Positions 1-64,000 of a stretch of DNA of 64,000 bases are shown in pieces (positions within the stretch are counted from its first letter, which is position 1; the number at the start of each line of letters is the position of its first letter). Made by a program: the position numbers and the translations under genes. A model generated the notes under the pieces. It saw only the letters and a program-made list of their open reading frames with translations. It made no database searches and was not told where the DNA came from. The stretch is from an uncultured Mycoplasmataceae bacterium (GTDB lineage Bacteria; Bacillota_I; Bacilli_A; Mycoplasmatales; Mycoplasmoidaceae): contig CANEON010000002.1 of the NCBI GenBank assembly GCA_947429165.1, forward strand, positions 1 through 64,000, in the 5' to 3' direction.

Positions 1-1270
1 TGTATACTGTCCAATAGTCCTCACGATCTACCTTCATCCTGTATACAACGCTCGTCTACCACTACTTACGTAGTCCATAGCTTCGGTTATAAACTTAAGC
101 CCCGTTGAATCTTCGGCGCAGAGCGTCTCGACAAGTGAGCTGTTACGCACTCTTTAAACGATGGCTGCTTCTAAGCCAACATCCTTGGTGTCTGAGATAC
201 TCAACATCCTTTTCCACTTAGTTTATATTTGGGACCTTAGCTAATGATCTGGGCTCTTTCCCTCACGACTATGAAGCTTATCCCCCACAGTCTGACTGCT
301 AGAGTAAAACATATGGTATTCAGAGTTTAATTGAAATCAGTACGTCAAGGTGACGCCATCAATCAGTCAGCGCTTTACCCCCACATGTTCATAATCTAAC
401 GCTAATCCTAAAATTATATCGACGAGAACCAGCTATCACGGAATTCGATTGGAATTTCACCGCTAGTCACGAGTCATCCCCTGTCGTTTCAACGAAAGTG
501 GGTTCGGTCCTCCATTTGATGTTACTCAAACTTCAACCTGCTCATAACTAGATCATCCCGTTTCGGGTCTATTGCTACATACTAAACACCCTATTAAGAT
601 TCGGTTTCCCTATGGCTCCACTTCTACAGCTTAACCTTGCATGCAACAATAACTCGCCGGCTCATACTTCAAAACGCACGCTGTCACACATTAATGTGCT
701 CCAACTCGTTGTAGGCATATGGTTTCAGATTCTATTTCACTCCCATCTCTGGGTTCTTTTCACCTTTCCCTCACGGTACTATTTCGCTATAGGTGACTGA
801 TTTGTATTTAGACTTACCGCATGGTCGCGGTGAATTCCGACAAGATTTCACGTGTCCCGTCGTACTCAGGATCCTACTAGGTATAAAATAGATTTCGCAT
901 ACGGGGCTGTCACCCTTTATTGCGTAGCTTCCCAACTACTTCTGCTATCTATTCTAAGTCCACGTTGTAGTCCTATAACCCCGGATAAATCCGGTTTGGT
1001 CTGTTCCGCTTTCGCTCGCCGCTACTTACGGAATCACGTTGTTTTCTTTTCCTCCAGCTACTGAGATGTTTCACTTCACTGGGTATTGCCTCATTAAACT
1101 ATGAATTCATTTAATGATTGTTAATATCTCTATTAACAGAGTTGCCTCATTAGGTAATTTACGGATTGTAGCCTCTTATCAGCTCCCCGTAACTTTTCGC
1201 AGATTAGCACGACCTTCATCGCCATTCAGTCCCAAGGCATCCACCATAAGCCCTTTGTAACTTATTATGT
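1..1270 (-). rRNA. rrl: 23S ribosomal RNA, 5' part (truncated by window edge)
   Basis: Read on the minus strand this is the 5' region of 23S rRNA: the reverse complement of 1238-1262 gives the usual start with a GGTGGATGCC core. The gene runs off the left edge of the window, so only about 1270 of roughly 2900 nt are present. It follows 16S in the same direction across a spacer of about 280 nt without a tRNA, giving the common 16S-23S order. The exact 5' end is uncertain by several bases. Confidence 0.95.
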
Positions 1271-1383
1271 GATATCCTACATTTTTTAACTATTACTAGT
1301 TTATTATGTTTTGGTTTGATTTTCTCCTTAAATATAGTATTGCTACTATCTTTAAGATTAGAAAGATTGTTGATTTTATAAAA

Positions 1384-1396
1384 TTTTCAAAGAACT
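1384..1396 (-). promoter_or_regulatory. boxA-like antitermination element in rRNA spacer
   Basis: On the minus strand the sequence reads GTTCTTTGAAAA, matching the Bacillus-type rRNA boxA. The same element occurs ahead of 16S at 3078-3090. BoxA RNA is bound by NusB/NusE in rRNA antitermination, and a nusB gene is in this window at 7461-7850. Confidence 0.7.
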
Positions 1397-1421
1397 ATCC
1401 TGAGAAGAAATTCATCCTCTC

Positions 1422-1439
1422 AAAACTAAATAGAATCCG
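1422..1439. repeat. 16S rRNA processing stem, 3' arm
   Basis: AAAACTAAATAGAATCCG here is the exact reverse complement of 3064-3081. The two 18-base arms flank 16S and would pair in the precursor, giving the double-stranded substrate expected for RNase III processing. Confidence 0.8.
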
Positions 1440-1546
1440 ACCATTAATTTCAATGCTTTGATAAATTTATCAATGGGTCAAAGCCAAATTAATGGATTTT
1501 AAAAATGTACACTAAATCTTAAGTGTTAAATAAATTTAACTCCGAA

Positions 1547-3062
<1,516 letters not shown>

Positions 3063-3063
3063 A

Positions 3064-3081
3064 CGGATTCTATTTAGTTTT
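3064..3081. repeat. 16S rRNA processing stem, 5' arm
   Basis: CGGATTCTATTTAGTTTT pairs perfectly over 18 bases with 1422-1439 on the other side of 16S. It lies directly upstream of the 16S 5' end on the minus strand. Confidence 0.8.
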
Positions 3082-3090
3082 CAAAGAACG
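3078..3090 (-). promoter_or_regulatory. boxA-like antitermination element in rRNA leader
   Basis: Minus-strand GTTCTTTGAAAACT just upstream of 16S is the second copy of the boxA-like element. The position between promoter and 16S is the usual one for rRNA antitermination. Confidence 0.7.
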
Positions 3091-3125
3091 ATCCCGCCAC
3101 CTATTTTTTAGGCGACGTAATACAA

Positions 3126-3153
3126 ATTATACACATTTTCAATTTTTTGTCAA
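3126..3153 (-). promoter_or_regulatory. rRNA operon promoter
   Basis: On the minus strand a consensus -35 TTGACA (3148-3153) is followed after 16 nt by a consensus -10 TATAAT (3126-3131). Transcription would start near 3118, about 55 nt before 16S. Perfect hexamers are expected for an rRNA promoter. An alternating CG palindrome lies upstream at 3197-3206. Confidence 0.85.
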
Positions 3154-3299
3154 ACTTTTTTAAAAAAATTTATTTTTTTGTTCAAAAAATTTTTCTACGC
3201 GCGCGTCCTATATATAAATGTAAACAAAAAAAGTGTGAGAAACATTTATTAAAAAAAATATTTTTTAATAAAGAAATAGTGTTAAATAGGAGGTAAAAA

Positions 3300-5603
3300 A
3301 TGAACAAATTTTTAAGAAAAATTTTTTTAAATTTATTTGCTGTTGGAGGTGGTATTTTAACAATTAATTTACCCCAAATAAATTTAAATGAGAATATTGA
3401 TAATTTATTATTAAATGATCAAAACAATCCAACAAACCAAAATATAACGACTACAACTAATCAAATATTAGCTTTTCATGGTAATGGTTGAGATACCAAT
3501 GTTACTGATATGGTTAAATCGGAAGTTAATTTTAAGCAAAGTATTAAAAGAATATTTGCATCTGAATCTCAACCACTAATAAGTGGTAATGATGCAATCA
3601 TTAATGTAGATCAGTTAACAACACCAGATACTTCAACAAATACTGGAAGCTATAGATGGGGGAATGCTAATTATGATACATATCATAGGGTACAAGACTG
3701 GAAGTTTCAATATATTGATAATTTAAAGATTAAGAATCATTCTATAAAAGGATGAGGAATTGATAATGCTGATTTATTTTTAAATAATACTAACACTTGA
3801 CCAAAAGGAACCGATTTCCATTCATTAGTTGGCAAAGTAGTGTTTCAAAACGGTTCAGACCAATCATATGAATATCAAAAAGCAACTGATTTTAACTTAC
3901 ATATAGGTGTTAATAAGAAATTTAATAATAAATCTTTTGATTTTTATAGTATTCCGTATTCTAAATTAAAAGAAGTTCAATATGTTTATGTCTTTGATAA
4001 CTTTGTAAGAAGATATTTGTGGTCTTTGCAAGGAACCGAAACAAAAGATAACTTATCTTTTGTTCAAATTAAAGATAACAATAATATCAAGATCAACAAA
4101 TACAAAATCAAAGACTTGGTTTGTTTTACAAATCCGGACTATCAAAATGGAACCATACAAATTAAATTTAATGAAGAATTTATTAGATTATCACAATACA
4201 CAAGAGTTAAAAATGAAAAAATTAAAGAAGGTAAATTAAATAATTTAAGTATTAGTGCAAAAAACGAATTTATTAATGCAATTGATAATTACAAGGTTTA
4301 CGATGATAATTTCGATTCTTGTTTAGATGATGTTCAGAAAATGACTTCTGTACAACAAATTAAAAAATATTTTGAAGCACAGCAATCGGTTGATGGATTG
4401 TTAGCTAAAAAATATCATTTAAATATAAATGATGATCCATTAGATACAATAAAGTACTTAATTAATTTAATTAGTTTGAAGTTAAATTACCAAATACCTA
4501 GCAAATCAAACCCCGATGTCTTTGAAAATTATCAAATAAATATTTCTAATGAAGAGTTAAAAAACGGTAAGGAGATTAAATTAACTAAAAACTCTAATGG
4601 TGAATACCAAATAAAACTGGTTAATTTGACTTCGAATGAATATATTGACGCTCAAAACTATGTAGCTTCTGATGTTGAATCAAATATTTCAGTGTGTAGT
4701 AACAACATAAATGGAAATGTAAACCAATTTACATTGAAAAAACCATCAATAGTTTCTATTTCATTTAATAATGAAAGTAAGCAAAAGGATTTATATGCAT
4801 ATGATTTAACAAATGAACAAATATTAAGTAAATACATAAATGCTGTTGATGACTATGGGACAAAAAATTCTGGTTTATTATTAGATCAAAATCAATATCA
4901 AATTATTAGAGATGAATTTTTAGGCCAAATATATATTTCTGTAAATTTGAATGGCAGCAATTACCAAACAGTTATTTCTGGTTTTAAGATACCAGACCTC
5001 ACTTCGCTTAAATTTGATGCAAATAAATATTCATCAATGTTGTTATCAAATAATATAAATGACTCTATAGCAAAAGAAATATTGCGCGTCAATAACTTTG
5101 ACCATAACATTATTAAATCTTGCACATTTAAACTTGATGATTCTGATAATAGTTTAGGAGAGGCGACTCTAAAAATTGTTTCATCTGTAAATTCTGATTT
5201 CCTTAATGAATTAAAGGATAAAAAATTCATTATTACAAACTTGTTAAAATATTACATTAAACCAAAAGAAAATATTGAATCGAAAATATTACAAAAACAA
5301 CCAAGCAAAATAACAACTCAGGAATTTTTAATAAATTTTCTTGACTATTCAAAAGAGTTTGTTAATTTGAATAAATTAGAGATCTTTCTAAACCCTGACA
5401 ATAAATTACATTTATTAAAAGCTGAAATAAAATACATTGACTATTTTTCAAAAGAAACAAAAAGTCTTAAGTACAAATTCAACTTTAACAACAGACAAAA
5501 TTTAAATAATTTATGAATAATATCAATAGTGGTTACTGGTGTGTTAATACTTCTAGTCGGAATGTTTTTGTACAAAAAAGACAATTTAAAAAGATCTAAT
5601 TAA
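3300..5603 (+). CDS. large surface-type membrane protein, function unknown
   Basis: A 767-residue protein, start chosen from the AGGAGG Shine-Dalgarno 6 nt upstream of ATG 3300. The N-terminus (MNKFLRKIFLNLFAVGGGILTINL) looks like an uncleaved signal anchor without a lipobox Cys. A C-terminal membrane helix (residues about 740-757) is followed by a short basic tail KKDNLKRSN. In between is a long hydrophilic, Asn-rich region. The topology, anchored at both ends with a large outside domain, suggests a surface protein. The gene contains several in-frame TGA Trp codons. It ends 8 nt inside the converging mtaB. I do not recognise a family; adhesin or lipoprotein-like antigen roles are guesses. 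Confidence 0.75.
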
Positions 5604-6891
5604 TAATTTCTCCAAATAAATTATTACCTACAAGACTTTTTATCTTTACAAGTTTATCTTGTCCGTGTAATTGCTTGCAAGTTTTAACATAAACTTTAAA
5701 AAAATAATTAGAATGGCCTTCTTGAATATTTTTATCTTTAGGTTTTTCAAATAATACATTTACTGTTTTGCTGATAAATTGTTTTAGGTATTTTTTCTTA
5801 ATAGATTCATTAAGTTTTTGAACTTGATCGAATCTATTTTTAATTGTTGTTGAATCAACAATATTTTTATCATGAGAAATTGCAGTAAACTTTCTCATAG
5901 AGAAAGGGAAAATGTGCATATCTGAAAACTTAATCATTTTTAACGACTTAATTGATTCACTAAAATCAGCATCTGTTTCATTGTTAAAACCAACCATATA
6001 GTCTGTTGTAATTGAGACTAATTTATTTTTTTGTCTCATATATTTAACTAAATTATTAAATTCTTTAATTGTGTATTTACGATTCATCAATTTAAGAATT
6101 TTGTTGCTTCCTGATTGCAAACACAAATGGAATTGTTGAACAAATCTTGGATTATTAGAAATCAAATCTATGATTTGCTTATTAATTTGAAAAGGTTCAA
6201 TTGATGATATTCGAATTCTAAAATCACCTTTTAAATTGTTAATCTTTTTTAATAACGAATAAAAGTTACAACCAGACTCATCTAAATATCCTGCAGTATT
6301 GATACCAGTTAAAACGATTTCTTTATACTGAGTCGATAATTCTTTAATTTCATTAATTATTTTTTTATGATCAAGTGATCTTTGCCTTCCTCTTGAAAAA
6401 GGAATGATGCAATAACTGCACATAAAATTGCAGCCATCTTGAATTTTTAAAAACACTCTTGTGTTGTCAATAAAACTTATATTGGTAAATTCTTCGAATT
6501 TATCAAGTTGCATCATTCCTTCAATTTTAATAATTGGTTTTGCTTTGTATTGTTTAATCAAATTTACAACTTGGTTTTTGTATTTATTACCAATAGCTAT
6601 TATTTTTTTATATTGTTTAAAATAGTCAGGGTTTGTCTGACTAAAGCATCCCATAACTACTAATAAAACATTTTTGTTTTCTCTTAATGCTTTATTAATA
6701 AAATACTTTGATTTCGAATCAGCTTTATTTGTAACAGAACAAGTGTTAATAATACAAATATCAGCATCAGATAACTTATTAGTCTTTAATGCGTTGTTCT
6801 TAATTAATTCGGTTGAGATGCAGTTTGTTTCGTATGCATTGCTTCTGCAACCTAAATTGATTGTAAAAAATTTCTTATTTTTTAATTGCAT
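5596..6891 (-). CDS. mtaB: tRNA methylthiotransferase (MtaB/MiaB family)
   Basis: A 431-residue radical-SAM methylthiotransferase. The N-terminal UPF0004 domain carries the three cluster cysteines (LGCRSN, NTCSVTNKA, MGCFSQ). The radical-SAM motif CNFMCSYC (CxxxCxxC) lies near residue 150, and a TRAM-like RNA-binding segment forms the C-terminus. The N-terminal motifs resemble MtaB (2-methylthio of t6A37) more than MiaB. The enzyme would act on tRNA anticodon-loop A37 in the cytoplasm. Its start overlaps the end of the upstream membrane-protein gene by 17 nt, so it is probably translated from the same message as the nusB/efp group. The MtaB versus MiaB choice rests on motif similarity only. 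Confidence 0.88.
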   Translation of the reverse strand: MQLKNKKFFTINLGCRSNAYETNCISTELIKNNALKTNKLSDADICIINTCSVTNKADSKSKYFINKALRENKNVLLVVMGCFSQTNPDYFKQYKKIIAIGNKYKNQVVNLIKQYKAKPIIKIEGMMQLDKFEEFTNISFIDNTRVFLKIQDGCNFMCSYCIIPFSRGRQRSLDHKKIINEIKELSTQYKEIVLTGINTAGYLDESGCNFYSLLKKINNLKGDFRIRISSIEPFQINKQIIDLISNNPRFVQQFHLCLQSGSNKILKLMNRKYTIKEFNNLVKYMRQKNKLVSITTDYMVGFNNETDADFSESIKSLKMIKFSDMHIFPFSMRKFTAISHDKNIVDSTTIKNRFDQVQKLNESIKKKYLKQFISKTVNVLFEKPKDKNIQEGHSNYFFKVYVKTCKQLHGQDKLVKIKSLVGNNLFGEIIN

Positions 6892-7459
6892 TAGTTAAAC
6901 CAGAAGATGCTTGTGAAGAAGAATCGCTAGATTTTGATTCTTTTTTTTCTTCTGCCTTTGTATCTTTTCCGTGTTTTCTCAAATAAATTGTTAAATCTAT
7001 TTTGTATTTTGCATAACGATATAAACCAATAGCAATTAAAGTTAGAAGTGCAGTAATTACAAAACCGATAATGAAGAATGTGTCAGTTGAAATACTATCT
7101 GAAATTCTATAAAAGAATAAATAGACAATGGCAAAAAAGATTGAAAAAGCAAACACAGCGATACTTCAAAAATAGATTGTGAAAATCTTTTTCGGAACAT
7201 GATATTTTAATAAATTAAAATCTTTGGTGTCAATATATACGAAAGATATTAACAAACAAATTGAAAGTAAAGAACAAATGAGAGAAGGTAAATAATAAAT
7301 TTGTGAAGAGATTGCACTTCTTGTAATTAGTATTCAAGAAATTGCAATTCCTAATAGTAATAAGAAACAAGCACCAATTAATAAATATCATGTTCACGTA
7401 AGTGAAACACCATTATCATCTTCAATATTATTAATTTCTTTATTTTTAATTTCAGCCAT
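6875..7459 (-). CDS. small integral membrane protein, four predicted TM helices
   Basis: A 194-residue protein starting MAEIKNKEI at 7459. Four hydrophobic stretches, arranged as two hairpins, are followed by a charged Lys/Ser-rich cytoplasmic tail (KKESKSSDSSSQASS). TGA Trp codons occur near the start and before residue 103. It sits between nusB (stop 2 nt before its ATG) and mtaB (17-nt overlap), so it is translationally coupled to both. No family is recognised. Confidence 0.75.
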
Positions 7460-7460
7460 A

Positions 7461-7850
7461 TTATTTAATAATTTTATCTAAAATTGCATTTATAAATTTT
7501 TTGTCTTTTGCTTCGCAATATTTCCCAGCAGTAACTAAAGCTTGATCAATAATAATTTTACGATCTAATTTAGAAACTTTAGATTCACAATAAGCAGTAA
7601 TGATAATTGCTTTAGTTACGAAAGGAACTCTATCTCAAGATCAGTTTTGTGAAAGGTGTTGAACAATTAATCCTTTAATATCACTTGCATTCATTGAATA
7701 ATATTCAATGATTTTCATTTGTTCAGCATCAAAAGAAAAATCTTCAAAAGCTGTTTTAACAATATCTTTTGAAGGTTTTTGAGTCATTAATACTTGATAA
7801 ATATAATGAAATACCTCAACACGTTTTTCTCACTGATTCTTGATTGCCAT
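7461..7850 (-). CDS. nusB: transcription antitermination factor NusB
   Basis: A 129-residue all-helical protein; start MAIKNQWEKR at 7850. The C-terminal part (KAIIITAYCES, ALVTAGKYC, KFINAILDKI) matches the conserved NusB pattern A...E......I..NEA...AK.....FINGVLD. NusB binds boxA RNA with NusE (S10) to drive rRNA antitermination, and two boxA-like elements lie in the rRNA operon of this window. The order efp-yqhY-nusB is the one found in Firmicutes and supports the call. It is 1 nt from the upstream gene and 1 nt from the downstream one. Confidence 0.88.
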
Positions 7851-7851
7851 A

Positions 7852-8136
7852 TTAGTTAAAAACTATGATTGAGAAAAAGTTAGTAAGATTTAGTGACGCA
7901 GCAATTCCTCTTTCAAGTCTTCTTTGAAATTTACTAATGTAATCAACATAGTTAACAGAAGAATTATTGTTTTTTAGTTTAATAATGAAAGTTATTAAAC
8001 CTTTAATGTTTTTGTTAAATTCAATGTCTTTAATTTCATAAAAAGACAATGTTTTAGCGATGTTTTTAATAGTATTAAAAATTATTTCCTCAGAAATAGT
8101 AATAGTTCCAACTTTAGTTTGAACAGAATAATCCAT
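7852..8136 (-). CDS. yqhY: Asp23/Gls24 family protein (YqhY-like)
   Basis: A 94-residue protein whose N-terminal half (VGTITISEEIIFNTIKNIA) matches the Asp23/Gls24 opening. In Firmicutes the family member YqhY lies between efp and nusB, exactly as here, and has been linked to lipid metabolism. The ATG overlaps the efp stop codon (TAATG), implying coupled translation. The exact biochemical role is unknown. Confidence 0.75.
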   Translation of the reverse strand: MDYSVQTKVGTITISEEIIFNTIKNIAKTLSFYEIKDIEFNKNIKGLITFIIKLKNNNSSVNYVDYISKFQRRLERGIAASLNLTNFFSIIVFN

Positions 8137-8705
8137 TACTTGTTTTCCCTTCCTGAATATTCTCCAGTTAAAGTATTAATAACAACTTTGTCACCTTTTT
8201 TAATGAATTGAGGAACCTGAATTTCGTATCCAGAAGCTAATCAAGCTTTCTTTTGAACCGATTGAACTGTGTTTCCTTGAACAGCTTCTTCAGCGTCAAC
8301 TACTTCACATACAACTTGATCAGGTAATTGAATTCCTAATAATTCTTCTCCGTATTTTTGAACACGAACTTCAGTGTTTTCATTTAAGAAATTTTTTTCT
8401 CATTCCATTTTTAATTTAGGAATTTCAATTGTTTCATATGTTTCATTATCCATGAAAACAAAGTTATTTCCGTCATCATAAGAAAAAGTCATTTTAGTAG
8501 TCTCAACTGTTGCTTTTTCTAGTTTTTCACCAGTTAAAACTTCAACAGTAATTGAACCTGTTCTTAAATTTTTACATTTACATTTAACAATACCTTCACG
8601 CATAGCAGTTTTGTTAAATGAGTTTTCTAAAACCATGTAAATATTACCATTTCTTAAAAATGTGTTTCCTGATCTTAGATCTTTTGCATGATATATTTCT
8701 GCCAT
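8136..8705 (-). CDS. efp: translation elongation factor P
   Basis: A 189-residue, three-domain EF-P; start [13 protein letters not shown] at 8705. The domain I KNLRTG motif, the domain II region and the C-terminal stretch [25 protein letters not shown] are all typical. EF-P relieves ribosome stalling at polyproline. The domain I loop reads NKTAMREG where most EF-Ps have VKPGKG; by eye alignment the tip lysine that is modified in E. coli or Bacillus is replaced by Met35/Arg36 while the first Lys (32) is kept. It is first in the efp-yqhY-nusB group. Confidence 0.93.
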
Positions 8706-8729
8706 AAATTCTCCTAATATAAATATATA

Positions 8730-10202
8730 TTATATAGTTTCTAATATTTCTTTTAATATTTCGTAAGTTGCTTTAACGCCTTTAAGGTCTGCACACTCTT
8801 CGAATGTGTGAGCATTTTCGATATCTGGACCGATTGAAATTGCAATTATTGAAGGATATTTTTTAACTAATACACCAGCTTCTAAACCACCTTCTGTAAC
8901 AAATATTTGTGGTTTCTTAGAAAACATTTTTTCATAAATTTGTTTAAACAATTTTTCGAGATTGTTTTCTCCAATTGCTGGAGTTCATTCTGGATAATCA
9001 TCAACAATTTTATGTGAGAAATTTGTACCATAAAAAGCAGATAGGATCTTATCTAAGATTCTATGTTTTTCATTGTGATAAAGCGATCTTAATAAAAATT
9101 CGGATTTAATTGTGTTGTTTTCTGTATTAATAATTCCTAAATTATTAGATCCATCTGCAATGTTATATTTTTCATTTAAAGTAATTACTCCATACACAAC
9201 CGAATTGTAGGCGTCTACAAGAGCATTAGATTGATCTTGTTTAATTGGATCTTGTTTTTTATCTATTTGTTCAACGCTAATGTTAATTGTTTTTTCACGT
9301 TCAGAAAATTCTTTTTTAACTTCGTTAAAATTATCAACAATTATTTTTTTAACATTTTCAAAATCTTCTGGTTTTATAGCGATTGTAGCAAAACAATTAC
9401 CAGCTATTGCGTTTTTATATTGGCCACCTTTAATTTCAACTAAAGCAAATTTATGAGTAGAAGATAATGTTTTTAATAAAGAAAACATTAATTTAATAGC
9501 GTTGATGATTTTAAATCTCATCATTACGCCAGAGTGTCCTGAACATCCATCTTTAATAGAAATAGAGATGTGTTGTGTCAATTCGTTAGATTGTTCTCTT
9601 TCAAAAGAATTTGTAATGCAAGTTTCAATACCACCACAGCATCCAACATATAAAGAATCTGTAGATTCACTATCTAAATTGATTAAAAATTTAGATTTCA
9701 AAACTCCAGTAGGAAAATTATTCACACCACCCATAGTAGTTTCTTCGCTTGTAGTAATTAAAGCTTCAATAGGTCCATGTTTAACATCTTTATTTGTAAA
9801 AATATCTAGAACATAAGCTACACCCATGCAATCATCCGCACCAAGACTTGTATCCTTTGTTTTTAATTTATCACCTTCAATAACTAAATCTAATGGATCT
9901 TTTAAGAAATCATGAGTTGAATCTGGTTTTTTTACACAAACCATGTCAGAATGTGCTTGTAAACAAACCATTGGTTTATTTTCAAAACCTGGAGTTGCTT
10001 CTTTGAATGCATATACTGTTCCATCAGGATAAACAATAACTTCTTTAGAAACTGGTCTTAATACATCACCGATGTATTTTCCGATTTCTTGTTCGTTTCC
10101 ACTTCCGTGTGGAATATTAGATAATTTTGCAAAATGTGTTAGAACACCTTTTGGTTCATATTTTGAAAGTAATTCTATATTTTTTTGTTTAATGTCTGAC
10201 AT
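8730..10202 (-). CDS. pepD: M20-family aminoacyl-histidine / cytosolic nonspecific dipeptidase
   Basis: A 490-residue M20 peptidase, close to the 485 residues of E. coli PepD. Zinc and catalytic residues are visible: H84 and D86 in QAHSDMVC, D123 in SLGADDCMG, and E153/E154 in TTSEETTMGG. The segment NIPHGSGNE near residue 30 is typical of the PepD branch. It would hydrolyse dipeptides in the cytoplasm, supplying amino acids to an organism that makes few itself. A 28-bp perfect palindrome containing TATAAT lies just upstream (10212-10239). A TGA Trp codon falls at residue 406. Confidence 0.9.
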
Positions 10203-10211
10203 ATTTACCTC

Positions 10212-10239
10212 TATTAATAATTATATATAATTATTAATA
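10212..10239. repeat. 28-bp perfect AT palindrome upstream of the dipeptidase gene
   Basis: The 14-base half at 10212-10225 is mirrored exactly by 10226-10239. On the minus strand it includes TATAAT and sits about 10 nt ahead of the pepD ATG and just before its Shine-Dalgarno. It could be an operator, a promoter region or an mRNA hairpin. AT richness makes chance palindromes more likely, but 28 bases is long. Confidence 0.55.
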
Positions 10240-10258
10240 TAAACATTACATAAATAAA

Positions 10259-10286
10259 AAAGTTGCCTTTTTGGCAACCTTTTTTT
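10259..10286 (-). terminator. rho-independent terminator after the membrane-protein gene
   Basis: GTTGCC-TTTTT-GGCAAC forms a 6-bp GC-containing stem. On the minus strand it is followed by a run of T. It begins at the stop codon of the gene ending at 10285 and separates it from pepD. Confidence 0.75.
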
Positions 10287-11211
10287 ATGCGTTAACTACA
10301 ACTTTAGTTTGTTTTTTTCTTTTAAATAATTTAACTATCAATCAGCAAATTAATAACAATGTACAAGTTATACCAAGATAGATCACTACATCACGTCTGT
10401 TTGTTTTCTTTTTTAATAGAACCATTTCTTCGTTAGCAACTAAAGAGAAATTGTAGAAATTTTCAATTCTACTATATCTTACATAATTACCTACTAATGC
10501 ACATGCTTGAATTATGAAAGTAATTAATACAGAACTTACACTGATTCAGAACACAATAGCGAATGCTCAATTATTATTTTCATGAATAGGTGTATAAACA
10601 TCACCAAAGTGAGTTGGATACATCGAATAACAAACAATGCAATTAACTAGAAGAGTTAATAAGAATAAAGTGTAAGACAATAGAGACATTCAGTTTACAT
10701 TAATGTAACCCACTCTTAAAGACTTGTAAAGTTTTAAAACGTTAGTAGAAACAACTTTTTCATCTTTAAAGTTGATTGTTTTAGCTTCGTTCTTAAAATT
10801 TAAATACTTAACTAAGTAGACTACAAACAAGCTAATAATTAAACCATAAACTGGTATCAATGATAATAAAGTTCAGTTATTTAAAACCGGACTCATAACA
10901 ATTTCAGCAACGAATCAACTGCAAATAGCAGTAGCAACTGTTAACAAGATTCCTCAAACAACACTCATAATGAAACTGTTGTTAAGTTCTTTCTTGTAGA
11001 AATCAGGGAAGTAAGCATAGTATTGATTGATTGCACTTACTTTCTTAGATTTCTTAGTGTTTTGTTCTTGATGAAATGTTTCAGTTGCAGAGTTTAATTG
11101 AACTTGAACTGAATTCAATGAGTTTGTTTTGTTGATTTGTGAACCAAAACTTAGAATCACATCATTATCATTATTATCTAGTGTAAAAACCTTAGTAGCA
11201 AATTCTTCCAT
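10285..11211 (-). CDS. integral membrane protein, function unknown
   Basis: A 308-residue protein starting MEEFATKVF at 11211. The first 85 residues are hydrophilic; four hydrophobic helices follow (about 85-105, 108-128, 180-200 and 225-250), with another near 285-300 before a basic tail. Many Trp codons are TGA. It follows pncB by 21 nt and ends in a terminator, so it is the last gene of a plsY-pncB-orf unit. No family is recognised; association with NAD precursor or lipid functions is by position only. Confidence 0.72.
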
Positions 11212-11232
11212 ATATTTATGTTATATGTTGAA

Positions 11233-12297
11233 TTAAATGTACTTTTTTAATGTTTTTTTCTTATTTATATTAATAAATAACTTTCTTCCGAATTTTGCTT
11301 CGTGGTGGTTATTTTTTAAAACTAAGTCGGCTGTGATGTGGACATTTCTTGTAATTAAAGAGCTACCAACACCATAGAAATCAGTAGGTAATTTTCTAGA
11401 CTTAATTTCTTTAACACGTTCTAAATTAATTCCTGAAGAAACAATAATTTTTGTTTTCTTCATTCCTGCTTGATCAAGCGTTTTACGAGTGAATTTTATT
11501 AGTTCGTCACTTACACCATAGTTCTTAGGAATTTGCTTTAGAGACGCGTCGCAAACGTTTTTAGAAGTATCAATTCTTACAGCAAATGTGTCAGGGAAGT
11601 CTTTAGAAATGGCAATGATGTCTTTTTTAACATCATTGTGATAATCTATTAAAGCGATTAATCCTTTGCGACCATACTCGCCAGCGTACGCTTTCATTAC
11701 AGCATTCAAATCACCATCAAATTCTTGAATTAAAGCGTGGGGGATAGTTCCAGTAACCTTAACATCGGATTTGTCTTTTAAAAGACTTACAGAGGCATCA
11801 GTAACAAAATTTCTGATTCCACCAACATAAGCTGCGTATCCGTCATATGGTTGAATTAAATAGTCATCTGTTCTATCAGCCATGTAAATTAATTGATTAG
11901 TCTTGATTAATTTAAGCATTTGATAACAATTATTTGTAACGGATGATCTTCTTGCTAATATTCCATCTATTACATTTTCAAATTTACCAAAGTCTTGATA
12001 TCTACCAAAAATTAATAAAATTGGTGATTTAGGTGATACTAAATCACCATCTTGTCTTCCATAAACCTCAATGTTTTTTAAAACATTCTTTGGTAAGCAA
12101 GTTTTCAATAATTCAATAGATTCTTGCATTCCACAAACTTTTACTGGTTCTTTTGAGAAATGAGTAAATTGCATGCAAACCACTTCGTTTGGTTTGTGTT
12201 TTTTAACAAGCTTTGATGCTTTTAAAAAATATGAAGCAGTGTAAAAACCGTTATTTAATAGTTCTTTATTAAATTTAAAATTAAACTTTTGACTCAT
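11233..12297 (-). CDS. pncB: nicotinate phosphoribosyltransferase
   Basis: A 354-residue protein, NAPRTase family. It starts with FNKELLNNGFYTASYFLKA, continues through the conserved core (GILARRSSVTNNCYQM, YGGIRNFVTDASVSLL, GTIPHALIQEFDGD) and ends with the phosphate-binding type segment IIVSSGINLERV and FYGVGSSLITR. It makes nicotinate mononucleotide from nicotinate and PRPP, the committing step of NAD salvage. Its partners pncA (13096) and nadD (18673) are nearby on the other strand. It is shorter than E. coli PncB (400) but within the range of mollicute enzymes. Confidence 0.9.
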   Translation of the reverse strand: MSQKFNFKFNKELLNNGFYTASYFLKASKLVKKHKPNEVVCMQFTHFSKEPVKVCGMQESIELLKTCLPKNVLKNIEVYGRQDGDLVSPKSPILLIFGRYQDFGKFENVIDGILARRSSVTNNCYQMLKLIKTNQLIYMADRTDDYLIQPYDGYAAYVGGIRNFVTDASVSLLKDKSDVKVTGTIPHALIQEFDGDLNAVMKAYAGEYGRKGLIALIDYHNDVKKDIIAISKDFPDTFAVRIDTSKNVCDASLKQIPKNYGVSDELIKFTRKTLDQAGMKKTKIIVSSGINLERVKEIKSRKLPTDFYGVGSSLITRNVHITADLVLKNNHHEAKFGRKLFININKKKTLKKYI

Positions 12298-12301
12298 ATT
12301 A

Positions 12302-13063
12302 TTAGAATAGTTTACTTTCTTGATGACTAATTAGTTTAATAATATTAGGTCTGTGTTTGCAAGTCAAGATAACATTGTTACACATTAAGATGATTAATGT
12401 TCCAATCATTAATCATGGGTATTGTTGGTAAGATTCACCCATTGATCATGTATCTAACCAAGGGAACCCACCATTACCATTAAAAAGGTAAAAGTGTCCA
12501 AGTGGTGGTATTAAAACAAATAATGAAGCAATGGTCATACATAATAATGAGCCTAATGAAACATATCTGGTAATTAAAACTGTTAACAATCAGATTAAGA
12601 AAGCAATTAGTCCTAAATATGGACTAACAGCAAATAAAACTCCACCAGTTGTGGAAACACCTTTTCCACCTTTATACTTTCTTGCTTTATCTCTATTTCC
12701 TCTATTAGCAATCAACGAAGAAACATATTGAACAGGGAAACAATGCCCCAAACAAGCAAATACACCTGCTAAATAAACCAAACAATACATGTTTGGATCT
12801 GTGTATCCAACTCTATAAATTGCTACTATATAAATACCATAACAAATATAAATTGCAACCATTCCCTTGATTGCATCAAGGCAAGAAACTAAGAATGCTC
12901 ACCCCATCCCAAATTCTCTTTTTACATTAGTAGCACCTGGGTTTGTTGAACCGATTGTTGTTAAGTCTTTTTTCTTTGCTCAAGCAATGAATTGACCAAA
13001 AATCATGCTGCCAAACAAGTACCCGATGACACAAAATATGAGAGTGTATCCGAAAATTATCAT
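12302..13063 (-). CDS. plsY: glycerol-3-phosphate acyltransferase PlsY
   Basis: A 253-residue integral membrane protein. Signature PlsY motifs are present: GSTNPGATNV, DAIKGM, and KYKGGKGVSTTGG, plus LGHCFPVQY. It transfers acyl from acyl-phosphate to glycerol-3-phosphate, the first step of phospholipid synthesis at the membrane. An insertion between LGHCFPVQ and the GGKG motif is longer than usual. The ATG at 13063 is divergent from pncA with only 32 bp between. It leads the plsY-pncB-orf unit. Confidence 0.9.
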
Positions 13064-13095
13064 ATTATTAATAATATATTATTTAAATATTAAAA

Positions 13096-13614
13096 ATGAA
13101 AAAATTATTAATTGTTGTTGATTATCAAAACGATTTTGTGTCAGGAGCCTTAGGTTTTGCAAAAGCAAAATCTATTGAAAAACCAATTGTTAACGAAATT
13201 AAAAAATATTCAAAAAATAAAGACGCTGTTATCTTTTTAAAAGACACTCATGATAAAAATTATTTAAAAACTATTGAAGGTAAAAACCTTCCAATAGTTC
13301 ATACAGTTAAAAACACCAAAGGTTGAGAATTATATGGTGAAGTAGGCAAATTATCAAAAGGCAAAAAAGTATTTAATAAAAATACTTTTGGTTGCACTAA
13401 ACTGTTTGAATACTTATCAAAAAATAACTTTAGTGAAATTCAACTGTGTGGTTTATTAACTAATATGTGTGTATTAGTTAATGCATGTATTTGTAAATCA
13501 GTTTGCCCTAACACCCCAATAATTATTAATAAAAAATGCGTCTCTTCTAATGATGTTTCATTAGAAAACGCTGCAATAAAGATCCTTAAAAATTTACATA
13601 TTAAAATAATTTAA
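13096..13614 (+). CDS. pncA: nicotinamidase
   Basis: A 172-residue isochorismatase-fold hydrolase. Motifs: catalytic Asp in VVDYQNDFVSGALG, KDTHD metal-region motif, and the catalytic Cys in CGLLTNMCV. It deamidates nicotinamide to nicotinate, which PncB (divergent neighbour) then uses. One TGA Trp codon lies at residue 78. parE starts 30 nt downstream. Confidence 0.9.
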
Positions 13615-15546
<1,932 letters not shown>

Positions 15547-15550
15547 GATT

Positions 15551-18058
15551 ATGGATAGCAAGAAGAATAACTCAAATATCATACTTAAACCTTTGGAAGA
15601 AATAATGTCCGAAGGTTTTGGACGCTATGCTAAATACATTATCCAAGACCGTGCTTTACCAGACATTCGTGATGGTTTAAAACCAGTTCAAAGAAGAATT
15701 ATTTATTCAATGAACAATTTACAATTGTTCTTTGATCGTCCACACAAAAAATCAGCAAGAGTTGTCGGTGATGTTATTGGTAAGTATCACCCACACGGTG
15801 ATTCATCTATTTATGAAGCATTAGTTAGAATGAGTCAAAGTTGAAAAAATAACTTGACTCTTGTTGATATGCATGGTAACAACGGTTCAATCGATGGCGA
15901 CTCCGCTGCTGCAATGCGTTATACAGAATGTAGATTAAGCCAATTTGGTCAATTAATGGCTGAAGGTATTAATAAGAACACTGTTAAGTTTATTCCTAAC
16001 TTTGATAATAGCGAAAACGAACCAACAGTATTGCCTACTTTATTACCAAACTTATTAATTAATGGATCGAGTGGTATTGCTGCAGGATATGCAACAAACA
16101 TTCCTACATTTAACTTCAATGAAGTTATTGATGCAATCATAACAAGAATCGATTCACCAAATTGTTTTGTTTCAAGTATTCTTAAAGTTATGCCTGGACC
16201 AGATTTCCCAACTGGTGGTATTATTTTAAACACTGAAGGAATCAAACAAGCATACGAAACAGGTAAAGGTAAAATTACTATTCGTGCTAAGATGACAAAA
16301 CTTGATGCTAAGAAAATTGTCATTACTGAAATTCCTTACGAAACAAACAAATCACAAATTATTAGAAACATTGGTGAATTAATTGACAAATATGATGCAT
16401 TATGTGTTTCAGAAGTTTTAGATGAATCAGATAGAAATGGTATCTGTATTGCTCTTACATTAAAACAAGGCGCAAACTTTGATTTCATCAAAAACTTCCT
16501 ATATAAAAACACCCAATTACAAATTTCTTATAGTATGAACATGGTTGCAATTAAAGATGCAAAGCCGTATCAAATGCCAATCTTGTTCATTCTAGATTCA
16601 TTTATTGAACATGCTGATAACATTTTGTTATCTGCTTCTAGATTTGATTTGAAAAAAGCAACAGAAAGAAAAGAGATTATTGAGGGTTTAATTAAAGCAA
16701 TCAGAATCTTAGATGATGTTATTAGTTTAATTAGACGTTCTTCAAACAAAGAAACAGCTAAGAAAGCTTTAATGGATAATTTAATGTTTTCAGAAAGACA
16801 AGCAGAAGCTATTTCTAACTTAAGACTATATCGTTTATCAAATAGTGATGTTACAGATCTTAAAAACGAATTAGAAGAACTAAATGCGAAAATTACAGAA
16901 TTAACTTTGTTAATTAATGACAAACAAGTTAGAAATAACTTCTTGAAAAACAAATTAAGAAGTTACAAGAAAACATTTAATTCTCCAAGAAAAACTGAAA
17001 TCAGTTCTGAAGAAGCACAAATCGTTATTGATCAAGTTGATACAATCAAAGACCAAGAACAAATTGTTGTTGTTACTCGTGATGGATATGTTAAAAACAT
17101 TTCAAAGAAATCATATGCAGGAAGTGAATTTAATCAATTGAAACTTAAAGAAAATGATTTACCAATTGCAAAATTTATTTCTAATCAAAGAGATAAGGTT
17201 GTTTTAATTACCTCAAAAGGTAATTACATTTCTATTCCAACTTATAAAATTGAAATTACTAAGTGAAAAGAAATGGGAATTCACATTAACAACTTAATCA
17301 CTTGTGATGCAAATGAAAAGATTGTTTATGCATTTAACTATAAAAACAATGTAGAAGATAACAGATGTTTAACATTCGCTTCTAAAAACGGATTAATTAA
17401 GCGTGTATTAGTTAAATCATTAGGTATTTCTAAATTAACTAAGATTTCAATGTGTATGAATCTAGATCAAAACGATTCTTTAGTTTCTTGTTTGTTACAC
17501 CAAAATGATGATAGTCAAAACAAGATTGGTGTTGTAACAAAATATGGTATGGGACTTGTTTACTCGACTGGACAAATTAGTGTTGTTTCTAAAAACGCAG
17601 CTGGTGTTAGATCGATTTCATTGAAAGACAACGATGAAGTAGCGGCAATCATTGATGCCAACAATGAAAATGCTTTTGTTTTAATCTCTGCAATTCAAGG
17701 TATGAAGAGAATAAAAATTTCTTCTTTCCAAATTGGTAACCGTGCTAATGTTGGTAAACATATTGTTGCTTCCATTAAATCTAACCCTATAAAAATCATT
17801 ACAGCTTATACTCTTAATAATTCTTCAATTATTAATGCAATGGATACAGAACACAATTGAAATATCTATTCTCCAAGTGAAATTTCAATTGGTGATGAAA
17901 CAACAAAAGTTTCAATTATTAAAAATAAAACATTTACTGATACATCCGTTTTATATGACGAAAACGCTTCTTCAGATTCAAATGAACCTCAACAAGAATC
18001 AAACCAAACTTTCGTAGATGGTATTCAACCTTCGTTGTTTGACGATGAAAAAAAATAA
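15551..18058 (+). CDS. parC: DNA topoisomerase IV subunit A
   Basis: An 835-residue type IIA topoisomerase A subunit starting 4 nt after parE. The catalytic tyrosine is Y124 in [27 protein letters not shown] and [14 protein letters not shown] are ParC-like rather than GyrA-like, and no GyrA box was seen. The C-terminal beta-pinwheel region is about 330 residues, followed by an acidic tail (NEPQQESN). The region around residues 81-85 corresponds to the quinolone-determining region. Confidence 0.92.
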
Positions 18059-18623
18059 TCATTTTTTAATTAACTATTTTAAACCAAATGTGTTTGTTGA
18101 GAGCATTCAACAAATTGATGTTTTAACTTTAAAAAAGAACAATATCAAACTTGTTGTTTGCGATTTAGATAATACATTAGCACCTCACTTTAATAAATTT
18201 CCAATTAATACTGCTATTAATTTTTGTAAAAAAATTAAAGATAATGGAATAATTTTTGTTTTAGCATCTAATAACTTCAAAAAAAGAGTTAACACTTTTG
18301 CTGAAAAATTAAGACCTAATGATGTTGTTTGAAGTTGTAAAAAACCTTTGATGTACAAGATTAAAAAAGTTATCAAAAAATATCATGTAAAACCTGAAGA
18401 AATTTTATTCATTGGCGACCAATTCTTAATCGATATTTTTTGTGCAAACAGATTTGGTGCAAAAAGTATTCTTGTTTTCCCTCTTACTGATGTTAAATAT
18501 CGTGTTCAGAAAAATAAAATATTGTCAATGGTTGAAAAGAAAATATATGAAAAGATTAGTTTGAACAACATCATTACAAACTCATTAGAAGATAACTCAT
18601 TAGATGCATATGAAATTATTTAA
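18045..18623 (+). CDS. yqeG: HAD phosphatase, YqeG family
   Basis: A 192-residue class IIIA HAD protein. Motif I is CDLDNTLAPH, motif II VLASNN, and motif III/IV IGDQFLIDI. Such proteins are usually encoded near nadD/yqeK in Firmicutes, and the next gene here is nadD-HD. I chose ATG 18045, which overlaps the parC end by 14 nt; an earlier in-frame ATG at 18018 lies deeper in parC. Substrate is unknown in the family; a phosphatidylglycerophosphate phosphatase role has been shown for relatives such as Gep4/PgpA-like enzymes. Confidence 0.82.
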
Positions 18624-18672
18624 TAAAACAAGTTTTATTAATGATAAAATATCATTACTTAAAAATAAAAAA

Positions 18673-19710
18673 ATGAAAAAGCTTTTAATTTTTGGTGGAA
18701 CGTTTGATCCTATTCATAATGGCCATATAAAAATGTTGTTGGGAGCGATTACAAAAATCCAACCAGATTTATCTTTAATAATTCCTACAAAAAATCCTCC
18801 ATTAAAAGATTCAATTCCTACTGCTTCAAGCAAAGATAGAGTAGCGATGATTAATTTAGCTATTAAATCTATTCCAAAAGTAAAAGTTTGTGACTATGAA
18901 ATTAAATCTAGTTCTAACGCAAAATCATATACATATTTAACAATTAAATATTTAAAAAATATTTATAAAAACTATCAATTCTATTTCTTAGTTGGAATGG
19001 ATCGTCTTAATGATTTTGATCAATGAAAGAACTACAAACAAATATTAAACAATGTTACATTAGTGGTTGCTGGTAGAAATAATCAAAAACCGAAATTTGA
19101 TAATGCAATCAAGTTAACTATTGATGAAACAAATATTTCAAGTAAGCAATTAAGAGAAAAACCGAATAAGAAATTTTTGAATCTTAATGTAGTTAAATAC
19201 ATTGCTAATAATGGCGTTTATGCGCAAACACAAATTAAGTCTTTAATGTCTGATTATCGTTACCAACATACATTAAGAGTAGCAAAAACAGCTCTAGAGA
19301 TATGCTCAATTAAAAATAAAAATTTAGCTAAAAAAGCTTATCTTGCAGCAATGTATCATGATGTTGCAAAAGAATTTAATAGAGATCAAATTCTTGAAAT
19401 AATTGGTAACAAATTTAACAGGAATAGATTCCCTACCGCTCACACATTACACGGATGTGCTTCAGCTGTATATGTTAAACAACATTTTTATGTTACAGAT
19501 AAAGAAGTTTTAGATGCTATTTATAATCACGTTATTCCTCCTAAAAAACCATCTATATTATCAAAGATAATATATTGTGCTGATAAATTAGAACCAGCAA
19601 GAACTAATAAGGATATGCCTAATAGAGCAAAACTTCTTTTGCTTGCAAAGACAGATTTAAATAAAGCATACGATCAAGTATTAGCCTACAATAAAAGTAG
19701 GTTCAACTAA
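18673..19710 (+). CDS. nadD: nicotinate-nucleotide adenylyltransferase fused to YqeK-type HD hydrolase
   Basis: A 345-residue two-domain protein. Residues 1-190 are NadD: FGGTFDPIHNGH nucleotidyltransferase motif and the ISSKQLRE motif. Residues about 190-345 are an HD domain with YQHTLRVA, YHDVAKE, HTLHG, NHVIP and ADKLEPAR, i.e. all the metal ligands of YqeK (a diadenosine tetraphosphate hydrolase family). In Bacillus these are separate adjacent genes; fusion is known in mycoplasmas. NadD makes NaAD from the NaMN produced by PncB. Start 18673 is preferred over 18604 because the NadD motif should lie near the N-terminus. Confidence 0.9.
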
Positions 19711-19712
19711 TT

Positions 19713-20420
19713 ATGTTAGGAATTATTATCGCTTTAGAATCAGAAACTCCAAATTTATCTAATTACTTTGAAAAAGTAAAAAAGGTAAATATTAATGGTT
19801 TTTCATGCTATTTAACAGAAGTGTTAAAACATAATGTTGTGATAATTTATTCAGGCGTCGGAAAAGCAAATGCTGCTGCAGCCGCTATTGCACTTATTAA
19901 TAATTTTAGTGTGAATTCAATAATTAACATTGGATCTGCAGGATCAGTTAATACCAAGTTAACTCCAGGAAGTTTCTTTATTCCTTCAAATGCTCAATAT
20001 ATAGACGTAGATGCAACCGGTTTTGGTTACAAAGTAAATCAAGTTCCTCACGAAAATGAATCTTTTTCAATTTCTAATAAACTTTCATTAATACTTAATG
20101 AAATCATTAATGAATATCAATCTGTTTTTACAAACGGGAATATAGGAACAAGCGATTCGTTTGTCAATCAAAAAAATGTCAATTCTTTTCAATTGCAAAA
20201 AGTTCTAGCTACAGATATGGAATCTGCAAGTATTGCTCAAATATGTTCTAAAAACAAAATTGATTTTGCATGTGCAAAATATATATCTGATTGCATTTAT
20301 AGTGATGGAGAATCAGAAAAACAATGAAAGAAAAACATTAATCAAGACAATAAGTTAATGTCAGAAATTATTTATAATGTGTGTTGTAAATATATTTATT
20401 CTTTTGAATTAAATAAATAA
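19713..20420 (+). CDS. mtnN: 5'-methylthioadenosine/S-adenosylhomocysteine nucleosidase
   Basis: A 235-residue nucleoside phosphorylase-fold enzyme. Motifs: GVGKANAAAAA, INIGSAGSV, GTSDSFV, and ATDMESASIAQ with the substrate-contacting ME. It splits MTA and SAH to adenine plus thioribose or ribosylhomocysteine, clearing the inhibitor SAH left by methyltransferases. The stop overlaps the trmB start (TAATG), pairing it with a SAM-using enzyme. Confidence 0.9.
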
Positions 20421-21058
20421 TGGGAAGATTAAGAACAAATCCTGAAGCAATTAATCTAATAAAAGAGAGCAAGTATTTTTTGGAAAAAGAAAAATCTAAA
20501 AAATATTTTAACAACAATAAAGATTTATTTATTGAAATTGGTATGGGCAAGGGTCAATTTATTATGAATAATGCACTTCATTTCCCAAACATCAATTTTA
20601 TTGGTGTTGAAAAATATCCTACTGTTATTCTTAAAGCTTTTCGAAAATTTGATAATTCAGAGAATAAATTAGTAAATTTAAAAGTAATATCTGATGATGC
20701 AATAAATCTATTAGATTGATTCAACAAACATTCAATAAAAAAGATATTCCTAAATTTTTCTGATCCTTGGCCTAAGAAAAGACACACAAATAAAAGACTT
20801 ACATCTCCGAATTTTGTTAAGATTTATAGAGAAATTCTAACAAAAGATGGAATTATAGAATTTAAAACAGATAACGATGGATTATATGAATACACTCTTG
20901 AAGAATGATCAAAATTAGACTCACTTCGAATTATTGAAAACACTAACGATTTATATTCAAATCAAGAATTAGTGAAAAAAAATATTCCTACAGAATATGA
21001 AACTAAGTTTCATAATGCAGGAATAAAAATCAAAAAGATTGTTGTTAAAATGAATTAA
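20420..21058 (+). CDS. trmB: tRNA (guanine-N7)-methyltransferase
   Basis: A 212-residue class I methyltransferase. [10 protein letters not shown] start, SAM motif [10 protein letters not shown], and the TrmB signature [10 protein letters not shown] at about residue 113 are all present, with TDN near the C-terminus. It modifies G46 of tRNA. Converges with rpsD with a 4-nt overlap at the stops. Confidence 0.93.
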
Positions 21059-21657
21059 CGGTTGAATCATTCAACTACGTAAGTTTCATTGATATCTTGG
21101 TTTAATTCTTTTCTTTCAGGATATCTTACGTATTTACCAGTTAATTTTTCAAAATCTGTTTTAACGAAAGGTAAAGTGTATCTCTTTTCATTTTCACCTA
21201 AAGCAGCCATTTTTTTAGAAGCTTCTTTAATAGCAATTTCAGAATTTAATGGAATGATAGTTGAAGGAATGTTACATTTTTTACCATTTAGTAAAACATG
21301 TCCGTGGCTTACCATTTGTCTTGCAGCACGTCTTGTTTTAGCAAAACCCATACGGTAAACTAAATTATCTAATCTTGATTCAAGAACAATTAACAAGTTC
21401 ATACTTGTTGATCCCTTCATTTTCTTAGCTATTCCAAATAATCTTCTGAATTGACGATCAGTCATACCATACATTAAAGCTAATTTTTGCTTTTCTTGTA
21501 ATTGTTCAGCATAACCAGAAAGTTTACGATTAGCAGCACCGTGTTGACCTGGTGCGTATGTTCTTTTCTTACCTTTTAAAAATTCTTTATTGTCTTCTAA
21601 TAAAGAAAAACCTAATCTTCTAGATTTTTTAAAGATACTTTTTGTATATCTTGACAT
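21055..21657 (-). CDS. rpsD: 30S ribosomal protein S4
   Basis: A 200-residue S4. MSRYTKSIFKKSRRLGFSL, YAPGQHG, EKQK..YG..DRQFRR and the S4 RNA-binding domain (ESRLDNLVYRMG, ARQMVSHGH) are all standard. A TGA Trp codon in VVEWFNR at the end must be read through to get the full conserved C-terminus. The ATG is preceded by TAAGGAG. A leader of about 150 nt with stems lies upstream (21658-21810), consistent with S4 autoregulation. Confidence 0.96.
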
Positions 21658-21822
21658 TAATAAATCTCCTTATATGTGTATACACATAACATTAAGTTCA
21701 ATTCTAATCTTGTAAATTGATACTAATACTTTCGGCATCTCAGCAAGCTTACTAGTAACAGAAGTACCTATCAATTTATTCAAAACTATATTGAATCGCT
21801 GATATGTGTAAAAAATATTATA
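21658..21822 (-). promoter_or_regulatory. rpsD promoter and structured mRNA leader
   Basis: On the minus strand a TATAAT -10 (21817-21822) precedes a leader of about 150 nt. The leader contains a stem AAATTGATA/TATCAATTT (21714-21722 with 21770-21778), continued by GTACTT/AAGTAT. Near the gene, a 16-bp palindrome TATGTGTA/TACACATA (21673-21688) sits just before the Shine-Dalgarno. The 5' end TACACAT (21804-21810) can also pair with ATGTGTA in that palindrome (21674-21680), so two alternative folds are possible. Bacterial S4 leaders are often bound by S4; that role here is inferred. Confidence 0.55.
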
Positions 21823-21883
21823 TACAATTTATAAAAAAATATAGATTTATTTAAATAATCTATAATTAATGTAATTAATTATT

Positions 21884-22501
21884 ATGAAAATCATTAGAGA
21901 AGCTTGTGTAGAAACAAAAAAAGAGATTGATGCAGCTTATGCTAAAAAAGCAGAAAGAATCGAATTGTGTAGTCATTTAGATAAAGGTGGCTATACTCCA
22001 ACTAAAACATTAGTTGATTATTCATTAAGAAAACCAAAGAATAATGTTATCATCATGATCAGACGTAAATGTGATAACTATGTTACAAATAAATCTGATA
22101 TGAAAAAACTTATCAGCGATATTAAGAAATATAAAGATACGAAAATTAAAGGATTTGTATTTGGTTTATTAACTAAAGATAATAAAGTTGATGTAAACAA
22201 CATGAAAGAACTAATGAAATATGTCGGTAAAAAATATGTCGTGTTCCACATGGCTTTTGATTTAATTAAAGATAAGGAAGAAGCAATTAATCAATTAACA
22301 GAATTGGGCGTTAAAAGAATTTTAACTAAAGGTGGCAATGATATTGCTATTAACAATATTAAATCGTTAAACAAATTAAAGAAGCTTGCTGAAGACAAAA
22401 TTGAATTAGTTGTTGGTGGTAAAGTTTCAGATGAAAATTATTTACAAATAAATAAGTTAACTAAAATTGATCAGTTCCACGGAAGAAAACTAGCTTGCTA
22501 G
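21884..22501 (+). CDS. cutC: CutC family protein
   Basis: A 205-residue TIM-barrel protein. REACVE at the start, RIELCSHLDKGGYTP, IMIRRKCDNY, VFHMAFD, and RILTKGG follow the CutC pattern (vEvC..s...a...Ga.RiELC). CutC was first linked to copper homeostasis, but its biochemical role is not settled. It is slightly shorter than E. coli CutC (248). A terminator overlaps the stop codon. TATAAT lies at 21861-21866. Confidence 0.88.
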   Translation: MKIIREACVETKKEIDAAYAKKAERIELCSHLDKGGYTPTKTLVDYSLRKPKNNVIIMIRRKCDNYVTNKSDMKKLISDIKKYKDTKIKGFVFGLLTKDNKVDVNNMKELMKYVGKKYVVFHMAFDLIKDKEEAINQLTELGVKRILTKGGNDIAINNIKSLNKLKKLAEDKIELVVGGKVSDENYLQINKLTKIDQFHGRKLAC

Positions 22502-22507
22502 TTTTTT
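22486..22507 (+). terminator. terminator at the end of cutC
   Basis: AAAACTAG-CTTG-CTAGTTTT hairpin followed by TTT. It overlaps the cutC stop and the last codons of the converging ECF gene and can work in the plus direction. Confidence 0.7.
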
Positions 22508-23409
22508 ATTTCTCATTTATTATTCAAATTATTCAATATATTAGTGAATGATGGGTTTAAGCTTCAAACTATACCTACAAGCAAGAAACTTTCAAGCGGT
22601 GTCTTAACACATTGCACTATAACTCTTGGAATTAAATAAATAATAGTTCCATATTTTAAGAATCTTTCAGAACTTGGTGTTCTACCGTTATGCATATATT
22701 TATAGTATTCTAAAGTTGATATTGGACCAAGTAAGAACGAGAAGATTTCCATTAGCAAGACAACCAAACACGTTCCATATATAAATAAAACTAAATGTGT
22801 GTGATTGTTTTTATTAACCAGAACTTGATAGAATGTGACATATTCCATAACTACCATAAAAACAGTAATTAAAACTAAAGCTGTATATTTATATGCATTT
22901 ACCATATAGTCATCAACAGTAGATGCATTATTATTTGGTGATAATCAAAGAATTAACGAGATGTAACAAATAGAAGAGAAAATAATGTAAATTATTTGTT
23001 GTACTAATATGTCTACTACAATATTACATTTCTCATTTGATCTTAATCTACATATGCTACCAAAAATTCCCGCAATAACACATACACACGGTTCTTGAAT
23101 TGAATACATTCAAAACCAAAGTCCACTTGTAAAGATAAGATAACATAAAGTATCTGTAATTCATCCTATAAAAAAGCCAAGAACAGGACCGAAATATCAT
23201 CCAATTACCATTAACGGAACCCAAGAAAACGAAATTGTTTGTGTGATTCCTGGAATAGGAATACTAAATAAATTAAAAATAATTCTTAATGAAATTAAGA
23301 TGGCCAATGTTGTTAATGTTTTAGTCGATCTCAAAACATTAACTGGATATAAAGGAAATAAAAACTTTTTAAGTTTATATGAGTGTTTCTTTTGTTCGCT
23401 AGAAACCAT
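22498..23409 (-). CDS. ECF transporter S component (FolT-like)
   Basis: A 303-residue membrane protein. The N-terminal part (TKTLTTLAILISLRIIFNLFSIPIPG, then WVPLMVIGWYFGPVLGFFIGWITD) matches the substrate-binding S components of energy-coupling-factor vitamin transporters, most like the folate family. It is longer than the usual 170-200 residues, with extra helices at the C-terminus. It would capture a vitamin at the membrane and rely on EcfA/A'/T encoded elsewhere. ATG overlaps the upstream stop (TAATG). Substrate is a guess. Confidence 0.7.
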
Positions 23410-24503
23410 TAGAACCCACCCCCTGCAGCTCTTAACATTTCATCAATATACTGTGATAAAAGTTCTCTTAATTTTTCTGTATCTGGTTTAGGATTGTAAA
23501 CTTTAGCAATAATGATGGTAACTACAACAGCAGCAAATAAAACAAGTGTAATGATTTCGCATACTGCTCATCCTCAAAGTTGAGTAACTACATTCATGTT
23601 TGCCTTAACAAAACTGTCAAAACTTTGGAAGAATCAAACGTTGTTTGCATATTTTATATAAAACAAATCGAATACCACATAGAAAACAAACAAAAATATA
23701 GGGAAGAACATCGAATTGTAATCAAATCTGTATTTTAAGCAATCATTAGTTCTTTTATTATCATAAACATCTCTATAAATTTTGTAAGAATAATAACAAA
23801 AGAAAAGAGCAATTACAATATACATCACGCCAGAAAAAGCGGTTGGAATTGTTTGTTGTTGTCCGTCTTTATCGATGATTCCATCTTTTATTGAAACACA
23901 AGCAATCATAAAAATTCCTGTAAGAATTAAAGAAATTGAAAAGATTAAAAGAAGGAAAATCATAATCTTTTTAATGTTTAGTATTAAAGCTGGTTTTGTT
24001 TTATAAGGATAAACCTTACCCGTTCTAATATCAGCTTGAAGTCTCATTTGAGCAGGAGCTTGTAAAAATGGATTGTTTTGCATATTAGCAGCAAAAGAAC
24101 CATTTGATGATGTTCTAGTTTGAGTTGTGTGTTGTTCTTCAACTTTAACTGTGTCTAATTTGCTTAAATCATGTAAATTTACTTTAAAGATATTTTTAAT
24201 ATAAATAGATAAATAATTAATGTCATCAACCATTTGGTAATTGTCTGTTGGTTTGTATTTTTCATTAATCTTAAATTCAGTTTTAGATAACTCATTAAAC
24301 TTTGCTAAAAGTTTCTTTGGTAAAACGCTAGTAGATTTGTTTTTAGAAACTAAATAGAAAAGAATATTAAATTCTTTTTTTAATACATCTTGAAATTGAG
24401 AACTTGTGTTGATTTTAGACAAAACATCTTTAGATTTTGTATGCAATACAATATCCAATTCATCGATTAGTTTTGTTTCGTAAGCTTTAGAGTCAAACTT
24501 CAT
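23409..24503 (-). CDS. membrane protein with N-terminal cytoplasmic domain, unknown
   Basis: A 364-residue protein starting MKFDSKAYETKLIDELD at 24503. Residues 1-190 are hydrophilic and helical. Four hydrophobic helices follow, the last (EIITLVLFAAVVVTIIIAK) ahead of a short tail ending AAGGGF. The last 75 residues lie beyond TGA Trp codons. It overlaps the ECF gene start by 1 nt and follows holA by 43 nt. No family is recognised. Confidence 0.7.
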
Positions 24504-24546
24504 TGTTTGTAAATAATTAATATTTATTATATTAATGATTCTTATT

Positions 24547-25446
24547 TTATAAATTAATAAATGCCAAGAAGAACTTAAAACTTTGGTTAGGATCAACCAA
24601 CCCCATTTTAATGTTTGTATCTAACTCAAATAGTTTATCAAGAATAAAATTAATTTTTCCTAATGAAATATCTTTTACATATGCCATTTGTCTAGCTTGG
24701 AATGGTGTAATTTGTAAGTTAGAATTTATTTGAGTAAATGGTAAATTTTGATTTAACGCTTCTTTGTAAAGTTTTACTTTAAAAATTTGAGAAGAAATAA
24801 TTTGAATTATTTCAACAGGTTGGTGCTTCAAACTAATTAGTTTGTTATATAGATTTAACGATTCTTTTAATTGATTTCTAAGAATATATGTGTTTAGTAA
24901 GAAAATGTTCCCTTCAAAATTATCTAACATAATTTCTTCTATGTCTTTCTCAGTTACTTTTCTATCACCACAATATATTTTTATCTTTTCAATTTCACTC
25001 TTAACAAAAAGATAGTTATTAGCTAAATGATCAACAAATTTTTCAAAAGTTTTCTGAGAATCAAAGTTAATGTTTTCTTCTAAACAAATCTTTTTGATTT
25101 CATCAAATTTATTAAAATCAGTAATTTTGTTTTTTTTAATTAATTTAATTTTTAACTTCTTAACTATTGGATTAAACTTATCGAGTTTATCATTTTTAAC
25201 TAAACAAAAAACTTCTGAATCATTTTTATTTAAAGTATCAATAAGTTTAGAAGCCTCTTCAGATTTGTCTAATAAAAAATCAGCGTCTGTAATAATAATG
25301 TTTTTTGGTTGTCCAAATAATGAAGATTGGTTTATTTCGTCAAAAATAGATGAAAAGTCTCCATCAAAAACAATTTTTTTTGAGTCTTTTAATCCTAATA
25401 CTTCATCATTGATTTGGTCTAAATCGTTACCAAAATAAATTACCAT
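24547..25446 (-). CDS. holA: DNA polymerase III subunit delta
   Basis: A 299-residue clamp-loader delta subunit. Short start MVIYFGND, SLFGQPKNIIITD, and the C-terminal region with LKHQPVEIIQIISSQ and PFQARQMAY follow the HolA pattern (e..pl.il..l..q.r.ly). It opens the beta clamp as part of the clamp-loader complex. The comEC-holA order is conserved in Firmicutes and holds here: the comEC stop overlaps this ATG. Confidence 0.88.
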   Translation of the reverse strand: MVIYFGNDLDQINDEVLGLKDSKKIVFDGDFSSIFDEINQSSLFGQPKNIIITDADFLLDKSEEASKLIDTLNKNDSEVFCLVKNDKLDKFNPIVKKLKIKLIKKNKITDFNKFDEIKKICLEENINFDSQKTFEKFVDHLANNYLFVKSEIEKIKIYCGDRKVTEKDIEEIMLDNFEGNIFLLNTYILRNQLKESLNLYNKLISLKHQPVEIIQIISSQIFKVKLYKEALNQNLPFTQINSNLQITPFQARQMAYVKDISLGKINFILDKLFELDTNIKMGLVDPNQSFKFFLAFINL

Positions 25447-26540
25447 TGAAAGTTAGTTTTTTTATATGTAATCATTATAATGACAAAAAGCAAAATGTAG
25501 TATGAACAACTAAGATATAAATTTGATATATTTAAACAGATTTTAATATTAATAATATTAAACCCTTCTATTAACGCAAAAACGATATATGTTAATACAT
25601 AATGAATTGGTGCTAAAAAAGTTACAAATCAAAAAAAGAAAAAATATACAAAAATAAAGCAGAAAAAGTAACTAAATATAAACGAATTAATGAATGCTAT
25701 CAATGAAATTTCTTTATTGATAGATAAAACGAACGGTAGACTTATGATTATCGCAAAAACATTTATTAATATTTTTTCTAAAACCTTATTCTTCATTTCT
25801 AAAGTAGATATAAAGATAACACCAAAAGTGCATATATAACTCAATTGAAAAGATAGAGAAAAACATAACGAAGGGATTGTGAATAGTAAAATCAAACCAG
25901 AAACGCTAAATACATCGAATGGATTTTTTGATTTCGTGAATTTTGTAATTATTAATGACAAGAAAACCCTTAATATGCTAACAGCGAAATTTAGTAAATA
26001 AGAATAGAAAAATAATATAAAAAAATTAGAAATAAATTGTAATTTTTCGTGATTTTTAAAAATAATATTAATTATTTTCTTAATAAACAGAAAGTGAAAT
26101 CCACTTATCACAATCATGTAAACGATTGATAAGTCAATCATCTTATTGTATAAAACATATCCGTCATCAATTTTTACATTCAATATCATAAGCTTAATAA
26201 AATTAGAAGTCGTTTGATCATATTTGGAGTCAAGAAAATTACACATTAGATCTCTTATGTTAAATTTCATTTTTGTGTTTATTAAATTGCATAAAAATGT
26301 TAAAAAATTAAAGTTTTTTATAGCAAAAAACATAATTGTCGGAACAAAAGAAATAACGAAATAAAAGATTAATCTTTTAAAAGAAATATTTGTAAAAGAC
26401 TTATACAATACAACCATTAAAAGCAAGGATAAACATCTAACATCTTTTAAAAACACTAAAAGAAAAATAACGCACAGCAAAAGTAAGCACAATAAGTGCC
26501 TATTCTTGCCTCTAGAAATAAAAATATTATTTTTCTTCAT
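25440..26540 (-). CDS. comEC: ComEC/Rec2-like competence membrane protein, core only
   Basis: A 366-residue protein made almost entirely of hydrophobic helices. It contains ISGFHFLF, which corresponds to the SGLH motif of the ComEC competence domain, and ILRVFLS downstream. Full ComEC in Bacillus is about 780 residues with an N-terminal OB domain and a C-terminal metallo-beta-lactamase domain; neither is present, so only the channel part remains. It would move single-stranded DNA across the membrane, if functional. Position before holA supports the call. TGA Trp at residue 304. Confidence 0.72.
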
Positions 26541-26574
26541 CCCATAATTACTATTTCAATGAAGAAAATATTTT

Positions 26575-27120
26575 TTATTTTTTTGTTACTATAGCGATTC
26601 CGTCATCTATATCTTTGATATCAACATTGAAATCTTTTAGCTCAGATAACCAATTTCTAAAATTTGTAACTTTTGTAAGAAGGTTTTTCTGATTTTTAGT
26701 CAAATGTTTTCTTGAATCAAACTTTTTTAAGTAAATGTTGTCTATGAATATAGTTCCACCATCATTAAGCAGATTTCGATATTTATCGAAAAGTGTTCCT
26801 TGATGAGATTTTGGGCCGTCAATAAATATGAAGTCAAATTTCTCATTTAAAAACACTTCAAACGCATCACCATTTATAAAATTAATCTTTTTGTTTTCAT
26901 ATTGCTTTGCAATCTTAAAGTTTTCAATATTCTTTTCAATTGAAACTATTTTATTAACACAATCAATTTCACTAAAACATACAGCTGAATATCCATAAGC
27001 TGAACCAATCTCTAATATTGAAGAATAATTATTTTTAATAATTATTTCTTTAATAAGTTTTAAAGTATTATCCCTGACAATTGGAATATTATCTCTAATG
27101 CAAAGATCTTTTAAATTCAT
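26575..27120 (-). CDS. trmR: O-methyltransferase (TrmR/YrrM-like)
   Basis: A 181-residue class I SAM-dependent methyltransferase. SAM motif ILEIGSAYGYSAV, acidic IVSIEK, FIFIDGPKSHQG and GGTIFIDN are the family 3 O-methyltransferase pattern. Bacillus YrrM (TrmR) methylates 5-hydroxyuridine at tRNA position 34 and its gene lies near yrrK (ruvX), as here. No separate hydroxylase gene is visible, so the substrate is inferred. Confidence 0.78.
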   Translation of the reverse strand: MNLKDLCIRDNIPIVRDNTLKLIKEIIIKNNYSSILEIGSAYGYSAVCFSEIDCVNKIVSIEKNIENFKIAKQYENKKINFINGDAFEVFLNEKFDFIFIDGPKSHQGTLFDKYRNLLNDGGTIFIDNIYLKKFDSRKHLTKNQKNLLTKVTNFRNWLSELKDFNVDIKDIDDGIAIVTKK

Positions 27121-27121
27121 A

Positions 27122-27550
27122 TTAGAAGTGATTATCTATTCAGTCTTGTAAGATGTAAACAGCAGACATTTTATCTTTAATTTTTTTAATCTTGCTCGCT
27201 TTTAATCCAGCACCAAACTTAAGCATAGAAGTTGTGTTTACTGTTGAGAATCTTTCATCTCAATAAATAATCTTGATACCTTTAAATGATTGTTCAAGCA
27301 TTGAATGAAATTTTTCAACTAACATTGTCATTTCTGTTTTTTGGTTGTTCAAACCCTTTGGGTGGCCTAAGACAATGATATCAATATCATTTTGGTATTT
27401 ATCAAACACTTCTTTTAATTTATTAATACAAATTGAAAGATCATTATCACGGTATTCAAAATTTTCTAAACCACTAGCAATTATTTTTAAAGAATCACTA
27501 ATAGCTATCCCCATTGTTTTAGTTCCTAAATCTAACCCAAGTGCTCGCAT
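27122..27550 (-). CDS. ruvX: YqgF/RuvX-type Holliday junction resolvase-like protein
   Basis: A 142-residue RNase H-fold protein. LGLDLGTKTMGIAISD with the first catalytic Asp, VLGHPKGLNNQ, and WDERFSTV are the YqgF/RuvX signatures. In E. coli the protein acts in 16S pre-rRNA 5' processing; resolvase activity is also described. The segment after residue 97 continues through a TGA Trp codon (YWDERF), where the catalytic Asp/Glu are. Ends 1 nt before the methyltransferase gene. Confidence 0.88.
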
Positions 27551-27578
27551 ATATTTATTTTAAATAATTTTTTATGAT

Positions 27579-27584
27579 TATAAT
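27579..27584 (+). promoter_or_regulatory. -10 element for tRNA-Arg
   Basis: TATAAT sits 17 nt before the mature tRNA 5' end. No clear -35 is seen. Confidence 0.45.
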
Positions 27585-27600
27585 TTATATATTATTCTAT

Positions 27601-27677
27601 GCGCTCGTAGCTCAGTTGGATAGAGCACACGCCTTCTAAGCGTGTTGTCGGGAGTTCGAATCTCTTCGAGCGCGCCA
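27601..27677 (+). tRNA. trnR: tRNA-Arg (anticodon TCT)
   Basis: A 77-nt cloverleaf. The acceptor stem GCGCTCG pairs with CGAGCGC, followed by discriminator G and an encoded CCA. The D arm is GCTCAGTTGGATAGAGC, the anticodon stem CACGC/GCGTG encloses CTTCTAA with anticodon TCT (reads AGA), and the T arm contains GTTCGAATC. AGA is the dominant Arg codon in this AT-rich genome. Confidence 0.97.
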
Positions 27678-27696
27678 TTTGTAATTAAACAAAATA

Positions 27697-27722
27697 AAAA
27701 TCACTATTACTTAGTGATTTTT
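27697..27722. terminator. bidirectional terminator between tRNA-Arg and valS
   Basis: AAAATCACTA-TTAC-TTAGTGATTTT hairpin with T runs in both directions. It overlaps the last valS codons and lies 20 nt after the tRNA. Confidence 0.75.
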
Positions 27723-30298
27723 TTTATTTCTTCTTGAACTTGGTTGTATTGAGTTAGATATGTTTTTTTCTTTTGTTCTTCGATAGCGATTTTTTCTTTA
27801 GGTGCTTTTAATAAGAAGTTTTTATTATTTAGAATGCTGTCAGAACGTTTAAGCTCATTTTCAAGATCCTTTAATTGTTTATTTAACTTTTCAAGTAGTT
27901 TTGATTTATCAATGAAGTTGTTTTCGAATTCAATTGCAATATCACCAATTGAAATCATGTCTCATTCTAAATTTACTCTAGCTTTCGAAATGGTGTTGAT
28001 GTTAATGTTAAACTTATTCAAATATGGATTAATCAAGCTCAAATTTAACTTGTCAGTTGTTAGAACATTAATGTTTATTAATGTTGATTTAGAAATTGAA
28101 TGTTTAATTCTTAAATCCTTAATAGTATTGAATAATTGAATAAATAAATTTGAATAGTTTTGGTTAAGGGTTACTTTTAGTGTTTTTGGTCAAGTTTCAA
28201 GTAAAATCGATTCTTTGTCACCGAACATGTTTTTATAAATATTTTCTGTCAAGAATGGTGCGTGTGGATGTAATAGGATAAGAATGTTTTTAAATATGTA
28301 TCTTAGAGTTCATACAGTTTCATCTTTATATTGTTCATCATTTAAGAAAGGTTTAGCAAACTCAATATATTGGTTACAGAACAAATCTCAAATGAATTCA
28401 ACTAAATATTTGTTAGCTACAACAAAGTTGTATTTGTCCATGTTCTTTTGGATTTTAAGTAAATATGTGTTGAACGATTTGATAATTCAAGAGTTAATTA
28501 AGTTTAATTTCTTAGGTTGATTTTTAATATCAGTTGAGTAATTTGATACAAAGTTTTTAGCATTTCAAATTTTATTGAAAAAGTTTGAATAAAAACTAAT
28601 CTTTTCTTCATCGTATCTTAAGTCTTCACCAAGAGATGCAGTCGAAGTCAAGAACATTCTTAACGAATCTGTTCCATATTTATCAATAACATCCATTGGG
28701 TCGATACCATTACCTAATGACTTAGACATTTTTCTATTTTGGTTGTCACGAATTAAACCGTGGATCAATATGTGGTTAATTGGAATTTTCTTATTTAAAT
28801 AAGAACATTTGAATAACATTCTAGCAACTCAGAAAAATAAAATATCGTATGCAGTAACTAAAATACTTATTGGATAAAACTTTTCAAGATCTTTATTATT
28901 TTCATAAGTTGTAACAATAGGTCACAATCCTGAAGAGAACCATGTGTCTAAAACACTAGATTCTTGAACTCAATTATTAGGATCTTTAGGGGGCAATTCA
29001 CCTACATATATTTCGTTTGAGTTTTTCTTATATCAAACAGGTATTTGGTGTCCTCAAACTAGTTGTCTAGAAATACATCAATCATTAATGTTTTTAAATC
29101 AAGTATTTAAAGTCTTTTTAAATCTTGCCGGAATAAAATCATATTTAACTTTTGAAATCTTTTGGGTTTTATTAAGATTTTCAATGATCGGTTTCATTCT
29201 TACGAATCATTGTTTTGATAATAATTGTTCAACTACTTCACCAGTTCTTTCAGAATAGCCAACTTCGTTGTTATATTCTTCAACTTTGATTAATTCACTA
29301 CGTGATTTCATTTCTTCAACGATAGCTTCTCTAGCTTTTAATCTATCTAATCCTGCAAATGATTTAGTTACTGATTGAGCATATTCATTTAATGTACCAT
29401 CACTATTAATTACAGAGTTGTAATCTTTGATATTATGTTGTTTTGCTAATTCGTAGTCATTTAAGTCGTGCGCTGGTGTGCACTTCATAGCACCAGTACC
29501 AAAACTCATATCTATATATGAGTCAGTCAATACTTTTAATTTTTGACCGTTGATCGGGTTAATAACTTCTTTACCGATAAATGATTTGTAACGTTTATCT
29601 TTAGGGTTAACAAATACATGAGTATCAACAAACATTGTTTCAGGTCTTGTTGTGGCGATTGGTAAATATTTAGAACGATCTGAGGCAAGTTTGTATCTAA
29701 AATAATACATTTTAGAATGAGTTGGTTTGTAAATTGTCTCAATGTCTGAAATTGCAGTTTGAAGTTTAATATCTCAATTAACAAGTTTGTAATCTTGATA
29801 AATTAAATTGTTTTTGTATAAATTAACAAACGTTTTCTTAACCATTTGCTTAACGTTTTCATCAAGAGTAAAAACTTCGTTTTTATAAGATAAACATAAA
29901 CCAAGTTTTGCTCATTGGTTTCTAATATATTCAGCTTGTGATTTTGCTCAATCAAATACTTGTTTTAAGAATTCTTTTTTTGATAATGAAGATTTATCAA
30001 TACCTTTTTCAGCAAGAATTTTTTCATACTTTGTTTGTGTAGCAATGCCAGCATGATCAGTTCCTGGAATTCAAATTGCATTAAAACCTCTAAGTCTTTT
30101 ATATCTTATGATTGTGTCTTGTAAAGAATCATCTCATGCATGTCCTAAGTGCAAATGTCCAGTAACATTTGGTGGTGGCATCATAATAGAAAAAGGCGGC
30201 TTTGAGGAATTAATTTCTTCAAAGAAATTATTTTTCTTTCAAAAACTGTAAATACCTTCTTGAACTAATTTGTGATCAAACTTAGTAGGGTTTTGCAT
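27707..30298 (-). CDS. valS: valyl-tRNA synthetase
   Basis: An 863-residue class Ia synthetase. The HIGH box appears as HLHLGH near residue 48 and the KMSKS box as KMSKSLGN. The editing (CP1) domain keeps TTRPETMF and [14 protein letters not shown], so threonine-editing residues look intact. The C-terminal coiled-coil arm is the last 80 residues. Many Trp codons are TGA, notably in the C-terminal half. Start [10 protein letters not shown] at 30298. Confidence 0.95.
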
Positions 30299-30319
30299 AT
30301 TTAACTATTATAAATAATT

Positions 30320-32152
30320 TTAATTATTAATAAAGAAAATGAAATTATTTTGCGAAATCAATTCTTTAATTTTCTTTTTTACATACATATTTTCTCGTTT
30401 AGTTAAATATTTAAAACTATTGTTAAAGCAGATGATCTTTTCATTTTGAAAACACACAAATATAAAATTCAATATTTGTTGTTCACGAAGCGAATAAGTT
30501 TTTTTATTTAAAGAGATATTGAAAAATCTTAAAAGTTCACTGGCTAGCATGCTGTTTCTCGAAACGTTTTCTTTAATATATTCAACTGATATTTTTGTAT
30601 CAGGATTAATCTTTATAAAATTATTTTTAAAAAATAATTTATTTTGATTTTTGAATCCATTAATTGAATTAAAGTTGCTCAATGAAATAATATCTTCTTT
30701 TATTATTGAATTTCTTTTAATGGTGGATGAGTCCTTTTCAGTACAAAATGTAATAGAGTTAATTTCGTTTACTGATTTAATAAATGAGTCTTTGATAATG
30801 TTTGATAAATTAGAGAAAGATCAATATACATCTGACATTTTCTTGTATTCTTTAACTTTGTAAGGAAAATTACATATATTGTTTGTTGAATTAGTAAACA
30901 TTCCTAATAAAGAAACTAAAAACGTTAGTAGCCCAATATTCAATTGATCATTTATTAAATAAATGGCTCCTGCTGCAACCATTAATAAATAAATTAAATT
31001 GGTAAAAAACGTTTCAAAAAAACTTAGATTATTATCAAACGAAGCTTTTTTTGAATATATCTTTTCAAATTGCTGAAAATTAATTTTAATTTTTTCAATA
31101 TTAAATTTAAGCATTTCTGAATTTTCTTCTTTTGAAATTAAATCAATCAATTCCCTTGAAATATTGTTGTTAAAGTTGCTATTCTTAATTGCATGTTCAA
31201 GATTTTTTGTTTTGAAATTAAGATTAACAACCGCTACAAAAATACTAAAAATAACAGCTATAAGGTAAAATAACAAAAACATCGGTTTAATTAAAGCAAA
31301 AATTATTAAAGAAATCAAAATCATAAATATATCTGTAATCATCATTGAAATTTCGACAGTTAAGAAATTGCAGATGCTTACAATAGATGAATCGATTAAA
31401 TATACATATGATGGTTCGATTTTATTTATAAAAGTGTTATTTTTATATTTGATTGAATTAATGAATTTAAATACTAAATATTTAAAATTCTGATTAAATC
31501 TAATCAACGAATAATGTTTAAGTACATAATTTAGTAAACAGTTTAACAAGGTGATTAAACAAAATATAAAAACTAATGAGATTAAATTAGATGTTGATTT
31601 TGAATAAATAGAAAAATTAAGTGTTCAATTAAAGACATTTGCAAACAATGTAGATAACCCAATAATTGCTAAGTGTAAAAACATACATATGATTAAAAAC
31701 TTAAAGTCTATTGACTGTAAGTCAATTTTTTGCTTTGTGTATTTAATGTTCGTTTTAGATTTTGAAATTTGAAAAACAATGTTAGAAAAGTCTTTTTTAA
31801 GTTCATTGTACTTTAATTCATATTTGCCAGAATCAGAGTCAAACATTACTATGTGTGTTTTAGTTTTAAAAATAATTACATAGTGCATAAGTTCGTTTTT
31901 ACGAATTAATAATCCATAATAGCAGTTGTTCTTTAAGCTGCAAAATTCAGCTCATTCACACTCATATGATTCAATATATAAACCAAACTTTTGACCTAAA
32001 TTTTCAAAATCATAAATTGATAATCCATTTCCATCAAGATTTGCTTCGTTTAAAATTTTTTCTTTATTTGATCATTTGTAATAATGGTTAACGAAACTAT
32101 TTATTACACATACACCACATTCATTAATTGAGTTTTGTTTTGTTACTTTCAT
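30320..32152 (-). CDS. C39-peptidase ABC exporter-like protein with degenerate ATPase domain
   Basis: A 610-residue protein. Residues 1-130 are a C39 peptidase: Gln6 and Cys12 in QNSINECG, His90 in LMHYVIIF and Asp105 in FDSDSG give an apparently intact catalytic set. Membrane helices of an ABC exporter follow (about 150-420). The last 130 residues correspond to an ABC ATPase but no Walker A (GxxGxGKS) is present. The signature/Walker B area reads SLREQQILNFIFVCF...IICFNNSF instead of LSGGQ...LLLDEA. PCAT exporters cut double-glycine leaders and export peptides; this one probably cannot use ATP by itself. No leader peptide gene is apparent next to it. Confidence 0.72.
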
Positions 32153-32257
32153 AATATTTTGTCGTTTGAGAAATGATAACACTAAACTGGTAAAAAATTG
32201 GTACTTAAATGGTCTATTTTTTGTATAAAAAAAGTTTAATGTTTATATAATAAAAGT

Positions 32258-32527
32258 ATGAAAAAAATCCCCGCTCAGCAATTATCAAAAATTAAAAATA
32301 TTTTTTACTTAACATATACATCATTTATAGTATTGTTCGCAATTCTTGGAATTTGTGACCAAATATTTGGTTTCTTATTAATGTCTTCTAATCCGGTTGG
32401 TATAGGAACGTTGTCTGTGTTTACATTTTTAGCAATATTAATGTTATGCATATTTATTTTCTACAAAATCGTAATGTTAATAAAGAATAAGGTTAACATT
32501 CCTGAAAAAGCAGAAGAAAAGAAATAA
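32258..32527 (+). CDS. small membrane protein, two TM helices
   Basis: An 89-residue protein with hydrophobic helices at about 16-42 and 48-75 and a charged C-terminus (KAEEKK). It starts divergently from the C39 gene, 105 bp away, with TATATAATAAAAGT directly before ATG. It has its own terminator. The function is unknown. It could be a partner of the divergent C39 protein, by position only. Confidence 0.65.
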   Translation: MKKIPAQQLSKIKNIFYLTYTSFIVLFAILGICDQIFGFLLMSSNPVGIGTLSVFTFLAILMLCIFIFYKIVMLIKNKVNIPEKAEEKK

Positions 32528-32549
32528 TTAAAACAAAATTGTGCTTAAG

Positions 32550-32590
32550 ACCATATAAAGTAAAAATACTTGATATGGTTTTTATTTTTT
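32550..32590 (+). terminator. terminator after small membrane protein gene
   Basis: ACCATAT and AAGTA pair with TACTT and ATATGGT around an AAAA loop, followed by TTTTTATTTTTT. Confidence 0.8.
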
Positions 32591-32593
32591 ATA

Positions 32594-32626
32594 TATAATA
32601 ACTAATCTAATATTTATAAAGGAGGA
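32594..32626 (+). promoter_or_regulatory. rpsP -10 and strong Shine-Dalgarno
   Basis: TATAAT at 32594-32599 is followed by AAAGGAGG at 32619-32626, 7 nt ahead of the TTG at 32634. The strong Shine-Dalgarno decides the TTG start. Confidence 0.6.
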
Positions 32627-32633
32627 AACTACA

Positions 32634-33008
32634 TTGGTAAAGATTAGATTAACAAGACTTGGAAAACATAAAGATCCTTTCTATCGTATTGTAGCTACTG
32701 ACTCTAGAACAAAAAGAGACGGTGGATTCATTGCAATATTAGGAACTTATGAACCATTTTCAGGTAAAACTGTAATTAACAGTGAACAAACTCTTAACTT
32801 CTTAAAAAATGGTGCTCAACCAACTGACACTATCTTAAATTTATTTAAGACTAATGGTGTTTGAGCTGAATTCTTAAAGACTAAGAAACCTGCTAAAAAA
32901 ACTAAGAGAGCTAAGAAATCTAAAAAAACAAAAACTGTAAGCAAACCTAAAGCTGCAGTTAAAGCCACTGCTGCTAAAGCAGAAGAACCTAAACAAGAAA
33001 ATAAGTAA
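32634..33008 (+). CDS. rpsP: 30S ribosomal protein S16 (TTG start)
   Basis: A 124-residue S16 beginning (TTG)VKIRLTRLGKHKDPFYRIVA. The conserved core ends near residue 85; a Lys/Ala-rich tail of about 35 residues (KPAKKTKRAKKSKK and more) follows and is longer than usual. The start is TTG, supported by AAAGGAGG 7 nt upstream and the lack of any nearer ATG. trmD follows 2 nt after the stop; rimM, which lies between them in many bacteria, is absent. Confidence 0.93.
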
Positions 33009-33010
33009 TA

Positions 33011-33688
33011 ATGCGTATAACCATCTTAACTTTATTTCCTAAAATGTTTGATGGATTCATTAATGAATCTATTATTGCTAGAGCAATAAAAGCTAAGAAA
33101 ATTAAAGTTAATATTGTTGATTTTCGTGAATTTTCTAAAGATAAACATAAGAAAGTTGATGACTATCAATATGGTGGTGGGGCCGGAATGGTGTTAACAT
33201 TACAACCGATTGTTGATTGTTTAAGAAAATATAAAACAAACAAATCACATGTAATATTGTTATCGCCTCAAGGCAAACAATTGAATCAATCAAAAGTAAA
33301 GCAATTGTCTAAATATCAAGATTTAATCTTAATTGCTGGTCATTATGAAGGATTCGATGAAAGAATAATTCATTATGTTGATGAAATTATTTCGATTGGT
33401 GACTATGTATTAACTGGTGGAGAAATTCCTGCAATGGTTTTAGTAGATTCAATTAGTCGAACAATCAAAGGAGTAATCTCTAACGATTCATTAGACACAG
33501 AATCATTTGATGATAATCTATTAGATTATCCTGTATATACAAAACCAATAGATTTCGAAGGACATAAAGTCCCACAAGTGTTATTATCTGGTAATCATAA
33601 AAAAATTAATGAATATCATAATCAACAAAGAATTAAGAAAACAAAAAAGATGCGTAAAGACTTATTAACTAAAAAAGGAGAAAAATAA
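33011..33688 (+). CDS. trmD: tRNA (guanine-N1)-methyltransferase
   Basis: A 225-residue SPOUT methyltransferase. MRITILTLFPKMFDGF start, YGGGAGMVL, LIAGHYEGFDERI and IGDYVLTGGEIPAM knot motifs are all present. It makes m1G37 in tRNA, preventing frameshifts. Its stop overlaps the rplS ATG by one base. Confidence 0.96.
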   Translation: MRITILTLFPKMFDGFINESIIARAIKAKKIKVNIVDFREFSKDKHKKVDDYQYGGGAGMVLTLQPIVDCLRKYKTNKSHVILLSPQGKQLNQSKVKQLSKYQDLILIAGHYEGFDERIIHYVDEIISIGDYVLTGGEIPAMVLVDSISRTIKGVISNDSLDTESFDDNLLDYPVYTKPIDFEGHKVPQVLLSGNHKKINEYHNQQRIKKTKKMRKDLLTKKGEK

Positions 33689-34050
33689 TGAAAAAAATTA
33701 ATAGTACAAAAATTCTAAAACAATTAGAAAAAACTCAAATGAGAGATGATCTTCCTGAATTCCGTTCAGGTGATACAATTTCTGTACACGTAAAAGTTAC
33801 CGAAGGTAACAAAACAAGAGTTCAAAGATTTGACGGTATTGTTTTAAAAGTTACTGGTAAAGGTTTATCAAAATCATTCACTATTCGTAAAGAATCAAGT
33901 GGTATTGGTGTTGAAGAAACTTTCTCTTACCACTCTCCATTAATCGTTAAGATTGATGTAGTAAGACAGGGTAAAGTAAGACGTGCTTACATCTCATACA
34001 TGAGACAACGTTCTGGAAAATCTGCTCGTATTAAATCCGCTAAAAGATAA
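33688..34050 (+). CDS. rplS: 50S ribosomal protein L19
   Basis: A 120-residue L19. FRSGDTISVHVKVTEGNKTRVQRFDGIVL and the end VRQGKVRRAYISYMR are standard. Last of the rpsP-trmD-rplS group; the following gene overlaps its stop by one base. Confidence 0.96.
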   Translation: MKKINSTKILKQLEKTQMRDDLPEFRSGDTISVHVKVTEGNKTRVQRFDGIVLKVTGKGLSKSFTIRKESSGIGVEETFSYHSPLIVKIDVVRQGKVRRAYISYMRQRSGKSARIKSAKR

Positions 34051-35267
34051 TGAAAGTTTTTCCTAAAAATAAGGATAAACAGCCAAAACATAGTCATACA
34101 CATGATAAAAGTTTTGCTGTCGGCAAATTCCATAACATTAAAGTAAAAAGTGGTAGTGTAAAGTTTAAAAAACTTTACCAACTTGAACCATGACAAAGAT
34201 ATCTAGCTGCAGGTCTTGTCGGATTTTGTATGGCTATCATTGTCCAATTTATGATTAAGAATACTGGCTTATATAACACTGGTTTATCGGCAATCATTCA
34301 AGGGTTCTCAAGATTGGTTTACACAATCATGACTCACAATAACATTAGTGAATCTACTGCAACATTAACATTTAACTTAATGTTTTGAATTGTTTATTTT
34401 TTAATCAATATTCCAATATTTATTTTTGCATATTTTAAAGTTGGTAAAACATTTGCAAAATTAACATTTGTGTATTTACTTGTAAATACATCTTCAGGAT
34501 TTGCATTATCATCAATTCCTGGAATAAGTGAAATATTTATTCTTGGTAGAACAATCCCTGATCCGAATAACATCTTGACTACAAACCATGTGTTTGTAAT
34601 GCCATTTTATTTCCAAACCGATAACAAACTTTTATTTGATGTAGACCATGATCCAATAAAATCTTTCTTTTTATTCTTAACTGCATCTATATATGGATTC
34701 TTATCTTCAGTTAGCTTTGCAATTTTATATATCATTGGTTCGTGTTCTGCTGGTTTAGATATTATTTCAATATTCTATGCCACTAAGAAAAACAAAAACA
34801 TTAGTGGTATGTTAGTAACAATCAATAGTATTTCAATGGTTATTGGTGCTACTACTGGTTCTTATTTTTCAGGAGCAATCATTGATTCTCAATGTTGAAG
34901 TTGAGAATTCTTCTTCTCGGCAAACTTGTTTGCTTCATTCCTAAGCATTATCATCTTTGGAATGTTCTTAAATAGATTCTTCCCATTAAATAAAAACGTT
35001 AGAGTAGAAATCTTCTCTAACAACATTAAACAAATTAGAGAATATTTATATTCTCACCAATATACTCATCCTCTTACAATTTATAAAACAATTGGTGGTT
35101 ACAGTCTTCAAGATCACGAAATGTTAGTAACTATTTGTATGTATATCGAATTACCTAAATTAGTTAACCACATACGTGACATTGACCAAAACTGTCTAAT
35201 TGTTGCAACTAAAGTTGATGACATTGATGGAACAATTAACGTTTACCAACAAGGTTCAACAGAATAA
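34050..35267 (+). CDS. YitT family membrane protein (DUF161/DUF2179)
   Basis: A 405-residue protein. A hydrophilic His/Lys-rich N-terminus of 45 residues precedes five to six membrane helices. YitT-type features include GTGLYNTGLSAI-like NTGLYNTGLSAIIQG and GSCSAGLDIISIFYA. The C-terminal DUF2179-like cytoplasmic domain contains IYKTIGGYSLQDHEMLVTICMY. The biochemical role of the family is unknown. Overlaps rplS stop (TAATG). Confidence 0.8.
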
Positions 35268-35276
35268 TTAAATAAT

Positions 35277-36080
35277 ATGGAAAAAATTAACTGGTTCCCA
35301 GGTCATATGGCAAAAGCCATATCTGATTTAAAATCAAAGAAAAATAATTTTGATATGTTGATAGAAATCGTTGATGCGAGAGCTATCAATATTTCTTCTA
35401 ATAAAGAATTATTAAAAGATTTTAATTTACCAGTTTTAACGATCGCAGTTAAGTCTGACATCGCAGAAGTAAATCAAAAAAATGATTTGTTATATATTTC
35501 AACTAAAAACAAGTCTCATAGACAAATAGTTTTAAATAAAATAAGAGAAGTGTTAAAACCTAAGATTGATTCCAAAAAGAAAAAAGGGTTAGTTAATCCC
35601 CAATTTAATATTTTAGTATTAGGTTTACCTAATATTGGTAAGTCTTCTTTTATAAACTTCTTATTAAATAAGAACAATCTTATTGTTCAAAATTATCCTG
35701 GGGTCACAAGAAAACAAACTCTCGTAAAAATTGATAACATGCTTTTCTTAAATGATTCACCTGGAATTTTATTTAAGAAAATTGATGATTTACAAACCGG
35801 ATATATTTTAGGATTAATTGGTTGCATTAAAAAGGATGTCTTACCAATGCGTGAAGTAATTAAATTTGGGTACGAATTTTATCTAAACAATTATCAACAA
35901 CCTTTATATAAAAAATTTAATTTTAACAGTCAATTATCATTTGATGATTTTATAAATCATATTTGTCAACAATATAAATTTATCAAACAAGATAATCAAA
36001 TTGACACTACAAGAGCATTTGATTATTTATATGGTTTATTTACGAATGGAAACATATGTAAGGTGAATTATGAAAAATAA
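35277..36080 (+). CDS. rbgA: ribosome biogenesis GTPase RbgA (YlqF)
   Basis: A 267-residue circularly permuted GTPase. N-terminal NWFPGHMAKA, then DARA, G4 (VKSD) before G1 (GLPNIGKSS) and G3 (NDSPG), the order that defines the YlqF/RbgA family. The protein acts late in 50S assembly. It lies between the L19 cluster and rnhB, as in Firmicutes (ylqF-rnhB). Confidence 0.93.
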   Translation: MEKINWFPGHMAKAISDLKSKKNNFDMLIEIVDARAINISSNKELLKDFNLPVLTIAVKSDIAEVNQKNDLLYISTKNKSHRQIVLNKIREVLKPKIDSKKKKGLVNPQFNILVLGLPNIGKSSFINFLLNKNNLIVQNYPGVTRKQTLVKIDNMLFLNDSPGILFKKIDDLQTGYILGLIGCIKKDVLPMREVIKFGYEFYLNNYQQPLYKKFNFNSQLSFDDFINHICQQYKFIKQDNQIDTTRAFDYLYGLFTNGNICKVNYEK

Positions 36081-36690
36081 CATGTACGCTTATGAAAACA
36101 AATATTTTTATAAAGGATATAAAAATATTGCTGGAGTTGATGAAGTTGGACGAGGTTGTTGAGCCGGTCCACTTGTTGTTGCTTCTGTAGTTCTTCCCCC
36201 AAGATACCGTAATGATAAAATCAACGATTCAAAAACTTTGTCCATTAAAAAAAGAGAGGAATTGTTTGATGTGATTATTAAAGATGCAGTTGACTATCAA
36301 ATAATTTTTATCGATTCAACTGAAGTTGATAAACTAAATCCTAAAAAAGCTTCAATTGAAGGAATGAAACGTGCCTTATCATCATTAAAAGTAAAACCTG
36401 ATATTTGCTTAGTTGATTACGAAAAAATTAATGATCCAAACCAAAAAGTAGAGTCAATAACAAAAGGTGATGGTAAATCTATATCAATTGCAGCAGCAAG
36501 TATTGTTGCAAAAGTTGCAAGAGACAGATATATGATTCAAATTAGTGATAAGTATCCGCAATACAACTTTAAAAAGCATAAGGGATATGGAACTCTTGAC
36601 CACTTAAAAGCTCTTAAAAAATATGGTCCAATCAAAAACTTCCACAGGTTCTCTTATAAGCCCGTACAAAAAGCAACAAATACAAAATAA
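36070..36690 (+). CDS. rnhB: ribonuclease HII
   Basis: A 206-residue RNase HII. AGVDEVGRGCWAGPLVVASVV carries the catalytic Asp-Glu pair, DSKTLS follows, and SIAAASIVAKVARD and KHKGYGTLDH complete the family pattern. It removes ribonucleotides and RNA primers from DNA. One Trp in GCWAG is TGA. Overlaps rbgA by 11 nt. Confidence 0.94.
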
Positions 36691-36712
36691 TAATATATAT
36701 AATTAAATAATT

Positions 36713-37312
36713 ATGGAAAAACTAAAATCAACCGCTAAAAGAACAAAAGAATTAGAATACAACAAAGAATTTGTTGTTAAACAATTAAATGCAAATCCTA
36801 ACGTTGTAAAACAACAAGAAGAACAATTAAAGAAGATGAATCCTAATGCTACTGCCGAAGTGATTCAACGTCAAGTAATGAACTTGGTTGTTCGTGAAAA
36901 TGTTTTTAACAATGTAATGCAAGGTATTGTTGAATACTACGATTTCAAATTAGATAAAGATGAAATATCTAAATTTGAAGAAAGAATGAAAAACTTATAC
37001 AAAGATGCTAAACCAGAAGTTTTGACAAAACTTACTGAAAACATGTTAAAGAAAACTTTGGTTTATCAAGATTTATCTTCATTATGAGATATTAGAACTA
37101 ATGATGAAGAAACAAAACAATGACTTCAAAATTACTACAAAGCTACTAATAATCCTATTAGAGATATCATGAATGATAAGGAAAAGTTTGATAACTTTAG
37201 ACAAATGATTCAAGACGAAAAAGTTACAAATGAAATCTTAATGAGATTTAGAAACATTAAGTTTGATCTTCCTAAAAAAGAAAACAAAGAACAACAAGAA
37301 GAAAAGAAATAA
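36713..37312 (+). CDS. trigger factor C-domain-like protein
   Basis: A 199-residue, charged, helical protein. The stretch VVRENVFNNVMQGIVEYYDFKLDKDEISKFEERM with KDAKPEVL and the later MIQDEKVTNEIL resembles the C-terminal SurA-like chaperone domain of trigger factor. The ribosome-binding (GFRxGxxP) and PPIase domains are not present. It could be a free-standing chaperone or a diverged trigger factor; similarity is by eye and modest. Terminator follows. Confidence 0.55.
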
Positions 37313-37315
37313 TCT

Positions 37316-37340
37316 AAGCCCACAAAAATGGGCTTTTTTT
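37316..37340 (+). terminator. terminator between the chaperone-like gene and clpB
   Basis: AAGCCC-ACAAAAAT-GGGCTT hairpin followed by TTTTT. It lies between converging genes. Confidence 0.85.
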
Positions 37341-37377
37341 ATAAATTAAAACTAAAGAAAAAAGAATTAGGTAAAAC

Positions 37378-39501
37378 CTAATTCTTTGTTCCAACTAATT
37401 TGAATTTGTTATCAATAACTTTCATATTGTATTGTTGGTTTTTCTTAATCTTGTTTTGAACTATTTCATTCGCTAAGAAATTTTCAATATTTTTTTGAAC
37501 ATAACGTTTAATTGGTCTTGCACCATATAAAGGTTCATAAGATTCTTTTTTAATTTTAGAAATAGTAGATTTATCAAATGCAACAATTATGTCTTGTTGT
37601 TTTAATCTATTTGATAGTTCATCAAGTGATTTTTGAACAACTTTTTCAATAACATTTTCAGAAAGCTTGTTGAATACTACTATCTCATCAATTCTATTGA
37701 TGAATTCTGGTCTTAAAGCTTTCTTTAATTCATCAAGTGCTTTATCTTTCTTGTCATTTAAGATTTCTGCACCACCTATGTTACTTGTCAAGATGATGAT
37801 TGTGTTTTTAAAGTTTACTTTTCTTCCTTGAGAATCAGTTAATTCTCCATCATCTAAAACTTGTAATAACAAGTTTAACACATCAGGATGAGCTTTTTCA
37901 ATTTCATCAAATAGAATAACCGAATATGGTCTTCTTCTAATAGCTTCAGTTAGTTCACCAGCTTGTTCATAACCAACATAACCTGGAGGAGCACCAATTA
38001 ATTTAGAGACTGAGTGTTTTTCCATGTATTCACTCATGTCAAATCTTACCATTGATTTTTCGCTATCAAATAACGCTCTTGCCAAAGACTTAGCAAGCTC
38101 GGTTTTACCAACACCAGTTGGTCCCATAAATAGAAATGAACCGATTGGTCTAGATGGATCATTAATTCCTGCACGCCCTCTCATAACGGCATTTGTTACT
38201 AAAGTAACTGCTTCATCTTGACCTTTAACATATTTTTCTAATTGAGATTTTAAGTTAAGCAACTTATTTTTTTCAGATTCCATAATTTTGTCTAATGGAA
38301 TACCAGTTTGTTTTGCAATAACTTCCGAAACCTCATTTGCAGTTACTGAGTCACTAATGTATGAATCAGAATCTTCTTGAATTTTCTTTTCTAAAGCATC
38401 AATCTTCTTTTGAGTTTCAGGAATAGTCACATATAGAAGTTTTGATGCTTTTTCAAATTCACCTTCTGTTTGAAAACGATCAATTTTAGATTTTGATTCA
38501 TCTAAATCTTTTTTAAGCTTATTTAATTCATCGTGTTCAGATTTTTGTTTTTGTCATTTAGTTGTTTGAACTGATTGAGCTTTTTTAAGTTCAGCTAATC
38601 TTTCTTCAACTACTTTTAAACGCTTTTTAGATTTATCATCTGATTCATTAGATAAAGCTGCACGTTCAGTCTCCACGTGAATAATTTCACGATTGATTTT
38701 ATCTAATTCAGCAGGTAAAGAATGCATTTCAGTCTTTACTTTAGCCGCAGCTTCATCAATCAAATCAATTGCTTTATCTGGAAGATAACGATCTGAAATA
38801 TATCGATCTGATAGATTAACTGCTGCCACTAATGCAGAATCGTGAATTTTTACTTTATGAAATAATTCTCAACGTTCTTTAAGACCTCTCATAATAGTGA
38901 TTGCTTCTTGTTTAGATGGTTCTTTAACATAGATTTTTTGAAGTCTACGTTCAAGAGCAGCATCTTTTTCAATATATTGTCTATATTCATTAAGAGTAGT
39001 TGCCCCAATAATCTTAATTTCCCCACGGGCCATCATGGGTTTAAAGATATTTGCTGCATCCATTCCCCCTTGACCGGTTCTTCCTGCTCCTACAAGTTGA
39101 TGTAACTCATCTATAAATAGGATTACATCTCCTCTTTCTTTAACTGCTTTAATTACAGAATTAATTCTTTCTTCAAATTGTCCTTGATAAGAAGCCCCTG
39201 CAATTAAAGATGGTAAAGACAATTCAATAATTGTCTTATCCATTAAGTTATCAGGAACATCATTATTAATAATTCTTTGAGCTAATCCTTCAACAATAGC
39301 AGTCTTACCAACACCAGGTTCACCAATTAATACTGGGTTATTCTTAGACTTTCTAGACATGATTTCAATAAGTCTTCTTATTTCATCGTCTCTACCAATA
39401 ACAGGATCTAATTTATTATCTTTAGCATCCTGTGTTAGGTTTCTACCATATTGTTCTAATGGGTTTTTATTATTATCACTAGGTGTAAAATTAAAGTTCA
39501 T
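37378..39501 (-). CDS. clpB: ATP-dependent chaperone ClpB (no N-terminal domain)
   Basis: A 707-residue disaggregase. AAA-1 has Walker [10 protein letters not shown] and Walker B ILFIDELH; the middle coiled-coil domain spans about 250-370; AAA-2 has GPTGVGKTE and [13 protein letters not shown]. The Clp N-domain is missing and the protein begins ([10 protein letters not shown]) just before the first AAA module, as in other mycoplasmas. ATG 39501 is preferred over 39534 because AAAGGAG precedes it. A CIRCE element upstream points to HrcA control. Confidence 0.95.
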
Positions 39502-39532
39502 ATAAAATCTCCTTTGTTTTATTAACACCTTC

Positions 39533-39560
39533 ATTATAACATAAAATTAGCACTTGTCAA
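39533..39560 (-). promoter_or_regulatory. clpB promoter
   Basis: On the minus strand -35 TTGACA (39555-39560) and -10 TATAAT (39533-39538) are 16 nt apart. The -35 lies inside the CIRCE element, so a bound repressor would block polymerase. Confidence 0.8.
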
Positions 39561-39573
39561 GTGAGAGTGCTAA
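39547..39573. promoter_or_regulatory. CIRCE operator (HrcA binding site)
   Basis: TTAGCACTT-N9-GAGTGCTAA matches the CIRCE consensus TTAGCACTC-N9-GAGTGCTAA with one mismatch. It overlaps the clpB -35. HrcA itself is not in this window. Confidence 0.93.
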
Positions 39574-39597
39574 TTTTATTTTTTTTAGGTGTTTTGT

Positions 39598-40743
39598 TTA
39601 CAAATTCTTAGCTAATTCTTTAATTTGATTGATATTTTCGTCTGTTAAAGAAGATAAGATTTTAATACTTGGTTCAATATAAGTTAAGTTTTTAGAGTTT
39701 TCTAATTTCTTTTTCATTAAATTAGCTGCAGTTGGGTATCAAGAACCGTTCTCTATTAATGAAACCGAACGGTTTTGGAAATTGTGTTCAACTAGAATTT
39801 CTAAAAAGAAATTCATAAATGGATATAGATTTGCATTATATGTCGTGGTTGCTAACACTAATTTAGAGTATCTAAATGCATCTGCTAAACAAACCGATAA
39901 ATCTTCTCTAGCTAAATCATGAACAACAACTTTTTTGTTATTTTTAGTTAATTCTTCTTTCAATAACATTACTGCTTTTTTAGTATTACCATACACTGAA
40001 GTGTAACAAATTACTACACCTTCTTCTTCAGGTTTATATGAAGATCAAAGATCATATAGATTTAGGTATTTACCTAAATCACTATTTAATATCGGTCCAT
40101 GTAATGGAGCAATTGTAGCAATATCAATTTGTTTTGCTTTATTTAAAACATTTTGAACTTGAGGCCCATATTTACCAACAATACCAATGTAATATCTTCT
40201 TGCTTCATCTACTCAGTTATCTTGAGTTCCCAATGCACCAAATTTACCAAAGGCATCAGCTGAAAATAATACTTTTTCAGTAGATTCATAAGTAAACATA
40301 ACTTCAGGTCAGTGTACCATCGGAGCAAACACAAATGTTAATTTGTGTTGCCCAATAGATAATGAATCATTATCTTTAACTACTAATTTATTCTTGATTT
40401 CACAATGAAAGAATTGATCAATCATTCTAAAAGTTTTATCATTACCTACAACTGTAGTGTCAGGATAAACTTTTAAGAAGTTAGCAATACTTCCTGAATG
40501 ATCAGGCTCCATGTGTTGAACTACTAAATAACTTGGTTTTTTATCCCCGATTTCTTTTCTAATATTAGCTAATCATTCATTACTAAAATGTTGATCTACT
40601 GTATCCATAATAGTAATCTTGTCATCTAATAAAATATAAGAGTTATAAGACATCCCATTAGGGACTTTATATTGCCCTTCAAATAAGTCTATTTTTAGAT
40701 CATTAACTCCAACATAATGAATTTTTTCTGAAATTTTGTTCAT
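39598..40743 (-). CDS. flavodiiron protein (A-type flavoprotein, FprA-like)
   Basis: A 381-residue protein. Residues 1-250 are a metallo-beta-lactamase-fold diiron domain with HMEPDH, APMVHWP, ADAFGKFG and LHGP ligands. Residues 250-381 are a flavodoxin domain (CYTSVYGNTKKA). Flavodiiron proteins reduce O2 to water and/or NO to N2O using electrons from rubredoxin. A rubredoxin gene lies directly upstream (40828-40959). Start ATG 40743 fits family length better than 40779. There is a hairpin between the two genes. Confidence 0.93.
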
Positions 40744-40779
40744 ATTTTTTCTTCTTTCTACCATAGTAATAAAAAACAA

Positions 40780-40804
40780 AAAATTATTAGAAACTAATAA
40801 TTTT
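40780..40804. terminator. hairpin between rubredoxin and flavodiiron genes
   Basis: AAAATTATTA-GAAAC-TAATAATTTT with flanking A and T runs on both sides. It could attenuate transcription from rubredoxin into the flavodiiron gene or be a processing site. Confidence 0.55.
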
Positions 40805-40827
40805 TTGAAATAAAACTTTATCAGTTT

Positions 40828-40959
40828 TTATTTTTTAGAGAATTGCGATTTGCTAGCGTGGCAAACTGGACAAACGTAAGAATCTGGTTTGTCAGCAAAA
40901 GGTCCTTCTTTTGCTTCATCATATTCTCATCCGCATAAATCGCATACATAAATTGCCAT
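40828..40959 (-). CDS. rubredoxin
   Basis: A 43-residue protein with MAIYVCDLCGWEYD at the start and YVCPVC later, the two CxxC knuckles that bind a single iron. It is shorter than classical rubredoxin (about 53), lacking part of the middle loop, but the spacing resembles rubredoxin-like domains of rubrerythrin. It would pass electrons to the flavodiiron protein encoded just downstream. The gene has one TGA Trp codon. Confidence 0.88.
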
Positions 40960-41033
40960 AATTTTCACCTCACTAATATTATATATCATTTAATATGATA
41001 TATAACTTTACTGCTCTAATTATTTTTTAAGGG

Positions 41034-41118
41034 TTGTATACCCATAATGGCTTAGGTCTTATTTTTGATAATAGTTTTTAGTTGTTCAATAGAATTGATA
41101 GTAATCTTTATAAGATTA
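41034..41118. repeat. degenerate copy of the coiled-coil gene's 5' region
   Basis: 41057-41118 matches 41381-41442 at 60 of 62 positions. Left of it, 41034-41049 matches 41331-41346 exactly, with about 34 nt of the parent missing between the two blocks. It looks like a duplicated then shrunken fragment of the neighbouring gene. Confidence 0.75.
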
Positions 41119-41123
41119 TTAGA

Positions 41124-41459
41124 TTATTTTGTTTTTAAATTATTTAATTTAATAATGTTATTAAGAAGGGTTGATATTTGTTTATTAAATTCTAATTGTT
41201 GTCTGTTAAACTCTTCTTGACGTTCTCAACGTTTATCATTCTTATCTAAATGTTTAAGAATTTGTTCTAAGATTTGACGGTTAGAAACTCTTGGAGGTTT
41301 AACTCCTGGTTTTCTAGTCTTAGTTTTAGTTTGTATACCCATAATGACTATTGGTGATTCTAACTTAAAACTATTATAGTTCTTATTTTTGATAATAGTT
41401 TTGAGTTGTTCAATAGAATTGATGGTAATCTTTATAAGATTAGAACTAGTAGTGCTCAT
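41124..41459 (-). CDS. small coiled-coil protein, unknown
   Basis: A 111-residue protein; start MSTTSSNLIK at 41459 with GGAG upstream. A central KTKTRKPGVKPP stretch is followed by a charged helix (ILEQILKHLDKNDKRWERQEEFNRQQLEFNKQI) likely to be a coiled coil. A TGA Trp codon lies in KRWERQ. Part of its 5' region is repeated at 41034-41118. The layout (basic region then coiled coil) is like small repeated gene families of mycoplasmas, but no family is claimed. Confidence 0.6.
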
Positions 41460-41730
41460 TGTTTTTTTTCTCCTTACACTATACACAATCTCTTTAGCAC
41501 ACTTAAAATCTATGTAAAAAATAACAATATTCCATCTAACTATTAAAAATCCTAGGTTTTTCTTATTAATAAGGAAAACTAAATACTTTATTTCTAAAAA
41601 TATTGCACTTTCTCTAAAATATTTTTAGAAATCCCCTTGAAATGTCCTATCAAATAAAAAAAAGCACCCGCGGGGTGCGCGGCGGCGGTGTGTATATCTG
41701 CTATATAAAAAACTAAATATAATAAAGTGA
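41460..41730. other. intergenic region ahead of the restriction locus
   Basis: About 270 bp without a gene. It holds a 12-bp palindrome CTTATTAATAAG near 41563, a 14-bp inverted repeat TTTCTAAAAATATT/AATATTTTTAGAAA (41591-41604 with 41618-41631), and a GC-rich patch at 41664-41690 with a terminator-like hairpin facing the minus strand. The GC patch contrasts sharply with the surrounding AT-rich DNA and may mark an integration boundary. Confidence 0.6.
41656..41678 (-). terminator. terminator-like hairpin, minus strand
   Basis: GCACCC-GCG-GGGTGC (41664-41678) is followed on the minus strand by eight T (41656-41663). No minus-strand gene lies immediately upstream, so it may be a relic or act on antisense transcription of the restriction locus. 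Confidence 0.55.
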
Positions 41731-42732
41731 ATGCAAAATAAATATAAATATTACAAAAATATTGAAATAAAAATTGATGAACGGTTAGAATTTGAAACTT
41801 TTTTTATTAAATATACCAAGAAAAATTCTAAAAAAACAACATCGCGTTTGTTTTATAAAATCGAAAATTTTATTGACTGATACAAAAATCAGAATTTCCC
41901 CTCATTAATTGATAATTTAGCTAGTAGAGATAATAAAATTAAAATATTTTGTAACTTTGATACATATTTGTATATTAAAAATAAATTTATTTTGTTAGAT
42001 GAAATTGAATGATTGATTGATGAAAATGATTTTGAAATAAAAATAAAAAACATTCCAAAATTTAAACTAGTTGTAAATGTTTGCAAAAGAATTCATAAAG
42101 TAATAAATGTTTTAAAAAATCAAATTTGTAATATTGAACCTCAGCCTAGTAATAAAGAGCTTTATAACAATGGTTTATTAGAACCAATAATTAAATCAGT
42201 AAAACAAATGTGTGTGATTGAAGAAAGTATTGCTGCTGATAAATACAATTGTCCATTAATTGAAGTGCTGCTCGAAAGTTGAATAATTAAATTTTATTCG
42301 ATTTGTCACAACCCTGATAATAGACAAAAAACATGCCTATTAAAGTGCAATGATTTTTTTGCCAAATATTTTAAAGAATTAAAAGAAATTGGAAATGATT
42401 TACTTTTTTTAGCTAATTATGTGTACAAGGAAAAAAATGATAACTGATCTTGAGTGTTTTTGTACAGAAACAAATTAGGGTCTGCACACTTAATAAACTG
42501 TGATGAGATAAAAAAGTATAAATATGAACCAAGTTTTCTTGTAGATATTTATTGTGGAAAAGATGGAAATAAAAAAATTTTAAAATTCATATCTGAAATC
42601 AATAAAATGTTAAAAAATCTATGTGCTATTTATTTACTAATATCATTTAGATTAATTCATACCAGCAAAACTGAATATTTATCGATATCCTTTGAAGAAG
42701 CTCTTAAGTATATTTATGATTCAGAATTATAA
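41731..42732 (+). CDS. putative HEPN-domain protein upstream of type I R-M genes
   Basis: A 333-residue, Lys- and Asn-rich, mostly helical protein with no confident family match. In the C-terminal helical half, R246-N247-x5-H253 (YRNKLGSAH) fits the HEPN RNase motif R-(N/D/H)-x3-5-H, and the preceding stretch (IEVLLESWIIKFY) resembles the helices of DUF5677-like HEPN proteins. HEPN proteins are often toxins or phage-triggered RNases; PrrC, found inside a type I locus, is a HEPN anticodon nuclease. The gene ends 40 bp before hsdM in the same direction. TGA Trp codons are frequent. The assignment is an inference. Confidence 0.5.
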
Positions 42733-42772
42733 TATAATTATAATTAATTAAATCTTATTAAATAAAATAATA

Positions 42773-44345
42773 ATGCCCAATAACCAAAAAGAGATAGAAA
42801 GAAAAAACTTACATTCAGCAATATGATCAATTGCTGATGATTTAAGAGGAAGTGTTGATGGATGAGATTTTAAGAACTATGTTCTTGGAATTATGTTCTA
42901 TCGCTATATTTCTGAAAATATAACTTCATATATTAATAATAATGAACATGAATCAGGGAATAAAGATTTTGATTATGCAAAACTTTCTGACAGTGATTCA
43001 TGAGAAATTAAAGACGAAATGATTAGAACAAAAGGTTTTTTTATAAAACCTAGCCAATTATTTTGTAATATTAAAAAAGTTGCTAGACATGATTCTAACT
43101 TAAACATTACATTAGAAAGTATTTTCAAAGCAATCGAAGCTTCTGCAATAGGATCTGAAAGCGAAGCTAATTTCAAAGGTTTGTTTGCTGACATTGATGT
43201 CAACTCACCAAAATTGGGTTCAACAGTAGATAAACGAAATGAGAAATTAGTTAAGTTATTAGATGGTATTGGAAATATGAATCTTGGTAATTACCAAGAT
43301 AATACAATAGATGCATTTGGGGACGCATATGAATACCTAATGGGTATGTATGCTTCAAAAGCAGGCAAATCAGGGGGGGGAATATTACACTCCTCAAGAA
43401 GTATCTGAATTACTAACTAAGTTAACAATTATTGATAAAAGTAGAGTTAATAAAGTATATGATCTAGCTTGTGGATCTGGTTCTTTATTATTAAAATTTG
43501 CAAAAATTTTAGGTAAAAATAATGTAACTTCAGGTTTTTATGGTCAAGAAATTAATTTAACTACTTACAATTTGTGCAGAATCAATATGTTCTTACATGA
43601 TATTGATTTTGATAAATTTAATATTGCTTGTGATAACACTCTTACAAATCCTCATTTTCAAGATGATGAACCATTTGAAGCTATTGTAAGTAATCCTCCA
43701 TATTCTATTAAGTGAGATGGTGATAAGAATCCTTTATTAATTAATGATGATAGATTTGCACCAGCTGGAGTGTTAGCTCCTAAATCCTATGCTGATTTTG
43801 CATTTGTTTTGCATGCTTTATCATGATTATCTACTAATGGTACCGCAGCAATCGTTTGTTTTCCTGGAATTTTTTATCGTGTTGATGGTGATGCTGAACA
43901 AAAAATAAGAAAATATTTAATTGATAATAACTTTGTTGATGCGATTATTCAGTTACCAAATAATTTATTTTATGGTACATCAATATCAACATGTATTTTA
44001 GTATTAAAAAAATCTAAGAAGACTAATGACGTATTATTTGTTGATGCATCAAATGAATGTATTAAAATAACAAACAAAAATAAGTTAACTAATACAAACA
44101 TAGAAAACATATTGAATATGTTTAAAGACAGAAAAGATATTCAATATGTTACTAAAATCGTTGGTAATAAAGTTATTGCTAGTGAACATGAATATAACTT
44201 GTCAGTTAATACATATGTAGAAAAACAAGATACAAGAGAACAAATTGATATCAAAGTTTTAAATAAACAAATCGCTAAAACAGTTGAAAAAGAAAATAAA
44301 TTGAGAAAAGAAATAGACAAAATTATTTGTCTATTAGAAGAGTAG
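42773..44345 (+). CDS. hsdM: type I restriction-modification methyltransferase HsdM, frameshifted at a G8 tract
   Basis: The gene has the N-terminal helical HsdM domain ([19 protein letters not shown]) and, after residue 200, the SAM domain with [11 protein letters not shown], motif [11 protein letters not shown] and the catalytic SNPPYS. The two parts are in different frames. The switch point is a run of eight G (43373-43380): with seven G the frame would read [10 protein letters not shown] and give a normal 523-residue protein. With eight G, translation stops at 43418-43420 after 215 residues, before the SAM motifs. The homopolymer and exact position argue for slippage-based phase variation with this copy OFF, though an assembly error is possible. 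Confidence 0.9.
43373..43380 (+). repeat. G8 homopolymer in hsdM
   Basis: Eight consecutive G in DNA of about 28% GC, exactly where the hsdM frame breaks. Seven or ten G would restore the frame. Typical slipped-strand phase-variation tract. Confidence 0.9.
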
Positions 44346-44346
44346 T

Positions 44347-46041
44347 ATGAATATTTTAGATTTATTAAAAAATGAAAAAGTTGAATTTTTTTGTTTAAAA
44401 GATGTTGTCATAGTGAACAAACTTAAGCAAGAAAAAACTGCAAGCGTTTTAGAAAAATTAAATACATTTAGTGGTAATGTTAGATTGTTACCAAGTTCAT
44501 CCAATTATGATTGATGAACAAAAGAAGAAAATGTTTCAGATAAGAGCTTAATTAATAATTGTGAAATTATATGTTTAGGAAGAGCAAGATATCCAAATAT
44601 CAAATATTTTAATGGTAAATTTGTTTCTTGCAACAATGTTTTGATAAGGAGTTTAGATAAAAGCAAGGTCTTAACAAAATATTTATATCATTTTATTAAT
44701 GCTAAGAAAAATGATTTTTATATTTCAACTTCTATTTATCCGAAATTTCATGTGGATACTTTTAATGAGACTCAAATCCCTGTTCCATCATTAAAAGCAC
44801 AACAAGAGATAGTTAGAATATTAGATAATTTCACAGAGCTTACAGCAGAACTTACAGCAGAGCTTACAGCTCGTAAAAAACAATATGATCACTACCGTGA
44901 TCAATTGTTATCTTTTGATGATAAGAAAATAAAAGAGGGGGGGGTCGAATATAAAATGGTTAATGATTTGATTTTAGAAGAATCTCTATGTTTAGTATCT
45001 CCATCATTCAAAATTCAAAAAAATAATTATGAAAAATCTGGAAAATTTCCAATAATCTCTCAAGATAAAGATTTAATTTGTGGATACACAAATCTTTCAG
45101 ACCCAAAAATTATAGATGACGAATATTGTGTATTTGGTGATCATACAGAAATTTTAAAATATGTCAATTTTAGATTTGTTCAGGGAGCAGATGGAATTAA
45201 AATTTTTAAATTTAATAAAAACAAAATTTTTCCTAAATATTTTTATTTTGCAATTCTTTCTAAATATTTCAAAGATTCTCAATATAAAAGACATTTTGAA
45301 AAATTACGAAATGTTTTAATACCATTACCTTCTATTCAAATCCAAAAACATATAGCTAATCAATTAAATAGTTTTTTTAAATTAACATCAGATTTATCAG
45401 AAGGTTTACCAAAAGAAATTAATTTAAGAGATAAACAATATTCATATTATCGTGATCTATTATTAAACTTTAAATTCTCTACACTCGAGAGAGAGGTAGA
45501 GTGAAAAATGATTAGTGAAATATGTTCAATTAAACGTGGCGAAGTTATTTCGAAGGATTATATAAACAATAATCCTGGAATTTATCCTGTTTATTCTTCT
45601 CAAACTCAAAATAACGGTGAATTAGGAAAAATTAATAAATTTTCTTTTAGTGGTGAATATTTAACTTGAACAACAGATGGTGCTTATGCTGGGTCTGTAT
45701 TTTATAGAAATGGCAAATTTAATGTAACAAACGTTTGTGGTCTTTTACAAATTAAAAACATGAATGAAGTAGACATTAAATATCTTTTATTTATATTAAA
45801 TAAATATGCTAAAAAATATGTTAACAAATCTATGGGGAATCCAAAATTAATGAGTAATGTAATGGCTAAAATTTTAATCCCTCTTCCTCCACTAGAAATT
45901 CAAAAAGCAATTGGGTTTATTTTAGATCTATTTGATAAATTAATAAATAATTTATCAGAAGGATTGCCAGCTGAAATAAAACTACGTCAACAACAATACG
46001 AATATTATCGTGATTTATTATTGTCATTTAGGAGGAATTAA
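44347..46041 (+). CDS. hsdS: type I restriction specificity subunit HsdS with three recognition modules
   Basis: A 564-residue protein, starting 1 nt after hsdM. Usual HsdS has about 400 residues and two target-recognition domains. Here three successive modules are seen, each a variable TRD followed by a conserved helix: IPVPSLKAQQEIVRIL...YDHYRDQLLSF, IPLPSIQIQKHIANQL...YSYYRDLLLNF and IPLPPLEIQKAIGFIL...YEYYRDLLLSF. Module 1's helix contains TELTAELTAELTA, like the TAEL spacer repeat of EcoR124. A G8 tract (44937-44944) lies between modules 1 and 2 and is in frame. TGA Trp at 45502 joins modules 2 and 3. HsdS sets the target sequence of the M2S complex. Confidence 0.9.
44832..44870 (+). repeat. 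TAEL-type 12-bp tandem repeat in hsdS
   Basis: The unit GCAGARCTTACA encodes T-A-E-L and occurs about three times (T E L, T A E L, T A E L, T A). In EcoR124I and EcoR124II, two versus three copies of this same tetrapeptide change the spacer length of the recognised sequence. Confidence 0.85.
44937..44944 (+). repeat. G8 homopolymer in hsdS between modules 1 and 2
   Basis: Eight G keep modules 1 to 3 in one frame. Nine G would stop the protein after about 202 residues and seven G after about 209, giving a single-module half-HsdS. An internal ATG (44956) lies 11 nt after the tract. Confidence 0.9.
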
Positions 46042-46043
46042 TT

Positions 46044-49000
46044 ATTAGCAAGTTTAATGTAATAGCACAATCTGATAACAGTACAGTTGTTGCTGAATAT
46101 ATCCCAGAAGATAAACGTTATAGAAGTTATCAAAGTGAAGCAGAACTAGAACGTAATTTTATCAAGCAATTAATTGATCAAAAATATGAATACATTAATG
46201 TAAAAGATGAAAAAGCATTAATCATAAACTTAAGACAACAAATTGAAAAATTAAATAATATTAAGTTTACAGGCAATGAGTGAGATATATTCTTTAAAAA
46301 TATCATTGCTAACCCCAATGATAGTATTGAACAAAAATCTGAGAAAATTCAATCACAATCTAGGTTTTATTTTAAAAGAGATGACAACTCTTCAATTAAT
46401 TTAAAATTAATTGATAAAGATAATATCCATGAAAATAATCTTCAAGTTATTAATCAATATGAAGAACAAAATGGAACCCACAAAACAAGATATGATGTTA
46501 CTATTTTAGTAAACGGTTTACCACTAGTTCATATTGAATTAAAAAGAAGAAGTATTAAGTTAGAAGAAGCATTTAATCAAATAGAGAGATATCAAAGAGA
46601 TAGCTTTTGAGCATCTTCAGGGTTGTTTAATTTTATCCAAATTTTTGTAATTTCAAATGGAACTTACACGAAATATTATTCAAACTCTACTAGATTTAAC
46701 ATTGCTCACAACAAAAATAATAAAAGAATAAAAACAAGTAATAGTTTTGAGTTTACTTCTTATTGAGCAGATCAAAAAAATAAGAAAATTATTGATTTAG
46801 AAGATTTTACAAAAACTTTTTTTTCAAAACATACATTATTAAATGTATTAACTAAATATTGCATACTAAATGAAGATAAAACATTGTTAGTAATGAGGCC
46901 ATATCAAATTGTTGCCACAGAAAAGATTATTAATAGAATTGAAATTAGTAATAACTATAAGACATATGGATCAATAAAAGCTGGAGGATATATTTGGCAT
47001 ACAACAGGTAGTGGTAAAACGTTAACTTCATTTAAAACTTCTGTGTTAGCTTCAAATCTTTCATATATTGATAAAGTATTATTTGTAGTTGATCGTAAAG
47101 ATTTAGACTACCAAACAATGAGAGAATATGAAAATTTTCAAAAAGGTACTGCAAATGCTATTTCATCAACAAATGAATTAAAAGCTAAACTTGAATCAAA
47201 TGAAAGTAAGATTATTATTACAACAATTCAAAAACTAGCTAATTTTGTAAAACAAAATAAAAAAAGTTCTGCATTAAATAAACATATTGTTTTAATATTT
47301 GATGAATGTCATAGATCTCAATTTGGTGAAATGCACAAAGATATTACCAAAGCATTTAAGAAATATCATTTATTTGGTTTTACCGGAACACCAATATTTA
47401 ATGTAAATCAATCTAATCCATCTAAATATTCCGCATTAAAAACTACCGAACAAATCTTTGGTGATAAATTACATACATACACCATTGTTAATGCAATTGA
47501 CGATGGTAATGTATTACCATTTAAATATTCTTATGTCAAGACAATTCATGAAAAAGAAAACATTGTAGATAAAGAAGTTGAAGATATTGATTGAAAAAAA
47601 GTTTATAGTGATCCACGATATATAGAACAAATAACTAAATACATTCTTGAACATTTTGAACAAGCTACATATCGTAAAGGAAATCCATATGAGTTTAAAT
47701 ACATCACGAACATTTCAGAAATGATTAATGCAGACAAATGTGGTAAAACATACGAATCTAGAGAAAAGAGAAAACTAACTGGCTTTAATTCAATTCTTTG
47801 TGTATCTTCTATAGAAGTAGCAAAAAAATATTATGAAGAATTTAAAAAACAAATGGAGTTAAATCCGGATAAAAAAATTAAAATAGCTACTATTTTTAGT
47901 TTTGCTCCTAATGAAAGTGAAGATTCGTTCCTCCTTGAAGAAAACTCTGAATCAACTTCAAATCTTGATTTACCATCAAGAGAATTTTTGGAAAGTGCAA
48001 TTAAAGACTATAACAAAATGTTTGGCGTTTCTTATGATACATCTTCAGATAAATTCCAAAACTATTATAAGGATGTTTCTGTGAGAATGAAAAATAGAGA
48101 TATAGATCTATTAATTGTTGTCAATATGTTCTTAACAGGCTTTGACTCAACTACACTAAATACATTATGAGTTGATAAAGATCTAAAACTTCACGGATTA
48201 ATTCAAGCTTATTCAAGAACTAATAGAATTCTTAATAAAGTTAAAACATTTGGAAACATTATTTCATTTAGAAATTTAGAAAAAAGAACAAATGAAGCAA
48301 TTGCATTGTTTGGAAACGAAAAAGCTTCTGGTATTTGTTTGCTAAGAACATTTACCGATTATTACAATGGTTATGAAAATAATTTAGGTTATGTTCAATT
48401 AATTGAACAAATTAAAACATCATTCCCGTTACCAAATATTCCTTTTGGCGAAAAACAAGAAAAGCAATTTATTCAAGTATTTGGAAAAATACTAAAGATG
48501 ATTAACTTACTTTCTTCTTTTGATGAATTTACAAATGATAAGCGTATTCTTAATGAAAGAGACATGCAAGACTATCAAAGTATTTATTTAACACTTCAAG
48601 ATAAATGACGTAAGAACAAAATGACTTCTAACCAAAGAGAAGATATTACAGATGATATTGTTTTTGAAACAGAATTAGTAAAACAATATGATATTAATAT
48701 TGACTACATTTTGTTCTTGGTTAAAGAATACAAACTGTTACCAAAAAACAATGAAGAAATCAGAATTAAGATAGAAAAAGCCATTGAATCCAGTCCGACA
48801 TTACGTAGTAAAAAAGAACTTATTCAACAATTTATCCAACATATTATGGATGAAGATGACATATTCAACGAATGAAAAGAATTTGTATCTAAAAATAGAG
48901 AAACAGATTTAGACGAAATTATTAAAGAAGAAAACCTTAATCCTGTAAAAACTAAATCATTCATGAATAGTTGTTTTGAAAACAACCAATTTAAAACTAT

Positions 49001-49127
49001 TGGAAATGATATTAATGAAATATTACCAGCTACATCTTTATTTGGAAAAAACAATCGTTTTAAAAAGAAAAAAGTGGTCTCTGATAAATTACTTATATTT
49101 TTTGAAAAATATTCAAATATACAATAA
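46044..49127 (+). CDS. hsdR: type I restriction enzyme HsdR (non-ATG start)
   Basis: About 1027 residues. It has the N-terminal PD-(D/E)xK nuclease (LVHIELKRR, with the catalytic E/K near residue 170), helicase Walker A HTTGSGKTLTSF, the DECH box (FDECHRSQFGE), GFTGTPIF and later helicase motifs (NMFLTGFDS). The N-terminus VIAQSDNSTVVAEYIPE is the conserved HsdR opening, yet no ATG, GTG or TTG lies in frame between it and the upstream in-frame TAG (46029). The best start is ATT 46044 (or 46041), with AGGAGG at 46030-46035. HsdR cuts DNA after ATP-driven translocation. Confidence 0.88.
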
Positions 49128-49178
49128 CAATAATTTTGTAAAATGAAAAACTTTTTTATTGGTTTATTTAGAGATTAA

Positions 49179-50246
49179 TTATTTTTTTAAAGTCTTCAAT
49201 TTTATTTCATCAAAAGGTCTTGGACCTTCGTTTTGAGGAATAATTCCAATATTTCTTAATTGATTAAGAATTGGATAGCGACCGTTATTCGATAGATTTT
49301 TAACGAATAAAAAAGAAACAATAATTGGTTTTTTATTTTTATTTTCTCTAAAAAAATCAAACATTCGTTTTAATTCTTTTTCAGAAAAAGCAGTTCTATT
49401 CGAAACATTTTTTAAAAATTCTTCATAAGTGTTGCATTTTAATTCATCTCATTTTTGAAGAATACAATATCAAGACACAATAGAAGTGTAACCTTTTGTA
49501 GTACCATCCTTACCTATTCTATATATAACCAATATGTCGCCAGGTTTTATTTCTAATATTTTTTCTTTAGAAACTTTACTAATATAAATTTTCTCTATTG
49601 AATACGTTGAAGCAATGTCCTCATACCGCCCATGATCAAGTCGTTTAGAATTTGCATCTATACCAAAAAGTTTGTTATGAAAGGAATCATATATAGGCAG
49701 CCAAAAATATCTTTGTTGTTTGTTGGGAAAGAAACAAATAGGATAATTCTGTTTAATAGAATTGTTAATGTTATAAGAAATTTCTTTAATAAAAACCAAT
49801 TCCCCATTATCTTTTATTTTATCATATTGTTTAAAACCATAATCTTTAAGGAGTTTTATTAAACCATTAGTCTCAGCATTTTCAAAAATTGTTACATATA
49901 AATTTTTGATATTTTTTTCAAATGCATAATCAAATATTTCTTTTAGAAATCTTTCGCCTAACCTTTTATTTGTTGATTGAATTTTAAAAGTACTAATTTT
50001 TATACAATTATTTGTATTAGTAAAATTACAATTTTCTTGATATTCAGAAAAATTCTCGATTTTTAAATGTAAAAATCCTACAATTTTATCTTTATTGTAA
50101 CAAACCATTCTTGCTCTTATATCGTTTGCGCATTTTTTGTTTCATCAATCTATAAATTCAGGATAAGATTTTTTTAACGAATCAAAAAAAGGATCATTTA
50201 AATTAATTTCAGAAAATTGTTTTAATTTATAAGTTACAATATCCAT
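49179..50246 (-). CDS. GNAT acetyltransferase-like protein with C-terminal PUA/EVE-like domain
   Basis: A 355-residue protein. Residues 1-150 look like a GNAT fold (IVGFLHLKI, FKIQSTNKRLGERFLKEIFDYA, ENAETNGLIKLLKDYGF). Residues 170-290 contain KPGDILVIYRIG...KGYTSIVSWYCIL, resembling PUA/EVE/ASCH-type beta barrels that bind modified bases or RNA. The last 60 residues end in a basic helix. The upstream gene encodes an ASCH-like protein 1 nt away, so the two form a pair. Located just beside the type I locus (convergent). Acetyltransferase substrate unknown; domain calls are by eye. Confidence 0.6.
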
Positions 50247-50247
50247 A

Positions 50248-50655
50248 CTAAATATTAATTCCCATTTCTCTTATTGAATTAATTGACATATAAATAAAAT
50301 TTTGTGGAGGGTGTTTAACACCAAAATCTGTTATTTTTTTATCACGAATTTTTATTATTTTGCCAAGCTCATATGCATAACCTATTTTTCTGTTTTTGAA
50401 ATATTTTTTGAAAAATATCTTTGATATTCCGGAATATTTTTTAGTTTTTTGTCAAAGTTTTTCAACAGGCAATTTAATAATATTCTTAACTTCTACAAGA
50501 GCAACAACTTTCATATCAGGATATGTTGAATAAATCAAAATTGTATCAAAATTGTTTTTCGGAATGCTTTTTCTATATTCAAATTTTTTAGTGCCATTTA
50601 ATATATTTTTAACAAAATCTGGCATTATCGATATAAGGATGACATTTTTTTTCAT
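50248..50655 (-). CDS. ASCH-domain-like protein
   Basis: A 135-residue protein. Start MKKNVILISIMPDFVKNILNGTKKFEYRK matches the ASCH pattern (I.P.y...Il.G.Kt.E.R), followed by ILIYSTYPDMKVVALVEV. ASCH is a PUA-like RNA- or modified-base-binding barrel. It is followed 1 nt later by the GNAT/PUA-like gene. Role unknown; a reader of modified nucleic acid near a restriction locus is plausible. Confidence 0.68.
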
Positions 50656-50803
50656 AATTATTAGTGATTATAATTTCTTTTTTTCAAATGACACCTCTAA
50701 AATAAATTTGAAATATATGTTTAATATTTTATTAAAAAATAACTGTTTTCCTTTTTAAAAACTTTATGTCAGACAATAATTTTGCAAAATTTTTATAAAT
50801 AAA

Positions 50804-52231
50804 TTAATTATTCTTAATCTCTTTTTCGCTAGGAACAGCAATAGCTGTTGTTCTTAATACTCCAGTCATTGCTTTAGTGATGATATCAACACATTCATCA
50901 GAGTTTAAATAATTATTAGGTTCTTCCTCGATTGTGTTGTCTTCATCAAAGTCAAATCTTTCTTTATTGATAAAAGTCTTGTGAGTATTGCCACTAGATT
51001 TATATTGATCTAAAGTGTTATCTTCTTTAACTTCAACTTTAGTTGAAGGAATTTCATTACCAAATTCAATCTTGGTTTCTTGTTCATTATTAATCTTAGT
51101 GAAGCTAATAACTTCATCTTCTAAGTTAGATTCATCAGATGATGAATCTTCTTTAGTAGAGATTAAGAATGAAACTCTAATATTCTTTAAGTTAGTGTAA
51201 TCTACACCCGCAACTACTGATAATTCGTTGTTAGATGAAAGACCTTTAAAGATTGTTCTTACATCACTAATGATTGTTGGGGGAGTAGATTCATTAATTT
51301 TTAAGTTAACAATAACTTCTTGAGCGTTATCTAACTTAATATCAGTATATGAAGCTTCAATACATTTACTAATCTTATTCTTTAAATTAGTTAAAGAATA
51401 ATCTTGATCTAAGTTAAATGCATTAGCATTAAATACCGGACATTTAACAAAGAAGTTTTTAAGATCAGCAAAGTCAATGTTCATTTCTGTAGCATTATTG
51501 ATCATGTCTGCTACTTCACCAATAATAGTAGTTACTTGTTCGTTAGCTTTTTCAAAAGCTCTCATGAACGAAATATCCATACCACTATTCTTAATGATTA
51601 AATCATTGCTAATAGTAGTAATACTATTAACTTGTTTCTTTAATTCTTTCAAGTTATTAAGAGCATTAGTGTAAATAGTATTACCTTCAGCAGTAATTGA
51701 TGGTAAGTTTACAACTGCTACTGTTAAGATTCCCATTTCTTTAGCAATCTTAGCAATTTCAGGAGTCGCCCCACTTCCTGTTCCTTTACCAAGTCCTGCA
51801 ACTAAGAATAATAAATCAGTACCTTGTAATACTTGTTTAATTGCATCTCTATCTTCTTCTACAGAAGTTTTACCAATTAATGGGTCTCCTCCACTACCTG
51901 CTCCTCTTAATAATGTTTTACCTAAAAGGTAAACATTAGAAAGATTAGAGATTTTTCTTAAAGAGGTAACATCGGTATTAAGAGCATAAATTTGAACATT
52001 ATCAGCTCATACACGAGCTTCTTTCATGTATTTAATTACATTACATCCAGCTCCTCCAATACCAAATACTTTAATGTTAAAGTTACCAACATTTTCATCT
52101 ATACCATCAAGGTTGTTTAAGAATTTATCTTTTAATGGATTAACATTAAAATTAGCTTCAAACTTTGGTTTGTTTGAATCTTGTTCGTTAGTTTCTACCT
52201 TGTTAATTATCTTGTTTAGTAAATTTTCCAT
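50804..52231 (-). CDS. ftsZ: cell division protein FtsZ
   Basis: A 475-residue tubulin-like GTPase. FGIGGAGCNVI, the T4 tubulin loop as AGLGKGTGSGATPEIAK, and NTDV are in place. A long hydrophilic N-terminal extension (about 50 residues) precedes the core, and the acidic C-terminal linker (DSSSDESNLEDE and more) is unusually long. FtsZ forms the division ring. Last of the mraZ-rsmH-orf-ftsZ group; ATG follows the upstream stop by 1 nt with AGGAGG before it. Confidence 0.94.
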
Positions 52232-52232
52232 A

Positions 52233-53498
52233 TTATCCTCCTAACTTAGCAGCTCACTTAGTAGTGATTACTCCAACTTTAAGTAAAATTTCTTTCTTCA
52301 ATTGATCATTAAATGTATTCTGAGATACATAAGGATCAACTGAATATTTAACGTAGTTCTTAGCTTTTTGAGTAGCATTAGTGTAGTCAACTGCACCTAA
52401 CATTGCATTTAAGTTCTTATCTTCGATACCAATAATATTGTTATCAAATGTTTTAAATTGTGGGTTAACTAATTGACCTAAGAACTTATTGGCCATGTTA
52501 TTAGCATTAATATACATATTGTCATAAGACAATTGAATTCTTGATAAGATGTTGTTAATTCTGTTGTTGATTAATTCAATAAACTTCTTATTAGTGTAAT
52601 TAATGTAACTGATAAATGCCCCAGCAGTTGCTACTTTTAAGTTTAAGAAGTCTTCTTTATGAATATTAACTATTGATACATTAGTATCAACTAGCTTAAT
52701 AGCATCTAATGAATCAATAATTGGAATTAAGTTTTGACCTTCAGGAATAGAGAATTGGTGTTTAACCTTATCAACCATTCAATTACTTCCAGTATCAATC
52801 TTTTCAAAGTAAACTAAGTTGTTGTTAGTATCATAGAAGTTGATAGTAGAACTATCGCTCTTAACATCAATTACTAAATTTCTCTTATGGTATTCATTAA
52901 CTCTTTCAAGGCATCCAGAGAAACAAATTTGGTTATTGATAATACCTAAACAACTTACTTTACATTCAGCAGCTAGATCTTTAAATCTCTTATACATTTC
53001 TGCATTAGTTACATAAGCCACATACTCAAAGTTAAGCATTCTTCCTTTTTTACCATAAGGAAAACTAGATAAATTATGACCATCTAATGTTCATAATTCA
53101 GGATGAACATTAATGATTCTTTCATTTGTAACTGCATCTAGGAAATCAACTTTATTTACAAATGATAAATAATCATTTTGATCTAATTCTTTAGATTCAT
53201 TCAATTCAAAATCTTTAGAGATGTTCTTAACAACTCTAACAGGTAAATAACTTACATTAATAATGTAACGTTTAACAATTACTCCGATGAACTCGTCAGC
53301 TTTAGTTAATAACTCTAATAATTTTTCTTTTAACAAATCTTTGTTGATAAATTCAAGTTTATCATTTAGATAGTTAATATCTAAATAATCAAAGAATAAA
53401 CAGTTAATTTTACCATTAATAGCTTTTTCCACCACTAACACATTAACTCTTGATTTGTTAAAAGAGATTACTCCATAAACATCCTTTAGGTTATACAT
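52233..53498 (-). CDS. division-cluster protein in the FtsA position (MG223-like)
   Basis: A 421-residue protein between rsmH and ftsZ. In M. genitalium the same slot (mraZ-mraW-MG223-ftsZ) holds a protein of similar size with no assigned role. The N-terminus (YGVISFNKSRVNVLVVEK) and the later AIKLV, GAFISYIN segments are compatible with a diverged actin-fold FtsA-like protein, but the phosphate-binding motifs are not clear. TGA Trp codons occur at residues 136 and 240 (MVDKV follows). Translationally coupled to rsmH (TAATG). Confidence 0.75.
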
Positions 53499-54424
53499 TA
53501 GTTCATCCTCCTAATTGCTCTTAACTTAGCACTACGTGCTCGGTTATTATTAGCAATTTCATTTTCAGTTGGAACAATAGGTTTACGAGTTAATAACTCA
53601 TAATCAGTATTTGAATTCATTATTGGGACTTCTTTAGGAATGTGAGTCACAATAATATCATTAAAGAATTGTTTTACAATTCTGTCTTCTAAAGAATGGA
53701 AAGTAATGATTACTAGTCTTCCATCTTTATTTAAGAATTCAACACTATCAGCTAACAATTGTTTTAAGTTATCTAATTCATGGTTAACTTCAATTCTTAA
53801 AGCTTGGAAGTATACACGTGCAGGGTGTTTAGATTTAAATAAATCTTTTTTGTTTACATTATTTTTAATAATGTCAACTAATTGACCTGTAGTTTCAATT
53901 GGTTTTAATTTTCTTTGATTAACAATTGCATTAACTACATTTCTAGGATTATTAACTTCACCATAAGTTCTGAACACTCTAGTTAATTCCTTAGGTTCAT
54001 AACTATTAATAACCATATATGCATCTAATTCATCATTTTGATCCATTCTCATATCTAATCTTGCATCAAAATGATAACTAAATCCTCTGTTTGCATCATC
54101 AAACATTGGTGATGAAACACCAAGATCAGCAATAATTCCGTCAACCTTATTAATATCTAATGAATTTAAGATAGTTTTAATATCTTTAAAATTACGATTA
54201 ACTAAAATAACATTTTTCTTATCTTTAAATTCATTAGATAAATACTTAAAAGCATCAGAGTCCATATCTAAGCAAATAATTTTGCCTTGACTATTTAAGC
54301 AAGACAAAATTTTGTTTGTGTGGCCACCTCTTCCGCAAGTGCAATCTACATAGATACCATTTGGTTTTATGTTTAGCACCTTGATTGCTTCATTTAGCAA
54401 TACTGGATTGTGAAGATTATTCAT
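53498..54424 (-). CDS. rsmH: 16S rRNA (cytosine(1402)-N4)-methyltransferase RsmH
   Basis: A 308-residue methyltransferase. HNPVLLNEAI, VDCTCGRGGHT, ADLGVSSPMFDDANRGFS and FHSLEDRIVK are classic MraW/RsmH motifs. ATG 54424 was chosen (MNNLHNPV) because the conserved HxPVLL follows and GGAGG precedes it; an in-frame ATG 38 codons earlier lies inside mraZ. Overlaps the mraZ stop. Confidence 0.95.
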   Translation of the reverse strand: MNNLHNPVLLNEAIKVLNIKPNGIYVDCTCGRGGHTNKILSCLNSQGKIICLDMDSDAFKYLSNEFKDKKNVILVNRNFKDIKTILNSLDINKVDGIIADLGVSSPMFDDANRGFSYHFDARLDMRMDQNDELDAYMVINSYEPKELTRVFRTYGEVNNPRNVVNAIVNQRKLKPIETTGQLVDIIKNNVNKKDLFKSKHPARVYFQALRIEVNHELDNLKQLLADSVEFLNKDGRLVIITFHSLEDRIVKQFFNDIIVTHIPKEVPIMNSNTDYELLTRKPIVPTENEIANNNRARSAKLRAIRRMN

Positions 54425-54851
54425 TGTCTTCCTCCAGTCTTTCAGCAATTGTTTCATAAGTTTTATCTGTTTCAGACTTAAACTTGTTGTAAGTTTGTTC
54501 ATCTCAGATTTCGATCTTATTACCAATTCCGATAACAACTACAGATGAACTAATGTTTGCTTCTTTTAACAAATTAGCAGGAATCAAGATTCTTCTAGCT
54601 TTATCTAATTCAACATTTGCAGCATTTGCTAACAATTGTCTAATGACGATTCTTGAATCTTTCTTAGTTTGAGTTAAGTTCATTAATTTGTTAGCATATG
54701 CTTCAAAACTATTAGAACTTCTTACTTCAAGGCAACCATCAAAGCCTTTTGAAATAACAATTTCATTTCCTAGAGAACTTGCAAATTTAGCAGGCATTGA
54801 TAGTCTGTTCTTTGCATCTATGTTATGGAAATAAGTTCCTAGAAATATCAT
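54417..54851 (-). CDS. mraZ: MraZ transcriptional regulator
   Basis: A 144-residue protein with two SpoVT/AbrB-like repeats: GTYFHNIDAKNRLSMPAKF and later ELDKARRILIPANLL, each with the DxKGR-type motif. First gene of the division cluster, which MraZ represses in other bacteria. Start 54851 (MIFLGTY) is preferred over 54893 for homology. TGA Trp at residue 116. Confidence 0.94.
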
Positions 54852-54884
54852 TGTTCCACTTTCTCCCACTTTGTAACACTTTTT

Positions 54885-54890
54885 ATTATA
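54885..54890 (-). promoter_or_regulatory. -10 of the division cluster promoter
   Basis: TATAAT on the minus strand, 34 nt upstream of the mraZ ATG; a TTGTTT -35-like sequence lies about 18 nt further. AAAGTGGGAGAAAGTGG repeats between promoter and gene are reminiscent of the direct GTGGG-type boxes bound by MraZ elsewhere. Confidence 0.5.
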
Positions 54891-54962
54891 CATAAAAAGA
54901 AATAAAAAACAAAAAAATTTAAAAATATTTTTTTAATTACTTTTTTTCCGAATAAAACATGA

Positions 54963-54994
54963 TAAAAAAAAATAATCTAGCTAATGCTAGATTA
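54963..54994 (-). terminator. terminator of the lipoprotein operon
   Basis: TAATCTAGC-TAAT-GCTAGATTA (54973-54994), followed on the minus strand by a T run. It lies 24 nt after the stop at 55018. Confidence 0.85.
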
Positions 54995-55017
54995 CTATTT
55001 GATATTTTTTTCAGAAA

Positions 55018-55677
55018 CTATGCTGCAATAAAATCTTTTGGTAATGAATTGTTAGCTTTCAAATATTCTACTAGTTCACTGCAATTCATTGATCCGGTAC
55101 AGAAAACTTTCTTTGTTTTTCCAGCTGGTGCGTTTAGACCAAGATCATAAAAACTATATTTAGTAAGTGTTTTTTGTAATTGTTCAATAGAATTTCCTGG
55201 ATAATACAATTCACAAACTACAGAATTTCCCGGACGACCAAATGATGTGTTAAGTTCTGTCTTATCAGATTCAAAAATTAATCTTTCAATAAAATTATTT
55301 ACTAAACAAGAATATTCAGTACAATCTACAATTTCCTTAGGAACAATTAATGTATTAATTGTAGCAACATTGTATGCTTTTGTTGCATCTTGTCCTATTG
55401 AAGTAATGTTGATACCATTTATAACAGTAGGTAATTCAATTGTATTTGCTTCAGGATGTGCATTTAAAATTTGAAGATAATTTTCCACAAATCCAGTTAA
55501 TTGACCATTTTGATCACATTTAAACAATGTACTTGTAGTGTTTTTATCTAATATATTTAAATCTTTTGGTCATGGATTGGTCTTAGCAGCGCAACTAGTA
55601 GAAAGACTAGAAATAGATAATACTCCTCCTAGAGCACAACTTGTAATTCCTAAAATTTTTATTAATTTCTTATTCAT
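55018..55677 (-). CDS. lipoprotein with BspA-type LRR-like segment (paralog 1)
   Basis: A 219-residue lipoprotein. The signal MNKKLIKILGITSCALGGVL leads to the lipobox SLSTSC (Cys30). The mature part contains IELPTVINGINITSIG and INTLIVPKEI, like LRR_5/BspA-type repeats. The end FCTGSMNCSELVEYLKANNSLPKDF is shared with the upstream paralog. The signal-coding 85 bp is almost identical between the two genes. Likely exposed on the outer face of the membrane. ATG overlaps the stop of the small Cys-rich gene. Confidence 0.78.
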
Positions 55678-55838
55678 TATTTAACTCCATTTTTCTTATT
55701 TTCTAATTCTTCAAAAGAGATACAAACTCCTTTACCGTCACAACACTTTGTGTTTTTACATTTAGGATCATTGTCTAAATCGTTAATAAACTTCTCTAAC
55801 TGTTCTTGAGTTATTTCTTTAGATTTTTTCTTACTCAT
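55677..55838 (-). CDS. small cysteine-rich protein
   Basis: A 53-residue soluble protein (MSKKKSKEITQEQ...) with four Cys in PKCKNTKCCDGKGVC, a likely metal-binding knuckle. It is co-translated between two paralogous lipoproteins: it starts 8 nt inside the end of the first and its stop overlaps the ATG of the second. The coupling on both sides shows it is a real gene. Function unknown. Confidence 0.72.
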   Translation of the reverse strand: MSKKKSKEITQEQLEKFINDLDNDPKCKNTKCCDGKGVCISFEELENKKNGVK

Positions 55839-56547
55839 TTGCACCTACTCAGTCAGCAGGTAAATCTGCATTTTCTTTTAATCAAGCACATAAGTCAACT
55901 GATTTCATTTTACCTGTACATATTATTTTTTTAGGACCTGCAGCAAGTTTTCCTGCTTGTGTAAATGCAGTATTATCTTTAAAACATTTTTCTAGTTGAT
56001 CTTCGCTATCAATATTGTAGTATATTGTATCAACATAGCTTTCAGTTCCAAAAATTTTGGGTTCCGTAAATGTGATATCCTGAGGGGATTGAAATTCAAC
56101 TTTTATAATAATTTTTGATGAAAATGAAACATATTTAAAAGCACATTCAATACCTTGTGGAAATACTATTGTATCTATGTTTTGAATGCCGTGTAAAACA
56201 CCACCATCACCGTCCTTACTACTTGAAAACATGTATGTATCTATTGAAGTAACTTGAATTGTATTTGTAAAATCAGTAACATCTCCAATAAAGTTTGGTA
56301 TTACAATTGCATTACAATCTGCATAATCTTGTGTAATAACTTTATTAGCATCACTTGTGTAACCATTAATTTGTGACCCTTCAACAGTAAAAATCTTTTC
56401 ATAAGCACTTACAGGAATAGGTTTAAAATCTCTTGTAGGTGTTACATCGCCAGGTTTGCTACAACTAGTAGAAAGACTAGAAATAGATAATCCGCCCCCT
56501 AGAACGCAACTTGTAATTCCTAAAATTTTTATTAATTTCTTATTCAC
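55831..56547 (-). CDS. lipoprotein with BspA-type LRR-like segment (paralog 2, GTG start)
   Basis: A 238-residue lipoprotein starting with GTG 56547 (GGGAG upstream). The signal is nearly the same as paralog 1, with lipobox SLSTSC. VIPNFIGDV, VTSIDTYMF and IDTIVFPQGIE form LRR_5-like repeats. The end ICTGKMKSVDLCAWLKENADLPADW parallels the other paralog. TGA Trp codons lie near the C-terminus. First gene of the three-gene operon; TATAAT at 56576-56581. Confidence 0.78.
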
Positions 56548-56575
56548 TTTTATCTCCCGATTTCTTTATTCTTTT

Positions 56576-56581
56576 ATTATA
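56576..56581 (-). promoter_or_regulatory. -10 of the lipoprotein operon
   Basis: Minus-strand TATAAT 29 nt before the GTG start; no clear -35 is visible. Confidence 0.45.
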
Positions 56582-56793
56582 TTTAATATTTTTTAAAATA
56601 TTTCCCTCATTTATTTCAAAATAATTATTATTTTGTAACAAACTTTTACCAATATAATTTCAAGTTTCAAAACTTATATTAATAAATTAATATAATTATG
56701 AAATAAGTAAAATTTTCTGTTCATTCATTTATGAAAAAAAATAAAAAATCGATCTCCAAAAAAGATAGTGATAGTAAAAGGAGAAAAAACAAA

Positions 56794-57792
56794 ATGAATG
56801 AACAAAAAATTTTCGATGAAGCTATTAAGCAAATCCAAGAACAATTTGGTAAAGGCTCAATAGCAAAATTAATCAATGAAGGAAATAACGTAGACGTTAT
56901 TCCTTCTGGAAGTCTACAATTAGACAAAGCATTAGGTATTGGAGGATACCCAAAAGGAAGAATCATTGAAATATATGGTAATGAATCTTCTGGAAAATCT
57001 ACGTTAGCACTTCAAGCAGTAGCTTCTTGCCAAAAAATGAATGGCAAGTGTGCTTATATAGATGTAGAACACGCATTAGATGCAAAGTATTGCGAAGCAA
57101 ATGGTATTGATTTATCAAAACTATTATTGGCTCAACCAGATTCTGGTGAACAAGCTTTTGCATTAATAGAAGCATTAGTTAAAACAGGAATGATTGATCT
57201 AATCATTGTTGACTCTGTTGCTGCACTTGTGCCTCAAGCTGAAATTGATGGAGAGATTCAAGATCAAACTATTGGGTTACATGCAAGACTAATGTCAAAA
57301 GGATTAAGAATAGTAGAAAATCTGCTTGCAAAATATAACACCACTATTATTTTTATTAATCAAATAAGAGAAAAAATTGGTGTTATGTATGGAAGCAACG
57401 AAACCACTACAGGCGGACGTGCATTAAGATTCTATTCTTCAATTAGAATAGAACTTAAACGTGTTGAACTAATCAAACATGGTACTGAATGTGTCGGTAT
57501 AAAGAGTTGTGCTAAAATTGTTAAAAACAAATTAGCTGCACCTTTATACAAAGCATACATTGATATCTATTTCAACGAAGGTATCGATCATACTATGGAA
57601 ATTATTGATTTTGCTCTTGAAAAAGGAGTAATCGATAAAAGAGGTGCTTGATACTATTTCCAAGAGAAAAAAATCGGTCAAGGCAAAGAAGCTACAAAAC
57701 AATTCTTATTAAATAATATAGATTTGTTTGATGAAATCAAACAAGCTAGTCTTGATTACCAATCAACTAAAAAAGAAATTAAAAAATCATAA
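56794..57792 (+). CDS. recA: recombinase RecA
   Basis: A 332-residue RecA. Walker A GNESSGKST, MAW-type DVEHALDA, the QPDSGEQA loop, VDSVAALVP, and the L2-region motif FINQIREKIGVMYGSNETTTGGRALRFY are all present. ATG 56794 is chosen because AAAAGGAG lies 8-15 nt upstream; an in-frame ATG at 56731 would add a 21-residue lysine-rich extension. Trp in GAWYYF is TGA. It lacks the long acidic C-terminal tail of E. coli. Confidence 0.96.
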
Positions 57793-57818
57793 ATTTTCTG
57801 ATTTTATAATTAATAAGT

Positions 57819-58412
57819 ATGGAAGATATCCACTCTTGATGAAATAGGCAATTAGTGAATTCTGGTAAACCTCGTATTGTTGAATTAACAGACAAGACAG
57901 GTAATGCCACTCTTTTTATCCAACAAGAAAAACGCTTTAAAGACAAAACTATTATTTTACAAAAAGACGATCAACCAGAGTGATTTAAGAAACATTGTGA
58001 AGATAATGATAAACAATTTGAATTAATTCAGAAAGAATTAAGAAAGATAAAAACCGAAGAACCAGAATGGTTTAAGAAACATTGTGAGGATAATGAACGT
58101 CAGTTTGCATCTTTTAACAAAATGTTTAAGAAACATTGTGAGGATAATGAACGTCAGTTTGAAATTATTAACAAAAGATTAGAAAGACTTGAAACGGAAG
58201 AACCAGAATGATTCAAAAAACACTGTGAAGATAATAACCGTCAATTTGAAGCTATCAATAAAAGATTTGATAAACTTGAACAGTTAGTAGTTAAAGGCTT
58301 TGAACTTGTAAATTTAAGAATTGATAAACTTGAAAAACGTGTAGATAACCTTGAGTCAATGATTCGTTATGTTGCTAAAAAAGCTAATGTTGATTTAAGT
58401 AATTGAAAATAA
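57819..58412 (+). CDS. coiled-coil protein with FKKHCEDN repeats
   Basis: A 197-residue protein that is broken up by TGA Trp codons and easily missed. After an N-terminal part (MEDIHSWWNRQLV) come four copies of FKKHCEDNxxQF at residues 56-63, 85-92, 103-110 and 132-139, three of them preceded by PEW. A heptad-rich C-terminus (LEQLVVKGFELVNLRIDKLEKRVDNLESM) is a likely coiled coil. Follows recA by 26 bp. Family unknown; basic/coiled repeat families are common in mycoplasmas. Repeat copy number could vary. Confidence 0.7.
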
Positions 58413-58430
58413 CCAAAAGAGAATAATTAA

Positions 58431-59384
58431 TTATTTCTCTTCTGATTGATATAAGTCTTTTAGGTTAAATGTTTTTTCGTCCGAATTGTTAATTAATGCA
58501 TTCAGATTCATAAAAACATTTTTCTTTCTGTTTGAAGATTTGACACTATTCTTGAGTGAAATTGATAACTCATTTAGAATTGCATCATATGATACAGTGT
58601 AAATTGTATTACCAAAGTTTTTTGTTTCATAATATGCAGAAACAGAAATCAAATGATTTTTAAAACTATTGTAGCAATCAACATCAACACTATTAATACC
58701 GTAATAATAAACGTTTTGGAAATTAGAAATCTTTTTAGATTCCATTATTTTTAAAATAGCTTTGTATTTACTAGCGTCCTTGTGATAAACGACAAAACTA
58801 GAATCACCAAGTCCTGAAACGTTAACGTTTCAATCTGAAGAAACATTATTGAAATTAGCAAACTTTTGAGAAAAATCAAGTGAATTTCTTTGGAAGCATA
58901 AGAAACTAAAAACAGAATTCTTTTCAAGTAGTTCTTTGAACTTACCATAAGTTGAGACGTTGTTTGAATTAATATAGTGCATCTTAGAAAAGATATATTC
59001 ATTCATCGGATCAAATGAATATATAAATTCGTTATTCGAAATAGAAATCAATTGCAATAGGTCACTCATTGTTAGACAATGAGAAATACCTAAAACATCA
59101 TTTCTTTCAATATGTTTTTCAAAAATTACTTTCTTTGTTGAAATGTTATAAATTCTAGCACCAGAATCACTAACAATGTATCCTAGACTAATCTTTGCAT
59201 CATTAACAATTTTTTTAAGAACTTTTAGACTACTATGAGAAACGATTACAAAGTATTGATATAATGAAATATTTTTCATTATACGGGAAAGTTTTCCCAT
59301 AATAAATTCCTTGGTAATGTCGTCATTACCAGGATTTAAATCGAATATATATATTTTCGTAAATCGTTCGTCTATCTTTTGCAT
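58431..59384 (-). CDS. Cof-like HAD protein with degenerate active site
   Basis: A 317-residue protein with the layout of Cof-type HAD phosphatases: IYIFDLNPGN at the start, VIVSHSS as motif II, GYIVSDSGARIYN near residue 70 and YYYGINSVDVDCYNSF in the motif IV position. The nucleophile motif DxDGT is changed to DLNPGN and the second Asp plus the GDxxND motif are lost, so it is probably inactive. Coupled to thrS by a TAATG overlap. It may have a binding or regulatory function. Confidence 0.65.
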
Positions 59385-61117
59385 TAATTCTTAGCTTTAA
59401 TTCTATTCTTTAGTAATTTAATAAATGCTGGAAGTTTAATATTGATAGATTCTTGTTTACCATATTCACGGTAAGAAATTGTCTTATTAGCAACTTCGTT
59501 GTCACCAATAACGATTTGGTATGGAATCTTGTGAGTTTGTGCATAGAAGATTTTCTTTGATAATCTTTCATCAGAATTATCAACATAAACACGAATGTCA
59601 TGCTTTCTTAAAGCAAGAGCAATCTTTTCACCATACTTTTTATGTTTGTTATTATCAACTAAGATAATGTCAACTTGGTTTGGAGACAATCATAAAGGTA
59701 AAATACCTTTAGTTTGTTCTAATAGAACTGAAATTCATCTTTCAAGAGTACCAATTGTTCCTAAGTGAATCAAAATTGGTTGTTTAATCTGTCCATCAGA
59801 ATCTTTATATTGAAGTTTAAATCTTTCAGGCAATAAGAAGTCTAATTGAATAGTTGAAACAGTAATAATCTTACCTAAGTTTGTTTTAACTTGGAAGTCA
59901 ATCTTCGGACCATAGAAAGCAGCTTCACCAACAACTTCACGATAATCTACTTTTAATGTTTTAAGAGCAGCACGTAATTGTTTTTCTGCGCTCTTTCACA
60001 TTTTTGGATTATCAAAGAATTTTTCTTTATTCTTTGGATCATGTAATGATAAATCAATTGCATGAATCGCAATGCCAAATGTAGCATACATTTCTTTAAT
60101 AATTTTGTAGCAGTTCTTAATTTCAGCTTTAACTTGATCTGGACTGCATACAGTGTGAGTATCGATTAATTGTAATTGTCTTACTCTTTCAAGACCAATT
60201 AATCCGCCAGATGCTTCATATCTATGAAGAACTGCTAATTCACCAATTCTATATGGTAAATCACGGTAAGATTTTGGTGATGATTTGTAAACAGTTAAAT
60301 GGTGTGGACAAGTCATTGGACGTAAAACTAAAGTTTCATTGTCAATTTCTACTGGTGAAAACATATTTTCACGATAGTGGTCTCAGTGTCCTGAAGTTTC
60401 ATACAATCTCTTTGATCCTAAAACTGGTGTTGAAACAATGTGATAATTGTTAAATCTTAAAGTCTTTAAAACATAAGATTCAATTTCGTATTTGATGGCT
60501 TCACCGTTTGGTAATCAAATTGGTAAACCTTGACCAATAATGTCATCAAAAGTAAAGATTTCTAAATCTTTACCAATCTTTCTGTGGTCACGTTCAGCGT
60601 GTTCAGCTAATTGTTTTTTAAATTCTTCTAAAGCACTCGCTGATTCAAAAGCCATACCGTGAATCATTGATAGTTGTTCATTTTCAGATGAACCTTTTCA
60701 ATAATAACCTGAAACGTTAACTAAATCGATTGCTTTAATACTAGATAATTTTTCAATTCCTAAATTTTCACATAAATCAATGAAGTCATCTCCAAATTTA
60801 GATACTGGAATTGAATTTTCTTTAGAATCATTAACTAATTCACATTTATATTTATCATTAGCAAATACTTTTAATAATTCATCTTTGCTCATTGATTCAT
60901 ACTTAATTGCATAAGCACGATCAATATTTTTTTGCATTTGTTTTTTAATTTTATTGAAGTCGTTTGCACCTACATTCTTTTCATTAAACTTAAAGCTGTA
61001 AGCAAAACCGTCTTCATTTACTTTAGATTCACCCAGCAATGCATCAGGGTATAAATCTTTAATTGATTTAGCTAATAAAAGACTAGCTAATTTATTTAAA
61101 TTTTTATTTATTTCCAT
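59384..61117 (-). CDS. thrS: threonyl-tRNA synthetase without TGS domain, editing residues lost
   Basis: A 577-residue class II synthetase. It lacks the N-terminal TGS domain and starts at the N2 (editing) domain. Catalytic core motifs [25 protein letters not shown] and [11 protein letters not shown] are kept, with zinc ligands Cys (TCP), His (DTHTV) and His (LIHLGT). The editing motif HSxxH is replaced ([11 protein letters not shown]), and DLCRGPH reads DLCENLG, so His73, His77 and His186 of E. coli have no counterparts. Editing-defective ThrRS has been reported in mycoplasmas. The C-terminal anticodon domain is complete. Confidence 0.94.
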
Positions 61118-61142
61118 AATATTTTTCTCCTTATTTTTTTAA

Positions 61143-61427
61143 TTAAGCAATTATTTCCATTTTAGTGGCATTAATCATCTGCTTATAAATGTTAAACTTT
61201 CTGATTTTGAATATCGTGACAAAACCTTCAAAAATAACGTTCGTGTTCAACGTCAATTTATCTATAATTTCTTGGTGTTCTGGAGATATCACAATTTCGA
61301 ATAGACGTTGGTGTTCTTGTTCGTTAAATGTTACCATCTGTCTTAACATTACGAAGTAAGTACCATGTTCACTATGTCTTATTTCATGAATTGTTCCAGA
61401 AAGTTTTACTTGATTAATATTTTCCAT
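61143..61427 (-). CDS. SSB-like OB-fold protein, short
   Basis: A 94-residue protein. KLSGTIHEIRHSEHGTYFVMLRQ, FEIVISPEH and VIFEGFVTIFKI fit the beta strands of a single-stranded-DNA-binding OB fold. It starts 5 nt after the stop of the neighbouring SSB gene, so the two are co-translated. No C-terminal acidic tip. May be a second SSB or PriB-like partner. Confidence 0.6.
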   Translation of the reverse strand: MENINQVKLSGTIHEIRHSEHGTYFVMLRQMVTFNEQEHQRLFEIVISPEHQEIIDKLTLNTNVIFEGFVTIFKIRKFNIYKQMINATKMEIIA

Positions 61428-61432
61428 TTTTA

Positions 61433-61759
61433 TTATTTAACTTCTGGTTTAGCTTGTTCTGTAGCGTTAGAGCTATCTAAAATTTTTTCAATTAAAATAG
61501 TTGTTTTTCATTCGTTATTCTTTTTAGAAAGATACGTACGAAGTCTACCCTCTACCGTGATATGCACGTTAGGGTTTTCTTCTACTAATTTAGCTAATTG
61601 ATTAGCTAAAGGTTTATTTGCGTATAAAGAGAAGTAACTGCTTCAAGCAAATTCACCAAACTTTCTTTCTTGTTTTAAAGTGATGAAGAAACCGTTTTGA
61701 GCTGATTTACCTCAAGTGCTTCTAACAACATCGCCTTCAATTAATACTTTATTAATCAT
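61433..61759 (-). CDS. ssb: single-stranded DNA-binding protein
   Basis: A 108-residue SSB: MINKVLIEGDVVRSTWGKSAQNGFFITLKQ, FSLYANKPLANQLAKLV, VHITVEGRLRTYLSKKNNEWKTTILIEKI. It is shorter than Bacillus SSB (172) and lacks the DDDIPF-type tip. All Trp codons in the OB fold are TGA, which hides the gene from standard-code translation. First of a four-gene unit with the second OB protein, thrS and the HAD protein. Divergent from degV. Confidence 0.75.
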
Positions 61760-61787
61760 AAATATTTATTTAATAATGAATTAATTA

Positions 61788-61793
61788 TATACT
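61788..61793 (+). promoter_or_regulatory. -10 for degV
   Basis: TATACT directly precedes ATG 61794. If this is the -10, transcription starts downstream of that ATG, which favours the ATG at 61821 as the true start. Confidence 0.5.
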
Positions 61794-61820
61794 ATGTCTA
61801 ATTACATATATAATTTTTGT

Positions 61821-62720
61821 ATGCAAAAGAAAGTCAAAATCTTGATTGACTCATCAAGTACATTTGATAAAAAATATCTAGACCAGAATAACATCTCCGT
61901 TGTTCCTTTATCTCTTTCAGATAATGCTGATAAGGTTTATACAGATGATGGAGTTTCAATCAATCCTGAAATTTTATTTAATGAAATCGAAAAAGGAAAT
62001 AAATTTAAAACGAGTTGTACACCTTTAGGCCAATTAATGATGGCTGTTGAAGATGCTCTAGAAGACAATGATATTGTCTTCTTTATTCCTATTTCTCATG
62101 GATTATCAAGTCAATATAATCAAGCAAAAATTTTAGAAGAAGACTACCCGGGAAGATTCTTTGTAATTAATTCAACTTCAGCAGCATATGCAAACGAATA
62201 CGTATGTACAAAATTAGTTCAATTAGTTAAAGAACTTGATGATCCAAAAGAAATAGTAGGCAAGTGTGAACAACTATACTTAAATACAGATACTTACTTT
62301 TCGTGTGAAGATGTTTCAGACCTATTAAAAGGTGGTAGAGTAACTCAAGGAATTATTAAAGTGGTTAAGTTATTAAAACTTAAACCAATCATTTTATTAG
62401 ACACAAAAAACCAAAAAGCAGGTATGAGCAGAAACTATAGAGATAATGCTCAAAAAATGATTAAGTTAATTAATGAAGATTATGAAAATAAATTGCAAAC
62501 TTCTGATATTGAATCTATTGCAGTTTATTACAGTGGATATGAAGAAGAAAAGAAAAATTTCTTATTAGATACTTTTGCAAAAGCATTTAATTTCCTTAAA
62601 GAAAAAATTGTTATTAGATGAGTTCCTACAGTTGTGTTAGCTCACACAAGAAAAGGAGCTTACGGAATTACAATTTGTACAAAAACTCCACACAAATTAA
62701 GAGAAATCAAAGTTGACTAA
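61821..62720 (+). CDS. DegV family fatty-acid-binding protein
   Basis: A 299-residue DegV protein. MQKKVKILIDSSSTFDKK start, TSCTPLGQ (the TSxPs motif that binds the carboxylate), PISHGLSSQYNQA and DLLKGGRV are standard. In Firmicutes this is FakB, which binds fatty acids for the kinase FakA. Start 61821 is preferred to 61794 because a -10 sits right on the earlier ATG. Terminator overlaps the stop. Confidence 0.88.
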
Positions 62721-62734
62721 TGTCAACTTTTTCT
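62709..62734 (+). terminator. terminator after degV
   Basis: AAAGTTGAC-TAAT-GTCAACTTT hairpin followed by TTC. The TAA stop is in the loop. Confidence 0.8.
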
Positions 62735-62753
62735 ATTGTAAAATATAGATATT

Positions 62754-63383
62754 ATGGTGACTAATTTAAATAAAGATATAGTTCTATTTAACGGAAATGA
62801 AATGGGTAATAATTCATACCTAATTGTTAATGATGATAACTGTGTTGTTATTGATCCTTCTTGATATGTAGATGAGATAGATCAATATGTTCAAAAACAT
62901 AATCTTAAATTAGTTGGAATTGTTCTAACTCATGCTCATTATGACCATGTAGGAGAGTGTGACTTCTTATTAAATAAATACAATACTTCTTTATATGTGT
63001 ATTCAAAAGAAAGAGAAGTATTAGAAACACATCACATGGCTTCTTGATTTAAAAAAGAAGGATTTAAAGCACCACAAAATATTAAATATTTTGACGAGTT
63101 AAACCTTTCAATAAACAATATTGAATTAAAAATAATCCCTACACCAGGACACACTTGTGGTGGAATTTGCACTCAATATAAAGACTATTTGTTTACTGGA
63201 GACACTATTTTCTCTGATGGTGTAGGCAGAATGGATCTACCTACAGGAAACGCTAGACAATTATTAATGAGTCTACAATTAATTAAAAAAATGGATAAGA
63301 ATTTATTAATTCTTCCTGGACACGGGAAAAATGCTATTACTTTAGAAGAAGTAACAAAAACTAATCAATATTTAAGACATTAA
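62754..63383 (+). CDS. metallo-beta-lactamase-fold hydrolase (glyoxalase II-like)
   Basis: A 209-residue protein with LTHAHYDHVG (HxHxDH), PTPGHTCGGI, FTGDTIF and LPGHG, the full ligand set for a dinuclear metal site. It belongs to the small YcbL/YqgX-like glyoxalase II branch. The thioester substrate is not known. Trp codons at residues 42 and 98 are TGA. Confidence 0.85.
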
Positions 63384-63384
63384 A

Positions 63385-63407
63385 AAAACCTGCATTTTGC
63401 AGGTTTT
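63385..63407. terminator. bidirectional terminator between hydrolase and rplT
   Basis: AAAACCTGCA-TTT-TGCAGGTTTT hairpin with A run on the left and T run on the right, serving the converging genes from both sides. Confidence 0.85.
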
Positions 63408-63409
63408 AA

Positions 63410-63754
63410 TTACTTCATAGCTTCAGTAGCTAGTTTTTTGAATTCTTCAGGATTGCTAATTGCTAATTCTGAAAGCATTTTACGGTTAATCTTAATGTTC
63501 TTCTTGTTTAATTGAGCAATGAACTTAGAATACGAATAACCTAATGGTCTTAATCCAGCATTAATTCTAGAAATTCATAATTTTCTAAAATCACGTTTTT
63601 TATTACGTCTGTCTCTGTATGCATATCCAGAAGCTTCGATTACTGTTTGGTGAGCAATCTTATAAGAAGTATGTTTTGTACCTCAAGCACCTGATGCTTT
63701 TTTCTTTATAGAATTACGACGTTGTCTTGTTGTGTATCCACCTTTTACTCTCAT
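63410..63754 (-). CDS. rplT: 50S ribosomal protein L20
   Basis: A 114-residue L20. [25 protein letters not shown] at the start, [22 protein letters not shown] in the middle and the [13 protein letters not shown] end are standard. Both Trp are TGA codons. Follows rpmI by 16 nt; the usual infC-rpmI-rplT order would put infC just outside the window. Confidence 0.96.
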
Positions 63755-63770
63755 TTTCTAATTCCTCCAA

Positions 63771-63971
63771 TTAATCTTGTAATGTATATTTCAAACGTTT
63801 GTAGTTTGCTTTTGTAACAATACCGTCTTTCTTTAAGTGACGTTTTTGTTTAGTTGATTTACTATGAGCCATGTGAGAACGGTTTGTATGTTTTCTCTTT
63901 AATTTACCAGTAGCAGTAACTTTTACTCTTTTAGATACTGACTTTTTTGTTTTCATTTTGTTTTTTGCCAT
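63771..63971 (-). CDS. rpmI: 50S ribosomal protein L35
   Basis: A 66-residue basic protein, MAKNKMKTKKSVSKRVKVTATGKLKRKHTNRSHM, typical L35. AAAGGAT precedes the ATG by 5 nt. It is followed by rplT. Confidence 0.95.
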   Translation of the reverse strand: MAKNKMKTKKSVSKRVKVTATGKLKRKHTNRSHMAHSKSTKQKRHLKKDGIVTKANYKRLKYTLQD

Positions 63972-64000
63972 AATTTATCCTTTCTTATTTATTTTTAGCA

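Follow-up and report, generated by a model that had tools for sequence, protein, structure and literature searches.

PCATs, in which a C39 peptidase domain is joined to the TMD and the ATPase domain (NBD) of an ABC exporter, are taken to couple the cutting and the export of their cargo through ATP. ATP binding inhibits the protease of PCAT1, which does its cutting while the transporter faces inward (PMC6959990), and cutting therefore needs no bound nucleotide; the leaders of PCAT cargo follow the consensus L(-12)xxxE(-8)L(-7)xxxxG(-2)G(-1) (PMC6959990). For protein 0401 of syn3A, a homologue of the protein described below, import of lipoyl-peptides was proposed for the reason that double-glycine peptides had not been identified in syn3A and were not apparent in other mycoplasmas, for which Dirix 2004 is cited (PMC6609329).

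The window, by which we mean the whole 64,000-nucleotide stretch of DNA analyzed, from an uncultured Mycoplasmataceae bacterium, encodes a PCAT with intact C39 residues and an ABC-exporter fold (Table 1). Its frame is open throughout when translated with code 4, in which TGA is read as Trp. A Pfam search of the protein recovered Peptidase_C39 at residues 2-133 (E 2.9e-18) and, weakly and under the cut-off, ABC_membrane at residues 153-422 (E 1.1e-4), with no match to ABC_tran up to E = 10. The Gln/Cys/His/Asp set of the peptidase, which an earlier note on this DNA had regarded as intact, is all there, and none of the four residues Q6, C12, H90 and D105 varies among 27 same-genus copies; all are kept in 39 of 39 copies from the lineages with a motorless PCAT, a few of these being partial with the NBD unseen. 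Residue 15 (window 32108-32110), three positions after the catalytic Cys, is likewise a Cys in all 39 of these copies, as against 22 of 50 others. An AF2 model built from 27 same-genus sequences (pLDDT 82) places the TMD helices at residues 150-184, 188-235, 253-288, 290-341, 345-400 and 406-447. The modelled C39 domain superimposes on the ComA peptidase domain at 1.9 A over ~131 residues (Z 19), residues 142-610 match ComA with Z 21.8, and the full-length model matches PCAT1 (4ry2) with 590 residues aligned. The top curated family is the NF045998 Mbov_0121 PCAT family, with 189.4 bits over residues 5-473 only, which falls short of the curated cut-off of 500 bits.

Table 1. Coordinates of the PCAT gene and its domains in the window, and of two related genes elsewhere in the same genome (G000)
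Feature	Position	Strand or contig	Remarks
Motorless PCAT (C39 + ABC exporter TMD + degenerate NBD)	30320..32152	-	610 aa, TGA=W
C39 peptidase domain, residues 1-135	31748..32152	-	PF03412; Q6, C12, H90, D105 present
ABC exporter TMD, residues 140-450	30803..31735	-	six long helices in AF2 model
Degenerate NBD ("pseudo-NBD"), residues 455-610	30323..30790	-	motif alignment, fold, dN/dS
Accessory protein of the same genome	G000:C2:104844-105204		one-pass protein, in front of ybeY
Double-glycine-type peptide of the same genome	G000:C5:9945-10190	contig 5	NF045747 (MPN313) match

The earlier note had further claimed that the ATPase domain lacks Walker A and that its signature and Walker B are unrecognisable, and the alignment of the motorless copies against 47 intact mollicute PCAT NBDs shows all of these to be gone, together with the catalytic Glu and the H-loop. 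In the window's PCAT the GxxGxGK[ST] columns of Walker A are filled by unrelated residues or gaps, SLREQ stands in place of the signature SxGQ, and Walker B, KIILLDE in the intact form, reads KIICFNNS, with neither the D nor the catalytic E; the H-loop His and all sequence beyond it are absent, and the NBD-like region measures ~155 aa, ~45 aa shorter than the ~200 aa of intact relatives. The motorless copies as a group are without Walker A, the SxGQ signature, the catalytic Glu past Walker B and the H-loop His, and a search of the alignment for a Walker A was negative in the window's genus. An NBD hidden by a wrong genetic code or a frameshift was considered and rejected: the frame is without a Walker A, and intact relatives align through the region. 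Structure prediction, which the earlier note had recommended for the C-terminal region, indicates that despite the dead motifs the last 155 residues are still NBD-like in their modelled fold, given that the AF2 model matches PCAT1 along its full length and ComA over residues 142-610.

Among public genomes, the named relatives are MAGs of uncultured Mycoplasmataceae/Mycoplasmatota; one comes from goat reticulum, and the isolate names of the others suggest rumen and insect-gut bins. Designating the window's genus g1, its sister genus g10 and a third genus, with a separate loss, g5, we found the motorless PCAT in 34 of 36 g1 genomes, in a single copy each, but as two pieces in genome G015. The frames are open across the genus at 25-57% protein identity to the window's copy, and the frameshifts in relatives that the earlier note would have taken as a sign of decay are absent from the 30 same-genus copies read. 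All five g10 copies with a readable NBD are motorless, and in a FastTree phylogeny of the C39 and TMD segments they form a single clade with those of g1 (support 0.95). Three g5 genomes make up a separate dead-NBD group, whose exact placement in the tree is uncertain; since this group stands apart from g1 and g10 and the remaining g5 genomes are intact, the motor was lost at least twice. The NBD is intact in the copies read from g2, g3, g4, g6, g7 and g11 and from the families f5, f7 and f8. Several apparent further losses were rejected, namely locus L162 (g8, genome G151), where a true frameshift or an error of sequencing breaks the frame ahead of an intact NBD, and the f7 copies of G276, G293, G172 and G286, which either have a broken frame or are complete and keep their Walker A. 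The picture of a PCAT that keeps its protease and has lost ATP binding, put forward in the earlier note for a single gene, is thus supported, as an ancient, clade-wide state.

Between close motorless pairs dN/dS amounts to 0.02-0.16 in C39, 0.04-0.14 in the TMD and 0.08-0.30 in the pseudo-NBD, with dS near saturation in some of the pairs. Judged from these sequence comparisons, the C39 domain, the TMD and the NBD-shaped remnant are under purifying selection, while all motifs for ATP binding and hydrolysis are gone. Conservation of the NBD exceeds that of the TMD in intact relatives (31% vs 21%) but falls below it in the motorless genus (25% vs 30%), as would be expected if constraint had been lifted from the motor only. 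Relative to C39, the TMD is conserved to the same degree in motorless copies as in intact relatives, which would appear to exceed the need of a mere membrane anchor and counts against reading the protein as a leader peptidase.

The PCAT gene has been relocated in the window's genus and adjoins valS in the window. Its divergent neighbor (32258-32527) is a small two-helix membrane protein without a family; the earlier note described this neighborhood correctly, but the protein, considered as a partner of the PCAT, is not a conserved one because its only other carrier is the nearest relative (L065). The comEC gene (window 25440-26540) is no more than a few kb away from the PCAT in g1, g10, g11 and the g5 loss loci (L122, L131, L133, L137, L147, L150, L155, L161 and L163). 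In most other lineages the PCAT is followed, often with an overlap of a few bases, by the gene for an accessory protein of ~120 residues, which has a single TM helix at its N-terminus and an outside part rich in beta structure; in many of them ybeY and dgkA come next. This accessory still adjoins the dead PCAT in g10 and g5, and many g1 genomes keep it in front of ybeY, apart from the PCAT. Some accessory proteins weakly match the NCBIfam MAG1140 family, and a model (pLDDT 91) consists of the TM helix and a beta barrel. Against AcrA, MexA and EmrA structures it gave Z 6.2-7.3, tied with unrelated barrels; hence an HlyD-type identity was not adopted, the likeness not being decisive.

The earlier note had stated that no cargo peptide gene is nearby, which is true within the window; genome-wide, however, a double-glycine-type gene is present on contig 5, and the search for double-glycine leaders that the note had suggested yielded this one peptide in the window's genome and relatives across the order. 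Its gene sits between ribosomal protein L32-like and sigma-70-like genes (names assigned by eye), and its product consists of the leader MTKLTLNKKKSINGG followed by a mature part that opens with AGVMAAWIAIMGVAMLGNIIASTITS (first residues AGVMAAW). The NCBI MPN313 model finds this one peptide in the genome (E 9e-7) and has matches in 41 of 95 family genomes and none of 14 control genomes, with Gly-Gly near residue 15 in 28 of the 30 matches read. The peptide matches NF045747 over residues 1-64 (E 1.5e-8) with 34.9 bits, under the curated cut-off of 100 bits; it is a homologous but distant relative of MPN313, a non-member by the cut-off. A wider peptide model detects the family in 33 of 36 genomes of the genus, 6 of 6 of g10 and most other genera of the family; in f7 and f5 its scores are weaker, and the ORFs read there are short peptides with a Gly-Gly leader. 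The Gly counts of this wider model are biased by its Gly-Gly seed sequences; the MPN313 model is independent of those seeds and its result unbiased. A match of this genome's peptide to "Bindosome" (E 0.02) leads to archaeal pilus literature and was set aside.

The leader consensus, 15 residues with Leu at -12, Ile/Thr at -4 and Gly-Gly at -2/-1, is identical in motorless and intact lineages. In the window's genome L4, G14 and G15 of the leader correspond to Leu -12 and Gly -2/-1 of the PCAT consensus, and the consensus Leu at -7 is replaced by Lys, a residue found there in 40 of 45 peptides from motorless lineages and 26 of 42 from intact ones. The mature part opens with a hydrophobic stretch, alike in both groups; a rise in cargo hydrophobicity following the loss of the motor was considered and dropped, there being no difference between the two (p = 0.52). 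Directly after the PCAT and the accessory, the three dead-NBD g5 loci carry two small peptides with leaders such as MKQLNNNIKQIKAGG, and one of the two kinds weakly matches the MPN313 family. Peptide and PCAT genes are unlinked in g1, and they are accordingly paired on the grounds of their co-occurrence, the motif in the leader and the operon seen in g5. Second peptides also occur elsewhere: in L276 (G113, g6) a second GG-leader-like peptide, MKKLSESEKKQIVGG followed by AGRRRISPFSS, lies beside the first, and L278, L282 and L296-L299, all from intact-PCAT genomes, have two different GG-leader peptides in tandem. Two-peptide bacteriocins likewise come as tandem peptides.

A further genus, g9, bears on the relation between leader and protease. 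Three of its draft genomes gave no C39 domain, and in two of these (G256:C99 = L308; G263:C29 = L309) an MPN313-type peptide occurs without a leader. Its frame opens directly on the mature sequence, with Met-Trp-Trp-Asn, and is preceded by a good Shine-Dalgarno and by no in-frame start codon. Leader and protease thus seem to have been lost together in g9, with the mature peptide kept in genomes without a PCAT, and this joint loss links the leader to the protease, though the case is one event in draft genomes that are 77-78% complete. The case further suggests that the peptide can do without ATP-driven export.

We lean towards the view that the window's protein is a putative ATP-independent, membrane-bound leader peptidase for the conserved hydrophobic peptide, rather than a pump. 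The C39 domain, at the cytosolic face, would bind the 15-residue leader and cut after Gly-Gly, freeing the mature peptide. The first ~20-25 residues of the latter are predicted to form a hydrophobic helix, which may insert itself into the membrane or slide out of the TMD cavity with no ATP-driven stroke. The pseudo-NBDs would probably be a scaffold only, holding the dimer and docking the protease. Because ATP binding inhibits the protease of PCAT1 (PMC6959990), a PCAT that has lost its NBD motifs would have a protease that is always on. The cleavage, the membrane insertion of the peptide and the scaffold role of the pseudo-NBD are steps that we infer. A bolder version, on which we would place somewhat less than even weight, casts the protein as a motor-free insertase-like protease that cleaves the hydrophobic peptide, passes or inserts it without an ATPase, and has arisen at least twice in mycoplasmas.

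Foremost among the alternatives is that the peptide is still translocated without ATP, through a TMD that serves either as a passive conduit or as a carrier coupled to protons, the direction being set by cleavage. The retained fold and relative conservation of the TMD speak for this, as does the persistence of an accessory placed like an exporter partner. LmrA without its NBD has reportedly been described as a secondary carrier, which would point the same way. The TMD of PCAT1 has been described as a conduit that has no specific site for cargo (PMC6959990). The gating motor is absent, however, and the survival of a leaderless peptide in g9, where no C39 was found, suggests that the route is dispensable; translocation of this kind therefore strikes us as unlikely. 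Further down the scale comes a partnership with another ATPase, either as a heterodimer with an ABC half-transporter or through a soluble NBD acting in trans. The earlier note had offered an additional ATPase subunit as the other option beside a membrane protease and had asked for a paralog with an intact ATPase. The only other ABC exporters of the genome, an adjacent pair with intact NBDs (C1:340469-343811), speak for such a partnership, but this pair looks self-sufficient. In the 90% complete draft G034 the only ABC exporter is the PCAT itself, and the drafts G202, G226 and G275 (66-86% complete) gave no match for an ABC exporter TMD. Nor does a free PCAT-type NBD stand out in the window's genome, where the best NBD scores 71 bits; the NBDs of family PCATs score 108-258 bits and those of the distant f7 PCATs 72-90. 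The covalently attached NBD remnant would, moreover, be an obstruction. With no candidate in the genomes searched, the membrane protease is favored over the extra subunit, which we hold to be improbable.

The protein might, instead of cleaving leaders, act as an importer or a transamidase; such a role, the uptake of lipoyl-peptides and their transfer, was proposed for its syn3A homologue 0401 because no double-glycine peptide was known there (PMC6609329), and this counts in its favor. As double-glycine-type peptides occur in the same genomes as the motorless PCAT, the reason for that proposal is removed, and the lack of an ATPase would make import even more difficult, which makes this role very improbable. 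We give even less credence to slow decay, in which the gene is losing function and will vanish: the pseudo-NBD does evolve faster than C39 and the TMD, but the open frames across the genus, dN/dS well under 1 in all three domains and two independent origins contradict it.

Evolution has removed the motor in one genus and its sister, and again in a third lineage, and has kept the cutter, the membrane part, the partner and the peptide; cutting and export are therefore separable by comparing relatives. The double-glycine-type peptides of many mollicutes provide a direct candidate substrate in several cultured species, and also a more ordinary candidate substrate for the 0401 family, the syn3A lineage being represented by a few weak f5 matches only. 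The peptide of the window's genome shares its Gly-Gly leader with the MPN313 family (NF045747) and differs in lying below the 100-bit cut-off. From NF045998 Mbov_0121, the mollicute PCATs that are its best family match and have the same accessory in other lineages, the motorless protein is set apart by having no match over the dead NBD, whereas the members read from other genera have an intact Walker A. It resembles PCAT1 of Clostridium thermocellum and ComA in the order of C39, exporter TMD and a domain in the position of the NBD, in its catalytic residues and fold, and in the GG-type cargo of its genome. Unlike these, its NBD is without the motifs for ATP binding and hydrolysis and ~45 aa shorter, and position -7 of its genome's leader is Lys, against Leu in the substrates of PCAT1. 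In the isolated C39 domain of the LahT150 type (PMC6363468) the protease is likewise handled apart from the ATPase; LahT150, however, is a laboratory construct, whereas here the whole membrane protein is natural and the motor alone is dead.
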